Assembly (NCBI RefSeq): GCF_001895925.1
Contig: NZ_MPPI01000036.1
Span: 1-51,666, forward strand
Length of the DNA stretch: 51,666 nucleotides
Direction: 5' to 3'
DNA from: Phormidesmis priestleyi ULC007
GTDB lineage: Bacteria > Cyanobacteriota > Cyanobacteriia > Leptolyngbyales > Leptolyngbyaceae
The first letter of the stretch is position 1, and each line of letters opens with the position of its first letter. A program made the position numbers and the translations under genes. This document shows, in pieces, positions 1 to 51,666 of this stretch. The notes under the pieces were generated by a model, which saw only the letters and a list, made by a program, of their open reading frames with translations, ran no database searches and was not told the origin of the DNA.

Positions 1-1
1 T

Positions 2-91
2 CTGAGTTTGAGAGCGTTAGTCTTAACCTCAACCCGTTGGGATCAATTCTGGAACAAGCTGAATCAATATGGCTTTTCCATTGCGCTCTAA
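2..91 (+). other. Open frame entering from the left edge, unidentified
   Basis: A frame open from the left edge ends with TAA at 89-91. It encodes about 29 residues containing WDQFWNKLNQYGF. It does not resemble the NifJ sequence expected here, so it may be the 3' end of a neighbouring or inserted gene, possibly a mobile element. It overlaps the doubtful 5' extension of the nifJ frame. I do not recognise a family. Confidence 0.25.
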
Positions 92-2019
92 GGGTATCAA
101 ATAAAGGTCGCACCCCTGTGATGCAGGTTTGTTTCTTTGCGGTGTCTGGAGTTTTGGAGAAAGAGGACGCGATCGCCCACATCAAACGATCGATCGAAAA
201 AACCTACCGCAAAAAAGGCGATGAAATCGTCCAGATGAATCTGAATGCTGTTGATCAAACGCTGGAAAACCTCCATGAAGTGAATGTCCAAACTACACTC
301 CACACTCCACACCCCACACCTTCAATCAAGCCCCCTGTAGCGGATACTGCACCCCCGTTTGTGCGCGAAGTTTTAGGCAAAATGATCGCGGGATGTGGCG
401 ATCGTCTTCCCGTGAGTGCTTTACCTGTAGACGGCACCTATCCTACAGGTACGGCAAAGTATGAAAAGCGCAATATTGCCCAAGAAATTCCAGTGTGGGA
501 CACCGATGTTTGTGTGCAATGTGGCAAGTGTGTGATGGTCTGTCCTCATAGTGTGATTCGCAGTAAAGTCTACGACGTAGAAGCATTGGAAACTGCGCCA
601 GAAACCTTCAAACATACAAACGCCAGAGATCACGATTGGCAGGGGTTGAAGTTTACAATTCAGGTTGCTGTAGAAGATTGTACAGGCTGTGGCATTTGTG
701 TCGATGTTTGCCCTGCCAAGAACAAATCGCAGCCGCGCTTGAAGGCAATCAATATGAACCCACAGCCACCCCTGCGCGAGTCAGAACGCAGCAATTGGGA
801 CTTTTTCTTGGATTTACCCAACCCCGATCGCCCATCGCTCAATCTCCACAAAATCAGTCAGCAGCAAATGCAAGAACCGCTGTTTGAGTTTTCGGGAGCC
901 TGTGCCGGATGTGGAGAAACCCCTTACCTCAAATTAGTGAGTCAATTGTTTGGCGATCGCGCCCTGATTGCCAACGCTACAGGCTGTTCTTCTATCTACG
1001 GCGGCAACTTACCCACCACACCCTGGACTCACAACGCTGAAGGACGTGGCCCCGCCTGGTCGAATTCCCTGTTTGAAGACAATGCTGAGTTTGGTCTAGG
1101 TTTTCGCGTCTCTATTGATAAACAACGCGAATTTGCTAGTGAACTGCTTCAGCAATTAGCCTCCGAACTGGGAGAAGAATTAGTGAATGCCATTCTGAAT
1201 GCAACTCAACACGATGAAGCCGACATCTACGAACAGCGCGATCGCGTGGCATTGCTCAAGGAAGGGATTCAAACTCTGCTTGAGCAAATATCTGATAACA
1301 CTCTAAAATCCAAAATCCAAAACCTAAAATCCCTCGCTGATCTATTCGTCAAAAAGAGTGTCTGGATTATTGGTGGCGATGGTTGGGCGTATGACATTGG
1401 CTTTGGTGGCTTAGATCACGTTTTGGCAAGCGGTCGAAATGTCAATGTTCTGGTTTTGGATACCGAAGTGTACTCCAACACAGGCGGGCAGATGTCCAAA
1501 TCCACCCCGCGTGGAGCCGTTGCCAAATTTGCAGCAGGCGGCAAACCTGCACCCAAAAAAGATCTGGGTTTAATCGCCATGACCTATGGCAATGTCTACG
1601 TTGCCAGTGTAGCAATGGGAGCCAGAGATGAACACACGCTCAAAGCCTTCCTGGAAGCCGAGGCGTATGATGGTCCCTCGCTGATCATTGCTTACAGCCA
1701 TTGCATCGCCCACGGCATTGATATGAGTACCGCCATGCAGAATCAAAAAGCAGCAGTTGATTCTGGGCGGTGGCTGCTCTATCGCTACCATCCCGATCGC
1801 CGCCAACAGGGAGCCAACCCACTGCAACTCGATTCCCATGCACCCAAGATTCCCCTGGAGCGATCGATGTATCTAGAAAATCGGTTCAAGATGTTGACCA
1901 AAAGCCAGCCAGAAGCCGCAAAACGCCTGTTAGAGGAAGCGCAACAGGATGTCAACACGCGCTGGCAGATGTATCAATATCTAGCTGCCCGACCAACCCA
2001 GACTGCAAGGGAGGACTGA
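37..2019 (+). CDS. nifJ: Pyruvate:ferredoxin (flavodoxin) oxidoreductase, C-terminal part
   Basis: PFOR oxidatively decarboxylates pyruvate to acetyl-CoA and passes electrons to ferredoxin or flavodoxin. NifJ-like sequence begins abruptly at about 118 (VMQVCFFAVSGVL), inside the gamma/POR domain. It continues through the EKR region, two 4Fe-4S motifs (CVQCGKCVMVCP at 511-546 and CTGCGICVDVCP near 679), and the TPP-binding domain (GACAGCGETPY, GDGWAYDIGFGG, YSNTGGQ). About 635 residues are family-like, against roughly 1,190 in full-length NifJ. The first 27 codons of the open frame (TTG at 37) do not look like NifJ. The N-terminal pyruvate-binding half is therefore absent, either truncated by an insertion or rearrangement, or split from this part. 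Activity is doubtful unless the rest is supplied elsewhere. The DHODH-like gene follows after 1 bp, a pairing common in cyanobacteria. Confidence 0.85.
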   Translation: MGSILEQAESIWLFHCALRVSNKGRTPVMQVCFFAVSGVLEKEDAIAHIKRSIEKTYRKKGDEIVQMNLNAVDQTLENLHEVNVQTTLHTPHPTPSIKPPVADTAPPFVREVLGKMIAGCGDRLPVSALPVDGTYPTGTAKYEKRNIAQEIPVWDTDVCVQCGKCVMVCPHSVIRSKVYDVEALETAPETFKHTNARDHDWQGLKFTIQVAVEDCTGCGICVDVCPAKNKSQPRLKAINMNPQPPLRESERSNWDFFLDLPNPDRPSLNLHKISQQQMQEPLFEFSGACAGCGETPYLKLVSQLFGDRALIANATGCSSIYGGNLPTTPWTHNAEGRGPAWSNSLFEDNAEFGLGFRVSIDKQREFASELLQQLASELGEELVNAILNATQHDEADIYEQRDRVALLKEGIQTLLEQISDNTLKSKIQNLKSLADLFVKKSVWIIGGDGWAYDIGFGGLDHVLASGRNVNVLVLDTEVYSNTGGQMSKSTPRGAVAKFAAGGKPAPKKDLGLIAMTYGNVYVASVAMGARDEHTLKAFLEAEAYDGPSLIIAYSHCIAHGIDMSTAMQNQKAAVDSGRWLLYRYHPDRRQQGANPLQLDSHAPKIPLERSMYLENRFKMLTKSQPEAAKRLLEEAQQDVNTRWQMYQYLAARPTQTARED

Positions 2020-2020
2020 A

Positions 2021-3016
2021 ATGGATTTGACTACAACCTATATGGGATTGACGTTGCGATCGCCCCTCGTCCCCTCCTCGTCCCCGCTTTCAGAAAACAT
2101 CGACAACATCCAACTCATGGAAGATGCGGGAGCCGCTGCCGTAGTGATGCATTCCTTGTTTGAGGAACAGTTGCGGCTGGAACGCTACGAACTGCACCAC
2201 CATTTGACCTACGGGACTGAGAGTTTTTCTGAAGCGCTCACCTATTTCCCCGAATTGGGCAGTTTTCGGGTGGATTCAGAAACTTATCTTGACCATATTT
2301 GCAAGGCAAAGGAGAAGGTCAACATTCCGATCATTGCCAGTTTGAATGGTTCCTCTGTGGGTGGTTGGACAAACTACGCCAAGCAAATTGAACAAGCAGG
2401 AGCCGATGCGCTGGAATTGAATGTGTATTACGTGCCAACTGATATGAATCTGACCGGAGCGCAAATTGAACAGACTTATATTGACATTCTTCAATCGGTA
2501 AAAGCAGCGGTCACGATTCCGGTTGCGATCAAACTCAGCCCCTACTTCACCAACCTGGCAAATATGGCGCAGCGTTTAGATCAGGTAGGTGCGAATGGAC
2601 TGGTCTTATTCAATCGATTTTATCAGCCCGATATCAATTTAGAAACACTAGAAGTAGAACCAAATGTGCTCTTGAGTACACCACAGTCGATGCGGTTGCC
2701 ACTCCGTTGGATGGCGATTCTCTACGGTCACGTCAACGCCAGTTTAGCCGCCACTAGCGGCATTCATAGCGGACAGGATGTGCTGAAAATGTTAATGGCA
2801 GGCGCGAATATTACTATGCTCTGCTCAGTGCTGTTGCAACACGGTATTCAGCAGATTCGCGTGATTGAACAGGAAATGCGGGAGTGGATGGAGCAATACG
2901 AATACGAATCAGTTCAGCAACTACAAGGGAGCATGAGTCAACAAAATTGCCCAAATCCGAGTGCGTTTGAACGTGCTCAATATATGCGATCGCTCCAAAC
3001 TTATAAACGGCTCTGA
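2021..3016 (+). CDS. Dihydroorotate dehydrogenase-like flavoprotein
   Basis: This is a 331-residue TIM-barrel protein of the DHODH-like group that travels with nifJ in cyanobacteria. FMN-barrel features are visible: an N-terminal GLTLRSPLVPSSSP, the strand IIASLNGSS near residue 100, IKLSPYF near 168, and GIHSGQDVLKMLMAGA near 248 for phosphate binding. The class 1 catalytic segment (N-x-S-C-P-N) is replaced by LNVYYVPTD. It therefore lacks the usual catalytic Cys and is unlikely to be the pyrimidine pathway enzyme. The start overlaps the nifJ end by one base spacing, indicating an operon. An electron-transfer or accessory role with PFOR is inference from position. Confidence 0.85.
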   Translation: MDLTTTYMGLTLRSPLVPSSSPLSENIDNIQLMEDAGAAAVVMHSLFEEQLRLERYELHHHLTYGTESFSEALTYFPELGSFRVDSETYLDHICKAKEKVNIPIIASLNGSSVGGWTNYAKQIEQAGADALELNVYYVPTDMNLTGAQIEQTYIDILQSVKAAVTIPVAIKLSPYFTNLANMAQRLDQVGANGLVLFNRFYQPDINLETLEVEPNVLLSTPQSMRLPLRWMAILYGHVNASLAATSGIHSGQDVLKMLMAGANITMLCSVLLQHGIQQIRVIEQEMREWMEQYEYESVQQLQGSMSQQNCPNPSAFERAQYMRSLQTYKRL

Positions 3017-3075
3017 ATTTTACAAAAAAAGAGTATTATTAAATTTGATTTATTCAACTCATAAAAATCGAAGAT

Positions 3076-3582
3076 ATGTATCCAATCACGCTTGGCTATG
3101 AAGAGGCAAAAAATAGAATAAACTCTCTAATGCAGCATGGGCATCATGCAGAAGCTTTGGTCACCTCTGTATTTACGACAGAGAAAATGTTAAGACGTAC
3201 TCTTAGAAAAATTATTGTATCGGCTGGATTTACCAGTAAAGTTGCTGAAAAATTGATTGGGAAAATCAATGGTTTAGAAGCGATTAAAATATATTGGGAG
3301 TTTTATGAGCCAAGTGGTAAGACACTAATCAAAGTAATCGGTGAACGAGAATGGAGCCAGATTAAACAATCGGCAGAGATGCGAAATAAATTAGTTCATG
3401 GAGTTCGAGTGTATGAACAAAGTCGTTGTCAAGAAAAGACTGAGAAATTACTCTCTACTTTAGATATCGTGAAGCAAAAACTTGACGAAACTTATGGCTA
3501 TAGTGGATGGGAAAGATTCACAATTAGAAAAAGAAATAAATTACATATTGACCCAAAAGTGAAGATTGAAGAGAATAAATAA
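3076..3582 (+). CDS. HEPN-domain protein, possible RNase
   Basis: This 168-residue, mostly helical, Lys-rich protein carries the HEPN signature R-x4-H as EMRNKLVHG (R103, N104, H108). HEPN proteins are often RNases in toxin-antitoxin, CRISPR or abortive-infection settings, or nucleotide-binding bundles. The second half (residues 115-168) is charged and contains WERF. The gene is clearly more AT-rich than nifJ and hypD on either side and has no HIP1 site, which suggests lateral acquisition. There is no adjacent MNT nucleotidyltransferase antitoxin on either strand. It may be a solitary HEPN protein or a variant whose partner lies elsewhere. Family assignment rests on the motif and the helical pattern only. 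Confidence 0.6.
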   Translation: MYPITLGYEEAKNRINSLMQHGHHAEALVTSVFTTEKMLRRTLRKIIVSAGFTSKVAEKLIGKINGLEAIKIYWEFYEPSGKTLIKVIGEREWSQIKQSAEMRNKLVHGVRVYEQSRCQEKTEKLLSTLDIVKQKLDETYGYSGWERFTIRKRNKLHIDPKVKIEENK

Positions 3583-3653
3583 GTAGATCATTTTGATTAC
3601 TTTATGCTTTTGACAGAAAGCCTTGAATTCCCCTTCACTGTAAAGAGGTCTCA

Positions 3654-4736
3654 ATGAAATTCGTCGATGAATACCGGGATGCAGCCACTGCCCAACAGTA
3701 TGCAAGGGCGATCGCCCAGATCACCACGCAACCCTGGACGATCATGGAAATCTGTGGCGGACAGACTCACTCGATCGTCAAATTTGGCGTTGACGAATTG
3801 TTGCCAAACGAGATTACGCTGATTCACGGTCCCGGTTGTCCCGTCTGTGTTACGCCGATCGAGTTGATTGATCAGGCAATTGCGATCGCATCCCTCCCTA
3901 ATGTCATCTTCTGTTCTTTTGGCGATATGCTGCGCGTACCCGGTAGCCATGCGGATTTACTCACGGTTAAAGCCAAAGGGGGTGATATTCGGATTGTGTA
4001 TTCCCCTCTAGATACGATCAACATCGCTCAGGCAAATCCCACAAAACAAATCGTATTTTTTGCCGTTGGGTTTGAAACCACTGCTCCTGCAACTGCGATG
4101 TTGGTTTATCAAGCACACCAGCAAGGTATTCAAAATATTTCCCTACTCGTCTCTCATGTTCTGGTTCCCCCCGCAATGGCAGCGATCCTGTCCTCACCTC
4201 AGAACAAAGTACAGGGCTTTTTAGCCGCAGGACATGTTTGTACAGTAATGGGCTACGGCGAGTATGAGGCGATCGCCCAGACCTATCAGGTTCCCATTGT
4301 GGTGACAGGGTTTGAACCCGTAGATATTCTCCAGGGCTTGTATCTGTGCATCCAGCAGCTAGAACACGGACAGGCACAGGTCGAAAATCAATATGCCCGT
4401 TCTGTGCGCCCATCGGGAAATGAGGTGGCTCAAAAACTGATGCGCGATGTGTTTGCGATCGTGCCCCGGCAATGGCGCGGCATTGGTGAAATTCCTTACA
4501 GTGGCTTGGGATTGCAGGATGCCTATGCTGACTTTGACGCACTCAAGCGGTTTAACCTCTCCACTGACACCGCGACAGAAGCCACCGAATGTATCAGTGG
4601 ATTGATTCTCCAGGGCGTGAAGAAACCGCACGAATGTTCCGCCTTTGGCACTCGTTGCACACCCGAACATCCCCTCGGTGCGCCGATGGTATCTTCTGAA
4701 GGAGCCTGTGCCGCTTATTATCGCTACCGCCCCTGA
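3654..4736 (+). CDS. hypD: Hydrogenase maturation factor HypD
   Basis: HypD is the iron-sulfur scaffold that, with HypC, holds the iron while its CN and CO ligands are added during [NiFe]-hydrogenase assembly in the cytoplasm. The length of 360 residues is typical. Conserved segments are CGGQTHS (C34), GPGCPVC (C62, C65), the GFETT motif near residue 140, and a Cys-rich C-terminus ([25 protein letters not shown]) that binds 4Fe-4S. GAGG at 3644-3648 region lies just upstream of the ATG. hypE follows 8 bp later. No other hyp or hydrogenase structural gene is in the window, so the rest of the pathway must be encoded elsewhere. Confidence 0.96.
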
Positions 4737-4744
4737 TATTGACT

Positions 4745-5824
4745 ATGAGCATGAACCCCAACTTTACGCTGTCCTGCCCCATTCCGATTCAGCAATATCC
4801 AACAGTTTTGCTAGCACATGGAGGTGGCGGCAAGTTGATGCATCAGTTAATTGAACAAATGTTTGTACCAGCGTTTAGCAATGCAACACTGAATGTCCGG
4901 CAGGATGCGGCGGCGATCGCCCTCAATGGTCAAAACTTAGCCTTCACAACAGATTCTTATGTGGTTCGTCCCTTGTTCTTTCCCGGTGGCGATATTGGCT
5001 CTCTGGCAGTGAATGGTACGGTGAATGATTTGGCAATGGTCGGGGCGCGTCCCCTTTATCTGAGTGCTGGCTTCATTTTGGAAGAGGGGTTGCCAATGGA
5101 AACGCTATGGCGAATTGTACAGTCGATGCAGCAAGCCGCTCAAGCCGCGAATGTGCAGATCGTCACAGGTGATACAAAGGTTGTAGATAACGGTAAGGGC
5201 GACGGTATTTTTGTCAACACGGCTGGCATTGGCATCATTGAATATCCCCAAATCATTGCACCTCAGAGCGTTCAGCCCGGTGATGTTGTGATCTTAAATG
5301 GCGATATTGGACGACACGGCATTGCTATTATGGCGGTTCGTGAAGGGCTAGAGTTTGAAACCACGATCGAGAGCGATTCTGCCCCCCTTGCCGATTTAGT
5401 GCTTCAGCTTCTAGCAGCCGGAATTGAAATCCACTGCATGAGAGATTTGACCCGTGGTGGGTTAGCCAGTGCGCTGAATGAAATTGCTGAAGTCGCAGGG
5501 ATGGAAATTGCGATCGTGGAAACCCAAATCCCCGTCCGCGAAGATGTTCAAGGTGCCTGCGAAATTTTGGGCTTTGACCCGCTTTATGTTGCCAACGAAG
5601 GACGATTCGTTGCTTTTATACCCACAAAAGACGCTGAACAGGCTTTAGGAATCATGCGTTCACATAAGATTGAAAAAGAAAACTCAAACCTATCAGACAT
5701 CAATCCATGCATCATTGGTTATGTCACAGAAAAGTCATCAGGCATTGTGAAAATGACCAGTAAAATTGGTGTTCAACGCATCGTCGATATGTTAAGCGGT
5801 GAACAACTACCCCGCATCTGCTGA
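4745..5824 (+). CDS. hypE: Hydrogenase maturation factor HypE (carbamoyl dehydratase)
   Basis: HypE dehydrates the S-carbamoyl group delivered by HypF to a thiocyanate on its C-terminal Cys, then gives the cyanide to HypD. The protein is a PurM/AIR-synthase-like ATPase of 359 residues. [12 protein letters not shown] near the N-terminus, [26 protein letters not shown] and [14 protein letters not shown] are the family blocks. It ends exactly in PRIC, the required terminal Cys. I prefer ATG 4745; an in-frame TTG at 4739 is possible. It sits 8 bp after hypD, so the two are almost certainly cotranscribed and translationally coupled. Confidence 0.96.
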
Positions 5825-5847
5825 GGCACACAGCTTTCTCTTTTAAG

Positions 5848-5867
5848 GATATAGCAATCCTAAATGA
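5848..5867. repeat. Dispersed repeat end, copy A
   Basis: The 20 bases from GATATAGCAATCC to AAATGA recur exactly at 30596-30615, where they form the left end of an inverted-repeat element. Only one end is present here, directly before a transposase fragment, so this looks like a truncated or solo copy. Confidence 0.7.
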
Positions 5868-5932
5868 TTTGTGAAAGCGGGCGAAAGTGATAAACTGCTT
5901 TACATTCTCCAGTTAGTGCTGTCAATTTATCC

Positions 5933-5998
5933 ATGAACGAACTCACTGAATTCATCCAGAGTAACCCTGATTCGCGTGAACTAAAACGGGCGTTAGCT
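5933..5998 (+). pseudogene. IS630-type transposase, N-terminal stub
   Basis: The first 22 codons (MNELTEFIQSNPDSRELKRA...) match the start of a common cyanobacterial IS630-family transposase as I recall it. The similarity then stops, and the open frame runs to 6148 through two hairpins that are clearly not transposase sequence. The original element was deleted or replaced after its first 66 bp. The 71-residue open frame is not believed to be a gene. Confidence 0.6.
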
Positions 5999-6010
5999 AG
6001 TTCGGCGGGA

Positions 6011-6124
6011 ATCCCCACACCAACGAAGCGTATGGTGTGGGATGAAAGCCAGGGTTATTTTTTGCCGTCTTGTTTGTGGTCTTCACCATCGCTGGAGAAC
6101 AAGCAAGACAGGCAAAAAATAACC
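6011..6124. repeat. Two consecutive strong inverted repeats
   Basis: The first hairpin pairs ATCCCCACACCA (6011-6022) with TGGTGTGGGAT (6033-6043), with one bulged C. The second has arms of about 25 bases, 6053-6077 and 6099-6124: GGTTATTTTTTGCC pairs perfectly with GGCAAAAAATAACC and pairing continues with small gaps through GTCTTG/CAAGAC. The loop is about 21 bases. Together they fill the space after the transposase stub. They could be a small MITE-like element or a cruciform-forming insertion. The rest of 6125-6256 shows nothing recognisable. Confidence 0.75.
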
Positions 6125-6256
6125 AATTTCTTACAAACGAAGCGATAGTTCTGATATACTTCTGAGCAAAGCAACATAAACGCTGCAAGTAGAATCCCAA
6201 TACTAATCAAAATACCTTTGATTACGAAGACCTCCCATCATCCCAGCGATGTTTAT

Positions 6257-6673
6257 CTAGGCGTTCTGTTTTCGATTGGTTAAGGTATTGCGTAGCTTCG
6301 CAGCAATTAGCGGCGCAAAGGTGAGAATAACAAGTCCGATTACCATTAAGCCACCCTGAGACAAATTATAGTCAGACAGAATCCGTTCCCAGGAATAGCC
6401 TAAAATTAATCGTCCTAAGCCAACCTCAAATGCCAGGGTTAAGACCGCCCACAACACGCCAATTTTTAACAATTGAGACCGTGATGCCTGAAGCCATGGC
6501 ACAAAGAGAGTAGCGATGGCTAATATCAAAACAACACCTGTAAAAAACGAGACTTGACGAGCTGGGAGATCGCCAATTAGGGGCGCAAGCCATAACGTTC
6601 GAGCCGTGCCATGTAGCGTTTCGGCAAGGATGATCACAAACCAAACGACAACCCCTTTGAGCCAGACTATCAT
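6257..6673 (-). CDS. Small polytopic membrane protein
   Basis: The frame is open from 6709, but the start at 6673 is better. AAGGTG lies 6 bases before that ATG, and its last three bases form the TGA stop of the upstream DUF305 gene, giving tight coupling. The product is 138 residues with about four hydrophobic segments: GVVVWFVIILAETLHG, VSFFTGVVLILAIATLFVPW, a third around IGVLWAVLTLAFEVGL, and GLMVIGLVILTFAPLIAA. No family is recognised with confidence. Its link to the DUF305 gene suggests a role in the same metal or periplasmic process. Confidence 0.75.
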   Translation of the reverse strand: MIVWLKGVVVWFVIILAETLHGTARTLWLAPLIGDLPARQVSFFTGVVLILAIATLFVPWLQASRSQLLKIGVLWAVLTLAFEVGLGRLILGYSWERILSDYNLSQGGLMVIGLVILTFAPLIAAKLRNTLTNRKQNA

Positions 6674-6678
6674 TACTT

Positions 6679-7431
6679 TCACCTTTGTGGATACCAGGTT
6701 TGATACCATTGCTGCATTTGTTCGATCTCAGCACTTTGACTGCGAGCGATCGATTGAGCCAGAGCACGAATTTCAGGATGCTTCGCACTATTCGCCACCA
6801 TCGTAGACATCATGATTGCCATCTGATGATGAGGAATCATTTGCACAATGAATTCCCGATCAAAGTCCGCAGCGTTCTCTAAAGCATTGAGATCTGTACC
6901 CATCGATCCCTTGCCCACCTGTCCTCTACCCATCATTCCAGGTCGTTGGGAGGGTGATGCTACTCCATTACGCCGCATCATCCCCATTCCCATTCCAGCA
7001 GACCAAGCAGGAACATCTGCACCGTACCACTGTTTATACCAGGCTTGCATCTGCTGGATTTCCTGCGTTTGTGTAGTTTTAATGGCTTTAGCCAGCGCTT
7101 TGAGTTCAGGATGCTGTGCCCGACTGAGCGCTAAATCTGCCATTGCCACTGCGTCTTCATGATGAGGAATCATCATCACAATGAAGTGTTGATCTGCTTG
7201 AGCCATCATCCCTGGCATTCGAGGAATAGATGTTGGAGCGCTGGTCGGAGAACTTTGGGGAGAAATGACTTCTCTAGCTGATATATTTCCTGGAACAGTG
7301 GACGAATTCACAGAAGATGGCGGTTTGGGTCTGACGTTATAAACAATCAGTGATGCCAAAACTGCACCCATAGTCAATCCGATCAGACCATACAAGAGTG
7401 GTTTCTGATGGCTAAGTTTGTTCGCTTTCAT
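6679..7431 (-). CDS. DUF305 protein with two repeats (CopM-like), exported
   Basis: This is a 250-residue protein with an N-terminal signal or anchor (LLYGLIGLTMGAVLASLIVY). A Pro/Ser/Thr linker is followed by two DUF305 units, each with FIVxMIPHHxxA and ending in QMQxWYxxWY. A Met/Gly-rich insert (GMGMGMMRRNG, GMMGRGQ) separates the units. DUF305 proteins include cyanobacterial CopM, a periplasmic copper-binding resistance protein. The His-His and Met-rich segments here fit copper binding. It is cotranscribed with the small membrane protein downstream. The copper role is established for relatives and inferred for this gene. Confidence 0.88.
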   Translation of the reverse strand: MKANKLSHQKPLLYGLIGLTMGAVLASLIVYNVRPKPPSSVNSSTVPGNISAREVISPQSSPTSAPTSIPRMPGMMAQADQHFIVMMIPHHEDAVAMADLALSRAQHPELKALAKAIKTTQTQEIQQMQAWYKQWYGADVPAWSAGMGMGMMRRNGVASPSQRPGMMGRGQVGKGSMGTDLNALENAADFDREFIVQMIPHHQMAIMMSTMVANSAKHPEIRALAQSIARSQSAEIEQMQQWYQTWYPQR

Positions 7432-7478
7432 GCTGCTGACTCCCTTTCAATCTATCCAATTTCAGCCTAGCGCTCAAA

Positions 7479-7586
7479 TTTGAGGAACCTGTGAGGAGAA
7501 AGTGGTTAGCCCTGTTTTGCAGTTACATATTTTTATATTTGCAGCATTACTTGGGTGCGATCGCCCATACTCACAAGTTCCTCAGA
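7479..7586. promoter_or_regulatory. Divergent promoter region with a 17-bp inverted repeat pair
   Basis: The gap of 349 bp between the DUF305 gene (minus) and ppsA (plus) holds TTTGAGGAACCTGTGAG at 7479-7495 and its near-perfect inverse CTCACAAGTTCCTCAGA at 7570-7586 (two mismatches). The AT-rich stretch TTACATATTTTTATATTTG lies between them. Paired sites flanking a promoter suggest a regulator, possibly metal responsive given the DUF305 gene, but a short dispersed repeat is also possible. Nothing else is recognised in 7587-7780. Confidence 0.5.
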
Positions 7587-7780
7587 CTCTTTTTTTATAA
7601 TCAAGGGATGGAGCTTCAGAGATATAGCAGTTTTCACTAGAGTGAGGTACGGCATCGCATCTATAATGCCTGTGCAGTAAGGATCTGATGTACTTCATTC
7701 ATGCGGGAACCGCTATAAAGGCAATATCCAACACTCTTCAACACTCCATTAATGCTCTTAATAGTTGGAGAAAAAATTTT

Positions 7781-10219
7781 ATGGTGCAAACAACAATTGC
7801 CCAATCATCTCTGTACGGAAAGGCACAAGCATTTGTATTACCTCTAAGGGATGTTGGCATTACAGATATCCCGATCGTGGGCGGCAAAAATGCATCCCTG
7901 GGAGAAATGCTGCAACAACTCTCTCCGAAAGGCATTAACGTTCCTGATGGCTTTGCGACAACGGCTTATGCCTACCGTCACTTTATTAAGGTTGCAGGAC
8001 TAGAAGAAAAGCTCCGCCACCTCTTTGCAGCTCTGGATGTTGAGGACATGCCGAGTCTACAGCAGGTGGGACAGCAGGCACGATCGCTCATCCTTCAAAC
8101 ACCGTTTTCCGATGAGTTGCAAGCCGCCATTATCCAGGGCTATCAAACGTTGTGTGAATGTTATGGTGCGGATACAGACGTGGCAGTGCGTTCTAGCGCT
8201 ACGGCAGAAGACTTGCCCGATGCTAGCTTTGCTGGACAGCAGGAAACCTATTTGAATGTGCATGGCAGCAACAGCGTATTAGAAGCCTGTCATAAGTGTT
8301 TTGCCTCGATTTTTACCGATCGCGCCATTTCCTATCGGCAAACCAAGGGTTTCGATCACTTTAATGTCGCCCTTTCAGTCGGTGTGCAAAAGATGGTGCG
8401 CTCTGATCTGGCAACTTCAGGCGTGATGTTTTCGATCGACACCGAAACAGGCTTCAAAGATGCGGCTTTGATTACCGCTGCCTACGGCTTAGGTGAAACC
8501 GTGGTGCAGGGTGCTGTCAATCCCGATGAATATTTAGTGTTCAAACCAACACTGAAGCAGGGATTCCGACCCATTTTAGAGAAGCGGCTGGGCAGCAAAG
8601 AAATCAAAATGATTTATGACGTGGGCGGCTCTAAGTTCACCAAGAATGTTCCCGTACCGCTAGAACAGCGACGGCAATTTGCCATTAGCGATGATGAGAT
8701 TTTGACCCTGGCACGGTGGGCCTGTGAGATTGAAGACCACTACTCCACCGTTCGTGGTCTCTACACACCAATGGACATTGAATGGGCAAAAGATGGCATC
8801 ACGAATGATCTCTTTATTGTGCAAGCCCGTCCAGAAACAGTGCAATCGCAGAAGATGCAAAACGTTCTGCGGAGCTACGAACTGAAAGAAAAAGGCAGCG
8901 CTTTAGTGAAGGGACGTGCGGTCGGTGAAATGATTGGTCAGGGCAAAGCCAGAGTCATTCTGGATAGCCACAACATTGATCAATTTCAAGCGGGTGAAGT
9001 ATTGGTGACAAACCGGACTGACCCGGATTGGGAACCGATTATGAAACGAGCCAGTGCAATCGTCACCAATCAGGGCGGGCGTACCTGCCATGCTGCCATT
9101 ATTGCCAGAGAAATGGGCATTCCGGCGATCGTCGGGTGTGGCAACGCGACCACTGTTTTGCAACCGGGACAGGCGCTTACCGTTTCTTGTGCTGAGGGTG
9201 AAGAAGGGCGAGTTTACGAGGGCTTATTATCCTTCAGTGTCAAGGAAATCCCCTTGGAAACATTACCCCGCACCCGCACCCAAATTCTGATGAATGTGGG
9301 TAATCCTGAGGAAGCCTTTGGTCTCTCTGCGATCCCGAGTGATGGCGTTGGCTTAGCCCGCATGGAATTTATCATTGCGAATCAAATTCAGGTGCATCCA
9401 CTGGCACTGTTGTACTTTGATCAGTTAGAGAATGAACCTGATCGAGACAAGATTACTGAGTTAACGTCTCAGTATGAGGATAAAGCGCAATTCTTTGTAG
9501 ACAAATTAGCACAGGGTATGGGCATGATCGCCGCTGCCTTTTATCCCAAACCTGTCATTGTTCGGATGTCTGACTTTAAAAGCAACGAATACGCCAATCT
9601 GATCGGTGGCAGGCAGTTTGAGCCGCATGAAGAGAACCCGATGATGGGCTGGCGTGGAGCATCTCGTTACTATGACGATCGCTATCGAGATGGCTTTGCC
9701 CTGGAATGTTACGCCATGAAGCGCGTGCGGGATGAGATGGGTTTAACCAACGTGATTTTGATGATCCCTTTCTGCCGCACACCTGAAGAAGGAAAATGTG
9801 TGTTGGCTGAGATGGCAAAACATAGTCTGACGCGAGGTGAAAACGGTCTAAAAGTCTATGTCATGTGCGAGTTACCCAGTAATGTGATGCTAGCAGATGA
9901 GTTCAGCCAAGTCTTTGATGGGTTTTCCATCGGCTCGAATGATCTGACGCAGTTAACGCTCGGACTCGATCGCGATTCATCCCTCGTTGCCCATTTGTTT
10001 GATGAACGGAATAACGCTGTGAAACGCATGATTCAGCAAGCGATCGTCACTGCAAAACGATGCGATCGCAAAATTGGTATTTGTGGTCAAGCTCCCAGCG
10101 ACTATCCTGAGTTTGCTCGCTTCCTAGTTGAGCACGGCATTGATTCTATCAGCCTCAACCCAGATTCTGTCCTCAAAACACTGCTGGAAATTGCGGCGGT
10201 TGAAGCAGGTGAAATCTAA
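7781..10219 (+). CDS. ppsA: Phosphoenolpyruvate synthase
   Basis: PpsA converts pyruvate, ATP and water to PEP, AMP and phosphate, the gluconeogenic counterpart of pyruvate kinase. I place the start at ATG 7781 (MVQTTIAQSS), because the 31 codons before it in the open frame are unlike the family; the product is then 812 residues. The N-terminal ATP-grasp domain starts at VGGKNASLGEM. The phosphohistidine domain carries GGRTCHAAIIAREMGIPAIVG with H437. The C-terminal PEP barrel includes RMSDFKSNEY, SIGSNDLTQLTLG and ICGQAPSD, whose Cys is the catalytic acid in relatives. It stands alone and is transcribed away from the DUF305 gene. Confidence 0.96.
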   Translation: MVQTTIAQSSLYGKAQAFVLPLRDVGITDIPIVGGKNASLGEMLQQLSPKGINVPDGFATTAYAYRHFIKVAGLEEKLRHLFAALDVEDMPSLQQVGQQARSLILQTPFSDELQAAIIQGYQTLCECYGADTDVAVRSSATAEDLPDASFAGQQETYLNVHGSNSVLEACHKCFASIFTDRAISYRQTKGFDHFNVALSVGVQKMVRSDLATSGVMFSIDTETGFKDAALITAAYGLGETVVQGAVNPDEYLVFKPTLKQGFRPILEKRLGSKEIKMIYDVGGSKFTKNVPVPLEQRRQFAISDDEILTLARWACEIEDHYSTVRGLYTPMDIEWAKDGITNDLFIVQARPETVQSQKMQNVLRSYELKEKGSALVKGRAVGEMIGQGKARVILDSHNIDQFQAGEVLVTNRTDPDWEPIMKRASAIVTNQGGRTCHAAIIAREMGIPAIVGCGNATTVLQPGQALTVSCAEGEEGRVYEGLLSFSVKEIPLETLPRTRTQILMNVGNPEEAFGLSAIPSDGVGLARMEFIIANQIQVHPLALLYFDQLENEPDRDKITELTSQYEDKAQFFVDKLAQGMGMIAAAFYPKPVIVRMSDFKSNEYANLIGGRQFEPHEENPMMGWRGASRYYDDRYRDGFALECYAMKRVRDEMGLTNVILMIPFCRTPEEGKCVLAEMAKHSLTRGENGLKVYVMCELPSNVMLADEFSQVFDGFSIGSNDLTQLTLGLDRDSSLVAHLFDERNNAVKRMIQQAIVTAKRCDRKIGICGQAPSDYPEFARFLVEHGIDSISLNPDSVLKTLLEIAAVEAGEI

Positions 10220-10245
10220 TTGGAGAGTTTTACACCACTCGTTTG

Positions 10246-10440
10246 TTAATTTCTTGTTGCAGCTTCACATTCCAATAGCTCAACGACTCCTGGAAAAACA
10301 TCCTGGGGGGTAATGGTTTGGATCGATTCGACATAGTAGCGGTTTTTGCGCTCCATCATCTCCTGAAGTCGTTTTTGAATTAGAAGATAGACAAGCGGAA
10401 AGTTCTCTCTTGTATTCTTTGCATCACAGAAGTCTTTCAA
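10246..10440 (-). CDS. Doubtful small open frame
   Basis: A 64-codon frame from a TTG is open on the minus strand between ppsA and the DUF1816 gene. The frame stays open upstream to about 10504 without an ATG, overlapping the DUF1816 gene start. The translated sequence (LIQKRLQEMMERKNRYYVESI) has a plausible amphipathic composition, but I recognise no family and see no good ribosome binding site. It may be a remnant of a gene. The remaining sequence of this 265-bp gap holds nothing else I can identify. Confidence 0.2.
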   Translation of the reverse strand: MKDFCDAKNTRENFPLVYLLIQKRLQEMMERKNRYYVESIQTITPQDVFPGVVELLECEAATRN

Positions 10441-10484
10441 ACTCGATCGCTTTGAACCAGGCTTAGAAACTACAGGTATCTCCG

Positions 10485-10670
10485 ATGAACTCGTTGTCGC
10501 CGCATCAATCTACGTTATCTTGGTGGGTAGAAGTCTACACCTCTTTTCCCCAGAAAATTTATTACCTGGCCCCCTTCAACAGTCGAGAAGAGGCGAAGAC
10601 TTCTAGAGGCGCACATATTGAAGCTCTGTATAACAACGAAGCGAGAGACATTGTTGCCTTGATCAAGTAG
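10485..10670 (+). CDS. DUF1816 small protein
   Basis: The 61-residue product shows the DUF1816 pattern: W-W-V-E-V near residue 13, YYLAPFNSREEA near 26-37, a HIEALYNNEA segment and a final hydrophobic strand. The family is almost restricted to cyanobacteria and has no settled function. The protein is slightly shorter than many members. The next gene, a peptidoglycan-binding domain protein, begins 35 bp downstream and may be in the same transcript. Confidence 0.7.
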   Translation: MNSLSPHQSTLSWWVEVYTSFPQKIYYLAPFNSREEAKTSRGAHIEALYNNEARDIVALIK

Positions 10671-10705
10671 CGTTAGCCTAACAACTTTTTAATTAGAGAG
10701 CTATC

Positions 10706-10963
10706 ATGTCAAACTCAGTGCGCCGTTACACTGCACCCCCTAGTAGCTGCCCGATCGCTTTTTTGCGGCAAGGCTCAACTGGAACTGATGTCATTGACTT
10801 GCAGTATAGCTTGCAACAGCGAGGCTTTAATCCAGGGGCGATCGATGGCAGCTTCGGCAGTCGCACCCACACCGCAGTTTACAGATTTCAATTTTCTCAA
10901 GAACTGTCGCTGACGGGCAGCGTTGATTTAGAAACTTGGCAAGCCCTAGATCATGTTTGTTAA
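10706..10963 (+). CDS. Peptidoglycan-binding domain protein (PG_binding_1)
   Basis: The 85-residue protein consists of one PF01471-type module: LRQGSTGTDVIDLQYSLQQRG, then GAIDGSFGSRTHTAVYRFQ, then SVDLETWQAL. There is no signal peptide and no catalytic domain. Stand-alone modules of this kind are common in cyanobacteria and may bind cell-wall or act as adaptors. GAGAG at 10697-10701 region precedes the ATG. Confidence 0.85.
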   Translation: MSNSVRRYTAPPSSCPIAFLRQGSTGTDVIDLQYSLQQRGFNPGAIDGSFGSRTHTAVYRFQFSQELSLTGSVDLETWQALDHVC

Positions 10964-10987
10964 CTTGACGATCGCTCCGTCATTGCT

Positions 10988-11145
10988 TCAACTAGAACTC
11001 ATACATTTCGCATCGTAATTCATCAACTCAATCAAGAAATCAAACACTTTTCCAGCATCTTTATAAAAGAGTTTCTCTAGCTCTTTCAACTTTAACCATT
11101 GAATCTTTGGAAAAATAGTGATATTAGATGTTGATCGGGGTAAGG
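10988..11145 (-). pseudogene. Possible coding remnant without a start
   Basis: The 207-bp gap before 11171 holds a minus-strand frame open from about 11145 to a TGA at 10988-10990. It reads like protein (FPKIQWLKLKELEKLFYKDA and FDFLIELMNYDAK), but there is a stop just upstream and no start codon. It could be the 3' remnant of a lost gene. The family is not recognised and the call is weak. Confidence 0.25.
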
Positions 11146-11170
11146 AATCTAATACCTAATCTATTGCCCA

Positions 11171-11941
11171 ATGAAGCTATCTCTAAAAACTCTAGGAGTT
11201 GCCCCCAACGCTTGGGCAGTCGATGCAGCCACCGCCGATATTACCCGACCGCCTTTAGAGCCAAAGCCGATCGCGATCGCCACAGACACCAAAACGCTGC
11301 GCCTTGATCTAGCCAAAGCCGCAATTCTGGTGATCGATATGCAGAACGATTTTTGTCATGCGGATGGCTGGTTGGCGCACATTGGGGTCGATGTCACCCC
11401 AGCCAGAACTCCGATCGCGCCACTCCAACGATTCTTACCAGGGCTGCGAAGTCAGCAAGTGCCTGTAATTTGGGTCAACTGGGGCAATCGTCCTGATTTG
11501 CTCAACATTAGTGCGGCGGCTCTTCACGTCTACAATCCCACTGGGTCGGGCATTGGGTTGGGTGATCCATTACCTCGCAATCAAGCGCCAGTGCTGATGG
11601 CAGGAAGTTGGGGAGCCGCTGTCGTCGATGAGCTAACCCAAGCGCCCGAAGATGTCTGTGTGAATAAGTATCGTATGAGTGGCTTTTGGGACACGCCACT
11701 CGATAGCATTCTCCGCAACTTGGGCAAAACGACGCTCTTTTTTGCAGGGGTAAATGCTGATCAGTGCGTCATGACAACCTTACAAGACGCGAACTTTTTA
11801 GGCTATGACTGTTGTTTAATCAAAGACTGCACTGCCACGACTTCGCCTGATTTTTGTTGGCAAGCTACCTTGTATAACGTCAAACAATGCTTTGGGTTTG
11901 TCACCGAATCTGAGGCGATTTTGAGTGCGATCGCAAAATAG
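11171..11941 (+). CDS. Isochorismatase-like cysteine hydrolase
   Basis: The 256-residue product is an alpha/beta hydrolase of the isochorismatase/N-carbamoylsarcosine amidase superfamily. The catalytic triad is visible: D56 in VIDMQNDF, K166 in VNKYRMSGFW and C199 in GVNADQCVMTT, which points to amide or ureido hydrolysis (biuret hydrolase- or RutB-like) rather than isochorismatase proper. An N-terminal extension of about 45 residues precedes the core. It is followed by a cupin and a CocE/NonD hydrolase on the same strand with small gaps, so a small catabolic operon is likely. The substrate cannot be read from the sequence. Confidence 0.85.
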   Translation: MKLSLKTLGVAPNAWAVDAATADITRPPLEPKPIAIATDTKTLRLDLAKAAILVIDMQNDFCHADGWLAHIGVDVTPARTPIAPLQRFLPGLRSQQVPVIWVNWGNRPDLLNISAAALHVYNPTGSGIGLGDPLPRNQAPVLMAGSWGAAVVDELTQAPEDVCVNKYRMSGFWDTPLDSILRNLGKTTLFFAGVNADQCVMTTLQDANFLGYDCCLIKDCTATTSPDFCWQATLYNVKQCFGFVTESEAILSAIAK

Positions 11942-12059
11942 GGGCACGACACTGCCATGTCCTTACCTCAACATTCGGGCGGATTGTATCAGAATTGGCA
12001 AACAAGTTAAATATAAGAGGCTGAGATCAGACTATTCGCCACTCTTAGAGGAGACTCTC

Positions 12060-12521
12060 ATGCTCGAAGACAGTTGTGTAATCGCTGTAGTCAAATCTCC
12101 GCAAGATTATCAGGCTTATCGCATTAGCCCTCAAGATTCAAATCGGTTGGCGATCGTGTTTGACCCCGCGATCGCCAATTTTTCGATGACATTCTGTGTG
12201 GAAATTTTTGATGTTGGTGGAAAAACGCCGCCTAATCGTCATCAAATGGCGATCGAGATGTTTTTTGTCCTCAAAGGGCAAGGCATCGCCATTTGTGATG
12301 GCAAAGAAGTGCCGATTCAGGCGGGTGACAGTCTTCTCGTTCCGCCGACGGGCATTCACCAAGTCAAAAACACTGGCTCTGAGCGACTTTATGCTCTGTG
12401 TTTTATGGTGCCAAACGAAGACTTTGCCGAACTGATTCGCAGTGGCGTTCGGGTTGAGCTAGACGAAGAAGATATGGCAGTTTTGCGGCGCACTCCCGTT
12501 CCCAAACTTTCTCATGTTTAA
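12060..12521 (+). CDS. Single-domain cupin protein
   Basis: The frame is open from 11925, but ATG 12060 is chosen. GAGGAGA at 12049-12055 precedes it, and the first 45 codons overlap the previous gene and look noncoding. The 153-residue protein has cupin strands: RHQMAIEMFFVLKGQG (motif 1, with His and two Glu/Met positions), ICDGKEVPIQAGDSLLVPPTGIHQVKNTG (motif 2 with His). Cupins in such clusters often bind a metal, either as enzymes or as sensors. Its stop overlaps the next start by 8 bases. Confidence 0.8.
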   Translation: MLEDSCVIAVVKSPQDYQAYRISPQDSNRLAIVFDPAIANFSMTFCVEIFDVGGKTPPNRHQMAIEMFFVLKGQGIAICDGKEVPIQAGDSLLVPPTGIHQVKNTGSERLYALCFMVPNEDFAELIRSGVRVELDEEDMAVLRRTPVPKLSHV

Positions 12522-14142
12522 AGTGTTGCCTAAGCAGACGCATTCGATGCAGACGCGCGATCGCGTGCGTTTGGATGCAGATGTTTACTATCCCGATGCA
12601 GTTGGCCCGTTTCCGGTGCTGCTGATGCGGCAACCTTATGGGCGGGCGATCGCGTCTACGATCGTGTATGCTCACCCGATCTGGTATGCGGCTCACGGCT
12701 ACATTGTGGTCATTCAAGATGTGCGGGGTCGCGGCACTTCTGAAGGAGAATTTTGGCTGTTTGAAGATGAGATCGAAGATGGCTACGACACGGTGAATTG
12801 GGCGGCAGCGCTTCCTCAGAGCAGTGGCGTGGTGGGAATGTATGGGTTTTCCTATCAGGGCATGACTCAACTCTATGCGGCGGTGAAACGTCCCGTTGCG
12901 CTCAAGGCGTTGTGCCCCGCGATGTTGGGCTATGACCTCTATCACGATTGGGCTTATGAGGGCGGGGCGTTTTGTCTGCAAGCAAATTTAGGATGGGCGA
13001 TCCAAGTTGCGGCAGAAACGGCACGACTCAAAGCAGACGAAGCGACATTTTTAGCGCTTTCTGATGCCGCGAGAAACTTGCCGCTGCACGATCCTGTTCC
13101 GGCTCGTCCCGCGATTATGAGTGAGTTGGCAGCAGATTCATTTTATCACGATTGGCTCGATCGTCCCCCATCTGATCCTTATTGGCAGAGACTATCTCCC
13201 AAAACTTATGTCGAAGCGTTTGATCTGCCAATGCTGCATATTGGCGGTTGGTTCGACCCCTTTATGCGCGGCACATTAAATCTCTACAATGCAACGGCAG
13301 CGCGTAGCCAACATCCTCAGCATTTGTTAGTCGGAGCCTGGGCACATTTGCCCTGGGGTCGCAAAGTAGGTTCAGTGGATTATGGATCAGAGGCGGCAAG
13401 CTTGTGCGATCGCGCTCAAATTCGCTGGTTTGACCAATTTCTTAAAGGCATTGACACCGAACTCCTGAACGAACCCTCCGTTAAATTATTTGAACTCGGA
13501 AGCAACCAGTGGCGATCGTTCGATCGCTTTCCCACTGACGCTAAGACTCCCTACTATCTCACCAGCACCGGGCTGGCTGGACTTACGGACGCTGACGGTT
13601 CGTTAACTTCGACTCCGGGTGATTATTCTGCCTTTGATCAACTGGTTCATGATCCTTGGCGACCTGTTCCGGCGTTGGGTGGTCATGCGTCTGCGCCGTC
13701 TGGCTCGTTCGATCGCGCCTCTCTTGATTGCCGAAGTGATGTTCTCACCTACACTTCTGCGCCTTTTGATGACGGGTTGCAGGTGATCGGACAAGCGATC
13801 GTCACGCTCTATTGCAGCGCCGATATGCCCAGCTTTGACTTATCTGCGGTGCTGTCTGAAGTTCGTCCGAACGGCGGAGTTTATAACGTCACTCAAGGCT
13901 ATCGACGCGTCAACTCTAGCGAAGTGACCGAGCCATTGCAGATTGTTCTTCAGCCTATTTGCATTCAGATTGCTAAAGGGAGTGCAATTCGACTCAGCTT
14001 GAGTGCCGCCTGTTTTCCTGCCTACCCGGTGAATGGGGGAACCGGAGCCACGCCAGGAGAGGCAAAAGCGATCGCAGCTCAAATCATCACGCTCACCCTG
14101 CAAACTGAAGATTCTTGCGTCTTATTGCCGATCTCAACCTAA
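12514..14142 (+). CDS. CocE/NonD family hydrolase (peptidase S15-like)
   Basis: This 542-residue protein has the cocaine esterase/X-Pro dipeptidyl-peptidase architecture. The N-terminal alpha/beta hydrolase has the nucleophile elbow GFSYQG (S113), preceded by QDVRGRGTSEGEF. The acid lies probably in HIGGWFDPF near residue 247 and the His in GAWAHLPWG. A C-terminal jelly-roll (about residues 370-540) follows. Family members hydrolyse esters, amides or acyl-amino acids. Its ATG lies inside the end of the cupin gene (ATGTTTAA overlap), so translation is coupled. With the cysteine hydrolase this suggests two-step degradation of an acylated amide compound, which is inference. Confidence 0.9.
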   Translation: MFKVLPKQTHSMQTRDRVRLDADVYYPDAVGPFPVLLMRQPYGRAIASTIVYAHPIWYAAHGYIVVIQDVRGRGTSEGEFWLFEDEIEDGYDTVNWAAALPQSSGVVGMYGFSYQGMTQLYAAVKRPVALKALCPAMLGYDLYHDWAYEGGAFCLQANLGWAIQVAAETARLKADEATFLALSDAARNLPLHDPVPARPAIMSELAADSFYHDWLDRPPSDPYWQRLSPKTYVEAFDLPMLHIGGWFDPFMRGTLNLYNATAARSQHPQHLLVGAWAHLPWGRKVGSVDYGSEAASLCDRAQIRWFDQFLKGIDTELLNEPSVKLFELGSNQWRSFDRFPTDAKTPYYLTSTGLAGLTDADGSLTSTPGDYSAFDQLVHDPWRPVPALGGHASAPSGSFDRASLDCRSDVLTYTSAPFDDGLQVIGQAIVTLYCSADMPSFDLSAVLSEVRPNGGVYNVTQGYRRVNSSEVTEPLQIVLQPICIQIAKGSAIRLSLSAACFPAYPVNGGTGATPGEAKAIAAQIITLTLQTEDSCVLLPIST

Positions 14143-14266
14143 TAGGGACACTAAATTCGACTACGATTGGCAGAAATCACGGATGCTGACACACTATTGA
14201 GAGGTTGTCACACTAGAGGATTAGTGATTTTGTGCCAAGAAACCCATTCGATCGGAGTCGATTTCG

Positions 14267-14704
14267 ATGAAGCAACTCAGCGTCAAAATTGCCCACCTGC
14301 CAGATGATTGGGCACCCATTCGGGCAATTCGCCGCGCCGTGTTTCAGCAGGAGCAAGGCGTTGAGGAAGCCTTAGAATTTGACGGACGGGATGACGAAGC
14401 CGTTCAGTTTTTAGCGTCTCTAGACGATCGCCCCGTCGGAACGGCTCGAATTCGCTTTTTAAGTCAATCTACGGCAAAGTTAGAACGTCTTGCAGTGCTA
14501 TCGGATGCCAGAAAACAAGGAGTCGGTCAACAGATCATGCAGACCGCTCTCAAGTTTTTAGGTGAAAAAAACATTTCAGAAATCCGTATTCATGCCCAAG
14601 AACCTGTAAAAGAGTTCTATCAGGCATTGGGGTTTGAGGCTGAAGGCGATCGGTTTGAAGAAGCCGGAATTCCTCACTTTAAAATGAGCAAACGATTGGG
14701 ATGA
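14267..14704 (+). CDS. GNAT family N-acetyltransferase (ElaA-like)
   Basis: The 145-residue protein has the GNAT fold pattern: strand PVGTARIRF, then LERLAVLSDARKQGVGQQIM, where Q/RxxGxG/A binds the acetyl-CoA pyrophosphate, and a C-terminal FYQALGFEAEGDRFEEAGIPHFKM. The N-terminal FxQEQGV is typical of the ElaA/YjcF-like group. The substrate is unknown. It ends 4 bases before the GTG of the large membrane glycosyltransferase and is likely cotranscribed. The upstream gap (14143-14266) shows repeated TGACACACTA/TGTCACACTA words but no clear site. Confidence 0.85.
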   Translation: MKQLSVKIAHLPDDWAPIRAIRRAVFQQEQGVEEALEFDGRDDEAVQFLASLDDRPVGTARIRFLSQSTAKLERLAVLSDARKQGVGQQIMQTALKFLGEKNISEIRIHAQEPVKEFYQALGFEAEGDRFEEAGIPHFKMSKRLG

Positions 14705-14708
14705 ATTA

Positions 14709-17309
14709 GTGGGCGCGACAAAACCAGACTGGATTAAAGGATTGCCGATTTTAGGACTGATCTGGCTCACCGGAGCCGTGATCGATCGAGTCTGGTTTGC
14801 GATCGACCAATCCATTCCCGGCTGGGATCAAGCTGACTATCTCACGGGCGCGATGAACTATTGGCGCGCGCTGCAATCTCCTCAGTGGTTTTCTCAAAGC
14901 TGGTGGGCAGAGTTTTGGATGCTGTCGTCTAAAATTCCGCCTTTAGTCTACATTTCGACCGTGCCGTTTTTATCGATCTTTGGCACAGGAGTCGAACAGT
15001 CTACGATCGTCAATCTGCTTTATAGCGCGATTCTGCTCGGCTCTGTTTATGGGCTAGGGGCACGGTTGTTTGATGTCCAAGTCGGTCTATGGGCAGCCGC
15101 TATTTGCCTGCTGTTTCCAGAACTTTATAGAATTCGCTTAGACTTTCTGCTCGACTACCCATTAGTCGCTATGGTGACTTTAAGCATTTTCACCTTAACG
15201 ATGTGGGCAGTTAGCAAGGGTGAATCTCTGAGCAAATCTCAAAATCATCCTTCTTTTCATGGATTAACGCTGCATCCTGCAAGTTATCCCTGGATTTGGT
15301 CGATCGCTTTTGGCATTGCTTTTGGGCTGTCGCTCTTAACGAAACAAACCGCTCTATTATTTTTAGCCGTGCCGATCGCCTGGTTATTATTCACATTTCT
15401 CTGGCAAAAAGCGTGGATAAAACTGGCTCAACTGCTGCTGAGTTTGACGATCGCGCTGACCATCTGCCTCCCGTGGTATCGCCTCAATTGGCTGCTGGTT
15501 TTAACCTCTAGTAAACGCGCCACGATCGATTCAGCCATTGTGGAAGGAGATCCGCCCCTCAACACGTTAGCTGCCTGGATTTTTTATCTCAAACTGTTGC
15601 CGTCTCTCGTGTCTTATCCATTGCTGATCGCGGGGCTAGTAGGGCTATTGCTCTATTGGAAGCGATCGGTGATTTTAGGTGAATGGTTTATCTCAGGCGG
15701 TCGGCTGCGACAGAAAATAGACTACGGCGGATTGCGAAAAAGAGGCTATCGACAAGCCATTTATCGCCGTTGGTGGCGATCGTTAGGGTGGCTTGCAGTG
15801 TTTTTAGCGGGCGGTTATTTATTGAGTTCGCTCAACGTCAACAAAGACGATCGCTACATCACGCCTTTGTTGCCTGTGCTAGCGGTAGTGTTAGCACAGG
15901 GATTGGTGCTATTTCCCGATCGCTTACGTGGCTTGCGCTGGGGCGCTGTTGGGTTGTCAACTCTGATCATGGTGTTTAACTTAATGCCGATCGAGTTTGT
16001 TCCTAGATTCTGGTCAAGCACTTACTCTCATCACGCAACACTGGCAGCAGACTGGCATCACGAAGACGTAATTGATGAAGTGATTCGCACCGATCCCTAT
16101 CTCCGCAGCACAGTAGGCGTACTCCCTTCTTTACCGAGCTTCAATCAACACAACCTCAACTATTTCGGAGTGCTGCAAAACTTTCAGGTTTATGGGCGGC
16201 AAGTTGGCACAAGACTCAAGCAAGTTGAACAAGATGCCCGATCGCTGTCCTGGTTTGTGACGAAAAGTGGCGATCAAGGTTCTATTCGCCAATCATCGGC
16301 TCTAACTGCATTAGAGAAGACGATCGTTCAAAGCTCAGATCTTCAGTTAAAAAAAACCTGGTCACTTCCCGATCGCAGCACGCTTTATCTCTATCATCGT
16401 CAGGTTCCGACGCTGCAAGTTCAACCGCTTGAGACTAAAGGTGGACAACCTGTACGGTTAGAGCAGGTGCGAGTGCCCAATCAAGCGGCACCCGGACAAC
16501 CTTTACCCGTCACTTATCGCTGGTCAGGCTCTTGGAAAGAGTTGAAATCAGGCTTAGTGTTACTTACCTGGAGTCGAACAGATGGAACTAAAGCCGGAAA
16601 TCGCTGGCTGCATGACCACGCGATCGCGTTAGGAATGCTGCAACCCAAGGCGGGCAAAGACAATGCTCAATTTCAGATCATCGAACGACTCGCCATGTTG
16701 CCGCCTGCTAATGCCGCAGGAAGCTATACCCTAACGGCAACCTACCTCAACTCTAAAACAGGCGAAACTTATAGAATTCCGGTGCCAGAAGTGCGGTTAA
16801 AGATTAATGCTGATGCGATCGCCATTGCAGACGCGCAGGTTGATTTTGTGACAAGGCTACGATCGCTGTCTGCCCTGATCCCCAAAGGAGTCAGTGCGCT
16901 CCCTGGGGTTTTTGAGCAAATCGGCAGCATCAATCAATATGACCCTACTCAAAGCTATGCAGTGCAAGCGCGTCAAACGTTAGCCTATCGACTTCAGCAA
17001 GAGCCTAAAAACCTTGAGTTTGCCTATAATCTGGCACTGGCAACAGTGTTGACTCGGCAGGTCGATCGCGCGATCGTTGCCTTTGAGCGAGTCACTCAAT
17101 TAGACTCCAAAAACCCCTATGCTTATGCCTATCTGGCGTTTGTCAATCTCTATGACTTTCGACCTAAAGCGGCTCAAACTGCTTTGCGATCGGCGTTGGC
17201 ACTCAACCCAAACCTACCAGAACTACACGCCCTCAATGGAGTTGCTGCTCTCATGCAGGGCAATCTAGTTCAAGCGGGGCAGGAAGCGAGGACGTTTCAA
17301 AAGGGTTAG
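14709..17309 (+). CDS. GT39-like membrane glycosyltransferase with C-terminal TPR
   Basis: The 866-residue protein begins at GTG 14709. Roughly the first 430 residues form a polytopic ArnT/PMT-type (GT39) domain. It has the luminal acidic motif GWDQADYLTG near residue 40, IRLDFLLDYPL in a second loop, and many hydrophobic segments to about YFLSSLNVNKDDRY and LPVLAVVLAQGL. A long periplasmic beta-rich region follows (about 430-720), then TPR-like repeats (PKNLEFAYNLALATVLTRQ, PYAYAYLAFVNLYDF, PNLPELHALNGVAALMQG). GT39 enzymes use polyprenyl-phosphate sugars to modify lipids, proteins or glycans outside the membrane. A TPR tail suggests partner binding. The acceptor is unknown. Confidence 0.8.
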   Translation: MGATKPDWIKGLPILGLIWLTGAVIDRVWFAIDQSIPGWDQADYLTGAMNYWRALQSPQWFSQSWWAEFWMLSSKIPPLVYISTVPFLSIFGTGVEQSTIVNLLYSAILLGSVYGLGARLFDVQVGLWAAAICLLFPELYRIRLDFLLDYPLVAMVTLSIFTLTMWAVSKGESLSKSQNHPSFHGLTLHPASYPWIWSIAFGIAFGLSLLTKQTALLFLAVPIAWLLFTFLWQKAWIKLAQLLLSLTIALTICLPWYRLNWLLVLTSSKRATIDSAIVEGDPPLNTLAAWIFYLKLLPSLVSYPLLIAGLVGLLLYWKRSVILGEWFISGGRLRQKIDYGGLRKRGYRQAIYRRWWRSLGWLAVFLAGGYLLSSLNVNKDDRYITPLLPVLAVVLAQGLVLFPDRLRGLRWGAVGLSTLIMVFNLMPIEFVPRFWSSTYSHHATLAADWHHEDVIDEVIRTDPYLRSTVGVLPSLPSFNQHNLNYFGVLQNFQVYGRQVGTRLKQVEQDARSLSWFVTKSGDQGSIRQSSALTALEKTIVQSSDLQLKKTWSLPDRSTLYLYHRQVPTLQVQPLETKGGQPVRLEQVRVPNQAAPGQPLPVTYRWSGSWKELKSGLVLLTWSRTDGTKAGNRWLHDHAIALGMLQPKAGKDNAQFQIIERLAMLPPANAAGSYTLTATYLNSKTGETYRIPVPEVRLKINADAIAIADAQVDFVTRLRSLSALIPKGVSALPGVFEQIGSINQYDPTQSYAVQARQTLAYRLQQEPKNLEFAYNLALATVLTRQVDRAIVAFERVTQLDSKNPYAYAYLAFVNLYDFRPKAAQTALRSALALNPNLPELHALNGVAALMQGNLVQAGQEARTFQKG

Positions 17310-17471
17310 ATAGGTAGACTAATCCTGGGCAGAGTTGTCTCAAAGACAGAAATAGGACTAGCGGCAGAGTTGAGCGATGATAAACCAAGCATAAACGAAG
17401 CAAAAAGACTTTGTTCGCTGCTCTAGCATCTTGTTATAGTGATTTGAACTTCTAGCATAGAGAAATCTTTT

Positions 17472-17792
17472 ATGGCACTCAATGACTTTAGAGAAGTATT
17501 TCTTCCTTACTGTTTAAAAAAGCAAGATGATGGACGATACGTGGTGCTTAACAGAGAATATAAGCCGATTGGCTTCAAAAATAGAGAAAATGTCAAGTAT
17601 GAGGACTATCCTATTTGTGTTGAATTGAAAGGGATAGGTTCAGCAACAGCGGCAAAGCTTTCTTACAAAGGTGATTCAAGTATGGATAATATTTATTTAT
17701 ACAATGATAGTTGTGTTCCGACTGAAAGTGCCGAACACATGAAAAATTACCTTAAACGCTTAGAAATCTTGGCAAAACTTAAAGTTGTCTAG
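17472..17792 (+). CDS. Small hypothetical protein
   Basis: This is a 106-residue soluble protein with MALNDFREVFLPYCL at the start and LKRLEILAKLK at the end. It is AT-rich and lacks HIP1 sites, unlike its neighbours, which may indicate a foreign origin. The ATG at 17472 has TTGTTATAGT and an AT-rich segment upstream that could be its own promoter. I do not recognise a domain. The translated sequence looks like a real, structured protein with mixed strands and a C-terminal helix. Confidence 0.65.
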   Translation: MALNDFREVFLPYCLKKQDDGRYVVLNREYKPIGFKNRENVKYEDYPICVELKGIGSATAAKLSYKGDSSMDNIYLYNDSCVPTESAEHMKNYLKRLEILAKLKVV

Positions 17793-17873
17793 TTAAGTAA
17801 ATATAGTCAGTTTATGAAAATCTTCACTGTGATCGTTGAGCAAGGTTATGACACAAACTTCTATGTTGGCTAC

Positions 17874-20063
17874 TTAACTATCCTTTGGGTGTTCAGAGGA
17901 CACTTTAGAAATTTGTTTCGAGATTTCAGGATTGTAGAGCCGGAGATAATTCCAATAATTGCCGAAGACTGATTTCACATAACCCTTAGTTTCATCGTAG
18001 GGAATCATCTCAACAAACTCATCGGTGTCTTGGGTTTTTGCCTTGGATAGCCAACCCCCAACCGCGCCAGGGCCCGCGTTGTAACTCGCGACCGCCAACA
18101 TCGAATTGTTGTTGTACTCCAGGTGAGTATGATCGAGATACCAGGTGCCTAGCCGAATATTGTCGTTAGGGTCATCGAGCTTAAACTGTTTGAGTTTGAT
18201 ATTGCTGGCGATAAACGTTGCGGTGTCGGGCATCACCTGCATCAAACCCGTTGCGCCCACCGATGATTTAATTTTTGACTCAAAGCGAGACTCTTGGCGA
18301 ATCAGCGCTGTCACCAAAAGCGGATTGAGTTGCTGCTGCTGTGACCAATTTTCGATTTCCTGCAAATAGGGAAACGGATAGAGTGCTTGCCAGTAGGCAG
18401 ATTGTTGCTTTAGCGATCGATACTGTTCTTTTTCTTCGGGCTTGTCGCGATCGCTGAGATTGGACACCATAAAAATGCCGTCTAGATTATCGCCGACTCC
18501 TAAGCGCATCACGCCATCGGTAAACTGTTCTGCCATCGTGGGAGCCATGCGACCTTGGAACTCAATCTGCCAATGAGTCCAGGCATCGCGGTCTTGCCCA
18601 AGCTGGTAGAGTTCTTTGAGAACAGGCGACCCGCTAACCAGTTCGGGGCGAGTGGCGGGTTTATTAACAGCAGGGTTGAGCGATCGCACACTGTTAAAGT
18701 CGCCAACATTCCAGCCTAGTCTACTGGCCGATCGCCACGCATAATAAGAGTCTGAATGCTGGGCAAGCACTTTTTGATAGATAGCTTTTGCTTCGTCAGA
18801 TTTGCCGAGTTTCTCAGTCCATTTGCCGACCCAAAACCCAGCTTGTGCGGCGATTTCACTATCGGGGTTGTTGTTAAGAATCGGTTCTGCCCACTGTTTT
18901 GCGAGTCGAAAATCTCCGGCTTTGGCGCGTTCTTGAGCATAGGCCCAGCGCATTTCTGCTGCCGCATCGGTGTTGGCATATTGAGTTAGCACGAGTTGCC
19001 GGACTTGAGTCGCAAATTTGCTGCTGTTGAGTTTGTCTAGTTGTTTAGATTTTTCGACCAGCGCGGCAGGTGCACGATCGGGAAAGTGTTGAATCACCTG
19101 ATCGAGATAAGCGATCGCGAGTTGGGGCTGTTCTGCTAATGCCGCAAGTCGAGTCAGCGCTAACCCAGCTTCGGGTGAGTTGGGAAACTGTTGGACGACC
19201 TGCCGATAGCGATCTTCTCCCCCCGGTTTGCCGCTTAAATGGAGGCCGCGGGCGGCTCGATAGGCGTTGACAGCAGTTTGAGGCGCACGAGCGTAGGCAA
19301 AAGCACCTTTGTCATAAACCTGATTTTCCCAATAGCCAAACGCGATCGCTTCCCAATCTTTGGGCTGTAGCTGAGGGGCAAATTTTTCGGTTATTTTATT
19401 GAGAACCCCCGTGTAGCCTTCGCTATTAGTTGCATGATTTACAATCAGCATTAGCAATGCAAGCTGATTGGGATTCTTTTTGAGGCGGAGTTGAGCAATT
19501 TCGACTGATCGAGGATGCGCCGGAAACTTCTCGATCGCTTGATCCCAATATTTAGGATTCGACTTCCCTAAGAAAAACAGCGCTTCTGCGGCAGCCGGAT
19601 CATTGGGATATTGCTTTACTAATTCCTGCCAGGTTGCCGTTGTCTCCGATTGCTTTCCAGCTACTTCGTAAGCTTGGGCGCGTTTCAGCAGCACTTGCGC
19701 CGAGAGCACCGGGTAGTCTTTTTCTAAACCTTTGAGTGATTCGATCGCTTTGTCACCTTGCCCCTGAGCGATCAGATCGCTTGCCAACAGATATCGGGCC
19801 CGATTACGCTCTAGCGAAACCGTGGACTTTTGGGCGGTTGCCTTGAGAGTGGCGGCACGTTGATTAGGCGATTGAGCAATCAGCGGGCTGACGATCGTAC
19901 TCGGCGAACCCACGCTTTCTGGTTTAGTGGAATTTGATCCCAAACCTATGGCTTGATGGGAAGCGTCCTTCAGTTTCTCGATCGGCAAAAAAGTGCCAAT
20001 CAATAAAGCTGACAGCCCGGTGCCTGCTGCCAGCACAATCCAAATCTTTCGTTGCTTCAACAT
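17874..20063 (-). CDS. Soluble lytic murein transglycosylase with TPR-like superhelix
   Basis: The enzyme cleaves the MurNAc-GlcNAc bond of peptidoglycan to give 1,6-anhydro ends. The 729-residue protein has an N-terminal membrane anchor or signal (IWIVLAAGTGLSALLIGTFLP), then many alpha-helical repeats of 30-40 residues (about 60-480). A C-terminal SLT domain follows: ALIRQESRFESK with catalytic E591, SVGATGLMQVMPDTA, NIRLGTWYLDH and AVASYNAGPGAV. This matches the Slt70 layout (superhelix plus goose-type lysozyme fold). It is transcribed divergently from pepA. Export to the periplasm is inferred from the N-terminus. Confidence 0.92.
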   Translation of the reverse strand: MLKQRKIWIVLAAGTGLSALLIGTFLPIEKLKDASHQAIGLGSNSTKPESVGSPSTIVSPLIAQSPNQRAATLKATAQKSTVSLERNRARYLLASDLIAQGQGDKAIESLKGLEKDYPVLSAQVLLKRAQAYEVAGKQSETTATWQELVKQYPNDPAAAEALFFLGKSNPKYWDQAIEKFPAHPRSVEIAQLRLKKNPNQLALLMLIVNHATNSEGYTGVLNKITEKFAPQLQPKDWEAIAFGYWENQVYDKGAFAYARAPQTAVNAYRAARGLHLSGKPGGEDRYRQVVQQFPNSPEAGLALTRLAALAEQPQLAIAYLDQVIQHFPDRAPAALVEKSKQLDKLNSSKFATQVRQLVLTQYANTDAAAEMRWAYAQERAKAGDFRLAKQWAEPILNNNPDSEIAAQAGFWVGKWTEKLGKSDEAKAIYQKVLAQHSDSYYAWRSASRLGWNVGDFNSVRSLNPAVNKPATRPELVSGSPVLKELYQLGQDRDAWTHWQIEFQGRMAPTMAEQFTDGVMRLGVGDNLDGIFMVSNLSDRDKPEEKEQYRSLKQQSAYWQALYPFPYLQEIENWSQQQQLNPLLVTALIRQESRFESKIKSSVGATGLMQVMPDTATFIASNIKLKQFKLDDPNDNIRLGTWYLDHTHLEYNNNSMLAVASYNAGPGAVGGWLSKAKTQDTDEFVEMIPYDETKGYVKSVFGNYWNYLRLYNPEISKQISKVSSEHPKDS

Positions 20064-20354
20064 CGATTCTCTCCCAGGGTGGGTGAAATCTTCTAAAACT
20101 CCTAGCAGTTATAGCAAAGATCTGTAAGGTGCTAGTAAGAAAAAATAAATATGAAGAGTTTTTGTATCTTAAAACACTTGGAAATTCATTGTAAGTCCTT
20201 TTTGCTACTGGTGGAGGTACTCGATCAAGTCAATCTGGATGATCAACCGAAATAGAACTCTAAAAGTTACTCACATCCCCAAAATTTACCCACACCTCTT
20301 TCAGTTTTGATCGATACTGGATCAATCATTGAACCCCAAACGAAAGGTTAGGTA
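20064..20354. promoter_or_regulatory. Divergent promoter region between slt and pepA
   Basis: This 291-bp, AT-rich gap must hold promoters for both genes. A small inverted repeat TTGATC-N7-GATCAA lies at about 20307-20325, some 30 bp before the pepA start, and could be an operator. GAAAGGTTAGGTA before the pepA ATG supplies an AAGG ribosome binding site. Nothing else is recognised. Confidence 0.4.
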
Positions 20355-21824
20355 ATGAAGTTACAAGCAACAGATACTTCGCGTCTCAACTGGTCTGGTG
20401 ATGGTCTGGCGATCGGCTTATTTGAAGATGAGGTTGAGCTAACGGGCGATTTGGCAGCCCTTGACGAACAGCTTTTGGGATCGCTAAAAGACTTGATTGC
20501 TGACATGGATTTTAAAGGCAAATCTGGCAGCAGTGTCTCGACTCGTGTCGGTAATCAACAGCCGATTCGCAAGCTGATTTTGGTGGGGTTGGGCAAATCA
20601 GACGCGCTCAAACTAGATGGGATCAGGCGATCGGCGGCGGCGGCGGCAAAACTGGCTAAAAAAGAACGTTGCAAAACTTTGGGCATTAGCTTGCCTACTT
20701 GGAATCAGGACGCAGCGGCCACCGCTCAAGCGATCGTCGAAGGCATCGAACTCGCGCTCTATCAAGACACCCGCTTTAAGTCAGAACCTGATGACAAACC
20801 CAACGTCGAACAAGTTGACTTAATTGGGTTAGCCGGACAAGACGCTGCGATCGACCATGCCCGCAAAGTTTGCTCTGGTGTCTTTTTAGCACGAGAACTG
20901 GTTGCCGCACCTGCAAACTATGTCACGCCGATCACTCTGGCAGAAACTGCACAAGCGATCGCGCAAGAATATGGTTTAAACCTCGAAATCTTAGAGAAAG
21001 AAGAATGCGAAGCGCTAGGCATGGGGGCGTTTTTAGGAGTCTCTCAAGCGTCTGATTTGCCGCCCAAGTTCATTCACTTGACCTATAAACCTGATGGCAC
21101 ACCGCGACGCAAATTGGCGATCATCGGCAAGGGGATCACGTTTGATTCGGGCGGGTTAAACATTAAAGGCGCAGGCAGCGGCATCGAGATGATGAAGACC
21201 GACATGGGCGGAGCGGGCGCTGCGTTTGGGGCGGCAAAGGCGATCGCTCAAATCAAACCGGATGTTGAGATTCACTTTATCGTCGCTGCGGCTGAGAATA
21301 TGATCAGTGGTCATGCCATTCACCCCGGCGATATTCTCACTGCCTCGAATGGGAAGACGATTGAAATTAACAACACTGATGCAGAAGGGCGGTTAACGCT
21401 GGCAGATGCACTGGTGTTTACTGAAAAACTGGGTGTGGACGCGATCGTTGATCTGGCAACGCTAACGGGGGCCTGTGTGGTTGCATTAGGTGACGATATC
21501 GCTGGGTTGTGGAGTCCTGATGATGGGGTGGCAACTCAACTTCAACACGCCTCAGAGCAAGCAGGCGAGAAACTTTGGCGGATGCCGATGGAGGAGAAAT
21601 ATTTTGAGAGCATGAAGTCTGGCATCGCCGATATGAAAAACGCAGGTGCCCGCGCGGGTGGGGCAATTAGTGCAGCGATGTTTCTCAAGCAGTTTGTGAA
21701 AGAAACTCCTTGGGCACACCTGGATGTCGCTGGGCCGGTTTGGGCGGATAAAGAAAACGGCTATAACGGGGCAGGCGCGACTGGATATGGTGTGAGAACG
21801 CTGGTGAATTGGGTGATGGGCTGA
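20355..21824 (+). CDS. pepA: Leucyl aminopeptidase (M17)
   Basis: This cytosolic two-metal aminopeptidase removes N-terminal residues during peptide turnover. The length of 489 residues is usual. The C-terminal catalytic domain shows [15 protein letters not shown] (metal-binding Lys and Asp), [11 protein letters not shown] (catalytic Lys, Asp), [14 protein letters not shown] (metal Asp and Glu, catalytic Arg) and LATLTGA. The N-terminal domain is less conserved, as expected. The ATG follows AAGG by 8 bases. It is monocistronic, between slt and a repeat element. Confidence 0.95.
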
Positions 21825-21893
21825 TCCGAATGGGCTGTGCGATCGTCTTGCAGATATTGCCACGCTGACGTTGCTGAACGAATGCATGATTGG

Positions 21894-21961
21894 GGTAGGG
21901 GCAATCCCCCCGTGGTTGCCCTCTTCGCGTAAGGGGTAGGCACGGGGGCGCTATCCCTACC
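21894..21961. repeat. Imperfect inverted-repeat element
   Basis: GGTAGGGG...CCCCCGTGG on the left pairs imperfectly over about 28 bases with GGCACGGGGGCGCTATCCCTACC on the right. Similar GTAGGGGCAATCCCCCCGTG elements are widespread in cyanobacterial intergenic DNA. It lies after pepA; the rest of the 250-bp gap before kdpD has nothing recognised. Confidence 0.65.
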
Positions 21962-22074
21962 GTCGTTTCATACCCACAATTCGCAACGCCAAATTCGGGT
22001 TTTATAATTCACAATTCTCGATCGCCGCATCGACGGTCTTTAAACGGTTTAGCGGTTCATTACGCTGATAAACG

Positions 22075-23205
22075 ATGCAAAACCTACCAGATGTTTCGCC
22101 CGATCGCGGTTACATTCGTCCCGCTCGTCGTGGGAAGCATAAAGTATTTATAGGCATGTCTCCGGGCGTGGGCAAAACCTACAAAATGCTAGAGGAAGGG
22201 CATTCTCTCAAGAAAGAAGGGACGGATGTTGTGATTGGGCTACTTGAAACTCATAATCGACAAGAAACGATCGCCAAAGCGGTTGGCTTAGAGCAGGTGC
22301 CTCGTCAAAAAATCACCTGGTCGGGTGTGACGCTGACTGAAATGGACACCCCGGCGATTATTGCTCGTCAGCCTCAACTGGTGTTAGTCGATGAGTTGGC
22401 TCACACAAATGTCCCTGGTTCTGAGCGAGAAAAGCGCTATCAGGATGTCGAAGTGATTTTAGCGGCTGGAATTGATGTCTTTTCAACAGTCAACATTCAG
22501 CATCTAGAGAGTTTGAATGACCTCGTAGCAAGAATTACAGGCATTGTCGTCAGAGAGCGTGTCCCCGATCGCTTGCTCGATGAGGCAGATGAAGTGGTCG
22601 TCGTCGATGTCACACCCGAAACGCTAGAAGAACGCTTGAGAGATGGCAAAATTTACGCACCTGAAAAAATCGATCAATCGCTGCAAAACTTTTTTCAACG
22701 TCGTAATTTAATCGCCCTGAGAGAACTGGCACTGCGAGAGTTAGCCGATCAAGTTGAAGAAGGTGCGATCGAAAATGGCAACCACTCAACTAATGAGGCT
22801 CCCTACTGCAATGTTCATGAGCGCGTGTTGGTGTGTGTCTCGACTTACCCAAACGCCATTCAGCTAGTTCGACGGGGTGCCCGAATTTCGGGGTATATGC
22901 ATGCGCCTTTTTACTGCCTATTTGTAGACAATCCCGATCGCTTTTTAAACAAGTCAGAAAGTTTGCATATTGAAACCTGTGAGCGATTGTGTCAGGAATT
23001 TGGGGGGCAGTTTGTGCGAGTGGCGGATCACAATAAAGCCAGAGCGATCGCTGATGTTGCCAAAGATTATCGGATCACGCAAATTGTGATCGGTGAAAGT
23101 CAACAATCGCGCTGGAAAATCCTATTGCGCGGTTCATTAACTCAACAGCTTTTGCAATCGCTTAAAAACATTGATGTGCATATTATCGCCGCTGAAAAAG
23201 TCTAG
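22075..23205 (+). CDS. Short KdpD-like protein (KdpD domain plus USP domain)
   Basis: The 376-residue protein carries the N-terminal KdpD domain with Walker A GMSPGVGKT (about 27-35), LVLVDELAHTN (Walker B-like) and STVNIQHLESLND, then a universal-stress-protein domain (about 245-375; RVLVCVSTYP, ITQIVIGESQQSRW). It has none of the transmembrane, dimerisation or kinase parts of full KdpD. Truncated KdpD proteins of this kind occur in cyanobacteria beside kdpABC. Here no kdp transporter gene is adjacent. It could still sense K+ or c-di-AMP and act on a partner kinase, which is inference. Confidence 0.9.
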   Translation: MQNLPDVSPDRGYIRPARRGKHKVFIGMSPGVGKTYKMLEEGHSLKKEGTDVVIGLLETHNRQETIAKAVGLEQVPRQKITWSGVTLTEMDTPAIIARQPQLVLVDELAHTNVPGSEREKRYQDVEVILAAGIDVFSTVNIQHLESLNDLVARITGIVVRERVPDRLLDEADEVVVVDVTPETLEERLRDGKIYAPEKIDQSLQNFFQRRNLIALRELALRELADQVEEGAIENGNHSTNEAPYCNVHERVLVCVSTYPNAIQLVRRGARISGYMHAPFYCLFVDNPDRFLNKSESLHIETCERLCQEFGGQFVRVADHNKARAIADVAKDYRITQIVIGESQQSRWKILLRGSLTQQLLQSLKNIDVHIIAAEKV

Positions 23206-23253
23206 CTGAAGGTTTCTTTGGGGCGAATTCGACGACTTCGTTGCAAGGTTGTC

Positions 23254-23318
23254 GTGCCCCCTAAATCCCCCAAGTTTGGGGGACTTTGAACTCCGGCTCC
23301 CCCAGAATTGGGGGTTGG
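23254..23318. repeat. Dispersed C-rich/G-rich repeat, copy 1
   Basis: CCCCCTAAATCCCCCAA-N-TTGGGGGACTTTGAAC followed by TTCCCCCAGAATTGGGGG-type sequence forms two stem-loops. The same element is at 40895-40975. Such elements are abundant in cyanobacteria. The rest of this 250-bp gap before the next gene is unremarkable. Confidence 0.75.
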
Positions 23319-23455
23319 GCGGTTCGCCAGGGTTCATCGAACTCACGTCTCTTTAGTACGATCGCAGTCAGCATCAAAAGTTACACAAGTCACCGTGCGC
23401 GTTGGTCAAAGCTCTGCCATGATCACCCCATCGACCTGGAGGGCAATGGCAGACG

Positions 23456-26400
23456 ATGGAACACCCCAAACGCTTGATTCGGCTTGATCTACAGGTGCGC
23501 CCTGATCAGACAGAACTTTTAGAAGGGCTAGACTTCTGGCTGCAACTGGGGCTGCTCTCCAATTCTCAAGTGCGCCATTTAGGGCAAGACTCGCTGACCT
23601 GCCCATTGCCCGATGCCTTCGGCACACGCGAACGTGAGCGGGTTGCCGTCCCAACTTCAGACTCCTACGCAGCAGACTTTATTTCTGAAGCCGCCCTAGT
23701 TTCTGTCCCAGTCTCGCCTGAGCCTCGCCAAACTACGGCTAGACCATCTTGGGTGGGTCAGATGCTCTCGTCGCTAATGGCAGAAATTAGCGTCGTTTGG
23801 CTGCTGTTTTTGGGCGTGTTTATGGTCGTCGTGTCGTCTGCGGTTTTGGCGGCAAGTCAGTGGAAAAACGTCTCGATCGTCGGGCAATACTCAATCTTGT
23901 GGGGCTACACTATAGCGTTTGGGTTAGCGGGACTTTGGTCAGGGGCGAGATCGAACCTCCGCCTCACGGGACGGATGCTGCAAATTGCGACGCTGCTGCT
24001 CGTTCCGGTCAACTTTTGGATGATTGATGGATTTGGGCTGTGGCAAAATGGCTTGGGCTGGGGAATGGGCGCAATTGCCGCATTGAGTCTTTCGGCTCTG
24101 ACGTTTCGACTGTTGCGATCGAGTCCTCGCACCACGCTGATCAATGCTTGGGGGTTAAGTTGGCTGCACTGGGGTTGGGCAGTGCCCGGAATTCCCTTAA
24201 TTGCGGTTTATGTGGGCACGATCGGCACGGCTGTCTTACAAGTAATTAGACGAGATCGGGAAGAATCTTCTACCCGATTTCCGCTTGATTTAGGGGCAAT
24301 TGCGATCGCATTCTCAACGCTGCTTTTGATTGGCAGAGCCGTCTTGGTGAAAGGAATTCCCTTCAGTCGGTTAGGATTAGCGCTAGGAATTTGTGGTTGG
24401 ATTCTCTGCTGGATGAATCGCCGCACTCAAAACCCACTTTGGACTCCAGCCGGAGCCGGATTGCTCGTAGTTGGGTGGCTTGTGACAGTCACAGCCGATC
24501 AATGGCAAGCTTTAGCGGTGAGCGGGTTAATTCTCTGGCTGCTGGTGGAGCGATTGCAGCGATTTTGGCGAGTGCAAGACGTGGTGGCTCTGATTCTGGT
24601 AGGGTTTCAAACTTATGCTCTGCTGCGCGTCATTTTTCCGCCTGCGGTTCGTCGTAGCGTCATGGCGACGATTGCTGAATGGGCGCATCTCCAGCAAGGT
24701 GCTTGGGAATTGACCGGGTTAGGATTTTTCCTATACGTTCTGATTATTTTAGGATTTGCGGCTTATTTACGGCGATCGCAGCATTCTAATTTAGCGATCG
24801 CTGCCGAACAAATGGCATTGGGGTTAGGCATTCTTTTAGTGATTCCGGGGGCGTTAAATCCTTTAGTTCGGGCGATTTACTTACTGATCTCTGGGCTGAC
24901 GCTCGGCGTGTTTTTACGAGGTCGGTCTGCCATCGTTTGGTATATCTATCTCACTCACATCACCGGACTGTTAGCCGTTTTCGCCTGGATCGATTGGGGG
25001 TTTCCTAATCTCGCTGCGCGATCGTGGGCGATCGTGTTGCTAGTCACGATGATTGCCGAGTGGGGAGTGTGTGCGATCGTTCGTAACCGGGGATGGCAAC
25101 TCAGCGCCTGGTATTTTGGAATCGGATTGGCTGCCTGTAGCTACGTGCTGTTAATTTCCGTTAAGGTTGACAATGTTGAAAGCAATCTCGTCTGGTTAGC
25201 AACCCCAATTTTACTTATGCTGCTGGCTCGTCGTCCTCAGTTTATCCATGCTCGTTGGGCAAGTTGGCTGAGTACGATTGCGTTATTGATTGCGCCAGTC
25301 TTGACGATCGGACAACTCGATCTTTTACTGATCACGTTTGCGATCGCCACTGTTGTGATGGGAGTCAATACTCAATCTCTACAGCAGTTAATCGCGGCGG
25401 CAATCACTGTTGGCTTTGGGGTGAGTTTTGCAATCACGCTGCTGTGGCGCATTTGGAACCCGATTTCATCGCCCTGGATTTTTCCCTGGATCGCGATCGT
25501 CATCATCGGACTTTGGCTATTGCGTCATCTGTTGAGCCGTCAGCAAACGATTCTCGCCCGTCTCTACATGCAGGCGTTAGATGGCTGGGCGATCGCGCTC
25601 AGTCTGTGCAATCTTGGCTTACTGACCCTGATAATTGTCTTATCAAATCCGCTTGAGTGGCAATATGTGTTAGCAGTCGGGCTAACTACCAGTGCGATCG
25701 TTTATCGCGTCGTGCAGCGACCGACGAATCTAGGACTGTGGGGCGCAGCGTGGAGCATTGAATTGCTAGCGCTCAGTTGGGTCAATTTGCGCGGAGGAAC
25801 GTGGGACGATTGGGCGATCGTCACGCTCGTTTTAGGATTGCTCACTCAACTCTTAGGCAACTTTTGGCTGCGTCGCCATCCCGATTCTACGCTCACCAGT
25901 CTGCACGGAATTCCACCGTTCTACGCAATTCTGGGCGGACTTTTAGCTCACTATCACTTCACTCCAACGACTGGACTTTATACCTTTGCGGCGGCATTGC
26001 CGTTAATCAGCGTAGGTCGTCGTCAGCCCGATCTCAAACCACTGACTTTCTTAGGCATCGCAGCCATTTCGATCGCCGCTTATGAAGGATTAACTTACCA
26101 ATTGCTGCACAGTCCTAGAGGAGCCGAAGGAGATGGCATTACGCTTCTAGCAGGGTTAGCAGCGGCGATCGCGATCACTTATCGCCTAATGGCTCGGTGG
26201 CTACGTTCTTATTGGCGACTCACGCAACCTGAGCTTTTAACTGTGACGCATCTGCACTGGTTCGGCGGCAGCATTCTGGCGTTGATTGCGCTGATAGCTC
26301 CTCTCAGCCAAACAGGAAGCCCGATCTGGATCGGGGTGGCAACCCTGTTAGCTAGTTACGCAATCTGGCAAGGACGAACGCAAGAAAAATGGGTATATCC

Positions 26401-27196
26401 CGGTGTCGTCCAAGTGTCTGCTGCGATCGCCCATGCTCTCTATAAAACGCTGCCAGAATCGACGCTGTTGAATTGGGGAGCCGCGATCGCGGTTCTGGTC
26501 GCTTATGGATTTTATGCTCTACCCTGGCACACTTGGGGCTGGTCGCGCCGACCCTGGCAAAGATCAGCCGCACTGTTGCCGGGTGCGATCGTACTGATTA
26601 CTAATCAAGACATCACAGTACAAAGTCTGTTAATTGTGGGTGCATTTTACGCCTGGTTTGCGAGAGTCACGGCTCAAATTCGTCTCAGCTATCTGGCGCT
26701 GGGGTTGGCAGATTGGGCAATTCTCAAGGTGCTAAACGACTATTCGCTCACCGATCCACTGTGGTTTATGACGGTTTTAAGCGGCTCGATTCTCTATGGA
26801 GTGCAGATCGATCCGGCTTTGCGATCGCCCTCGTCTCGCGAAGTTCGTCATCTTTTGCGCTGTTTGGCAGTGGGGCTGTTTTGTCTGACGGCTCTTTATC
26901 AATCCGATCGCAGTTGGGTGCAGGGATTGTTGACGATCGCCTTTAGTTTAGGCTTGATCGGGGCAGGACTAACACTGCGAGTTCGGGCTTTTTTATATGT
27001 CGGGACGGCAACATTTATGCTTAAAGTTGTTCGTCAGCTTTGGTTTTTTATCAACAATGAATCTCTTCTGTTATGGGCAATGGGCATTGTTTTAGGACTG
27101 GTGTTTATTTGGATCGCTGCCACCTTTGAAGCACGACGCAGCCAAGCGATCGCGCTCGTGCAATATTGGGTCACAGAACTCGATCGCTGGGAGTAA
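23456..27196 (+). CDS. Giant polytopic membrane protein, function unknown
   Basis: The 1,246-residue protein has a soluble N-terminus of about 100 residues with a short Leu-rich helical portion (LLEGLDFWLQLGLLSNSQV, reminiscent of DUF2157-type N-termini). An almost unbroken series of hydrophobic segments then runs to the end; I judge some 30 or more. There are no obvious catalytic motifs, nucleotide-binding loops or conserved Cys/His clusters. Proteins of this layout occur in cyanobacteria as uncharacterised membrane proteins. A transport, scaffold or lipid-related role cannot be chosen from the sequence. It is followed by a separate lipoprotein gene. Confidence 0.85.
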   Translation: MEHPKRLIRLDLQVRPDQTELLEGLDFWLQLGLLSNSQVRHLGQDSLTCPLPDAFGTRERERVAVPTSDSYAADFISEAALVSVPVSPEPRQTTARPSWVGQMLSSLMAEISVVWLLFLGVFMVVVSSAVLAASQWKNVSIVGQYSILWGYTIAFGLAGLWSGARSNLRLTGRMLQIATLLLVPVNFWMIDGFGLWQNGLGWGMGAIAALSLSALTFRLLRSSPRTTLINAWGLSWLHWGWAVPGIPLIAVYVGTIGTAVLQVIRRDREESSTRFPLDLGAIAIAFSTLLLIGRAVLVKGIPFSRLGLALGICGWILCWMNRRTQNPLWTPAGAGLLVVGWLVTVTADQWQALAVSGLILWLLVERLQRFWRVQDVVALILVGFQTYALLRVIFPPAVRRSVMATIAEWAHLQQGAWELTGLGFFLYVLIILGFAAYLRRSQHSNLAIAAEQMALGLGILLVIPGALNPLVRAIYLLISGLTLGVFLRGRSAIVWYIYLTHITGLLAVFAWIDWGFPNLAARSWAIVLLVTMIAEWGVCAIVRNRGWQLSAWYFGIGLAACSYVLLISVKVDNVESNLVWLATPILLMLLARRPQFIHARWASWLSTIALLIAPVLTIGQLDLLLITFAIATVVMGVNTQSLQQLIAAAITVGFGVSFAITLLWRIWNPISSPWIFPWIAIVIIGLWLLRHLLSRQQTILARLYMQALDGWAIALSLCNLGLLTLIIVLSNPLEWQYVLAVGLTTSAIVYRVVQRPTNLGLWGAAWSIELLALSWVNLRGGTWDDWAIVTLVLGLLTQLLGNFWLRRHPDSTLTSLHGIPPFYAILGGLLAHYHFTPTTGLYTFAAALPLISVGRRQPDLKPLTFLGIAAISIAAYEGLTYQLLHSPRGAEGDGITLLAGLAAAIAITYRLMARWLRSYWRLTQPELLTVTHLHWFGGSILALIALIAPLSQTGSPIWIGVATLLASYAIWQGRTQEKWVYPGVVQVSAAIAHALYKTLPESTLLNWGAAIAVLVAYGFYALPWHTWGWSRRPWQRSAALLPGAIVLITNQDITVQSLLIVGAFYAWFARVTAQIRLSYLALGLADWAILKVLNDYSLTDPLWFMTVLSGSILYGVQIDPALRSPSSREVRHLLRCLAVGLFCLTALYQSDRSWVQGLLTIAFSLGLIGAGLTLRVRAFLYVGTATFMLKVVRQLWFFINNESLLLWAMGIVLGLVFIWIAATFEARRSQAIALVQYWVTELDRWE

Positions 27197-27352
27197 TTGT
27201 TTCCTCTAGCGGACTTTTCTGAGAAAACGCTGAGTTTAGACTGAGAACATTTAATGCAGAAATTCAGGAAACTTGGAGATTGATTTCAGAGCCGCCTCAG
27301 ACTCGATCGACATACTGTGAGCATCGAGAAACATTCACAGTCTTTTAACGGG

Positions 27353-27640
27353 ATGGCAACAAACATGAATTGGAAAATTATTGGTTCGGTGGCAAGTTTC
27401 GCTTTGATGGCAAGTCTTGCTGCCTGTTCGAGTACGCCTGAAGTCAATCAACAAGCTGCTCCTAGCCCAGCATCTAGCGTTCCGGCTGCTAGTATGTCTC
27501 CCTCTAATGGCGCGATGAAAAATGATGCCATGAAAAATGATGCCATGAAAGGTGATGCGATGAAAAAAGATGGCGACGCGATGAAGAACGATGCGATGAA
27601 AGGCGACGCGATGAAGAAGGACACAACCACTAAGCCATAG
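27353..27640 (+). CDS. Met-rich pentapeptide MXKDX repeat lipoprotein
   Basis: The frame is open from 27317, but ATG 27353 or 27365 gives a proper lipoprotein signal: NWKIIGSVASFALMASLAAC, with lipobox LAAC. After a Pro/Ser/Ala linker, seven units of the type AMKND/AMKGD/AMKKD follow, so the mature protein is a string of regularly spaced Met, Lys and Asp residues. This is the pentapeptide MXKDX family. In Azospira, the Met-rich periplasmic peptide MrpX scavenges hypochlorite and is repaired by a YedY-type Mo reductase. Here a Mo oxidoreductase and cytochrome b follow within 2.5 kb. The oxidant-sink role for this gene is inference. Confidence 0.8.
   Translation: MATNMNWKIIGSVASFALMASLAACSSTPEVNQQAAPSPASSVPAASMSPSNGAMKNDAMKNDAMKGDAMKKDGDAMKNDAMKGDAMKKDTTTKP
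27513..27620 (+). repeat. 15-bp tandem coding repeats
   Basis: GCGATGAAAAATGAT-type units, with third-position drift and one 6-bp insertion (GATGGCGAC), encode the seven MXKDX repeats. The DNA repeats invite copy-number change by slippage, so length may vary between strains. Confidence 0.85.
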
Positions 27641-27705
27641 TTCCTCAGATGGATCAGAGCTAAGAGTTGTGAATTAAATGTCGTGCTTGTTGACCCGAAA
27701 GCCCA

Positions 27706-27843
27706 CCCGGAACTTAAGTTCCGGGCTGATAGCAGAAGTCCATTGAAATGGACTGAAATCCTGACCTAGTGCTCTTCAGAGCACTTTCGCTATGAGCCAG
27801 GAAATTGATTTCCTGGCGGACTCGATCGCAACGAGTTGCGATC
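27706..27843. repeat. Array of five perfect hairpins
   Basis: Five separate palindromes occur in 138 bp. H1 is 27706-27725 (CCCGGAACTT/AAGTTCCGGG). H2 is 27737-27754 (AGTCCATT/AATGGACT). H3 is 27768-27785 (AGTGCTCT/AGAGCACT). H4 is 27796-27817 (GCCAGGAAAT/ATTTCCTGGC). H5 is 27824-27843 (GATCGCAA/TTGCGATC). Arms are 8-10 bases with perfect pairing, loops are 0-4 bases, and spacers are 6-13 bases. The array sits between the MXKDX gene and the thioredoxin-like gene. It may be a structured noncoding or leader RNA, a REP-like mobile array, or an mRNA-stability element. No T-run follows, so simple termination is unlikely. Confidence 0.8.
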
Positions 27844-27887
27844 ACTGACACAGGATTTTGAACATACTCTTCGTTAGAGACAGTCTT

Positions 27888-28520
27888 ATGGACAAACAAT
27901 CGCGTCAGCGTCGTCAATTACTGCTTTATCTGGGGTTAGGTGTTGTCGGTGCAGGAACAGCCACCGCGTTTGGAGTGATTTCTAAAAACGCAAATCCGAC
28001 TGCCGCCATCACAAAGCCGATCGCGCCCGAAACTTCCCATCCAACATCTACGATCGAGCCTGACACCTTAACCTCTGCACGATCCTCCCTCCCAGATTTT
28101 CAGGGAATCAGTCAATGGTTAAATTCGCCTCCAACCTCGATCGCTAGTCTCAAAGGCAACGTCGTCTTGGTGCAATTTTGGACGTTTGCCTGCATCAACT
28201 GTCGGCGCACTTTGCCTTCTGTGGTTCGCTGGCACCAACAATATGCTCAGGCGGGACTAAAAGTGATTGGCATTCATACCCCAGAATTTGCATTTGAGCG
28301 ATACACCAACAACGTCAAACGAGCTTTAAAGCAACATCAAATTACTTACCCAGTGCCGATCGACAACGACTTTAAAACCTGGAAGGCATACAACAATGAG
28401 TATTGGCCTCACCTATTTTTAGCCGATCGTCAAGGTCTCATTCGCTATGACCACATCGGCGAAGGTGCCTATGACACTACTGAACAAATGATTCGGCAAC
28501 TCTTGACAGAAAAAGCCTAA
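27888..28520 (+). CDS. Membrane-anchored thioredoxin-like (TlpA/DipZ-type redoxin)
   Basis: ATG 27888 is taken as the start (MDKQSRQRRQ). The upstream 10 codons of the open frame have no support. An N-terminal anchor (LLLYLGLGVVGAGTATAFGV) leads to a periplasmic thioredoxin fold with WTFACINCRRTLP, in which C102 and C105 form the active CxxC. VIGIHTPEFAFER and the cis-Pro-like YWPHLFLADRQG follow, as in the C-terminal redoxin of DipZ. It is followed 15 bp later by a CcdA transporter, its probable electron donor. Together they would carry reducing power to periplasmic partners. Confidence 0.88.
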   Translation: MDKQSRQRRQLLLYLGLGVVGAGTATAFGVISKNANPTAAITKPIAPETSHPTSTIEPDTLTSARSSLPDFQGISQWLNSPPTSIASLKGNVVLVQFWTFACINCRRTLPSVVRWHQQYAQAGLKVIGIHTPEFAFERYTNNVKRALKQHQITYPVPIDNDFKTWKAYNNEYWPHLFLADRQGLIRYDHIGEGAYDTTEQMIRQLLTEKA

Positions 28521-28535
28521 ATTCAGATTTCACAG

Positions 28536-29225
28536 ATGACTTTTACGCTCTCGACGGGTCTTGCTTTTTTAGCAGGTGGACTCACTGTTCTGTCGCCCTG
28601 TGTTCTACCGATTTTGCCCATTCTGATCGGACGATCGCTGCAATCTCATCGCTATGGCCCGATCGCGTTAGTTACCGGATTGATTGGTGGGTTTGCTGTC
28701 GCCGGAAGTTTGTTAGGCATCACTGCAAGTTGGCTGACTGGGGTTGCCAATGTTTTGCGAATTGGGGCGATCGTACTCCTCTTGCTTCTGGGTATCTTCG
28801 CCATCTTTCCCACTGGGAGCTATCGGATATTTGGCTATTTGCCGATCGCGTGTTGGGTAAAAGAGCCGCCTCGTGTCGGGCTGTGGGGAGAGTTTTGGCT
28901 AGGCACTCAGCTTGGGCTATTATGGACTCCCTGTGCCGGGCCGGTGCTCGGCGGAATTTTAATCTTAGCGGCGGTTGATCATCAAATTACAGGCGCATTT
29001 GGTCTGCTGATCGCTTATGGACTGGGGGCAGCATTACCGCTTTTAGCGATCGCCTATGGGGGACGAACCCTTAGCCAACGTCTAATGGGGCTACGTCGCC
29101 ATAGTGCTATCTTGCAAAAAGTCGGAGGCGTACTTGTGATTGTGACCGCGATCGCAATTCTGCTCGGTTGGGATGTTCAACTTCAGCTTTGGCTGGCTCC
29201 ATTTTTTCCGGTGCCATCTTTATAA
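28536..29225 (+). CDS. CcdA-family thiol-disulfide transporter
   Basis: The 229-residue protein has about six membrane segments. The two redox Cys lie in the paired family motifs LSPCVLPILPI (about 21-31) and WTPCAGPVLGG. CcdA proteins pass electrons from cytoplasmic thioredoxin across the membrane to periplasmic redoxins, often for cytochrome c assembly or oxidative repair. Position between a redoxin and a Mo enzyme set suggests a repair role here. The next gene starts 23 bp after its stop with AGGAG upstream. Confidence 0.88.
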   Translation: MTFTLSTGLAFLAGGLTVLSPCVLPILPILIGRSLQSHRYGPIALVTGLIGGFAVAGSLLGITASWLTGVANVLRIGAIVLLLLLGIFAIFPTGSYRIFGYLPIACWVKEPPRVGLWGEFWLGTQLGLLWTPCAGPVLGGILILAAVDHQITGAFGLLIAYGLGAALPLLAIAYGGRTLSQRLMGLRRHSAILQKVGGVLVIVTAIAILLGWDVQLQLWLAPFFPVPSL

Positions 29226-29248
29226 AATTTAGTCAGGAGCCTCGATCG

Positions 29249-29857
29249 ATGACTTCTTCGGTGACTGCTAAACGTCCAAAATCTCCACCCGTACCGACTC
29301 AGGCAATTTTGGCAAAGACTTTTCACTGGGTTAACATTCTCAGTTTGCTAGTGATGTTGACTAGCGGATTGCAAATTTATAATGCTAATCCTGTGTTTGG
29401 GGGGCGTGGCGGCTGGCATTTTCCAGATTTTTTATTGTTGGGTGGATGGTTAGGCGGTGGGCGTAATTGGCATTTTGCAGCGATGTGGTTTTATTCGCTA
29501 AATTTATTGTTTTATGGGTTATATATTCTGATATCTCACCGTTGGAAAAAGCGATTTGCGAGTAGTAGCGATCTCAAAGCTTTGCAAGTGAGCCAAAATG
29601 TCAAACGTAAAAATTATGCGTTACATCGATTAATCTATACCATCATCATCCCAGTGTTGCTGCTTGCAATTCTGTCAGGGTTAGCAATGTATAAACCTGT
29701 TCAGTTTCATTGGTTAGCTGGATTGTTTGGAAGTTGGCAAACGCTGCGAACCATCCATTTCATTACCGTTCCCATAGTCATTTTATTTACGGTGGTGCAT
29801 TCTTTATTAGCGCTTACCGTTGGCAGCACTCGCCTCGTTAAATCTATGTTTCTCTAG
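29249..29857 (+). CDS. Cytochrome b (b561/YedZ-like membrane subunit)
   Basis: The start is ATG 29249, with AGGAG at 29235-29239. The 202-residue protein has about four membrane helices, and the likely haem His are in FHWVNILSLLV, HFAAMWFYSLN, LHRLIYTIIIP and IHFITVPIVILFTVVHSLL. It belongs to the cytochrome b/b6 N-terminal type that serves Mo oxidoreductases and Ni-Fe hydrogenases. It lies 10 bp before the molybdopterin protein, so it should be its electron partner, comparable in role to MsrQ/YedZ. Confidence 0.85.
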   Translation: MTSSVTAKRPKSPPVPTQAILAKTFHWVNILSLLVMLTSGLQIYNANPVFGGRGGWHFPDFLLLGGWLGGGRNWHFAAMWFYSLNLLFYGLYILISHRWKKRFASSSDLKALQVSQNVKRKNYALHRLIYTIIIPVLLLAILSGLAMYKPVQFHWLAGLFGSWQTLRTIHFITVPIVILFTVVHSLLALTVGSTRLVKSMFL

Positions 29858-29867
29858 AGGTTATCTG

Positions 29868-30575
29868 ATGACTTTTAAACCCGTGATATCTCGTCGTCAA
29901 CTCTTGCAGTGGTCAGGGCTTTCGGGTGCCAGCTTGCTGCTGGGTGGATGTGCGACTAGCTTATTTTCAGAGCAAGTAGGTCAGGCATTTGAGCCACTTA
30001 ACCAAAATCTTCAGGCGCTGCTGTTGAGTCAAAAACCTGTGCCTGAGTTTCCGACTAGCGCGATCGAGCCAAATAAACTGCTGATTAACACTTTCGATAC
30101 GACTCCGCAGATCGATCCGCTTCAGTTCCGCTTGCAGATTCAGGGAGAAGTCAATCACCCAATGCAGCTAAGTTTAGCCGATCTGCAAACCATGCCCCTC
30201 ACGTCGATGGTGATCCGCCATGTGTGTGTCGAAGGCTGGGCCGCGATCGTGCAGTGGGGCGGCGTTCGATTGCAAGATTTAATTCATTTGGCACAACCTA
30301 AATCAAATGTTCGCTATGTTTATTTCAAGTCAGCCGATGGCTATTATGAAAGCTGGGATTTAGCCTCTGCGGTGCATCCTCAAACGCTCATGGTTTATCA
30401 GAAAAATGGGGCACCGCTCTCGATCGAAAATGGGGCACCGTTACGTCTCGCATCTCCGGTCAAACTTGGCTATAAACAAAGTAAATGGGTGACTCAAATT
30501 ACCCTGTTGAGCCAACTAATGCCGATGAAAGGCTATTGGGAAGATCAGGGCTATGAGTGGTTTGGAGGACTGTAG
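29868..30575 (+). CDS. Tat-exported molybdopterin oxidoreductase (sulfite oxidase/MsrP type)
   Basis: ATG 29868 gives 235 residues. The N-terminus has a twin-arginine signal (ISRRQLLQWSG) with a lipobox-like LLLGGC. The sulfite-oxidase-fold Mo domain follows; the Mo-ligating Cys is in VIRHVCVEGWAA, and the typical VQWGGVRLQDLI, YVYFKSADGYYESW, GAPLRLASPVKLGYKQSKW and WEDQGYEW blocks are present. Relatives include MsrP (YedY), which reduces periplasmic protein Met sulfoxide, and small sulfite-oxidase-like enzymes. The Met-rich lipoprotein and thiol relay upstream favour methionine sulfoxide repair, but this is inference. Confidence 0.9.
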   Translation: MTFKPVISRRQLLQWSGLSGASLLLGGCATSLFSEQVGQAFEPLNQNLQALLLSQKPVPEFPTSAIEPNKLLINTFDTTPQIDPLQFRLQIQGEVNHPMQLSLADLQTMPLTSMVIRHVCVEGWAAIVQWGGVRLQDLIHLAQPKSNVRYVYFKSADGYYESWDLASAVHPQTLMVYQKNGAPLSIENGAPLRLASPVKLGYKQSKWVTQITLLSQLMPMKGYWEDQGYEWFGGL

Positions 30576-30597
30576 AAAAATTCTGAATCAGTGACGA

Positions 30598-30689
30598 TAT
30601 AGCAATCCTAAATGAATTGGGGGATGGGCATCTCGCTCGTACAGGCTGGAGGCCTGTCCCATTCTTACAACTGAAATAGGATTGCTATA
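30598..30689. repeat. 92-bp MITE-like element
   Basis: Terminal inverted repeats TATAGCAATCCTA (30598-30610) and TAGGATTGCTATA (30677-30689) are perfect over 13 bases and enclose an inner stem ACAGGC/GCCTGT. The left end recurs at 5848-5867. It lies between the Mo oxidoreductase and the sensor kinase and may separate them transcriptionally. Confidence 0.75.
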
Positions 30690-30727
30690 GTGATCGTGTG
30701 TGACTCATCGTAGGTGTCTACTCTTCA

Positions 30728-32194
30728 ATGCAACTGATTCGCCAAATTCAAGAGAAAATCCGCCAACTCAGGCGTAATCACCTCGATCCATCCTCGCTTC
30801 AGTTTCGCCTGACGATCGAGATCGCAGCGCTGTCAATTTTGGGCTTGAGCAGTGTTGCCATCTGGACGAGTTGGAAAATGCAGCAAATCTTGATTGCCAC
30901 GCACACGCAAAATGTGGAGTATATTGCGAGTCGCTTTCCTCGTGATGTGCAGCTTTATAGCGAGATGTTGCCGATCGAAGCTGGGTTGCAAAAGACGATT
31001 AACAATGTCTCTGTTCCGGGGTTGCTAATTTGGGTAAAAAATCCTGATGGCAAACTGTTGGCTCAATCGGCAGATTTCAATTCTATCTTTACCGCCAAAG
31101 CTGAGTTGATGTCTCTTGCAGAAATGCCACTCCAGCCCCAGGTCTATCGAGCGGGCGATCGTTACCTGGTTTTATATCAAGGGACTGTGGCGGTGAAGGG
31201 TACTCGGCTGGGCAAAGTATACATGGCACAAGACATCACCGCAGGTCAGCATGAACTGATGACTGCCATTCAAAGTCTAGCTCTGGTGTGTACGATTTCA
31301 ACTGTTGTCATGATGATTGCGATCTCGCTACGAATTCGCCGCGCTCTCCAGCCGTTACACGAGATGAGTCAGATGGCTGGCATCATTTCAGCCGAAGATT
31401 TAGGAGAGGCAAAGCTGCAATTACGCCACGCGCCGAGTGAAGTTAAAGAGCTTGCAAATACTTTTAACATGATGCTGTCTCGCCTCTCAGAATCATGGGA
31501 GCAACAGCGTCAATTTGTCAGTAATGTTTCCCATGAGTTACGCACGCCGCTCACAGTGGTGTCAGGCTATCTGCAAAGTCTATTGCGACGCAGCAACAAT
31601 TTAACTGACTATCAGCGAGAGGCATTAGAAACAGCCTCGTCTGAAGCCGATCGTACCATTCATCTCCTCCAAGATTTGCTAGATCTGGCACGAGCAGACA
31701 GTGGTTATGTGCAGTTTAATTTAGAATCGATCACGCTCAACGATCTGCTGATAGAAGTCGCAGAGATGTCAGAAAAGTTTAGCAGTCGTGCCATCATTCT
31801 GAATGCAGAACGATCGATCAAAGCTATCGCCGATCGCAGCCGATTAAAACGAATTTTAATCAACCTAATTGATAACGCGGTGAAATATTCTGAACCCGAC
31901 CAGCCGATTACTTTAACGCTAGAGCAAACCGATCAACAAGCTCTGATTCAGGTTCACGATCGCGGTGTGGGCATTCCCCTTCACGACCAAACCCGCATCT
32001 TTGAGCGATTTTATCGAGTCGATGAATCTCGTGCCCGCTTCCCCCTGCGAGGATCTGTAGAGCAATCAAGCGGCGGATATGGACTAGGATTAGCGATCGT
32101 CAAGACGCTAGTAGAAGGCATGAACGGCAGCATTCACGTCAGGTCAAAGCTTGGAGAAGGCAGCACATTTACGGTCGCGCTACCTCGGTCTTAG
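30728..32194 (+). CDS. Membrane sensor histidine kinase
   Basis: The 488-residue protein has a first membrane segment near residues 31-52 and a periplasmic sensing region of about 120 residues. A second segment (LALVCTISTVVMMIAISL) leads to HAMP, then HisKA with FVSNVSHELRTPLTVV (H269). A HATPase_c domain follows with LINLIDNAVKYS, HDRGVGIP, RIFERFYR and GGYGLGLAIVK. No response regulator is adjacent on either strand, so its partner is elsewhere. Its place behind the redox module suggests that it may sense periplasmic stress for that operon, but a repeat element intervenes and this is only positional. Confidence 0.92.
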   Translation: MQLIRQIQEKIRQLRRNHLDPSSLQFRLTIEIAALSILGLSSVAIWTSWKMQQILIATHTQNVEYIASRFPRDVQLYSEMLPIEAGLQKTINNVSVPGLLIWVKNPDGKLLAQSADFNSIFTAKAELMSLAEMPLQPQVYRAGDRYLVLYQGTVAVKGTRLGKVYMAQDITAGQHELMTAIQSLALVCTISTVVMMIAISLRIRRALQPLHEMSQMAGIISAEDLGEAKLQLRHAPSEVKELANTFNMMLSRLSESWEQQRQFVSNVSHELRTPLTVVSGYLQSLLRRSNNLTDYQREALETASSEADRTIHLLQDLLDLARADSGYVQFNLESITLNDLLIEVAEMSEKFSSRAIILNAERSIKAIADRSRLKRILINLIDNAVKYSEPDQPITLTLEQTDQQALIQVHDRGVGIPLHDQTRIFERFYRVDESRARFPLRGSVEQSSGGYGLGLAIVKTLVEGMNGSIHVRSKLGEGSTFTVALPRS

Positions 32195-32309
32195 ATCTAA
32201 TTCGTATTGCTTTTCTGCTTGCTCCCCAAAAACTCCCGTGTAGCTTTGAGACGCTTACCGAGTGAAGTATCCAGCCTGTCTATAAATCACTGCTATAGCG
32301 ATCGCAGCA

Positions 32310-33110
32310 TTAGATGATTGCTACTCGATCGCCGCGTCGAATCGTGCCGCCCTGCACCACGCTAGCGTAGATGCCGACGTGACCTTGATTGTGTCGGACG
32401 ATCGTTCGCAGAATGTCTACATCATTGGGTAGTTCAGACTGCGGCATCGTAGTCATAACGCAGCGCGGACAGGGTTCAGTAATGTTGAGGCGGACTTGAT
32501 CGCCGATCACCAAAGTCTTACCCACCCAGTCATTTTCCACAAACCCCGTTGCGCCGCTGATGGGCTGAATCACAAAGTTGGGGCGAAATCGTCGCGTCTC
32601 AAATCTCGACGTGGGCTTGAGAGACTGAAACTGATTGAGCGTTGCAGTCGTGAGCAGATGCACGGTTGCGGCATCAAAGAACGTGTTGGGGCGAATCGCG
32701 GCATTTGTCTCGGTGTTGGCATCCGGGATGTCTGCGATGTCAGGCGTGTACATCTCGATGCTGGGTGCTTCAGGAGGAGCGATCGAGAGCTTCACTTTGC
32801 GCCCAAAGGCTTGAGACAAAATTTCATTCACGTCAGCGGCATTGCCCATGACGATCGAGCCATCCGGTAAGGTGATTTTCACTTGGGTTGGAGAATCAAG
32901 CGCGGCACGGCAGTCAAACAAAACGCCCCATTTGCGCGGCAGTTTAGCGCTGATGATCGCACCTGTTTCGGCATCGACTAAGGCAAAGGCGCGATCGCCC
33001 ATCAGTCCCCGTTCCATTACTTCGGTGGTGTTGAGTTCTTCGCCCAACATCGACTTGACTGGATATCGCCACATTGAGACGATCGAACCGACTACTGCTG
33101 CATCCGACAT
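32310..33110 (-). CDS. MOSC domain protein
   Basis: I choose ATG 33110 because GGGAG lies 7 bases upstream; the frame is open to 33134. The 266-residue protein has an N-terminal MOSC_N beta-barrel (SMWRYPVKSMLGEELN, GLMGDRAFALVD) and a C-terminal MOSC domain with the conserved Cys in NITEPCPRCVMTT and GHVGIYASVVQGGTIRRGD. Such proteins bind or transfer sulfur or the Mo cofactor (YiiM, mARC types). The proximity to a Mo oxidoreductase is suggestive, though the gene is convergent with the kinase and not in its operon. Confidence 0.88.
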   Translation of the reverse strand: MSDAAVVGSIVSMWRYPVKSMLGEELNTTEVMERGLMGDRAFALVDAETGAIISAKLPRKWGVLFDCRAALDSPTQVKITLPDGSIVMGNAADVNEILSQAFGRKVKLSIAPPEAPSIEMYTPDIADIPDANTETNAAIRPNTFFDAATVHLLTTATLNQFQSLKPTSRFETRRFRPNFVIQPISGATGFVENDWVGKTLVIGDQVRLNITEPCPRCVMTTMPQSELPNDVDILRTIVRHNQGHVGIYASVVQGGTIRRGDRVAII

Positions 33111-33468
33111 CACTAAACTCCCAATTTCTGCCATTCAAAAGACCGTAACATGAGCGATCGACTGCGATCGCTCATCACGAACGAATATTAACTACTGCCC
33201 TACCAAAATCTTTCAGCGTCGATAAAAAGCTTGAACTGCTTTAGAGGTTGAATTGTGGGGATTGGAAGGCGATCGCCACAATCACATAACTTTACTCTTG
33301 CCCAAGTGAAAATTTACGGAATTGCGTTGCATAACGTTGTAAACATGGGAGTAAATAAATCTAAGAGCGACAGTGGAGAATTTCCATCTCTCCAGCGCTC
33401 GTCTTAAGCCTCACAAGCCAGTTCGTTGGCTGCCCCTAACCGAGAACATCTGTTTGGAGGAACTCAAA
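33111..33468. promoter_or_regulatory. Intergenic region upstream of grpE-like gene, with hairpin 33150-33175
   Basis: This 358-bp region separates the MOSC gene (minus) from the chaperone-CHAT cluster (plus). A perfect hairpin ATGAGCGATCG-ACTG-CGATCGCTCAT at 33150-33175 incorporates overlapping HIP1 sites. A HIP1 at 33269-33278 is the last one before a 3.8-kb stretch lacking it. GCATAACGTTGTAAACATGG near 33330 may hold the promoter. I see no CIRCE-like heat-shock element. GGAGG at 33457-33461 is the ribosome binding site of the next gene. Confidence 0.5.
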
Positions 33469-34146
33469 ATGGAACAAGAGAAAGCCCCCGACAATAAGCC
33501 AAAGCAAGACACTGAAAGTCAGGATATAGACAGACAGATCCTTGAGTCCGTGAATAACTCGGAAAACGAGCCAGAGCCGATCCAGGCTGGACAATCTAAT
33601 GTCGAAGAGCTTGAGCCTAACTATCCTTCTATTCTTGACAAGCTCGATCAACTAAACGTTCTGTTTCAGGAAAAAATTCAAGACGACACCACCAAGGCAG
33701 TTTTGTTCGATCGGCTTTATAACCAGTTAACGGCTTATCGTGATGATTTTGTCTTTAAACACGTCATACAGCGAGTGTTGAAGGATCTGCTTCGGTTGTT
33801 TGACACCCTTGAAGATACTCTTGACGAAACAACGTTAGCGAATATGCAGCGAGAAGATTTGATTAGTCGGCTCCAGAGTTTTCAGGCACAGATGCTTAAG
33901 ACGTTGGAGAGACAGGAGGTTGAGCTAATCAAACACAACGGCTCCATGCGGTTTGATGAAGCCACCCAAGAGGCAATAGATGTTCGGTTAGTCCATTCAC
34001 CAGAAGACGATCAGAAAGTACTTAAAGTCCATCGGCAAGGATTTAAATACCGTGACAGCCTTCTACGACCAGAACAGGTGATTGTCGGCAGGTATGAAGG
34101 GCAAACCGTGTCTGAAGCTACAACGGATTCCAGTCAGCAGTTCTAG
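33469..34146 (+). CDS. GrpE-like nucleotide exchange factor
   Basis: ATG 33469 follows GGAGG by 7 bases; the frame before it is not family-like. The 225-residue protein has an acidic disordered N-terminus (about 1-60). A long helical/coiled-coil part (ILDKLDQLNVLFQEKIQDD, FKHVIQRVLKDLLRLFDTLED) and a C-terminal beta-wing (VRLVHSPEDDQKVL, YRDSLLRPEQVIVGRYEG) match GrpE. GrpE releases ADP from Hsp70. This copy is divergent and is followed 21 bp later by a variant Hsp70, so it seems to be a dedicated paralogue rather than the housekeeping GrpE. Confidence 0.8.
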   Translation: MEQEKAPDNKPKQDTESQDIDRQILESVNNSENEPEPIQAGQSNVEELEPNYPSILDKLDQLNVLFQEKIQDDTTKAVLFDRLYNQLTAYRDDFVFKHVIQRVLKDLLRLFDTLEDTLDETTLANMQREDLISRLQSFQAQMLKTLERQEVELIKHNGSMRFDEATQEAIDVRLVHSPEDDQKVLKVHRQGFKYRDSLLRPEQVIVGRYEGQTVSEATTDSSQQF

Positions 34147-34167
34147 TCACCCAAAAGGAGAAAAAAT

Positions 34168-35700
34168 ATGGCTAAGGTTATTGGCATCGATTTGGGAACA
34201 ACCATGTCAGCTATGGCGTATGTGAATGAGCATGGGCAAGCTGAGATCATCAAAAATGCGGAAGGACAGAATATTACACCCTCTGTTGTCAGGTTTGGGA
34301 AGAACGATCAGGTGGCAGTAGGTCGGACAGCCAAAAATGCCGCCGTTGCCCAGCCTAAAAATGTGGTTCAGTTTATCAAGAGTCGTATGTCTGACCCAGA
34401 CTACTTGACCCCACCAGATGACAGTGGTACGACTCACCGACCGGAGGAGATTTCTGCACTAATTCTCAAGAATCTGAAGCAGGATGCTGAAAAAGCTTTA
34501 GGAGAGGTGGTGACAAAGGCAGTGATCACAGTGCCTGCCTATTTTGGGGATTTGGAGCGGCAAAGGACAAAACAGGCTGGAGGGATTGCAGGTTTTGAAG
34601 TACTGGATATCATTGATGAACCAACTGCGGCTGCTATTGCCTATGGCATCAAACAAACACAGGAAAACATGACCATCCTGGTTTATGACCTAGGTGGTGG
34701 AACCTTTGATGTCACAGTTCTACGAGTGGTTGGTGGAGGAGAACTCAAGGTGCTGGCTACTGAAGGCAATAAATCGCTGGGTGGCACATATTTTGATGAA
34801 GCGATCTGCAATTTTTTTGCTGAACAGTTTAGGTCAACTCACCAAGCTGATCCCCTAGAAAATCTTAGAACATATCAAGACTTCCGCAATAAAGCCGAAG
34901 TTGCCAAGGTAGACCTGTCTAAAGATGTGGAGATCTATATAAATCTCACCGCAGAGGGGAAGGTATTAGATATTGAGCTGACGAGAGAACAAGTTGAAAA
35001 CCTGATTACTTCTGATATTGATCAAACTCAGGTTTTAACTGAGAAGGTGCTAGAAGCTGCTGCACTGAAATGGGGCAACGTGGACAAGGTGCTGTTGGTA
35101 GGCGGCTCAACCCGCATTCCGCTAGTGCAAAAGATGGTTAAAGCTCTGACGGGCAAAGAACCAGAAACAGGGATTAACCCAGATGAAGTTGTGGCAATGG
35201 GTGCAGCAATTTATGCGGCGGGTCTAGGAGGAATAACCTTACGAGGTGCAGGTGGTAAAGCGATTGCCGCTCCCAAAGTCCGCAATGTAACGGCCCACTC
35301 ATTGGGCATCATTGCTAAGAACGATGCCGAGGAAGATATCAACTTCAAGTTGATTCAGAAAAACTCTGAAATTCCAGCAGAAGGGGAAGGAATTTTCACC
35401 ACCTTTGAAGACAATCAAACAGAAGCCCGCATCCAGATCGTTCAGGGAGAAGATGAGAACCCTGAATATTGCACCAAAGTCGGCGATGCAGGCGTGTTGA
35501 CAGGAATTCCTCCCAAATCCAAAGGGACAGCCAAGATTCAAGTGCGGTTGGGTTATGACAAATCAGGCATGGTTCGGCTCCATGCTAAAGAGTTGGAGTC
35601 TGGGGTTGAACTTGTTGCAAATATCGAAAATCATGCGCTGCTGTCTGGGGAAGAGATGAGAAAAGTGACTGCGAAAGTACAAGGGCTACGAGTAACCTGA
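34168..35700 (+). CDS. Lidless Hsp70 (DnaK-like) chaperone
   Basis: The 510-residue protein has a complete Hsp70 ATPase domain: IGIDLGTTMSAMAY, VITVPAYFGDLERQ, IIDEPTAAAIAYG, VYDLGGGTFDVTVL and VLLVGGSTRIPLVQ. A linker and a beta substrate-binding region follow (about 365-490; TAHSLGIIAKNDAEED, GIPPKSKGTAKIQVRLGYDKSGMVRLHA). It ends at about residue 510, so the alpha-helical lid and the C-terminal tail of DnaK are absent. Lidless Hsp70s have fast substrate exchange. Its stop overlaps the GAGGAG of the next gene, indicating one transcript with grpE, J-like and CHAT genes. Confidence 0.9.
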   Translation: MAKVIGIDLGTTMSAMAYVNEHGQAEIIKNAEGQNITPSVVRFGKNDQVAVGRTAKNAAVAQPKNVVQFIKSRMSDPDYLTPPDDSGTTHRPEEISALILKNLKQDAEKALGEVVTKAVITVPAYFGDLERQRTKQAGGIAGFEVLDIIDEPTAAAIAYGIKQTQENMTILVYDLGGGTFDVTVLRVVGGGELKVLATEGNKSLGGTYFDEAICNFFAEQFRSTHQADPLENLRTYQDFRNKAEVAKVDLSKDVEIYINLTAEGKVLDIELTREQVENLITSDIDQTQVLTEKVLEAAALKWGNVDKVLLVGGSTRIPLVQKMVKALTGKEPETGINPDEVVAMGAAIYAAGLGGITLRGAGGKAIAAPKVRNVTAHSLGIIAKNDAEEDINFKLIQKNSEIPAEGEGIFTTFEDNQTEARIQIVQGEDENPEYCTKVGDAGVLTGIPPKSKGTAKIQVRLGYDKSGMVRLHAKELESGVELVANIENHALLSGEEMRKVTAKVQGLRVT

Positions 35701-35714
35701 GGAGTAAATTGATC

Positions 35715-36470
35715 ATGAGTGATGAATACGATTACTTTGACATGTTTGATCTATCAAGACAAGATACTCGGCAGTTCAACTATGACAAGTTACAGAATTT
35801 GTTATACAAAGAAAACCAACGTAATGGGCGAAAAGCAGAAACGAGGCAATCACTACTCAAGGAAGCTGTATCATTTTTCAAAAACGAAACTGAATACCAG
35901 AACTATCTGAAGAAGCTGGATGCCGGAAACAGTTCAACCAAAGCCCCCGAACCTGAGGAGCCAGAACAACCAGCACCCGGAGCACAGCAACAAGCCGTTC
36001 CTTCCAAAACAAAATTGCTGCATAAATTAGGAGACTCCCTCAAAGGGAAACTTAATTTACCAGAAGATGGGGTTCGAGCTACAGCTATTGATCTTCTTGT
36101 AGACCATCTAAGCAACAAGCAACCTCAGGAATGGCAACCCTCTGTTAATCATCAGCCAACCGTCACTCAGCAATCCATCAACTTGAGTGGTAACTGGCGA
36201 GATGTTGATGGTGGTTTCTTTTCTGCCCTGAATTACTCAATCACTCATAGTGGAAGTTGGTTGCAAATGCAGGGGAAAACATGGGGAATTCTAGGGATGC
36301 AAGGGGAGGGAACCATTTCTGGACGATTTGTTCACATTGACTATCGGTTTGCCAATGGTGTGACTGGGCAGTTAGATCTTGAAATATCTGCTAATGGGCG
36401 AAGCTTGAAAGGGAAATGTACCAATTTCTCAACCAGATTGACTTCCGATGTCCATTTTGCTCGTATTTAG
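35715..36470 (+). CDS. J-like N-terminal domain plus beta-rich C-terminal domain
   Basis: ATG 35715 (alternative TTG 35709) follows GGAG at 35701-35704. The first 65 residues (YDYFDMFDLSRQ, then helices with NYDKLQNLLYKEN, LLKEAVSFF and YQNYLKKLD) follow the spacing of J-domain-like segments, but no HPD tripeptide is present. A Pro/Glu-rich linker (about 70-95) leads to a helical piece and then a C-terminal beta-rich domain (about 155-251) with SGNWRDVDGGFF, YSITHSGSWLQMQG and GEGTISGRFVHIDYRF, resembling a lipocalin-like barrel. I do not recognise a named family. Position between Hsp70 and CHAT suggests a client adaptor or sensor. Confidence 0.65.
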   Translation: MSDEYDYFDMFDLSRQDTRQFNYDKLQNLLYKENQRNGRKAETRQSLLKEAVSFFKNETEYQNYLKKLDAGNSSTKAPEPEEPEQPAPGAQQQAVPSKTKLLHKLGDSLKGKLNLPEDGVRATAIDLLVDHLSNKQPQEWQPSVNHQPTVTQQSINLSGNWRDVDGGFFSALNYSITHSGSWLQMQGKTWGILGMQGEGTISGRFVHIDYRFANGVTGQLDLEISANGRSLKGKCTNFSTRLTSDVHFARI

Positions 36471-36509
36471 AGCAGGGTAGGACTAAGTATTTTCTGAAAG
36501 GTTGGCAGT

Positions 36510-39341
36510 ATGAATGAAAATCAAGCGAGAGAGATCATTGAAGCAATCATCACAGCACCAACGGTGTCCTTAGCCGTTGAGTATGCTTGGGTCGATCGTC
36601 AACAGTTGCTGAGTCCCACGTGTTTTCGAGTTCTTATGACGATGCTGCAAGCAGAAAACGAGCAGTGGGGGAACAGCAAACGTTACGAGGCGTTGTTAAG
36701 GCTGAAATACTTTAGAACAGTTTTATTTCAAGCCCAATCACAGAATGCTGATGATACTGACGATAGGAGAATTACTTCCACCCTACCTGAGCTAATGGTA
36801 GTTTCGACAACCATCACAGTGGAAAATGTCATGCAACTGTTCAAAAGTGGTGACATCACTGCCCGAAAAGCTTTTTTCGCCGAGCTTCCCCGGTCTCATA
36901 TGGAAAATCAACTAGTTCTCAGTTCAGAACTTGGTTTGGCGCTAAGAGGGCTAAACATTTGGAGCGATCCCTACTGTCAAGGCGGTGACATTGAACTGGG
37001 AATGGCACTTAGCAAAGCTGCATATCAACTTTCACAGCAATTATTTGACGCAAGTCAGAATCGAAACTTCCTGACCACTGCTGAAGGCGGGGCACATAAT
37101 TATGCGATCGCTCTTAAAGCTTCAGGGCAACATCCTGAGGTGCTTCAGTTTACGTCAGAAGCGATTCAGTGGTTGGAAGCCAGAGAATCTAAGGACATGA
37201 CACCAGAACTCCTACTAGATCAAGTTGAAGCTCACATTAACCTGGCTCAAGTTAATGCAGAACAGTTCGATCAATCCCATTTTGAGCAGGCAGAAACCCT
37301 TCTGAAGCAAACAGATTGGCAGGCACTCATTCCAGTCGATCGTCCTGCTGACCATCAGAGACAAGTGGATCTAAATGAGCGATTGGAGAATATCAAGCAA
37401 TTAGTAATAGTTCTGGCACAACAAAAAACAAACTACGTTGAGACGATTAAGCAAACTCGCTACAAAATGCTTGAAATGCTTAAGTCACTTGCAGCGATCG
37501 CCCCTGAATATGCAGACTTTATCGCAGAGCTTGAACTGATGATCGATCAGGACATCCCTGGTTCCTTAGAAGAGTGGGCAATTCGATCCCAACGAGCAAT
37601 GGATTGGATGACTCATGTGTTAAGTGGAGGAAACCCATCCGATATAATCAACGCATATCACGGCGATCGATCGACAGAACTTGATCCATTCCAGTTTGAG
37701 AACCCAATTCGCAATCGAGACCAACTCAGGCAGCGGTTACGACACGCTGGTCTCATCTTTTCTCCAAAACAACAACCTGAAGCTAAAGAGATTGAGCAAG
37801 CTGGATCAGTGCTGACAGATGCTTTGCAGTGGGCAAGAGACCACCACTTTGCCGAGGAAGAAAACGATGCACTATGGATCTTGTATCTGTATTACAACCG
37901 GGTTGCCCAATATCCCCAAGCAGTTGAAACTCTGAAAACGCTGTGGGCAAATCTAGAAGTAATCCGCAGTCGCATCGCCAATCCACTGGAACGCGCTGGA
38001 GTAATGGATAAATTTCCTCACTTGTTTAGCAGTCTGTGTCGATCGCTCCATCAACTCAACCGCCCGGCAGAACTAATGCAAGCCATAGAAGGAGGAAAGG
38101 GGAGATACTTAGCAGATGTTCTGCTGAAACAAACGAATCAGCTTGAACAAGATCCATCCTTTTCAATACCTACTCAATTTTTTGACAAATTAAAGGAACA
38201 GAAAAATGCTCACTATCTGACGTATTTTGTCGATGCTGAAGAAACCTATGTGGTATTAATTGCAAAAGATGGAACCTTTCATATTCCCGATGATCCGATT
38301 CCATTGGGTAAGACTCAACTTCAGGAATGGCTAGGGTACGATAACAAAGATCATGATCCTCTCAATCCTCAAAACTGGGGCAAGAGCATTAGCAGAGTAA
38401 GGTCTGTTGTCAGTGACTTAACTAATCGATTGGCTCCCTTGGTTAGCTGGCTAGAAGATCTGGTTGAGCAATCAATCCTGCAACAAGACGATCATCTTTG
38501 TTACTGTCCAGATGCTCAATTGCATTTGATTCCACTCCACTACATTCCATTCCGAGGAGAACCTTTAGTACAGTTCTTCTCGGTATCGCGGATTCATGGT
38601 GCTGCTGCATTAACAGCAATTCTCAACCGAAAACCTCTTCGTCCTGCCCAATATACTGCTGTTCGTATCTCGGCACAGAGCGATCGCAATCCTGAACTCA
38701 GTAATGTTGAAGAAAAACTAGCTGCTTTTCGTCGAGTTCCAGAGTGGCTCAGGCAAAGTCGGTTAACTGGACAAATTGTTGCTGAAGAAGATGCAGATTT
38801 GCCAACGGTTGCTGCACTTCCCTTCAAACAAAGATTGGTTCACTTTGCGACACATGGCATTTTTCCTGATCGGGATCATGAGAATCGTGAAGTTAATCCT
38901 TATGAGAATTCAGGCTTGCTTCTGGCACAACATGGACAATTACCCGCGACTAAAGAAGGAATGGATAGTTCTCTACTCACACCCCAACAGGTATTTGATC
39001 GCAAGTTGGATTTTTGGGGAAGTCATGTCACTCTGTCAGCCTGCGTGAGTGGTCTGGCAAAAGAAGGAATTGGGGGAGATGCCCTTGGGCTAGAATGGGC
39101 TTTGCTACAAGCTGGAGCAACCAGTTTATTAGCGACTCACTGGGATGTGGATGTGGAATGGGTCGCCGAGTTCAGTGAGATGTTTTATCAGAAGTGGCTA
39201 TTCGAGGGAGTTTCGCGGGCTGTGGCTTGGCGCGAAAGTGTCCTGAACTTGATGAAGAAAAATTCGCTGCCTGAGTACGAAGCCACAAAACATCTTGAAT
39301 ACTTCTGGGCAGCGTTTAGTTTGTCAGGAGATTGGCGGTAA
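36510..39341 (+). CDS. TPR-like helical protein with C-terminal CHAT protease domain
   Basis: This is a 943-residue protein. The first 550 or so residues are alpha-helical repeats (TPR-like; LQWARDHHFAEEENDALWILYLYYNRVAQYPQAVETL is one unit, split here between residues about 430 and 466). The last 350 residues form a CHAT domain, a caspase/separase-clan protease. The dyad is visible: H782 in VHFATHG and C845 in TLSACVSG, followed by GIGGDALGLEWALLQAGATSLLATHWDVD. A small downstream gene may encode its substrate. CHAT proteases act in CRISPR type III-E, gasdermin and other bacterial death or defence systems. Use of a chaperone set as the sensor is inference from the operon. Confidence 0.9.
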   Translation: MNENQAREIIEAIITAPTVSLAVEYAWVDRQQLLSPTCFRVLMTMLQAENEQWGNSKRYEALLRLKYFRTVLFQAQSQNADDTDDRRITSTLPELMVVSTTITVENVMQLFKSGDITARKAFFAELPRSHMENQLVLSSELGLALRGLNIWSDPYCQGGDIELGMALSKAAYQLSQQLFDASQNRNFLTTAEGGAHNYAIALKASGQHPEVLQFTSEAIQWLEARESKDMTPELLLDQVEAHINLAQVNAEQFDQSHFEQAETLLKQTDWQALIPVDRPADHQRQVDLNERLENIKQLVIVLAQQKTNYVETIKQTRYKMLEMLKSLAAIAPEYADFIAELELMIDQDIPGSLEEWAIRSQRAMDWMTHVLSGGNPSDIINAYHGDRSTELDPFQFENPIRNRDQLRQRLRHAGLIFSPKQQPEAKEIEQAGSVLTDALQWARDHHFAEEENDALWILYLYYNRVAQYPQAVETLKTLWANLEVIRSRIANPLERAGVMDKFPHLFSSLCRSLHQLNRPAELMQAIEGGKGRYLADVLLKQTNQLEQDPSFSIPTQFFDKLKEQKNAHYLTYFVDAEETYVVLIAKDGTFHIPDDPIPLGKTQLQEWLGYDNKDHDPLNPQNWGKSISRVRSVVSDLTNRLAPLVSWLEDLVEQSILQQDDHLCYCPDAQLHLIPLHYIPFRGEPLVQFFSVSRIHGAAALTAILNRKPLRPAQYTAVRISAQSDRNPELSNVEEKLAAFRRVPEWLRQSRLTGQIVAEEDADLPTVAALPFKQRLVHFATHGIFPDRDHENREVNPYENSGLLLAQHGQLPATKEGMDSSLLTPQQVFDRKLDFWGSHVTLSACVSGLAKEGIGGDALGLEWALLQAGATSLLATHWDVDVEWVAEFSEMFYQKWLFEGVSRAVAWRESVLNLMKKNSLPEYEATKHLEYFWAAFSLSGDWR

Positions 39342-39374
39342 ATATGACCTTAACTCAATTTAGGAGAAGAACTC

Positions 39375-39887
39375 ATGACCTCTAATTTAAGCGATCGCAT
39401 CAACACATTCAGTGATCTCCGGGTAGTCGAATTCCTCCAGTACTTTAATCAAAGTCTGTTGGATGGCGTGGTTGGCGACTTAGAGCCACTGTTTGAAGAC
39501 ATTCCACCTTCTATTCGCGAAATTCCAGGGTTTTCTCGCATTGAACAGCTTTCCCTAGAAGAGGAAGAAATCCAGTTAGATGATCAGGAATCGATCGTAG
39601 TCTCTCGCCAGATCTTGCAGGCTTTAGCACAAAATCCTAGATTGTCTCCCCTTCTAGAAAAAGCATTGGATATTTATGCCGATCGAAAAGGAGGTGCAGC
39701 AAAGAACATCCTGGCAGTTGGATTGGCAGCCTCAATGATGCTTCTGGCAGGAAATATGAGATCCTTTGAAGTCGAAGCATTTGGAGCTAAGGTAGATGTC
39801 GAGAATACCGGGGTCACTCCAGAAATGGTCGAATTCACCAAAGCCGTATTCAGCCCTCTAGCTAATTTGCCAGCCAAAGGGAAATAG
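39375..39887 (+). CDS. Small acidic protein with one hydrophobic segment, possible CHAT substrate
   Basis: The 170-residue protein starts 33 bp after the CHAT gene, with AGGAG at 39362-39366 region. The N-terminal half is acidic and helical (EDIPPSIREIPGF; LSLEEEEIQLDDQES). A hydrophobic stretch follows at about 110-126 (KNILAVGLAASMMLLAG), then a soluble tail of 45 residues. I recognise no family. A protein with a latent membrane segment beside a caspase-like protease resembles, in layout only, protease-activated pore formers such as bacterial gasdermins. It could equally be an anchor or adaptor for the complex. Confidence 0.6.
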   Translation: MTSNLSDRINTFSDLRVVEFLQYFNQSLLDGVVGDLEPLFEDIPPSIREIPGFSRIEQLSLEEEEIQLDDQESIVVSRQILQALAQNPRLSPLLEKALDIYADRKGGAAKNILAVGLAASMMLLAGNMRSFEVEAFGAKVDVENTGVTPEMVEFTKAVFSPLANLPAKGK

Positions 39888-39911
39888 CCAATGGCATCTC
39901 TTTGTCGCCTG

Positions 39912-39935
39912 CTATAAGATAAAACCATCTTATAG
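39912..39935. promoter_or_regulatory. Perfect 9-bp inverted repeat before the HNH gene
   Basis: CTATAAGAT-AAAACC-ATCTTATAG lies 10 bp before the HNH ATG and 25 bp after the preceding stop. It has no T-run, so an operator overlapping a promoter or an mRNA hairpin covering the ribosome site is more likely than a terminator. Confidence 0.55.
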
Positions 39936-39944
39936 AAAACTCAG

Positions 39945-40253
39945 ATGAGCGCACAGGCACCTTTGAAAGAACTGGTCAGACCACAAAAGCATAAGATTAA
40001 AGCAGCGGTTAAGCAGCGATTTAACGGGGCTTGTGCTTTTTGTGGATGCGTTCCTCGGTTTTTGACCTTGGATCATATTGTGGCTCGATCGAAGGGCGGG
40101 TTAGATGTGAAGTCTAATCTCGCCGCAGTTTGTCAACGCTGCAATAGAAGCAAAGGAAGCCGTCCGCTCTGGGAGTGGTGGCAAGCATCTCGCTGCTGGA
40201 ATGAGGAGCGGGCAGCTCGGTTTGCCGCGATCGTTCTCGTGTGCAAGATTTAG
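39945..40253 (+). CDS. HNH endonuclease-domain protein
   Basis: The 102-residue protein is a compact HNH/ββα-metal nuclease: CAFCG (zinc knuckle), FLTLDHIVARSKGG (catalytic His in the D-H pair), NLAAVCQRCNRSKGSRPLWEWW (second zinc pair and the Asn/His helix). Such small HNH proteins occur alone in cyanobacteria and in defence or mobile contexts. It lies 57 bp after the CHAT cluster and could be a final member or an unrelated gene with its own palindromic control site. Substrate specificity cannot be told. Confidence 0.85.
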   Translation: MSAQAPLKELVRPQKHKIKAAVKQRFNGACAFCGCVPRFLTLDHIVARSKGGLDVKSNLAAVCQRCNRSKGSRPLWEWWQASRCWNEERAARFAAIVLVCKI

Positions 40254-40272
40254 CGATTAACTGTAGTTCCTC

Positions 40273-40341
40273 TTAGTTTATGTCTAGTGGTGCTAAAGCA
40301 GAGACGGCGGCTAGACCGATCACAAATAGTTGACGTTTCAT
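40273..40341 (-). pseudogene. Signal-peptide remnant or micro-ORF
   Basis: A strong ribosome site (GAGGAG) precedes ATG 40341, which opens a 22-codon frame (MKRQLFVIGLAAVSALAPLD) ending in TAA. It reads as a signal peptide with no mature protein, so it is probably the 5' remnant of a deleted exported-protein gene, or a very small membrane peptide. It follows a 91-residue gene on the same strand. Confidence 0.45.
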
Positions 40342-40380
40342 GATGTAATCTCCTCAGGTTTGATTTCAGGGTTGATTGCG

Positions 40381-40656
40381 TTACTGGTAATGGCGACGAT
40401 CGAGCCATGCTCGTACTTCTGCTTCAGAGTTAAAGAACATTTTGCGATCGAGAAGCGGTTCATAGCCTGTCCAGAAAAAATTGCCAAGCTTGTCTCTTGA
40501 TTCATAGATCTTTGGCTCATTCGTCTTGAAAACTGATTCAAAGAAATTGATCAGAATTCGACCAAGATTTGATCCGAATCTGGAAAGTTTTTGGTTGCTG
40601 TAAAGCTTTTCAGCAATGAGTTCTAGCTTGTTGTAGTTTGTCTCTTTCACTTTCAT
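40381..40656 (-). CDS. Small conserved cyanobacterial-type protein
   Basis: The 91-residue protein starts at ATG 40656 with AGGAG 8 bases upstream. It reads NYNKLELIAEKLYSNQKLSRFGSNLGRILINFF, then IYESRDKLGNFFWTGYEPLLDRK, then FNSEAEVRAWLDRRHY. I recall similar short proteins in several cyanobacteria, without known function. The C-terminal half has the compact look of a small beta domain with a closing helix. It lies upstream of the micro-ORF on the same strand. Confidence 0.65.
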   Translation of the reverse strand: MKVKETNYNKLELIAEKLYSNQKLSRFGSNLGRILINFFESVFKTNEPKIYESRDKLGNFFWTGYEPLLDRKMFFNSEAEVRAWLDRRHYQ

Positions 40657-40894
40657 GATGGTTTCTCCTGAGTATAGGTTAGCGATTGATCTTGAGGCTG
40701 CTCAGACAATGGTTTTGCCTCCAGCTTTGTCTCAATAGCGACTGCAAATTGACTGAGATTAAAGACAAGCGAATCCTGACGGACACGGGAAGCGGGATAC
40801 CGTGCCGCGATCGCACAAAGTTTGCACATAGGTTTGACTCTGACTGGTTTAACGTGAATTCGATGAAGCTTTTCGCTACGGTTGCCAATCTGGG

Positions 40895-40975
40895 CTGCCC
40901 CCTAAATCCCCCAAAATTGGGGGACTTTGAACCTAAATTCTGGGCTTGAAGTTCCCCAGAATTGGGGGTTTAGCA
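40895..40975. repeat. Dispersed C-rich/G-rich repeat, copy 2
   Basis: CCCCCTAAATCCCCCAAAATTGGGGGACTTTGAA is followed by TTCCCCAGAATTGGGGGTTTAGCAGGG. It shares sequence and layout with 23254-23318. It lies in a 480-bp region (40657-41139) with no believable gene. Confidence 0.75.
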
Positions 40976-41063
40976 GGGTGGTTTCATTGTCGTTAAAGAG
41001 AAACCGCTGAGTGGCTTGAGCCTGCTCCACCCTCCTCACGAAGTGGGGCGAAGCCCTCGCCAA

Positions 41064-41088
41064 CCCTTCTCCCTGAATGGGAGAAGGG
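41064..41088. repeat. Perfect 10-bp hairpin
   Basis: CCCTTCTCCC-TGAAT-GGGAGAAGGG lies in a repeat-rich stretch that has replaced the end of the BTAD-type gene fragment. It lacks a T-run on either strand. This type of short repeat is frequent in cyanobacteria. Confidence 0.65.
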
Positions 41089-41139
41089 AGCAAAGAAACT
41101 TTCCGGCTCTCCTCTCGCCCTTGTGGGAGAACTGCTCAT

Positions 41140-41466
41140 AGAGTTTGCGAGTGTTCGCACTCGGATCAACCCCTAACTCTTCACGCAACATTATTATGCA
41201 GCGTTGATAGGTCTGGAATGCATTGGCGCGATCGCCACTCAACGTATACAACTCTGTCAAAGCGGCATAGGCGACTTCATTCAGTGGATCGATTCGCAAC
41301 AGGTGTTGGGCATAGCGAAGGGCAGCACTGTAGTCTTGTTGCGTTTACAATTGTTGGATCAGCCAGGTATAAACGCGAATACAGGCTTGATGCAGCCGCT
41401 CTTGTTCCGGTTCGATCCACTCGTCGTAGCAGTTTGGCAGCAGCTTTCCTGGGTAGACGAGTCGAT
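41140..41466 (-). pseudogene. Bacterial transcriptional activator (BTAD/SARP) domain fragment
   Basis: On the minus strand the sequence YPGKLLPNCYDEWIEPEQER...ACIRVYTWLIQQL is followed by an in-frame TAA (41345-41347), then TQQDYSAALRYAQHLLRIDP and ALTELYTLSGDRANAFQTYQ. This is the TPR-like BTAD domain found in SARP/AfsR-type regulators. The N-terminal part is absent (the ABC1 gene end is directly upstream), a stop interrupts it, and its C-terminus runs into repeat DNA. It is therefore a decayed remnant. Confidence 0.8.
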
Positions 41467-43119
41467 CTATTTCAACTGCCCTGATCGAATGATTCCCCAA
41501 ATCAGCCACAGTCCCAGAAAACTCGCGGCTGCAAACAAAACATCACTCACCCAGTAGACTTGACTCGATTGAGTATTGGCAGAAATAATGGCTGCTCCAA
41601 TAATTAGCGACCCGACCACAACGCTGAACGAAAGCCGATTTGCAGACGTGTCTAGGGCCCGGCGAACTGGCTCTAGCTCTCTGACTGACAGATTCCACTG
41701 CAACGTTTCTGACGTGACGCGATCGAGCAACATCTCGACCTGACGCGGAGACTGCAACGAGAGGTTTTTGACATCCAGCACGGTTCGCAGCAGTGCCGCT
41801 AACGGGGCTTCTCCGACGATTTGACGTTGAAACACTTCCGTCATCATCGGACGAATTTTATTGGGAATATTGAAGTTAGGATCAAGGGTGCGGGCAATGC
41901 CTTCTAAGTTGGCGATCGCTTTTGCACACAATCCTAAATTGCCAGGAATGCGAATTTTGTTACTTCGCGCTATCTGTAAGACTTCGTAAACGAGCTTGCT
42001 AAAATTCACCTGCGAAATATTGAGGCTATAGTAGCGCCGCAGCAGTTGATCAAACTCGGTTTCGAGCTTGATGCGATTGACCGGGTGAGCCGGGGGAGCC
42101 AGTTGTAATACTAATTGAGTGCAACGTTTAGCATCGAGGTTGACGATCGACAAAATCAATTCCAGCAAAATTTGCTGAGTGCGTGGGTCGAGTCGCCCCA
42201 CCATGCCGCAGTCAAAGAGCGCAATCCGTCCATCTCGCAGATAAAACAAATTGCCGGGGTGCGGATCGGCATGAAAAAATCCGTCGAGACAAATCTGCTG
42301 AAAAAAGGCTTTTAACAACAGCGTTGAAATTTCTTCGCGTTCTCGATCGGCATTGCCATCAAACGCCGGATTTGCAAAGTTAGCGGCTAAAAGCGGCACT
42401 CCGTCGAGCCACTCCATCACCAGCAGTTTCTCAGTGGTCAGATCCCAATTAATTTCGGGCACCGTTAGGCGATTTGGCTCGATCCAGCGAGAGGCTTGCA
42501 GATTGCGCCGCAGCAAATCGGTGTTGTGAGCTTCTTGAGTAAAATCGAGTTCGGCTCGCAGCGCTTGCGTAAATTCTTCGGCGATCGAGACAATATCGTA
42601 ATATTGTCCAAAATCGGTTTGGGAAACGAGCCTGGCAATCAAGCGGATCAGGGCGATGTCTTGCTCAATCACAATCTCTAAGCCCGGACGCTGAACCTTG
42701 AGCGCCACATCTCGACCGTCTTTGAGCGTAGCACGGTGAGTTTGAGCGATCGACCCTGCCGCGACGGGTCGATAATTGACTGAGGCAAAGGTTTCTTCGA
42801 GCGATTGGTGCAACTGTTGCCGAATCACAATTTCAACTTCTAACCAATCAACGGGGGGCACCTCGGCTTGCAGGGCTGAAAGCGTGTCGATATATTCGGC
42901 GGGCAGCAGGTCAGGACGGGTGCTGAGGAGTTGTCCTAGTTTGACATAGACGGGTCCAAGCTCGACTAAGATGTTTCGCAAAACAGCAGGGGGCGGCAGT
43001 TTGGGTTCATCAACTTTGCCTCCGGTCAACAGCCGTCTCATATAGTCCCAGCCGTTGCGTAGCACGACTTCGACAATTTCGCCTTGTCGAGAGCTAGTTT
43101 GGACGATGCGTGAAAACAT
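41467..43119 (-). CDS. ABC1/AarF/UbiB-family atypical kinase
   Basis: The 550-residue protein shows the ADCK/UbiB signature: LGPVYVKLGQLLSTRPDLLP (KxGQ motif near residue 62), PVAAGSIAQTHRATLKDGRDVALKVQRPG (Ala-rich loop and Lys), VMEWLDGVPL, and FFHADPHPGNLF...IALFDCGMVGRL (catalytic and metal-binding Asp residues). Two hydrophobic helices close the protein (LSFSVVVGSLIIGAAII; VLFAAASFLGLWLIWGII). These proteins are ATPase/kinase-like and support isoprenoid quinone or prenyl-lipid metabolism at membranes, including plastoquinone or tocopherol in cyanobacteria and plants. Confidence 0.93.
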   Translation of the reverse strand: MFSRIVQTSSRQGEIVEVVLRNGWDYMRRLLTGGKVDEPKLPPPAVLRNILVELGPVYVKLGQLLSTRPDLLPAEYIDTLSALQAEVPPVDWLEVEIVIRQQLHQSLEETFASVNYRPVAAGSIAQTHRATLKDGRDVALKVQRPGLEIVIEQDIALIRLIARLVSQTDFGQYYDIVSIAEEFTQALRAELDFTQEAHNTDLLRRNLQASRWIEPNRLTVPEINWDLTTEKLLVMEWLDGVPLLAANFANPAFDGNADREREEISTLLLKAFFQQICLDGFFHADPHPGNLFYLRDGRIALFDCGMVGRLDPRTQQILLELILSIVNLDAKRCTQLVLQLAPPAHPVNRIKLETEFDQLLRRYYSLNISQVNFSKLVYEVLQIARSNKIRIPGNLGLCAKAIANLEGIARTLDPNFNIPNKIRPMMTEVFQRQIVGEAPLAALLRTVLDVKNLSLQSPRQVEMLLDRVTSETLQWNLSVRELEPVRRALDTSANRLSFSVVVGSLIIGAAIISANTQSSQVYWVSDVLFAAASFLGLWLIWGIIRSGQLK

Positions 43120-43444
43120 AGAAAAATAATTAAAACTTTAATTGAGCAATTCGTTAGGAATCAGTCTTCTCAAACCTAGCGTATGTAACGATTTTCAGCT
43201 ATCTAACTTTTGAGACAGAGCAGGATAACTACTGGTTGCTTTTCTCATGGGGGTGTTCTCGATCGTTCATCTCTGCATTATCGATGAATTTGGTGTTGCA
43301 AGTAAGAGTTTAAAGGAAGGTAGGAAATTGATAAAGCGATCGCCATCTGCTACTTTCTGAGCAGGTCATATCTCCTTACCTTCTTGTTCTAAAATCTTTT
43401 ATTTGTTAAAAACTTTTACTCTACTCGCCTTCCATGATGACTCA

Positions 43445-45190
43445 ATGAACCAGCAGCCAATCTCCTTCCATCATTCTTGGCGATCGCTTTCCTATCCCAT
43501 CCGGCGATGCATCCGCGCAGCAGCCTTGATCTGTTTGATTGCAGCTTTGATCGTCACAACTTCGCTTAGCGTAGTCTCGCAAACGCCACCTGTTACGACA
43601 GGTAAAGCTGCTAGCGCAGCAGTGAAATTAGATAACCAGCCTGTCTTTGTGATTCGCGACAAATCTCAGTTTGCCTCACTTGAACAACGGGCGCAGCGAG
43701 TTTCCGATCGATTGCAGCGTTTTGCTGATAACCAGTCAATTCCACTAGAGGCGATCGCAACTGCCTCGGTAGAAGGAAATTCTGTGATCTACGCTGAGGA
43801 TAATATCTTAGTGACTGTCTCAGCAGCAGATGCAAAAGCAGCAGGGCTATCTCAGCAAGCGTTGACGAATGATTATTCGCAGCACATCCGGCAATCTGTG
43901 AGTCAGTACAGGCAAGAGCGTAGCGCCAGCTACTTGATCCGGGCAGCAATCATTGCTGTAGTTTGCACGATCGCTCTGATTGTGCTGTTGATCATTCTCA
44001 ATAATGCAGTTCCTCATTTTCATCGCTGGTTAGATAGACAGCGAAACCGCCGGGTTCCGAGCTTGCAGATTCAAAACTTTGAGCTAATGTCCTCAGATCA
44101 ACTATCAGATTTGCTGCTGGATCTGACCAGTCTGCTGCGGATAGGACTAATTCTAACGATTCTCTACGTTTATTTCTCGCTGATTCTCAACCTGTTTCCT
44201 CAAACTCGACCGCTTGCCAGCCACCTGTTTAGCTATGTCCGCAATTTAGGCGTGACGGTTTGGACTGCGTTTGTCAATTATTTGCCCAGCCTGCTGATGG
44301 TGGGGCTGATTGTGATTGCAACTTATTACCTGCTGCGTTTTCTCAAACGCGTTTTTGACGGGATCAGCCGCCGTGCCTTTTCAATTCGCGGGTTTTATCC
44401 TGAGTGGGGAGAACCCACTTACCGTCTGTTGTCTTACTTAATTATCGCGCTGGCGGTCATTGTCGCCTTCCCTTTCCTGCCTGGATCGAGATCACCTGCT
44501 TTTCAAGGGATCTCCCTATTTTTGGGAGCGCTCGTTTCGCTGGGGGCAACCGCAGCCGTTGCCAATATTGTGTCTGGCTTCATTCTGGTGTATACACGAG
44601 CATTTCAACTGGGCGATCGCATCCAAATCGGAGGCGTTTTGGGAGATGTTGAGGAAAAACTGGCACTTGTGACTCGAATTCGTACCTTAAACAATGAACT
44701 CGTGACGATTCCCAATGCTGCGCTCATGGCAGCCAATATTACCAACTATAGTGCTTTAGTGAGAGACAGCAATACGCCCCTGATTTTGCACACAACTGTT
44801 ACGTTAGGATACGACGTTCCCTGGCGTAGGGTTCACCAAATTTTAGTTGAAGCTGCCCTTGCTACGGCGGATATTCTGCCAAACCCGTCTCCCTTTGTGC
44901 TGCAAACTGCTCTTACCGATTTCTACGTCAACTATGAATTGAGAGCTCATACCGTTCATCCTGAAAAGATGCCCGCCATCTATTCCACGCTTCATCAAAA
45001 CATTCAAGATAAGTTTAACGAAGCAGAGATTGAAATCTGTTCGCCACACTACTCAGCGCTTCGGGATGGCAATACGACGACAATTCCAGGCAGTTATCTA
45101 CCCCAAGACTATACTCCACCCAGGTTTCGAGTTGACTCGATCGATACCTCTGCCAAACTGGAAGATCATTCCGGCGATCGCCAAGTTTAG
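43445..45190 (+). CDS. MscS-family mechanosensitive channel
   Basis: ATG 43445 is used; the frame upstream to 43403 begins at a TTG with weak support. The 581-residue protein has an N-terminal hydrophobic signal (LICLIAALIVTTSLSVVS), a periplasmic domain (about 50-155), four or more membrane helices, then the MscS core. The pore helix is AFQGISLFLGALVSLGATAAVANIVSGFILVYTR (split near residue 380), followed by FQLGDRIQIGGVLGDVEE (beta domain). It opens under membrane tension to release solutes in osmotic downshock. The upstream 280-bp gap has no recognised site. Confidence 0.92.
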   Translation: MNQQPISFHHSWRSLSYPIRRCIRAAALICLIAALIVTTSLSVVSQTPPVTTGKAASAAVKLDNQPVFVIRDKSQFASLEQRAQRVSDRLQRFADNQSIPLEAIATASVEGNSVIYAEDNILVTVSAADAKAAGLSQQALTNDYSQHIRQSVSQYRQERSASYLIRAAIIAVVCTIALIVLLIILNNAVPHFHRWLDRQRNRRVPSLQIQNFELMSSDQLSDLLLDLTSLLRIGLILTILYVYFSLILNLFPQTRPLASHLFSYVRNLGVTVWTAFVNYLPSLLMVGLIVIATYYLLRFLKRVFDGISRRAFSIRGFYPEWGEPTYRLLSYLIIALAVIVAFPFLPGSRSPAFQGISLFLGALVSLGATAAVANIVSGFILVYTRAFQLGDRIQIGGVLGDVEEKLALVTRIRTLNNELVTIPNAALMAANITNYSALVRDSNTPLILHTTVTLGYDVPWRRVHQILVEAALATADILPNPSPFVLQTALTDFYVNYELRAHTVHPEKMPAIYSTLHQNIQDKFNEAEIEICSPHYSALRDGNTTTIPGSYLPQDYTPPRFRVDSIDTSAKLEDHSGDRQV

Positions 45191-45281
45191 CTAGTGCAAT
45201 TTTAGGAAACCTGCTTTGCAAGCGAATCGAGTAAGGGACAATCAAAATACTGACAAATTCGGACTTTCAGTTCTGGTGCAG

Positions 45282-45722
45282 TCAATTTGTGTGCAGATCC
45301 AGTGCCCAATTCGGATACTGTTCACTCAAGCAAATCAATCGGTTGCGTTGATGCTTTTTTAGCGCGTATTGCTCATCGGGTGAGACAATCCAAGCCTTGC
45401 CAAAGTTGCGTGGACTCTGATGCAATAGGGCGCGTAGTTGTTCTTGCTTTGCAGAATTGAACATTGGTTCCACCGTTGTCGGACAGGTCGATTGGGCTTG
45501 CAAACACTGGAGTCCGTCACGCTCAACCGCTCGAATCGTATTTCTCACCGTTTGCACACTACAGCCGAGTTGAGTGGCGATCTGCTTGGGGCGTTGATGC
45601 TTGGCACTTGAGAGCAGAATTTGACAGCGCCGTAGGATGAAGGCATCTCTGGAGCGTAATCCTTATTTGAGTGCCGTTCGTTCAATTGGACTCAAGGGGC
45701 AGACAAATAGAGGAGCTTTCAT
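45282..45722 (-). pseudogene. IS630-family transposase, degenerate
   Basis: From ATG 45722 the frame reads MKAPLFVCPLSPIERTALK, then a TAA, then GLRSRDAFILRRCQILLSS, a helix-turn-helix (PKQIATQLGCSVQTVRNTIR) and HQSPRNFGK. It then jumps to IVSPDEQYALKKHQRNRL, skipping part of the family sequence, and ends at PNWALDLHTN before the catalytic domain. A premature stop, an internal deletion and a 3' truncation make it inactive. It lies 137 bp downstream of the NOS gene and on the same strand. Confidence 0.8.
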
Positions 45723-45795
45723 GATGCTTCTGAAAGATACAAGGGGGCTTCCCAAATTCACAATCAGAGTGAACTACTTCTGTCGAACTGACATT

Positions 45796-45851
45796 AAAAA
45801 AACAGAGCCAGGAAGCCTAATCATAGTCTCTTGGCTCTCTCAGATTAGGCT
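45796..45851 (-). terminator. Rho-independent terminator of the NOS gene with an overlapping alternative stem
   Basis: Reading the minus strand after the NOS stop, AGAGCCA (45838-45832) pairs with TGGCTCT (45810-45804), followed by G and seven T (45802-45796). This is a standard intrinsic terminator, although the loop is long (21 bases). A second stem, AGCCTAATC (45851-45843) with GATTAGGCT (45822-45814), overlaps it and cannot form at the same time. The arrangement could simply be imperfect termination or could allow regulated readthrough. Confidence 0.65.
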
Positions 45852-45859
45852 GAATTTGT

Positions 45860-48800
45860 CTAAACCATTAATGGTTGGCTTTCCTCGGTGGCTACTGATT
45901 CATCCGTAGGTTGTTTTACTCGCTCCAGCCACTTCTCAGCCTTCGAGTAGTTGTCCTTTTGCACCTGTTGAATCGCTTGCTTGAAGTTGAGCTGCACGCC
46001 CCACACATCGGTATGAAAACGGTGTTCTTTCTTCATCTGATCGAAAAACGCGGCGGCTTCAACGTGGGAGAGTTGACCGATCGTTTTAGCGATCGTCATA
46101 AACCCTTCAAACACATCGTCTGCCATCTTCGCGTCACCACAGACATAGTAATGACACTGAGGATGACTTAGCGATCGCCAAAGTGCTTGGGCGTTCTCTT
46201 GCATCAAGCCTTGAACATAGACTTTCTGGTCTGTTAAACGAGAGAAGGCAACTTGTAGATCAGTCAACACGCCTTGATTTTGCCAAGTAATCAGTTGGTC
46301 GCCGTAGAGGAAATCAGTATGATTGCGACAGCCAAAGTAGAGGCAAGCCTCCCCTAAGGTTGTTCCCTGCTTTTGCAGCGCTTCCCGATATTGTAGGAAG
46401 GCAATCAGCGGTGATACTCCAGTGCCGGGGCCGACCATCAGCATCGGGGCTTGAGCATCGATCGGGGGACGGAATCCAGAGGTGCGAACCCCAATGCGAA
46501 CCTGAGAGCCAAGTTGCAGTCCAGACAGATAGTTAGAGCAAAGCCCCTGTCTCGTCTTGTTCGCATCCGTTTTGATTTGTAGGACTCCTACCGTAATTTG
46601 AATGTGCTGAGGATGCAGCAACGGACAGGAGGAAATGGAGTAGAGGCGCGGCTTTTGCTTGGGTAACAGTTCTAGCAAAACGTCTAACGAGATCGGAGCC
46701 GAAGGAAACTGATCAAACAGATCGGCAACGCTCATGCAGGTGTCGGTAATCGTCTTCCTGAGCGCCACACTGTCAGAATGATCTTCGCCCTGCCGCAAAA
46801 TCTCTAGCCAGGTTTCTAAGCGATGCTTTTCTTGCGGATTTTGAGCAACGGAGTATAGGTACGCCAACAACTCGTTAAAGGGTTCGCGTAATGCCAGATC
46901 GAGTTCTTCAGAAAGTAGCTGAACAACCGTAGTCGGAACGGCAACCGGAGGCTGATCGTCTGTGGTCTGTCCATCGGGCGTGACGTACTGAGCTGTAAAG
47001 TAGGTGTTTGGAGAAACTCCAACTCGCGCACAGAGGCGATCGACCAGTTCCGGTGGATTGCAGGGATAAACGGCAACGTGATCGCCCGTTTCATACTGCA
47101 AGCTAGTATCGGCAATGTCGAAAGCGATGTAACGAGTAGAACGGCTGCCCGGAATCACTTCTTGCAGCAATTCGTCGTTGGCAATCACGGGAACGGCAAT
47201 GCCACGATCGCCTGAAATAGCAGCAAGGGGCGGCAGATTCGTCTCGTCTAGGAAGGTCACGGCGAGTTTGGGAGCCGTTGCGCTTGCCGAATCGCCAGCG
47301 GTTGCATCTTCACCCAACACGCGAGAGATCAAGCCCAACCATTGCTTGAAGGTGTCTGCTTGACCTTTAATCTCATCCCCTTTATGCAAAGGAGCCGCGC
47401 GATTCGCTCCCGCTTTTGCTAAAGCTTTATCTACAGAAGTTCCCGCCGCGCAGAACTGCTCATACACGGTGCTGCCGATGCCCAATACAGAATAGTTCAA
47501 GCCACCGAGCGACCCCGCAGGCTGCTGTTTCAACCATTGCAAGAATCGCTTACCGTTGCTGGGCATTTCGCCATTGCCAAACGTCGAGGTGACAATGAGC
47601 AGCAGCTTCTCACTCGCTAGGGTTTCAACCGGGTATTCGTCGAGTGCCATCACTTTCGGGCGGAATCGCTGTAACTGCCGTGCGGCTTTACGAGCAAACC
47701 CCTCTGCGGTTCCCGTTTCAGAGGCGTAGAGAATCAAAATCCGATCTTGTCTGTCCCCGTCTTCATCCGCAACCGCCGTTAGTTTGTCCAAGTCGATGCC
47801 GTCTTCGATCGCCCACTGATCAGCGGCATGGTGATAGGCAGGCTCGAGGTAAAAATCGCGCATCTGGTGATGCCAAACCGGACAGGTACTGCCGCCTGCT
47901 GCCGGAACCACCCAACCGGAGTCCCCAGGGCATTCCCGCCCTGCTTTTTTCTCCCGCAAGTCGTGGGTGAGGAATTGACGCGATGCCGTTTGGTGATCGA
48001 CCATTGTCACTTTCGCTTTCTGGAAGGAGTGGAGAATGGCCACATTGAGTTCTAAAGCCACCCGATCGCGCCACAAAGTCTGCTCAGAACTGGTGTCTAA
48101 CTTCAGAACTTGGGCAATCTCCTCCATTTTGTTGTAGCGAGACTCATCGAGGAAATCTCGCATGATTTCGGTGTCCATATACCAGCCGTTGAAAGGCATA
48201 CAGCCATACTGGATGCCGCCAATATGCACCGAGAAATTGCTGATCGCAGGAATGGCATACCAGCGCATCCCAATCTCTTTAACTTCTGGAACGGTAGGAT
48301 GCTCAATATGCACTTCCAGCACTTCTTCTGGCTGCCAGTGATACATTTTTGGCTCCTGACCCGGAACCTCGATCACCAGAGGCAGAATGTCATAGGCAGT
48401 GCGGGGTTCTGACGGTTGCCAGCCAAATTTGATAATGGCATCGGTCAGACCCAGATTTGCCGCATCGCCCATGATGCTGCCATCAGGCATTCTATACGCC
48501 GCATAGCGATAGAGTTGCGAATTCCAGAAGCGCGAACCCCAGCGTTCTTTGGGCTGCTTGGGGCGGAAGACGGTCATCGTAATCTGCAAGTTGCCGCCGT
48601 TGGTTGCAAACTTGACGTGTTCCTGACATTCGCGGAACATCTCATCGGGGTCAGTAATGTGGCGACGATCGCGCACCACCATATTGTTCCAGGAAATTCG
48701 CCCGACACACTTGGAGGCATTGCGCCACGCAACCTGAGTGCCATACGCCAGTTCTTCATAAGTGTGGGCGTAGGTTCCCGTCGCGTTGACTTCCTCACGA

Positions 48801-49459
48801 ATCTCTTTCCAGCGGCGCTCTTTGTCCTCCAGTTCCCATGCCTGTTCTGACGAAATCAGATCAAGGAACTGCTTGGCTTTTTTGAGAATGCGCTCTTGAT
48901 TGAGCATCGGTAGCTTAATCACGCCGACGACGCGATCCATCAGCGTTTGCCATCCGTGCCGTAACTCTGGGGTAAAGTCTGTCAGGTACTTCTCAAATAG
49001 GGTAAATAGCGTATCTGTAATGGCAGGATAAGCACACGTCGGAACTTCCGCAAAACTGTGAACCTGTCCTAAAAAGCGCAGTTCTTGCAACATCTCCTCA
49101 CTGCTGCCGCTCCGCAGACAGCGCACCAAAAATTCTAGCGCTTGAAACAGGTGCATCGACAGATGATCCATATCTGCCCGTCCAAAAATCGGCAACACGG
49201 AGGGATAATTCTCAAACAGGATTTGGTAAAACTCCATCCCCATTTGCTGCTTGTTTTGACCAAACACCTCCCAGCAAGCTGCCATCTCTTGCAGCATCTC
49301 TGGCGGCAGAGCATCATTGTATCGACGTACTGCCGCAGTCATCGGCAGAATAATATGAGTATCAAAGAATTTGTAGAGGGCAGAGTTTGCGCCTTTTTGC
49401 AGATCCTCGCGATCGTACTCCTCCAGATACGGAATCGATGGCAGCATCCACATCCACAC
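45860..49459 (-). CDS. Nitric oxide synthase, second globin-like, oxygenase and reductase part
   Basis: NOS makes NO and citrulline from Arg. From GTG 49459 the 1,199-residue part contains a globin domain (about 50-180) with the proximal His in [12 protein letters not shown] (H134). The NOS oxygenase domain follows: [14 protein letters not shown] with haem-ligand C251, and [14 protein letters not shown] with the substrate Glu. A flavodoxin FMN domain ([26 protein letters not shown]), an FAD domain (RLYSISSCP) and an NADPH domain ([27 protein letters not shown]) complete it. Globin-NOS-reductase proteins of about 1,470 residues are known from Synechococcus PCC 7335 (SyNOS). It is in the same reading frame as the upstream piece, separated by one TGA and five sense codons. 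AAGG lies 8 bases before the GTG, so separate initiation is possible. Confidence 0.9.
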
Positions 49460-49474
49460 CTGCCGCGCCTTGAT

Positions 49475-49477
49475 TCA
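49475..49477 (-). other. In-frame TGA within the NOS gene
   Basis: The codons read CGT CCG CAG CAC TGA ATC AAG GCG CGG CAG GTG TGG ATG, that is R-P-Q-H[12 protein letters not shown]. Related globin helices have an aromatic residue at this point (G-x-x-P-x-H-W/F/Y), so a TGG to TGA change is the simplest reading. The frame is open on both sides and neither half shows decay, so the stop is either very recent, a sequencing error, or suppressed or bypassed in vivo. Confidence 0.85.
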
Positions 49478-50293
49478 GTGCTGCGGACGTAGCCCGATTC
49501 CTGCAAAAAACTTGCCGTAATCCTCAACCGAATCCAGTCCATCGCCTTTTTCAGGCGGGATGCCCATCAAAGGTTCACCGACGATATTTTGAGTTTCGGG
49601 CTGAAGCTGGTGGATCGCGCAGTCAAACAACTCATAGAAGAAGTCGTTCATGCTATCGATCGCTTCCCCAAACAGATATTCAAGATCTGGCTCTTCTAGC
49701 AACAGCCGCTTCAGAAACGTTTCCATCTCTAGCTCTTTCCACGCCCGTAGCTTGTTCCACACGTCTTTGACGATCACTTCGTCCTGTGCAGTCAGTGGTC
49801 GGGACTGAGGTAGATCAATCTCCACTTTTTCTGCCGTGCCTTTGCGACGACGAAACCCATTCTGCTGACTGAAGACTGCAACCGTGCTGCTGCTGGCTTC
49901 ACTCGTGCTTTCGGTCAACCGGACTTTCAGCTTTAGCTGCGGGGCTTGTTCCCAGGTCGTAATCGGAAACGCTAGATCGGCATTGGAGTCGCCGTTTAAA
50001 GACTCCTGGGTTGTAAAGGTCACGGTGCCCGCATCCTGCCAGGGGTTGCTAATATCGCCTTCCCGATAGCACAGAGTAAGGACGATCGTGCAGTCTCCCT
50101 GATTCTTTAATTCTACTAACCAGCTTGGCTGCATTCGGGAAAATAAATCCTTTTGCAGTAGTGATTCACCTTCCTGGGAGAGAAGCTGCACTCGGCACTT
50201 ATACTTATAATGACTGGAAGCAGGAAACTCAGTAGCAGAGACTTCGGTCAGATGTACAGTTCGCGCACTGTTGAGAATTTGAAGATCAGGCAT
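49475..50293 (-). CDS. Nitric oxide synthase, N-terminal part (beta-rich domain and first globin-like domain)
   Basis: The 272-residue frame starts at ATG 50293 and ends at the TGA. Residues 1 to about 150 form a beta-rich region with no family I can name (YKCRVQLLSQEG; AGTVTFTTQESL; LKLKVRLTES). Residues about 168-272 look like the first part of a globin (LTAQDEVIVKDVWNKL; METFLKRLLLEEPDLEYLFG; DYGKFFAGIGLRPQH), whose G-H helices continue after the TGA. At the F8 position, counted back from G-L-R-P-Q-H, there is a Phe rather than His, so this first globin-like domain probably cannot bind haem in the usual way. The 276-bp upstream region has no clear Shine-Dalgarno site. Confidence 0.8.
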   Translation of the reverse strand: MPDLQILNSARTVHLTEVSATEFPASSHYKYKCRVQLLSQEGESLLQKDLFSRMQPSWLVELKNQGDCTIVLTLCYREGDISNPWQDAGTVTFTTQESLNGDSNADLAFPITTWEQAPQLKLKVRLTESTSEASSSTVAVFSQQNGFRRRKGTAEKVEIDLPQSRPLTAQDEVIVKDVWNKLRAWKELEMETFLKRLLLEEPDLEYLFGEAIDSMNDFFYELFDCAIHQLQPETQNIVGEPLMGIPPEKGDGLDSVEDYGKFFAGIGLRPQH

Positions 50294-50397
50294 CTTGTAA
50301 GTTCAGAAGGAGCAGAGGAACCCGAAAGATTGTGAGATAGACACAAAATGTCTAAGTGTAATCTATCGCAAGTATTAAAACAGTGGGGAAGTTGTTT

Positions 50398-50510
50398 TCA
50401 GTCTTTTCCAAAACCTCCGAGGTTTGCGTAAGGAAATCCATCTTCAAACAAAAATTCTTTGGAGTTTGAAGGACGGTTAGCCGTGCGATCGAGCCACTCC
50501 CAGATCGAAA
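50398..50510 (-). pseudogene. Possible 3' remnant of a gene
   Basis: A minus-strand frame ending at 50398 has a protein-like tail (FSIWEWLDRTANRPSNSKEF, then FEDGFPYANLGGFGKD), while its 5' extension overlaps the next gene on the other strand and reads as noncoding. It may be the end of a lost gene. I do not recognise the family. Confidence 0.25.
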
Positions 50511-50570
50511 AAAACGAGCTAGTGTGAAAGAGGCTCCTCTGGGGTAAAAATCTTTGAACTAACGCGAGGC

Positions 50571-51056
50571 ATGGGGATGAATCGCTTTTTGAGTGTTGCA
50601 GGAAAGCTAGTAGGTGGGTTGTTTCTATGTGGCGGCGGCACGGTGTCGATCGGGCTGCTGCTAGGTATGGCATTGTGGCATCCGACAGGTTGGGCATTAG
50701 CGGCTCTGTGGATACCAACCGTGATCTTTGGCTTGGCACCCTCCGCAGTGGGCGGGCTTCTTCTCTACGGCAGCGCTAAAGCACATCGTCACGCACTGCG
50801 AGAACGGTTTTTCCAGCTTTTGCAAGTCAATCGCGGACGGATTTCTCTACTCGATTTTGCGACTGCGACTCGGTTAGAACCTGCGATCGCGCGTCGTCAT
50901 CTCGATGATTGGGCAAAAGTCTGCTCTGCCAGCTTTGAGGTGACCGATGGTGGAGACGTTTACTATGTTTTCTCGGCTGACCCGATCGCGCTTCCAGGTG
51001 ATCCAAAAGGGCAGGAGTTTCGTCGGGCAGTTCGTGAGTTTATCCGCTCTTGGTAA
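50571..51056 (+). CDS. Small membrane protein with C-terminal winged-helix-like part
   Basis: The 161-residue protein has two hydrophobic segments near the N-terminus (VGGLFLCGGGTVSIGLLLGMALW; ALWIPTVIFGLAPSAVGGLLLYG, shown as family-like hairpins). A cytoplasmic part of about 90 residues follows with LLQVNRGRISLLDFATATRLEPAIARRHLDDWAKVC, which looks like a winged helix (compare small 'membrane plus wHTH' proteins in cyanobacteria). ATG 50571 and 50577 are both possible starts. The function is unknown. It is divergent from the NOS gene. Confidence 0.7.
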   Translation: MGMNRFLSVAGKLVGGLFLCGGGTVSIGLLLGMALWHPTGWALAALWIPTVIFGLAPSAVGGLLLYGSAKAHRHALRERFFQLLQVNRGRISLLDFATATRLEPAIARRHLDDWAKVCSASFEVTDGGDVYYVFSADPIALPGDPKGQEFRRAVREFIRSW

Positions 51057-51306
51057 CGGTTTTTGTTGGGGTAATGCCTTGGCATTAAGGAAACCTCGAT
51101 CGTCAGAAGCGATCCAGGTTTTACAGACTTGGTGGCGATCGATAAGAGTCCCTGAACTGCGAGAAACGGAATTAAGGGCGATCGCAACAATGTTGTGGAA
51201 TGATGCTGCGTTACCCCTGAGGGGAACTGCGTAGCAACTACTCTTCTGTTGTCTATGATTGTTATATATGTTGGCTTTGTTGCATAAATAATCTAATCAG
51301 GTCTGA
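51057..51306. other. Gap with a candidate IS end at 51273-51289
   Basis: GGCTTTGTTGCATAAAT at 51273-51289 matches the outer end of many IS5/IS1031-type elements as I recall them. No complete element follows; a transposase fragment of another family begins 18 bp later. The rest of the gap has HIP1-containing sequence without a convincing gene. Confidence 0.4.
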
Positions 51307-51555
51307 GGATTAGGAAAAATCTTTCACGAACTGGCACGACAGAAGGAGTGTTGGATCGAAGAAGGGCATTTATGTGCAGATCACGTGCATAGACTGATCT
51401 CGATTCCGTCGAACTATTCCGTGTCTCAAGGAATGGGCTTTATCAAAGGCAAAAGTGCGATCGCGATCGGAACTGTGGCAGGAAGCGGAAGAACTTTAAT
51501 CTTTAGTGATTCGACTTACACAATCTTCAAGGATCTGAACTCGACTAACCCCTAG
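51307..51555 (+). pseudogene. IS200/IS605-type TnpA fragment
   Basis: The frame reads GLGKIFHELARQKECWIEEG, then HLCADHVHRLISIPSNYSVS and GFIKGKSAIAIG, which is the HUH single-strand transposase core (HVH retained). An in-frame stop lies just upstream and the usual N-terminus is missing. After about 60 codons the sequence becomes unrelated and ends at TAG 51553-51555. The Tyr-bearing C-terminal helix of TnpA is absent, so it cannot act. Confidence 0.75.
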
Positions 51556-51562
51556 TAGAGAG

Positions 51563-51666
51563 TCAAGGTTGAATTGAGGGATAAAGCCGCTTCAGTTTGA
51601 CGCGAGCATCTGCGGTGGTAAATCGCCAATCGACCGTGTGGTTCTGAGCCTTTCTTGACTGTTGCC
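51563..51666 (-). pseudogene. 3' end of a transposase-like frame running off the right edge
   Basis: The minus strand encodes AQNHTVDWRFTTADARVKLK followed by RLYPSIQP and a TGA at 51563-51565. I recall this ending from short cyanobacterial transposase frames, probably IS630-related, but I am not certain. The frame is open to the window edge, so the gene's condition cannot be judged. Confidence 0.45.

Follow-up and report, generated by a model that had tools for sequence, protein, structure and literature searches.

The locus analysed here raises the question whether a single TGA inside an otherwise conserved gene for a nitric oxide synthase (NOS) marks a lost enzyme, an error in the sequence, or an unusual mode of expression. 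The window, that is, the whole stretch of 51,666 nt from Phormidesmis priestleyi ULC007, carries this frame on its minus strand.

Structure and identity of the interrupted gene

The frame extends from an ATG at 50293–50291 to a TAG at 45862–45860 and comprises 1,477 codons, the terminal stop not counted (Table 1). Its sole break is the TGA at codon 273; 272 codons precede it and 1,204 sense codons follow, all in the same frame. The initial annotation had described two parts separated by this TGA alone, and the translation of the window bears this out, together with the residues it had given around the stop (starting with RPQH). With the downstream part as query, no second NOS was found elsewhere in the genome, which is assembled in 118 contigs.

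Table 1. Position of the features discussed in the text
Feature	Position	Strand	Basis
Block with MscS-like gene and NOS, absent from congener G413	43213..50457		comparison with G413
MscS-like mechanosensitive channel gene in the NOS block	43403..45190	+	matches below NCBIfam curated cut-offs
syNOS-type globin-nitric oxide synthase gene, one in-frame interruption	45860..50293	-	reading frame, Pfam, syNOS match
In-frame TGA, codon 273, aligned with syNOS W283	49475..49477	-	alignment; homologues TGG
Upstream part, 272 codons: C2-like domain, linker, partial pseudoglobin	49478..50293	-	borders via alignment from PMC12922734
C2-like domain, border approximate	49907..50293	-	syNOS alignment
Pseudoglobin, TGA inside, borders approximate	49307..49789	-	syNOS alignment
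Heme globin domain, CD1 Phe and F8 His retained, borders approximate	48905..49306	-	Pfam, alignment
NOS oxygenase domain, PF02898, borders approximate	47770..48904	-	Pfam, alignment
Flavodoxin and FNR-like reductase, PF00258, PF00667, PF00175, border approximate	45863..47740	-	Pfam, alignment
In-frame GTG, possible restart codon, AAGG at 49471-49468 before it	49457..49459	-	sequence

Judged by its sequence, the gene is a syNOS-type NOS with C2, pseudoglobin, globin, oxygenase and reductase parts. Codons 12–272 align with residues 17–282 of syNOS (E = 4.9e-76) and the downstream 1,199 residues with 289–1466 (E = 0). Since both parts are colinear with one solved protein (PDB 9q05, 9q15), their joint frame is not a matter of chance, which supports the original assignment as a globin-NOS-reductase gene; the length of about 1,470 given there for the cyanobacterial enzyme is also right, syNOS having 1,468 residues. 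The oxygenase (PF02898, E = 5.9e-150) and the flavodoxin, FAD and NAD(P) modules of the reductase were found, and the globin match (PF00042, E = 3.7e-6) lies entirely downstream of the TGA. The stop had been placed in a globin helix at a Trp position; the Trp was correct, and the location can be refined to the heme-free pseudoglobin. In the oxygenase, C529 and E709, presumably the heme Cys and the Arg-binding Glu, are shared with all 28 homologues aligned. The CD1 Phe and F8 His of the heme globin, F370 and H412 (residue names after PMC6104048), are present as well, and seven of seven active-site or cofactor positions examined are retained. The C2-like domain and the pseudoglobin ahead of the globin are predicted from sequence alone. 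Because the TGA leaves the polypeptide discontinuous, we file the gene as a disrupted homologue and not as a working member of the family.

Conservation at the position of the stop

From the database matches a set of 36 homologous loci was compiled, with matches of 41–50% within the oxygenase region (L008–L012) and reductase-only matches excluded; three loci (L007, L049, L063) do not cover the stop site, leaving 33 to be scored. The initial annotation had proposed an alignment for Trp conservation, and indeed TGG stands at the equivalent position in all 33 distinct loci. It had also considered that homologues might naturally be two proteins divided here, an arrangement seen in none of the 33. 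The NOS gene nearest to that of the window by tree path, from Nostoc sp. 106C (L032), is intact.

Genomic location

Similarity to the congener G413 ends at 43212 and resumes at 50458, and the genes flanking the intervening block, an ABC1-kinase gene on one side and a small conserved gene on the other, adjoin in G413. This pair is adjacent in ten of the 30 family loci read, the window itself being one of the 30, and the block is missing at this site in G413 and nine other family genomes. NOS occurs in two of 42 family genomes at E 1e-40. We infer that the block probably represents a late gain at this locus and not a loss elsewhere. GC content does not set it apart (0.498 versus 0.482 in the rest of the window), and the repeats listed (at least 12 nt long; 20 of 32 direct families, 25 of 26 inverted pairs) included no convincing mobile-element end. 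Carriage on a plasmid was rejected, as a search of the plasmid collection with the downstream part gave no match at E 1e-100, and viral contigs did not contain the exact 24-base pattern spanning the interruption. A defence-system reading of three window proteins was dropped as well, with no PADLOC match at E 0.001.

A probable young nonsense allele

A stop at a conserved Trp in an otherwise intact and conserved frame, within a block whose site is empty in relatives, points to a real and evolutionarily young nonsense mutation in the pseudoglobin, and we consider this the probable explanation. A Trp codon of a syNOS-type six-domain NOS would have become TGA. Translation would end there, so that the product would comprise the C2 domain, the linker and part of the pseudoglobin. 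The globin, oxygenase and reductase would be missing, trace leakage aside, and the allele would be null or nearly so. On its own, the downstream piece is unlikely to function as a NOS, since syNOS lacking C2 showed no NOS activity (PMC12922734) and expression in E. coli failed for syNOS lacking its globin (PMC6104048). We take the mutation to be young, the base to be real and the product to be inactive; the gene is an accessory one, lodged with the MscS-like gene in a probably late-gained block, and its loss is apparently tolerable.

Compared with L032, dN/dS is 0.06–0.13, that is, strong purifying selection, and, with the seven checked positions kept, the earlier statement of no decay on either side mostly holds. 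It has to be qualified in that, of 512 columns that are otherwise invariant, the window differs at 11, one of them being the stop (28 homologues aligned; L003, L004, L006, L058 and loci lacking a nearly full-length match excluded), and in that the window branch may show a mild, weak excess of replacement changes. A raised N/S ratio on this branch reached p <= 0.05 in 12 of 22 overlapping triplet comparisons, four of which have the outgroup inside the sister's group in the tree (L056 with L033 or L034; L033 with L034; L034 with L033), while triplets using L036 or L038 depend on an unresolved fork. Of the eight triplets whose outgroup, L048 or L039, is securely outside, only two reached this level.

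Other lesions affect up to seven of the 36 NOS loci versus one of 35 genomes for the control gene gcvP (p = 0.055, or p = 0.11 if six are counted), an excess that is only suggestive. The control lacks the genome of L034; gcvP of G448 is partial, lying at the end of a contig, and contains two TAA within the aligned stretch, and that of G426 and G453, in two pieces inside one open frame, was counted as unbroken.

Possible error in the sequence

Purifying selection together with a single lesion is equally compatible with a wrong base. If a base-call, assembly or mixed-culture consensus error were present, the NOS gene of the organism would be intact, with the usual Trp codon in place of the TGA. 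A difference of one single codon with the frame conserved on both sides, the retention of all checked active-site and cofactor positions and the draft state of the 118-contig assembly fit such an error, which we consider unlikely, though a serious candidate. However, a scan of 816 kb of the genome gave few break candidates, so that errors of this kind seem infrequent, and the NOS gene is damaged by unrelated lesions in other genomes. With the strictest setting (223 of 1,344 test sites recovered), these 816 kb contained no TGA candidate besides that of the window; further UGA interruptions, which the initial annotation had suggested looking for, did not appear at this setting. The loose setting yielded 37 candidates, most of them judged by eye to be neighbouring genes, and only one further TGA candidate without a nearby start (L077 11393).

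Decoding of UGA and split expression

The tRNA search, in which 150 of 297 first-look candidates were scored and all 41 tRNA places lie within the stretches analysed, found tRNA-Trp with anticodon CCA only, and none of the 41 tRNAs reads UGA. Two class-I release factors, which we take from their hallmarks to be RF1 and RF2, are both unbroken, and TGA terminates 67 of 265 long ORFs. A code with UGA for Trp is thereby rejected. So is selenocysteine, because the homologues have Trp at the site (33 of 33); there is also no tRNA-Sec among the tRNAs found.

In the case of readthrough, near-cognate tRNA-Trp would decode the stop at a useful frequency, which might regulate the amount of NOS; a Trp inserted here would give a normal protein, since the covering relatives have Trp at this position. 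We regard it as very improbable: besides the tRNA set and the unbroken RF2, the stop is conserved in no homologue seen, the A that follows this TGA is nothing unusual for a terminator in this genome (TGA plus A at the end of 19 of the 65 long frames closed by TGA), and the scan offered just the one additional candidate named above.

Similarly small is the chance of a two-piece enzyme, in which translation stops at the TGA and reinitiates at the GTG, and the C2-pseudoglobin and globin-oxygenase-reductase fragments reassemble. The GTG lies in frame 15 nt past the stop with AAGG 8 nt ahead of it, and in syNOS the C2 domain and the pseudoglobin touch the remainder of the enzyme (PMC12922734). However, of the 33 homologues, all uninterrupted, 11 also have both AAGG and GTG. 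The position of the GTG had been given correctly; with its AAGG it provides no evidence of split expression and need not be an evolved start. Furthermore, the cut falls inside the pseudoglobin and not at a domain border, no covering homologue is split there, and the inactivity of C2-deleted syNOS speaks against it. A two-piece NOS in which the C2 and partial-pseudoglobin fragment is a regulator that rejoins the catalytic fragment through the split pseudoglobin, the fragment ratio or slight UGA readthrough setting calcium control of NO output, is just as improbable.

In summary of the four options raised at the outset, nonsense mutation and base error fit best; readthrough has no positive support, and functional splitting is unlikely. 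An accessory gene has most likely lost its function by a recent mutation, or else was misread in sequencing, and the case looks ordinary, not like a new decoding trick. Among the matches listed in a literature search of titles and abstract starts, with subscription literature mostly outside it, there was no report of an interrupted cyanobacterial NOS or of UGA readthrough in cyanobacteria. Readthrough or two-piece function, unlikely as they are, would constitute a natural test of the control of C2 and pseudoglobin over the catalytic core.

Implications and comparison with known systems

The nonsense allele would add to the indications that many cyanobacteria have syNOS-type enzymes only as accessory ones, with a patchy distribution, an apparently late gain here and damage in several lineages. 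This contrasts with Synechococcus sp. PCC 7335, for which inhibitor tests suggested that the enzyme is essential (PMC6104048).

The module order is that of syNOS from strain PCC 7335 (PDB 9Q05, 9Q06, 9Q0X, 9Q0Y, 9Q15; PMC12922734, PMC6104048). The two are of nearly equal length and agree in the heme-globin, oxygenase and reductase positions checked; syNOS is a single unbroken protein with Trp 283, where the window gene has its stop. The Nostoc sp. 106C gene, unlike that of the window, is intact, and the NOS gene of Nostoc sp. T09 (L060), about 85% identical across codons 107–825, is broken in a different way: its frame changes near codon 107, and approximately 195 residues over the flavodoxin are absent. 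Ordinary nonsense alleles and young pseudogenes of bacteria likewise show one stop in an accessory gene that is conserved elsewhere along its length, and the window gene differs from them only in the size and interest of the enzyme.

The interrupted frame and its homologues

The NOS gene of the window is one continuous frame whose sole break is an in-frame TGA, with 272 codons upstream and 1,204 codons downstream of it. The coordinates and the wording that the initial annotation had offered for an interrupted globin-NOS-reductase frame are borne out by this ORF reading.

Coordinates of the NOS gene and its surroundings in the window
Feature	Position	Strand	Remark
ABC1-kinase gene	41467-43119		one flank of NOS block
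NOS + MscS-like block	43213-50457		absent from G413
NOS frame	ATG 50293 to TAG 45862-45860	minus	1,477 codons
In-frame TGA	49477-49475	minus	codon 273
Downstream ORF of ORF list	begins GTG 49459	minus	1,199 aa
161-aa gene	50571-51056		other flank of NOS block

Homologues were taken from 386 genomes sampled from the phylum, from 33 loci out of named genomes and, at E 1e-40, from 42 family genomes. With duplicates removed (L003=L038 and L006=L045, on identical match statistics; L065=L056, 100% across 6,594 bases), 36 distinct NOS loci were kept: L004, L005, L007 and L032-L064. Reductase-only matches and L008-L012, which match at 41-50% within the oxygenase region, stand outside this set. The tryptophan suspected at the position of the stop is indeed conserved, as TGG occupies codon 273 in all 33 loci which cover it. 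A scripted codon count gave GGA for L058 because its frame is shifted by one base; the DNA at this site reads CACTGG. Of the other three loci, L049 ends with its contig, and L007 and L063 no longer contain this part of the gene.

Origin of the stop

The most likely explanation is a young nonsense allele, followed by a base error. We consider it probable that the stop is real and arose recently in an accessory gene; a base error at the TGA site is possible, if rather unlikely. In a leave-one-out test of invariant columns over 29 rows, the window differs at 11 of 512 otherwise invariant columns, the stop being counted among the 11, and the other rows show 0 to 11 departures, save L052 with 48. 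The end branch of the window measures 0.13 (11 departures), that of L056 0.12 (6) and that of L032, the NOS of Nostoc sp. 106C, 0.098 (5). In pairwise comparison with L032 the window has a dN/dS of 0.125 across codons 1-272 and of 0.061 across codons 274-1477. For a replacement excess on the window branch, the odds ratios from triplet counts lie between 0.96 and 2.5, with p ≤0.05 in 12 of 22 tests that overlap one another, and in only 2 of the 8 with L048 or L039, securely outside in the tree, as outgroup. These data fit long purifying selection with a short period of relaxation at most, and leave the stop undated.

Damage is also seen in other NOS genes. Chroococcus sp. FPU101 (L059) has its own in-frame TAA near 11654, close to the oxygenase-flavodoxin border. 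The gene of Nostoc sp. T09 (L060, 2258-6126) changes frame near codon 107 and misses about 195 residues over the flavodoxin; it is 91-96% identical to the intact L032 in two main segments, 84% in a short N-terminal segment and 95.7% over codons 107-826. Frame changes occur near codon 62 in L061, near codon 26 in L054 and in L058, which comes from a low-coverage bin, and L007 and L063 are remnants. Up to 7 of the 36 loci are thus damaged, with assembly errors possible for some. The control gene gcvP is clearly broken in one of 35 genomes (35 of the 36 were searched), namely that of L058; one further genome with a partial copy is outside this count. NOS is damaged more often than this control, which is suggestive only (Fisher, 7 vs 1, p 0.055; 6 vs 1, p 0.11).

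Decoding of UGA and restart of translation

Useful readthrough of the UGA appears highly unlikely. Infernal finds 41 tRNAs in the source genome, all 41 places being within the stretches read, where ARAGORN also finds 41. No sign of UGA recoding was seen: the only tRNA-Trp among these 41 ARAGORN tRNAs carries the anticodon CCA, and no tRNA of the set reads UGA; two class-I release factors, which we take to be RF1 and RF2 from their hallmarks, have unbroken ORFs (403 and 363 aa); and TGA closes 67 of 265 ORFs of at least 300 codons in 816,035 bases of the genome. The same bases, about 1/7 of the genome, were scanned by coding bias for stops with coding sequence tight on both flanks. The strict setting gave four candidates, with the window site as the sole TGA (223 of 1,344 test sites recovered), and the loosest one 37, eight of them TGA (1,169 of 1,344). 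Judged by eye, most candidates are neighbouring genes that begin a few codons after the stop; therefore, within the scanned part, the window TGA looks isolated. On the question of further UGA interruptions, one TGA candidate, at 11393 of stretch L077, remains outside this reading. In another stretch, L086, an in-frame TAA near 3865 separates coding-like stretches of 88 and 114 codons, and by eye a start codon is absent for 12 codons; this is possibly a broken transposase.

A split enzyme, restarted at the GTG behind an AAGG as had been suggested, is equally improbable. The restart candidate codes for the conserved K-A-R-Q-V; of the 33 covering loci, 15 have AAGG, 25 have GTG and 11 have the two together, and none of the 33, these 11 included, has a stop at codon 273. 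Since both elements occur in uninterrupted genes, the AAGG...GTG is best read as a by-product of the protein sequence. A product begun at codon 279 would be without C2 and most of the pseudoglobin, and syNOS without C2 (179-1468) is reported to have no NOS activity (PMC12922734); expression of globin-less syNOS in E. coli reportedly failed (PMC6104048).

Genomic setting and domain variants

In the congener G413, the ABC1-kinase gene adjoins the 161-aa gene. DNA similarity reaches up to window 43212 (86%) and resumes from 50458 (81%), the two matching parts following each other gaplessly in G413, a clean presence/absence of the block against G413 contig C9 near 5888. Both large ORFs of the block are non-transposase. 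Of the 161-aa gene 30 loci were read in the family, one of which is the window itself; 10 have the ABC1 gene as neighbour and the other 19 show none within 1.5 kb on each side; FACHB-63 (G406, via L065=L056), among the 10, has its NOS elsewhere in the genome. A syNOS-type NOS occurs in two of the 42 family genomes, and a second one was not found in the source genome. This distribution is most simply explained by the gain, in the window lineage, of a block about 7.2 kb long that carries NOS and the MscS-like gene.

In five NOS loci, L043, L045 (L006 being counted as its duplicate), L049, L053 and L057, an EF-hand pair (PF13499) is inserted in the globin domain, directly before the proximal His. 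It matches with E 3e-12 to 1e-10 in the four loci scanned and was recognised by eye in L049; the His position is N or V in all four aligned rows. The globin flank of L043 (codons 330-408, insert columns subtracted) is identical to its tree neighbour L039 at 43 of 79 positions and to L045 at 65, while its oxygenase is nearer to L039 (92%) than to L045 (82%), which is a sign of a globin cassette swapped between NOS genes. A literature search beside this finding listed one paper, on Placozoa.

Comparison with syNOS

The Pfam globin, NO_synthase, flavodoxin and FAD- and NAD-binding modules all lie downstream of the TGA, and the upstream 272 residues have no Pfam match above the curated cut-off. 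In a search of solved structures both parts are colinear with a single chain, the syNOS of Synechococcus PCC 7335: codons 12-272 align with residues 17-282 (E 4.9e-76) and the downstream part with 289-1466. Phe 263 of the pseudoglobin, Phe in all 29 aligned rows, presumably takes the position that the heme-binding His has in flavohemoglobins. According to the 2026 cryo-EM paper, syNOS comprises C2 (1-134), a heme-free pseudoglobin (179-339), globin (340-473), oxygenase (474-852), flavodoxin (863-1003) and FNR (1017-1468) (PMC12922734). Judged by the alignment, the TGA is the counterpart of syNOS W283, within the pseudoglobin, and the gene of the window is a disrupted homologue of this known enzyme.
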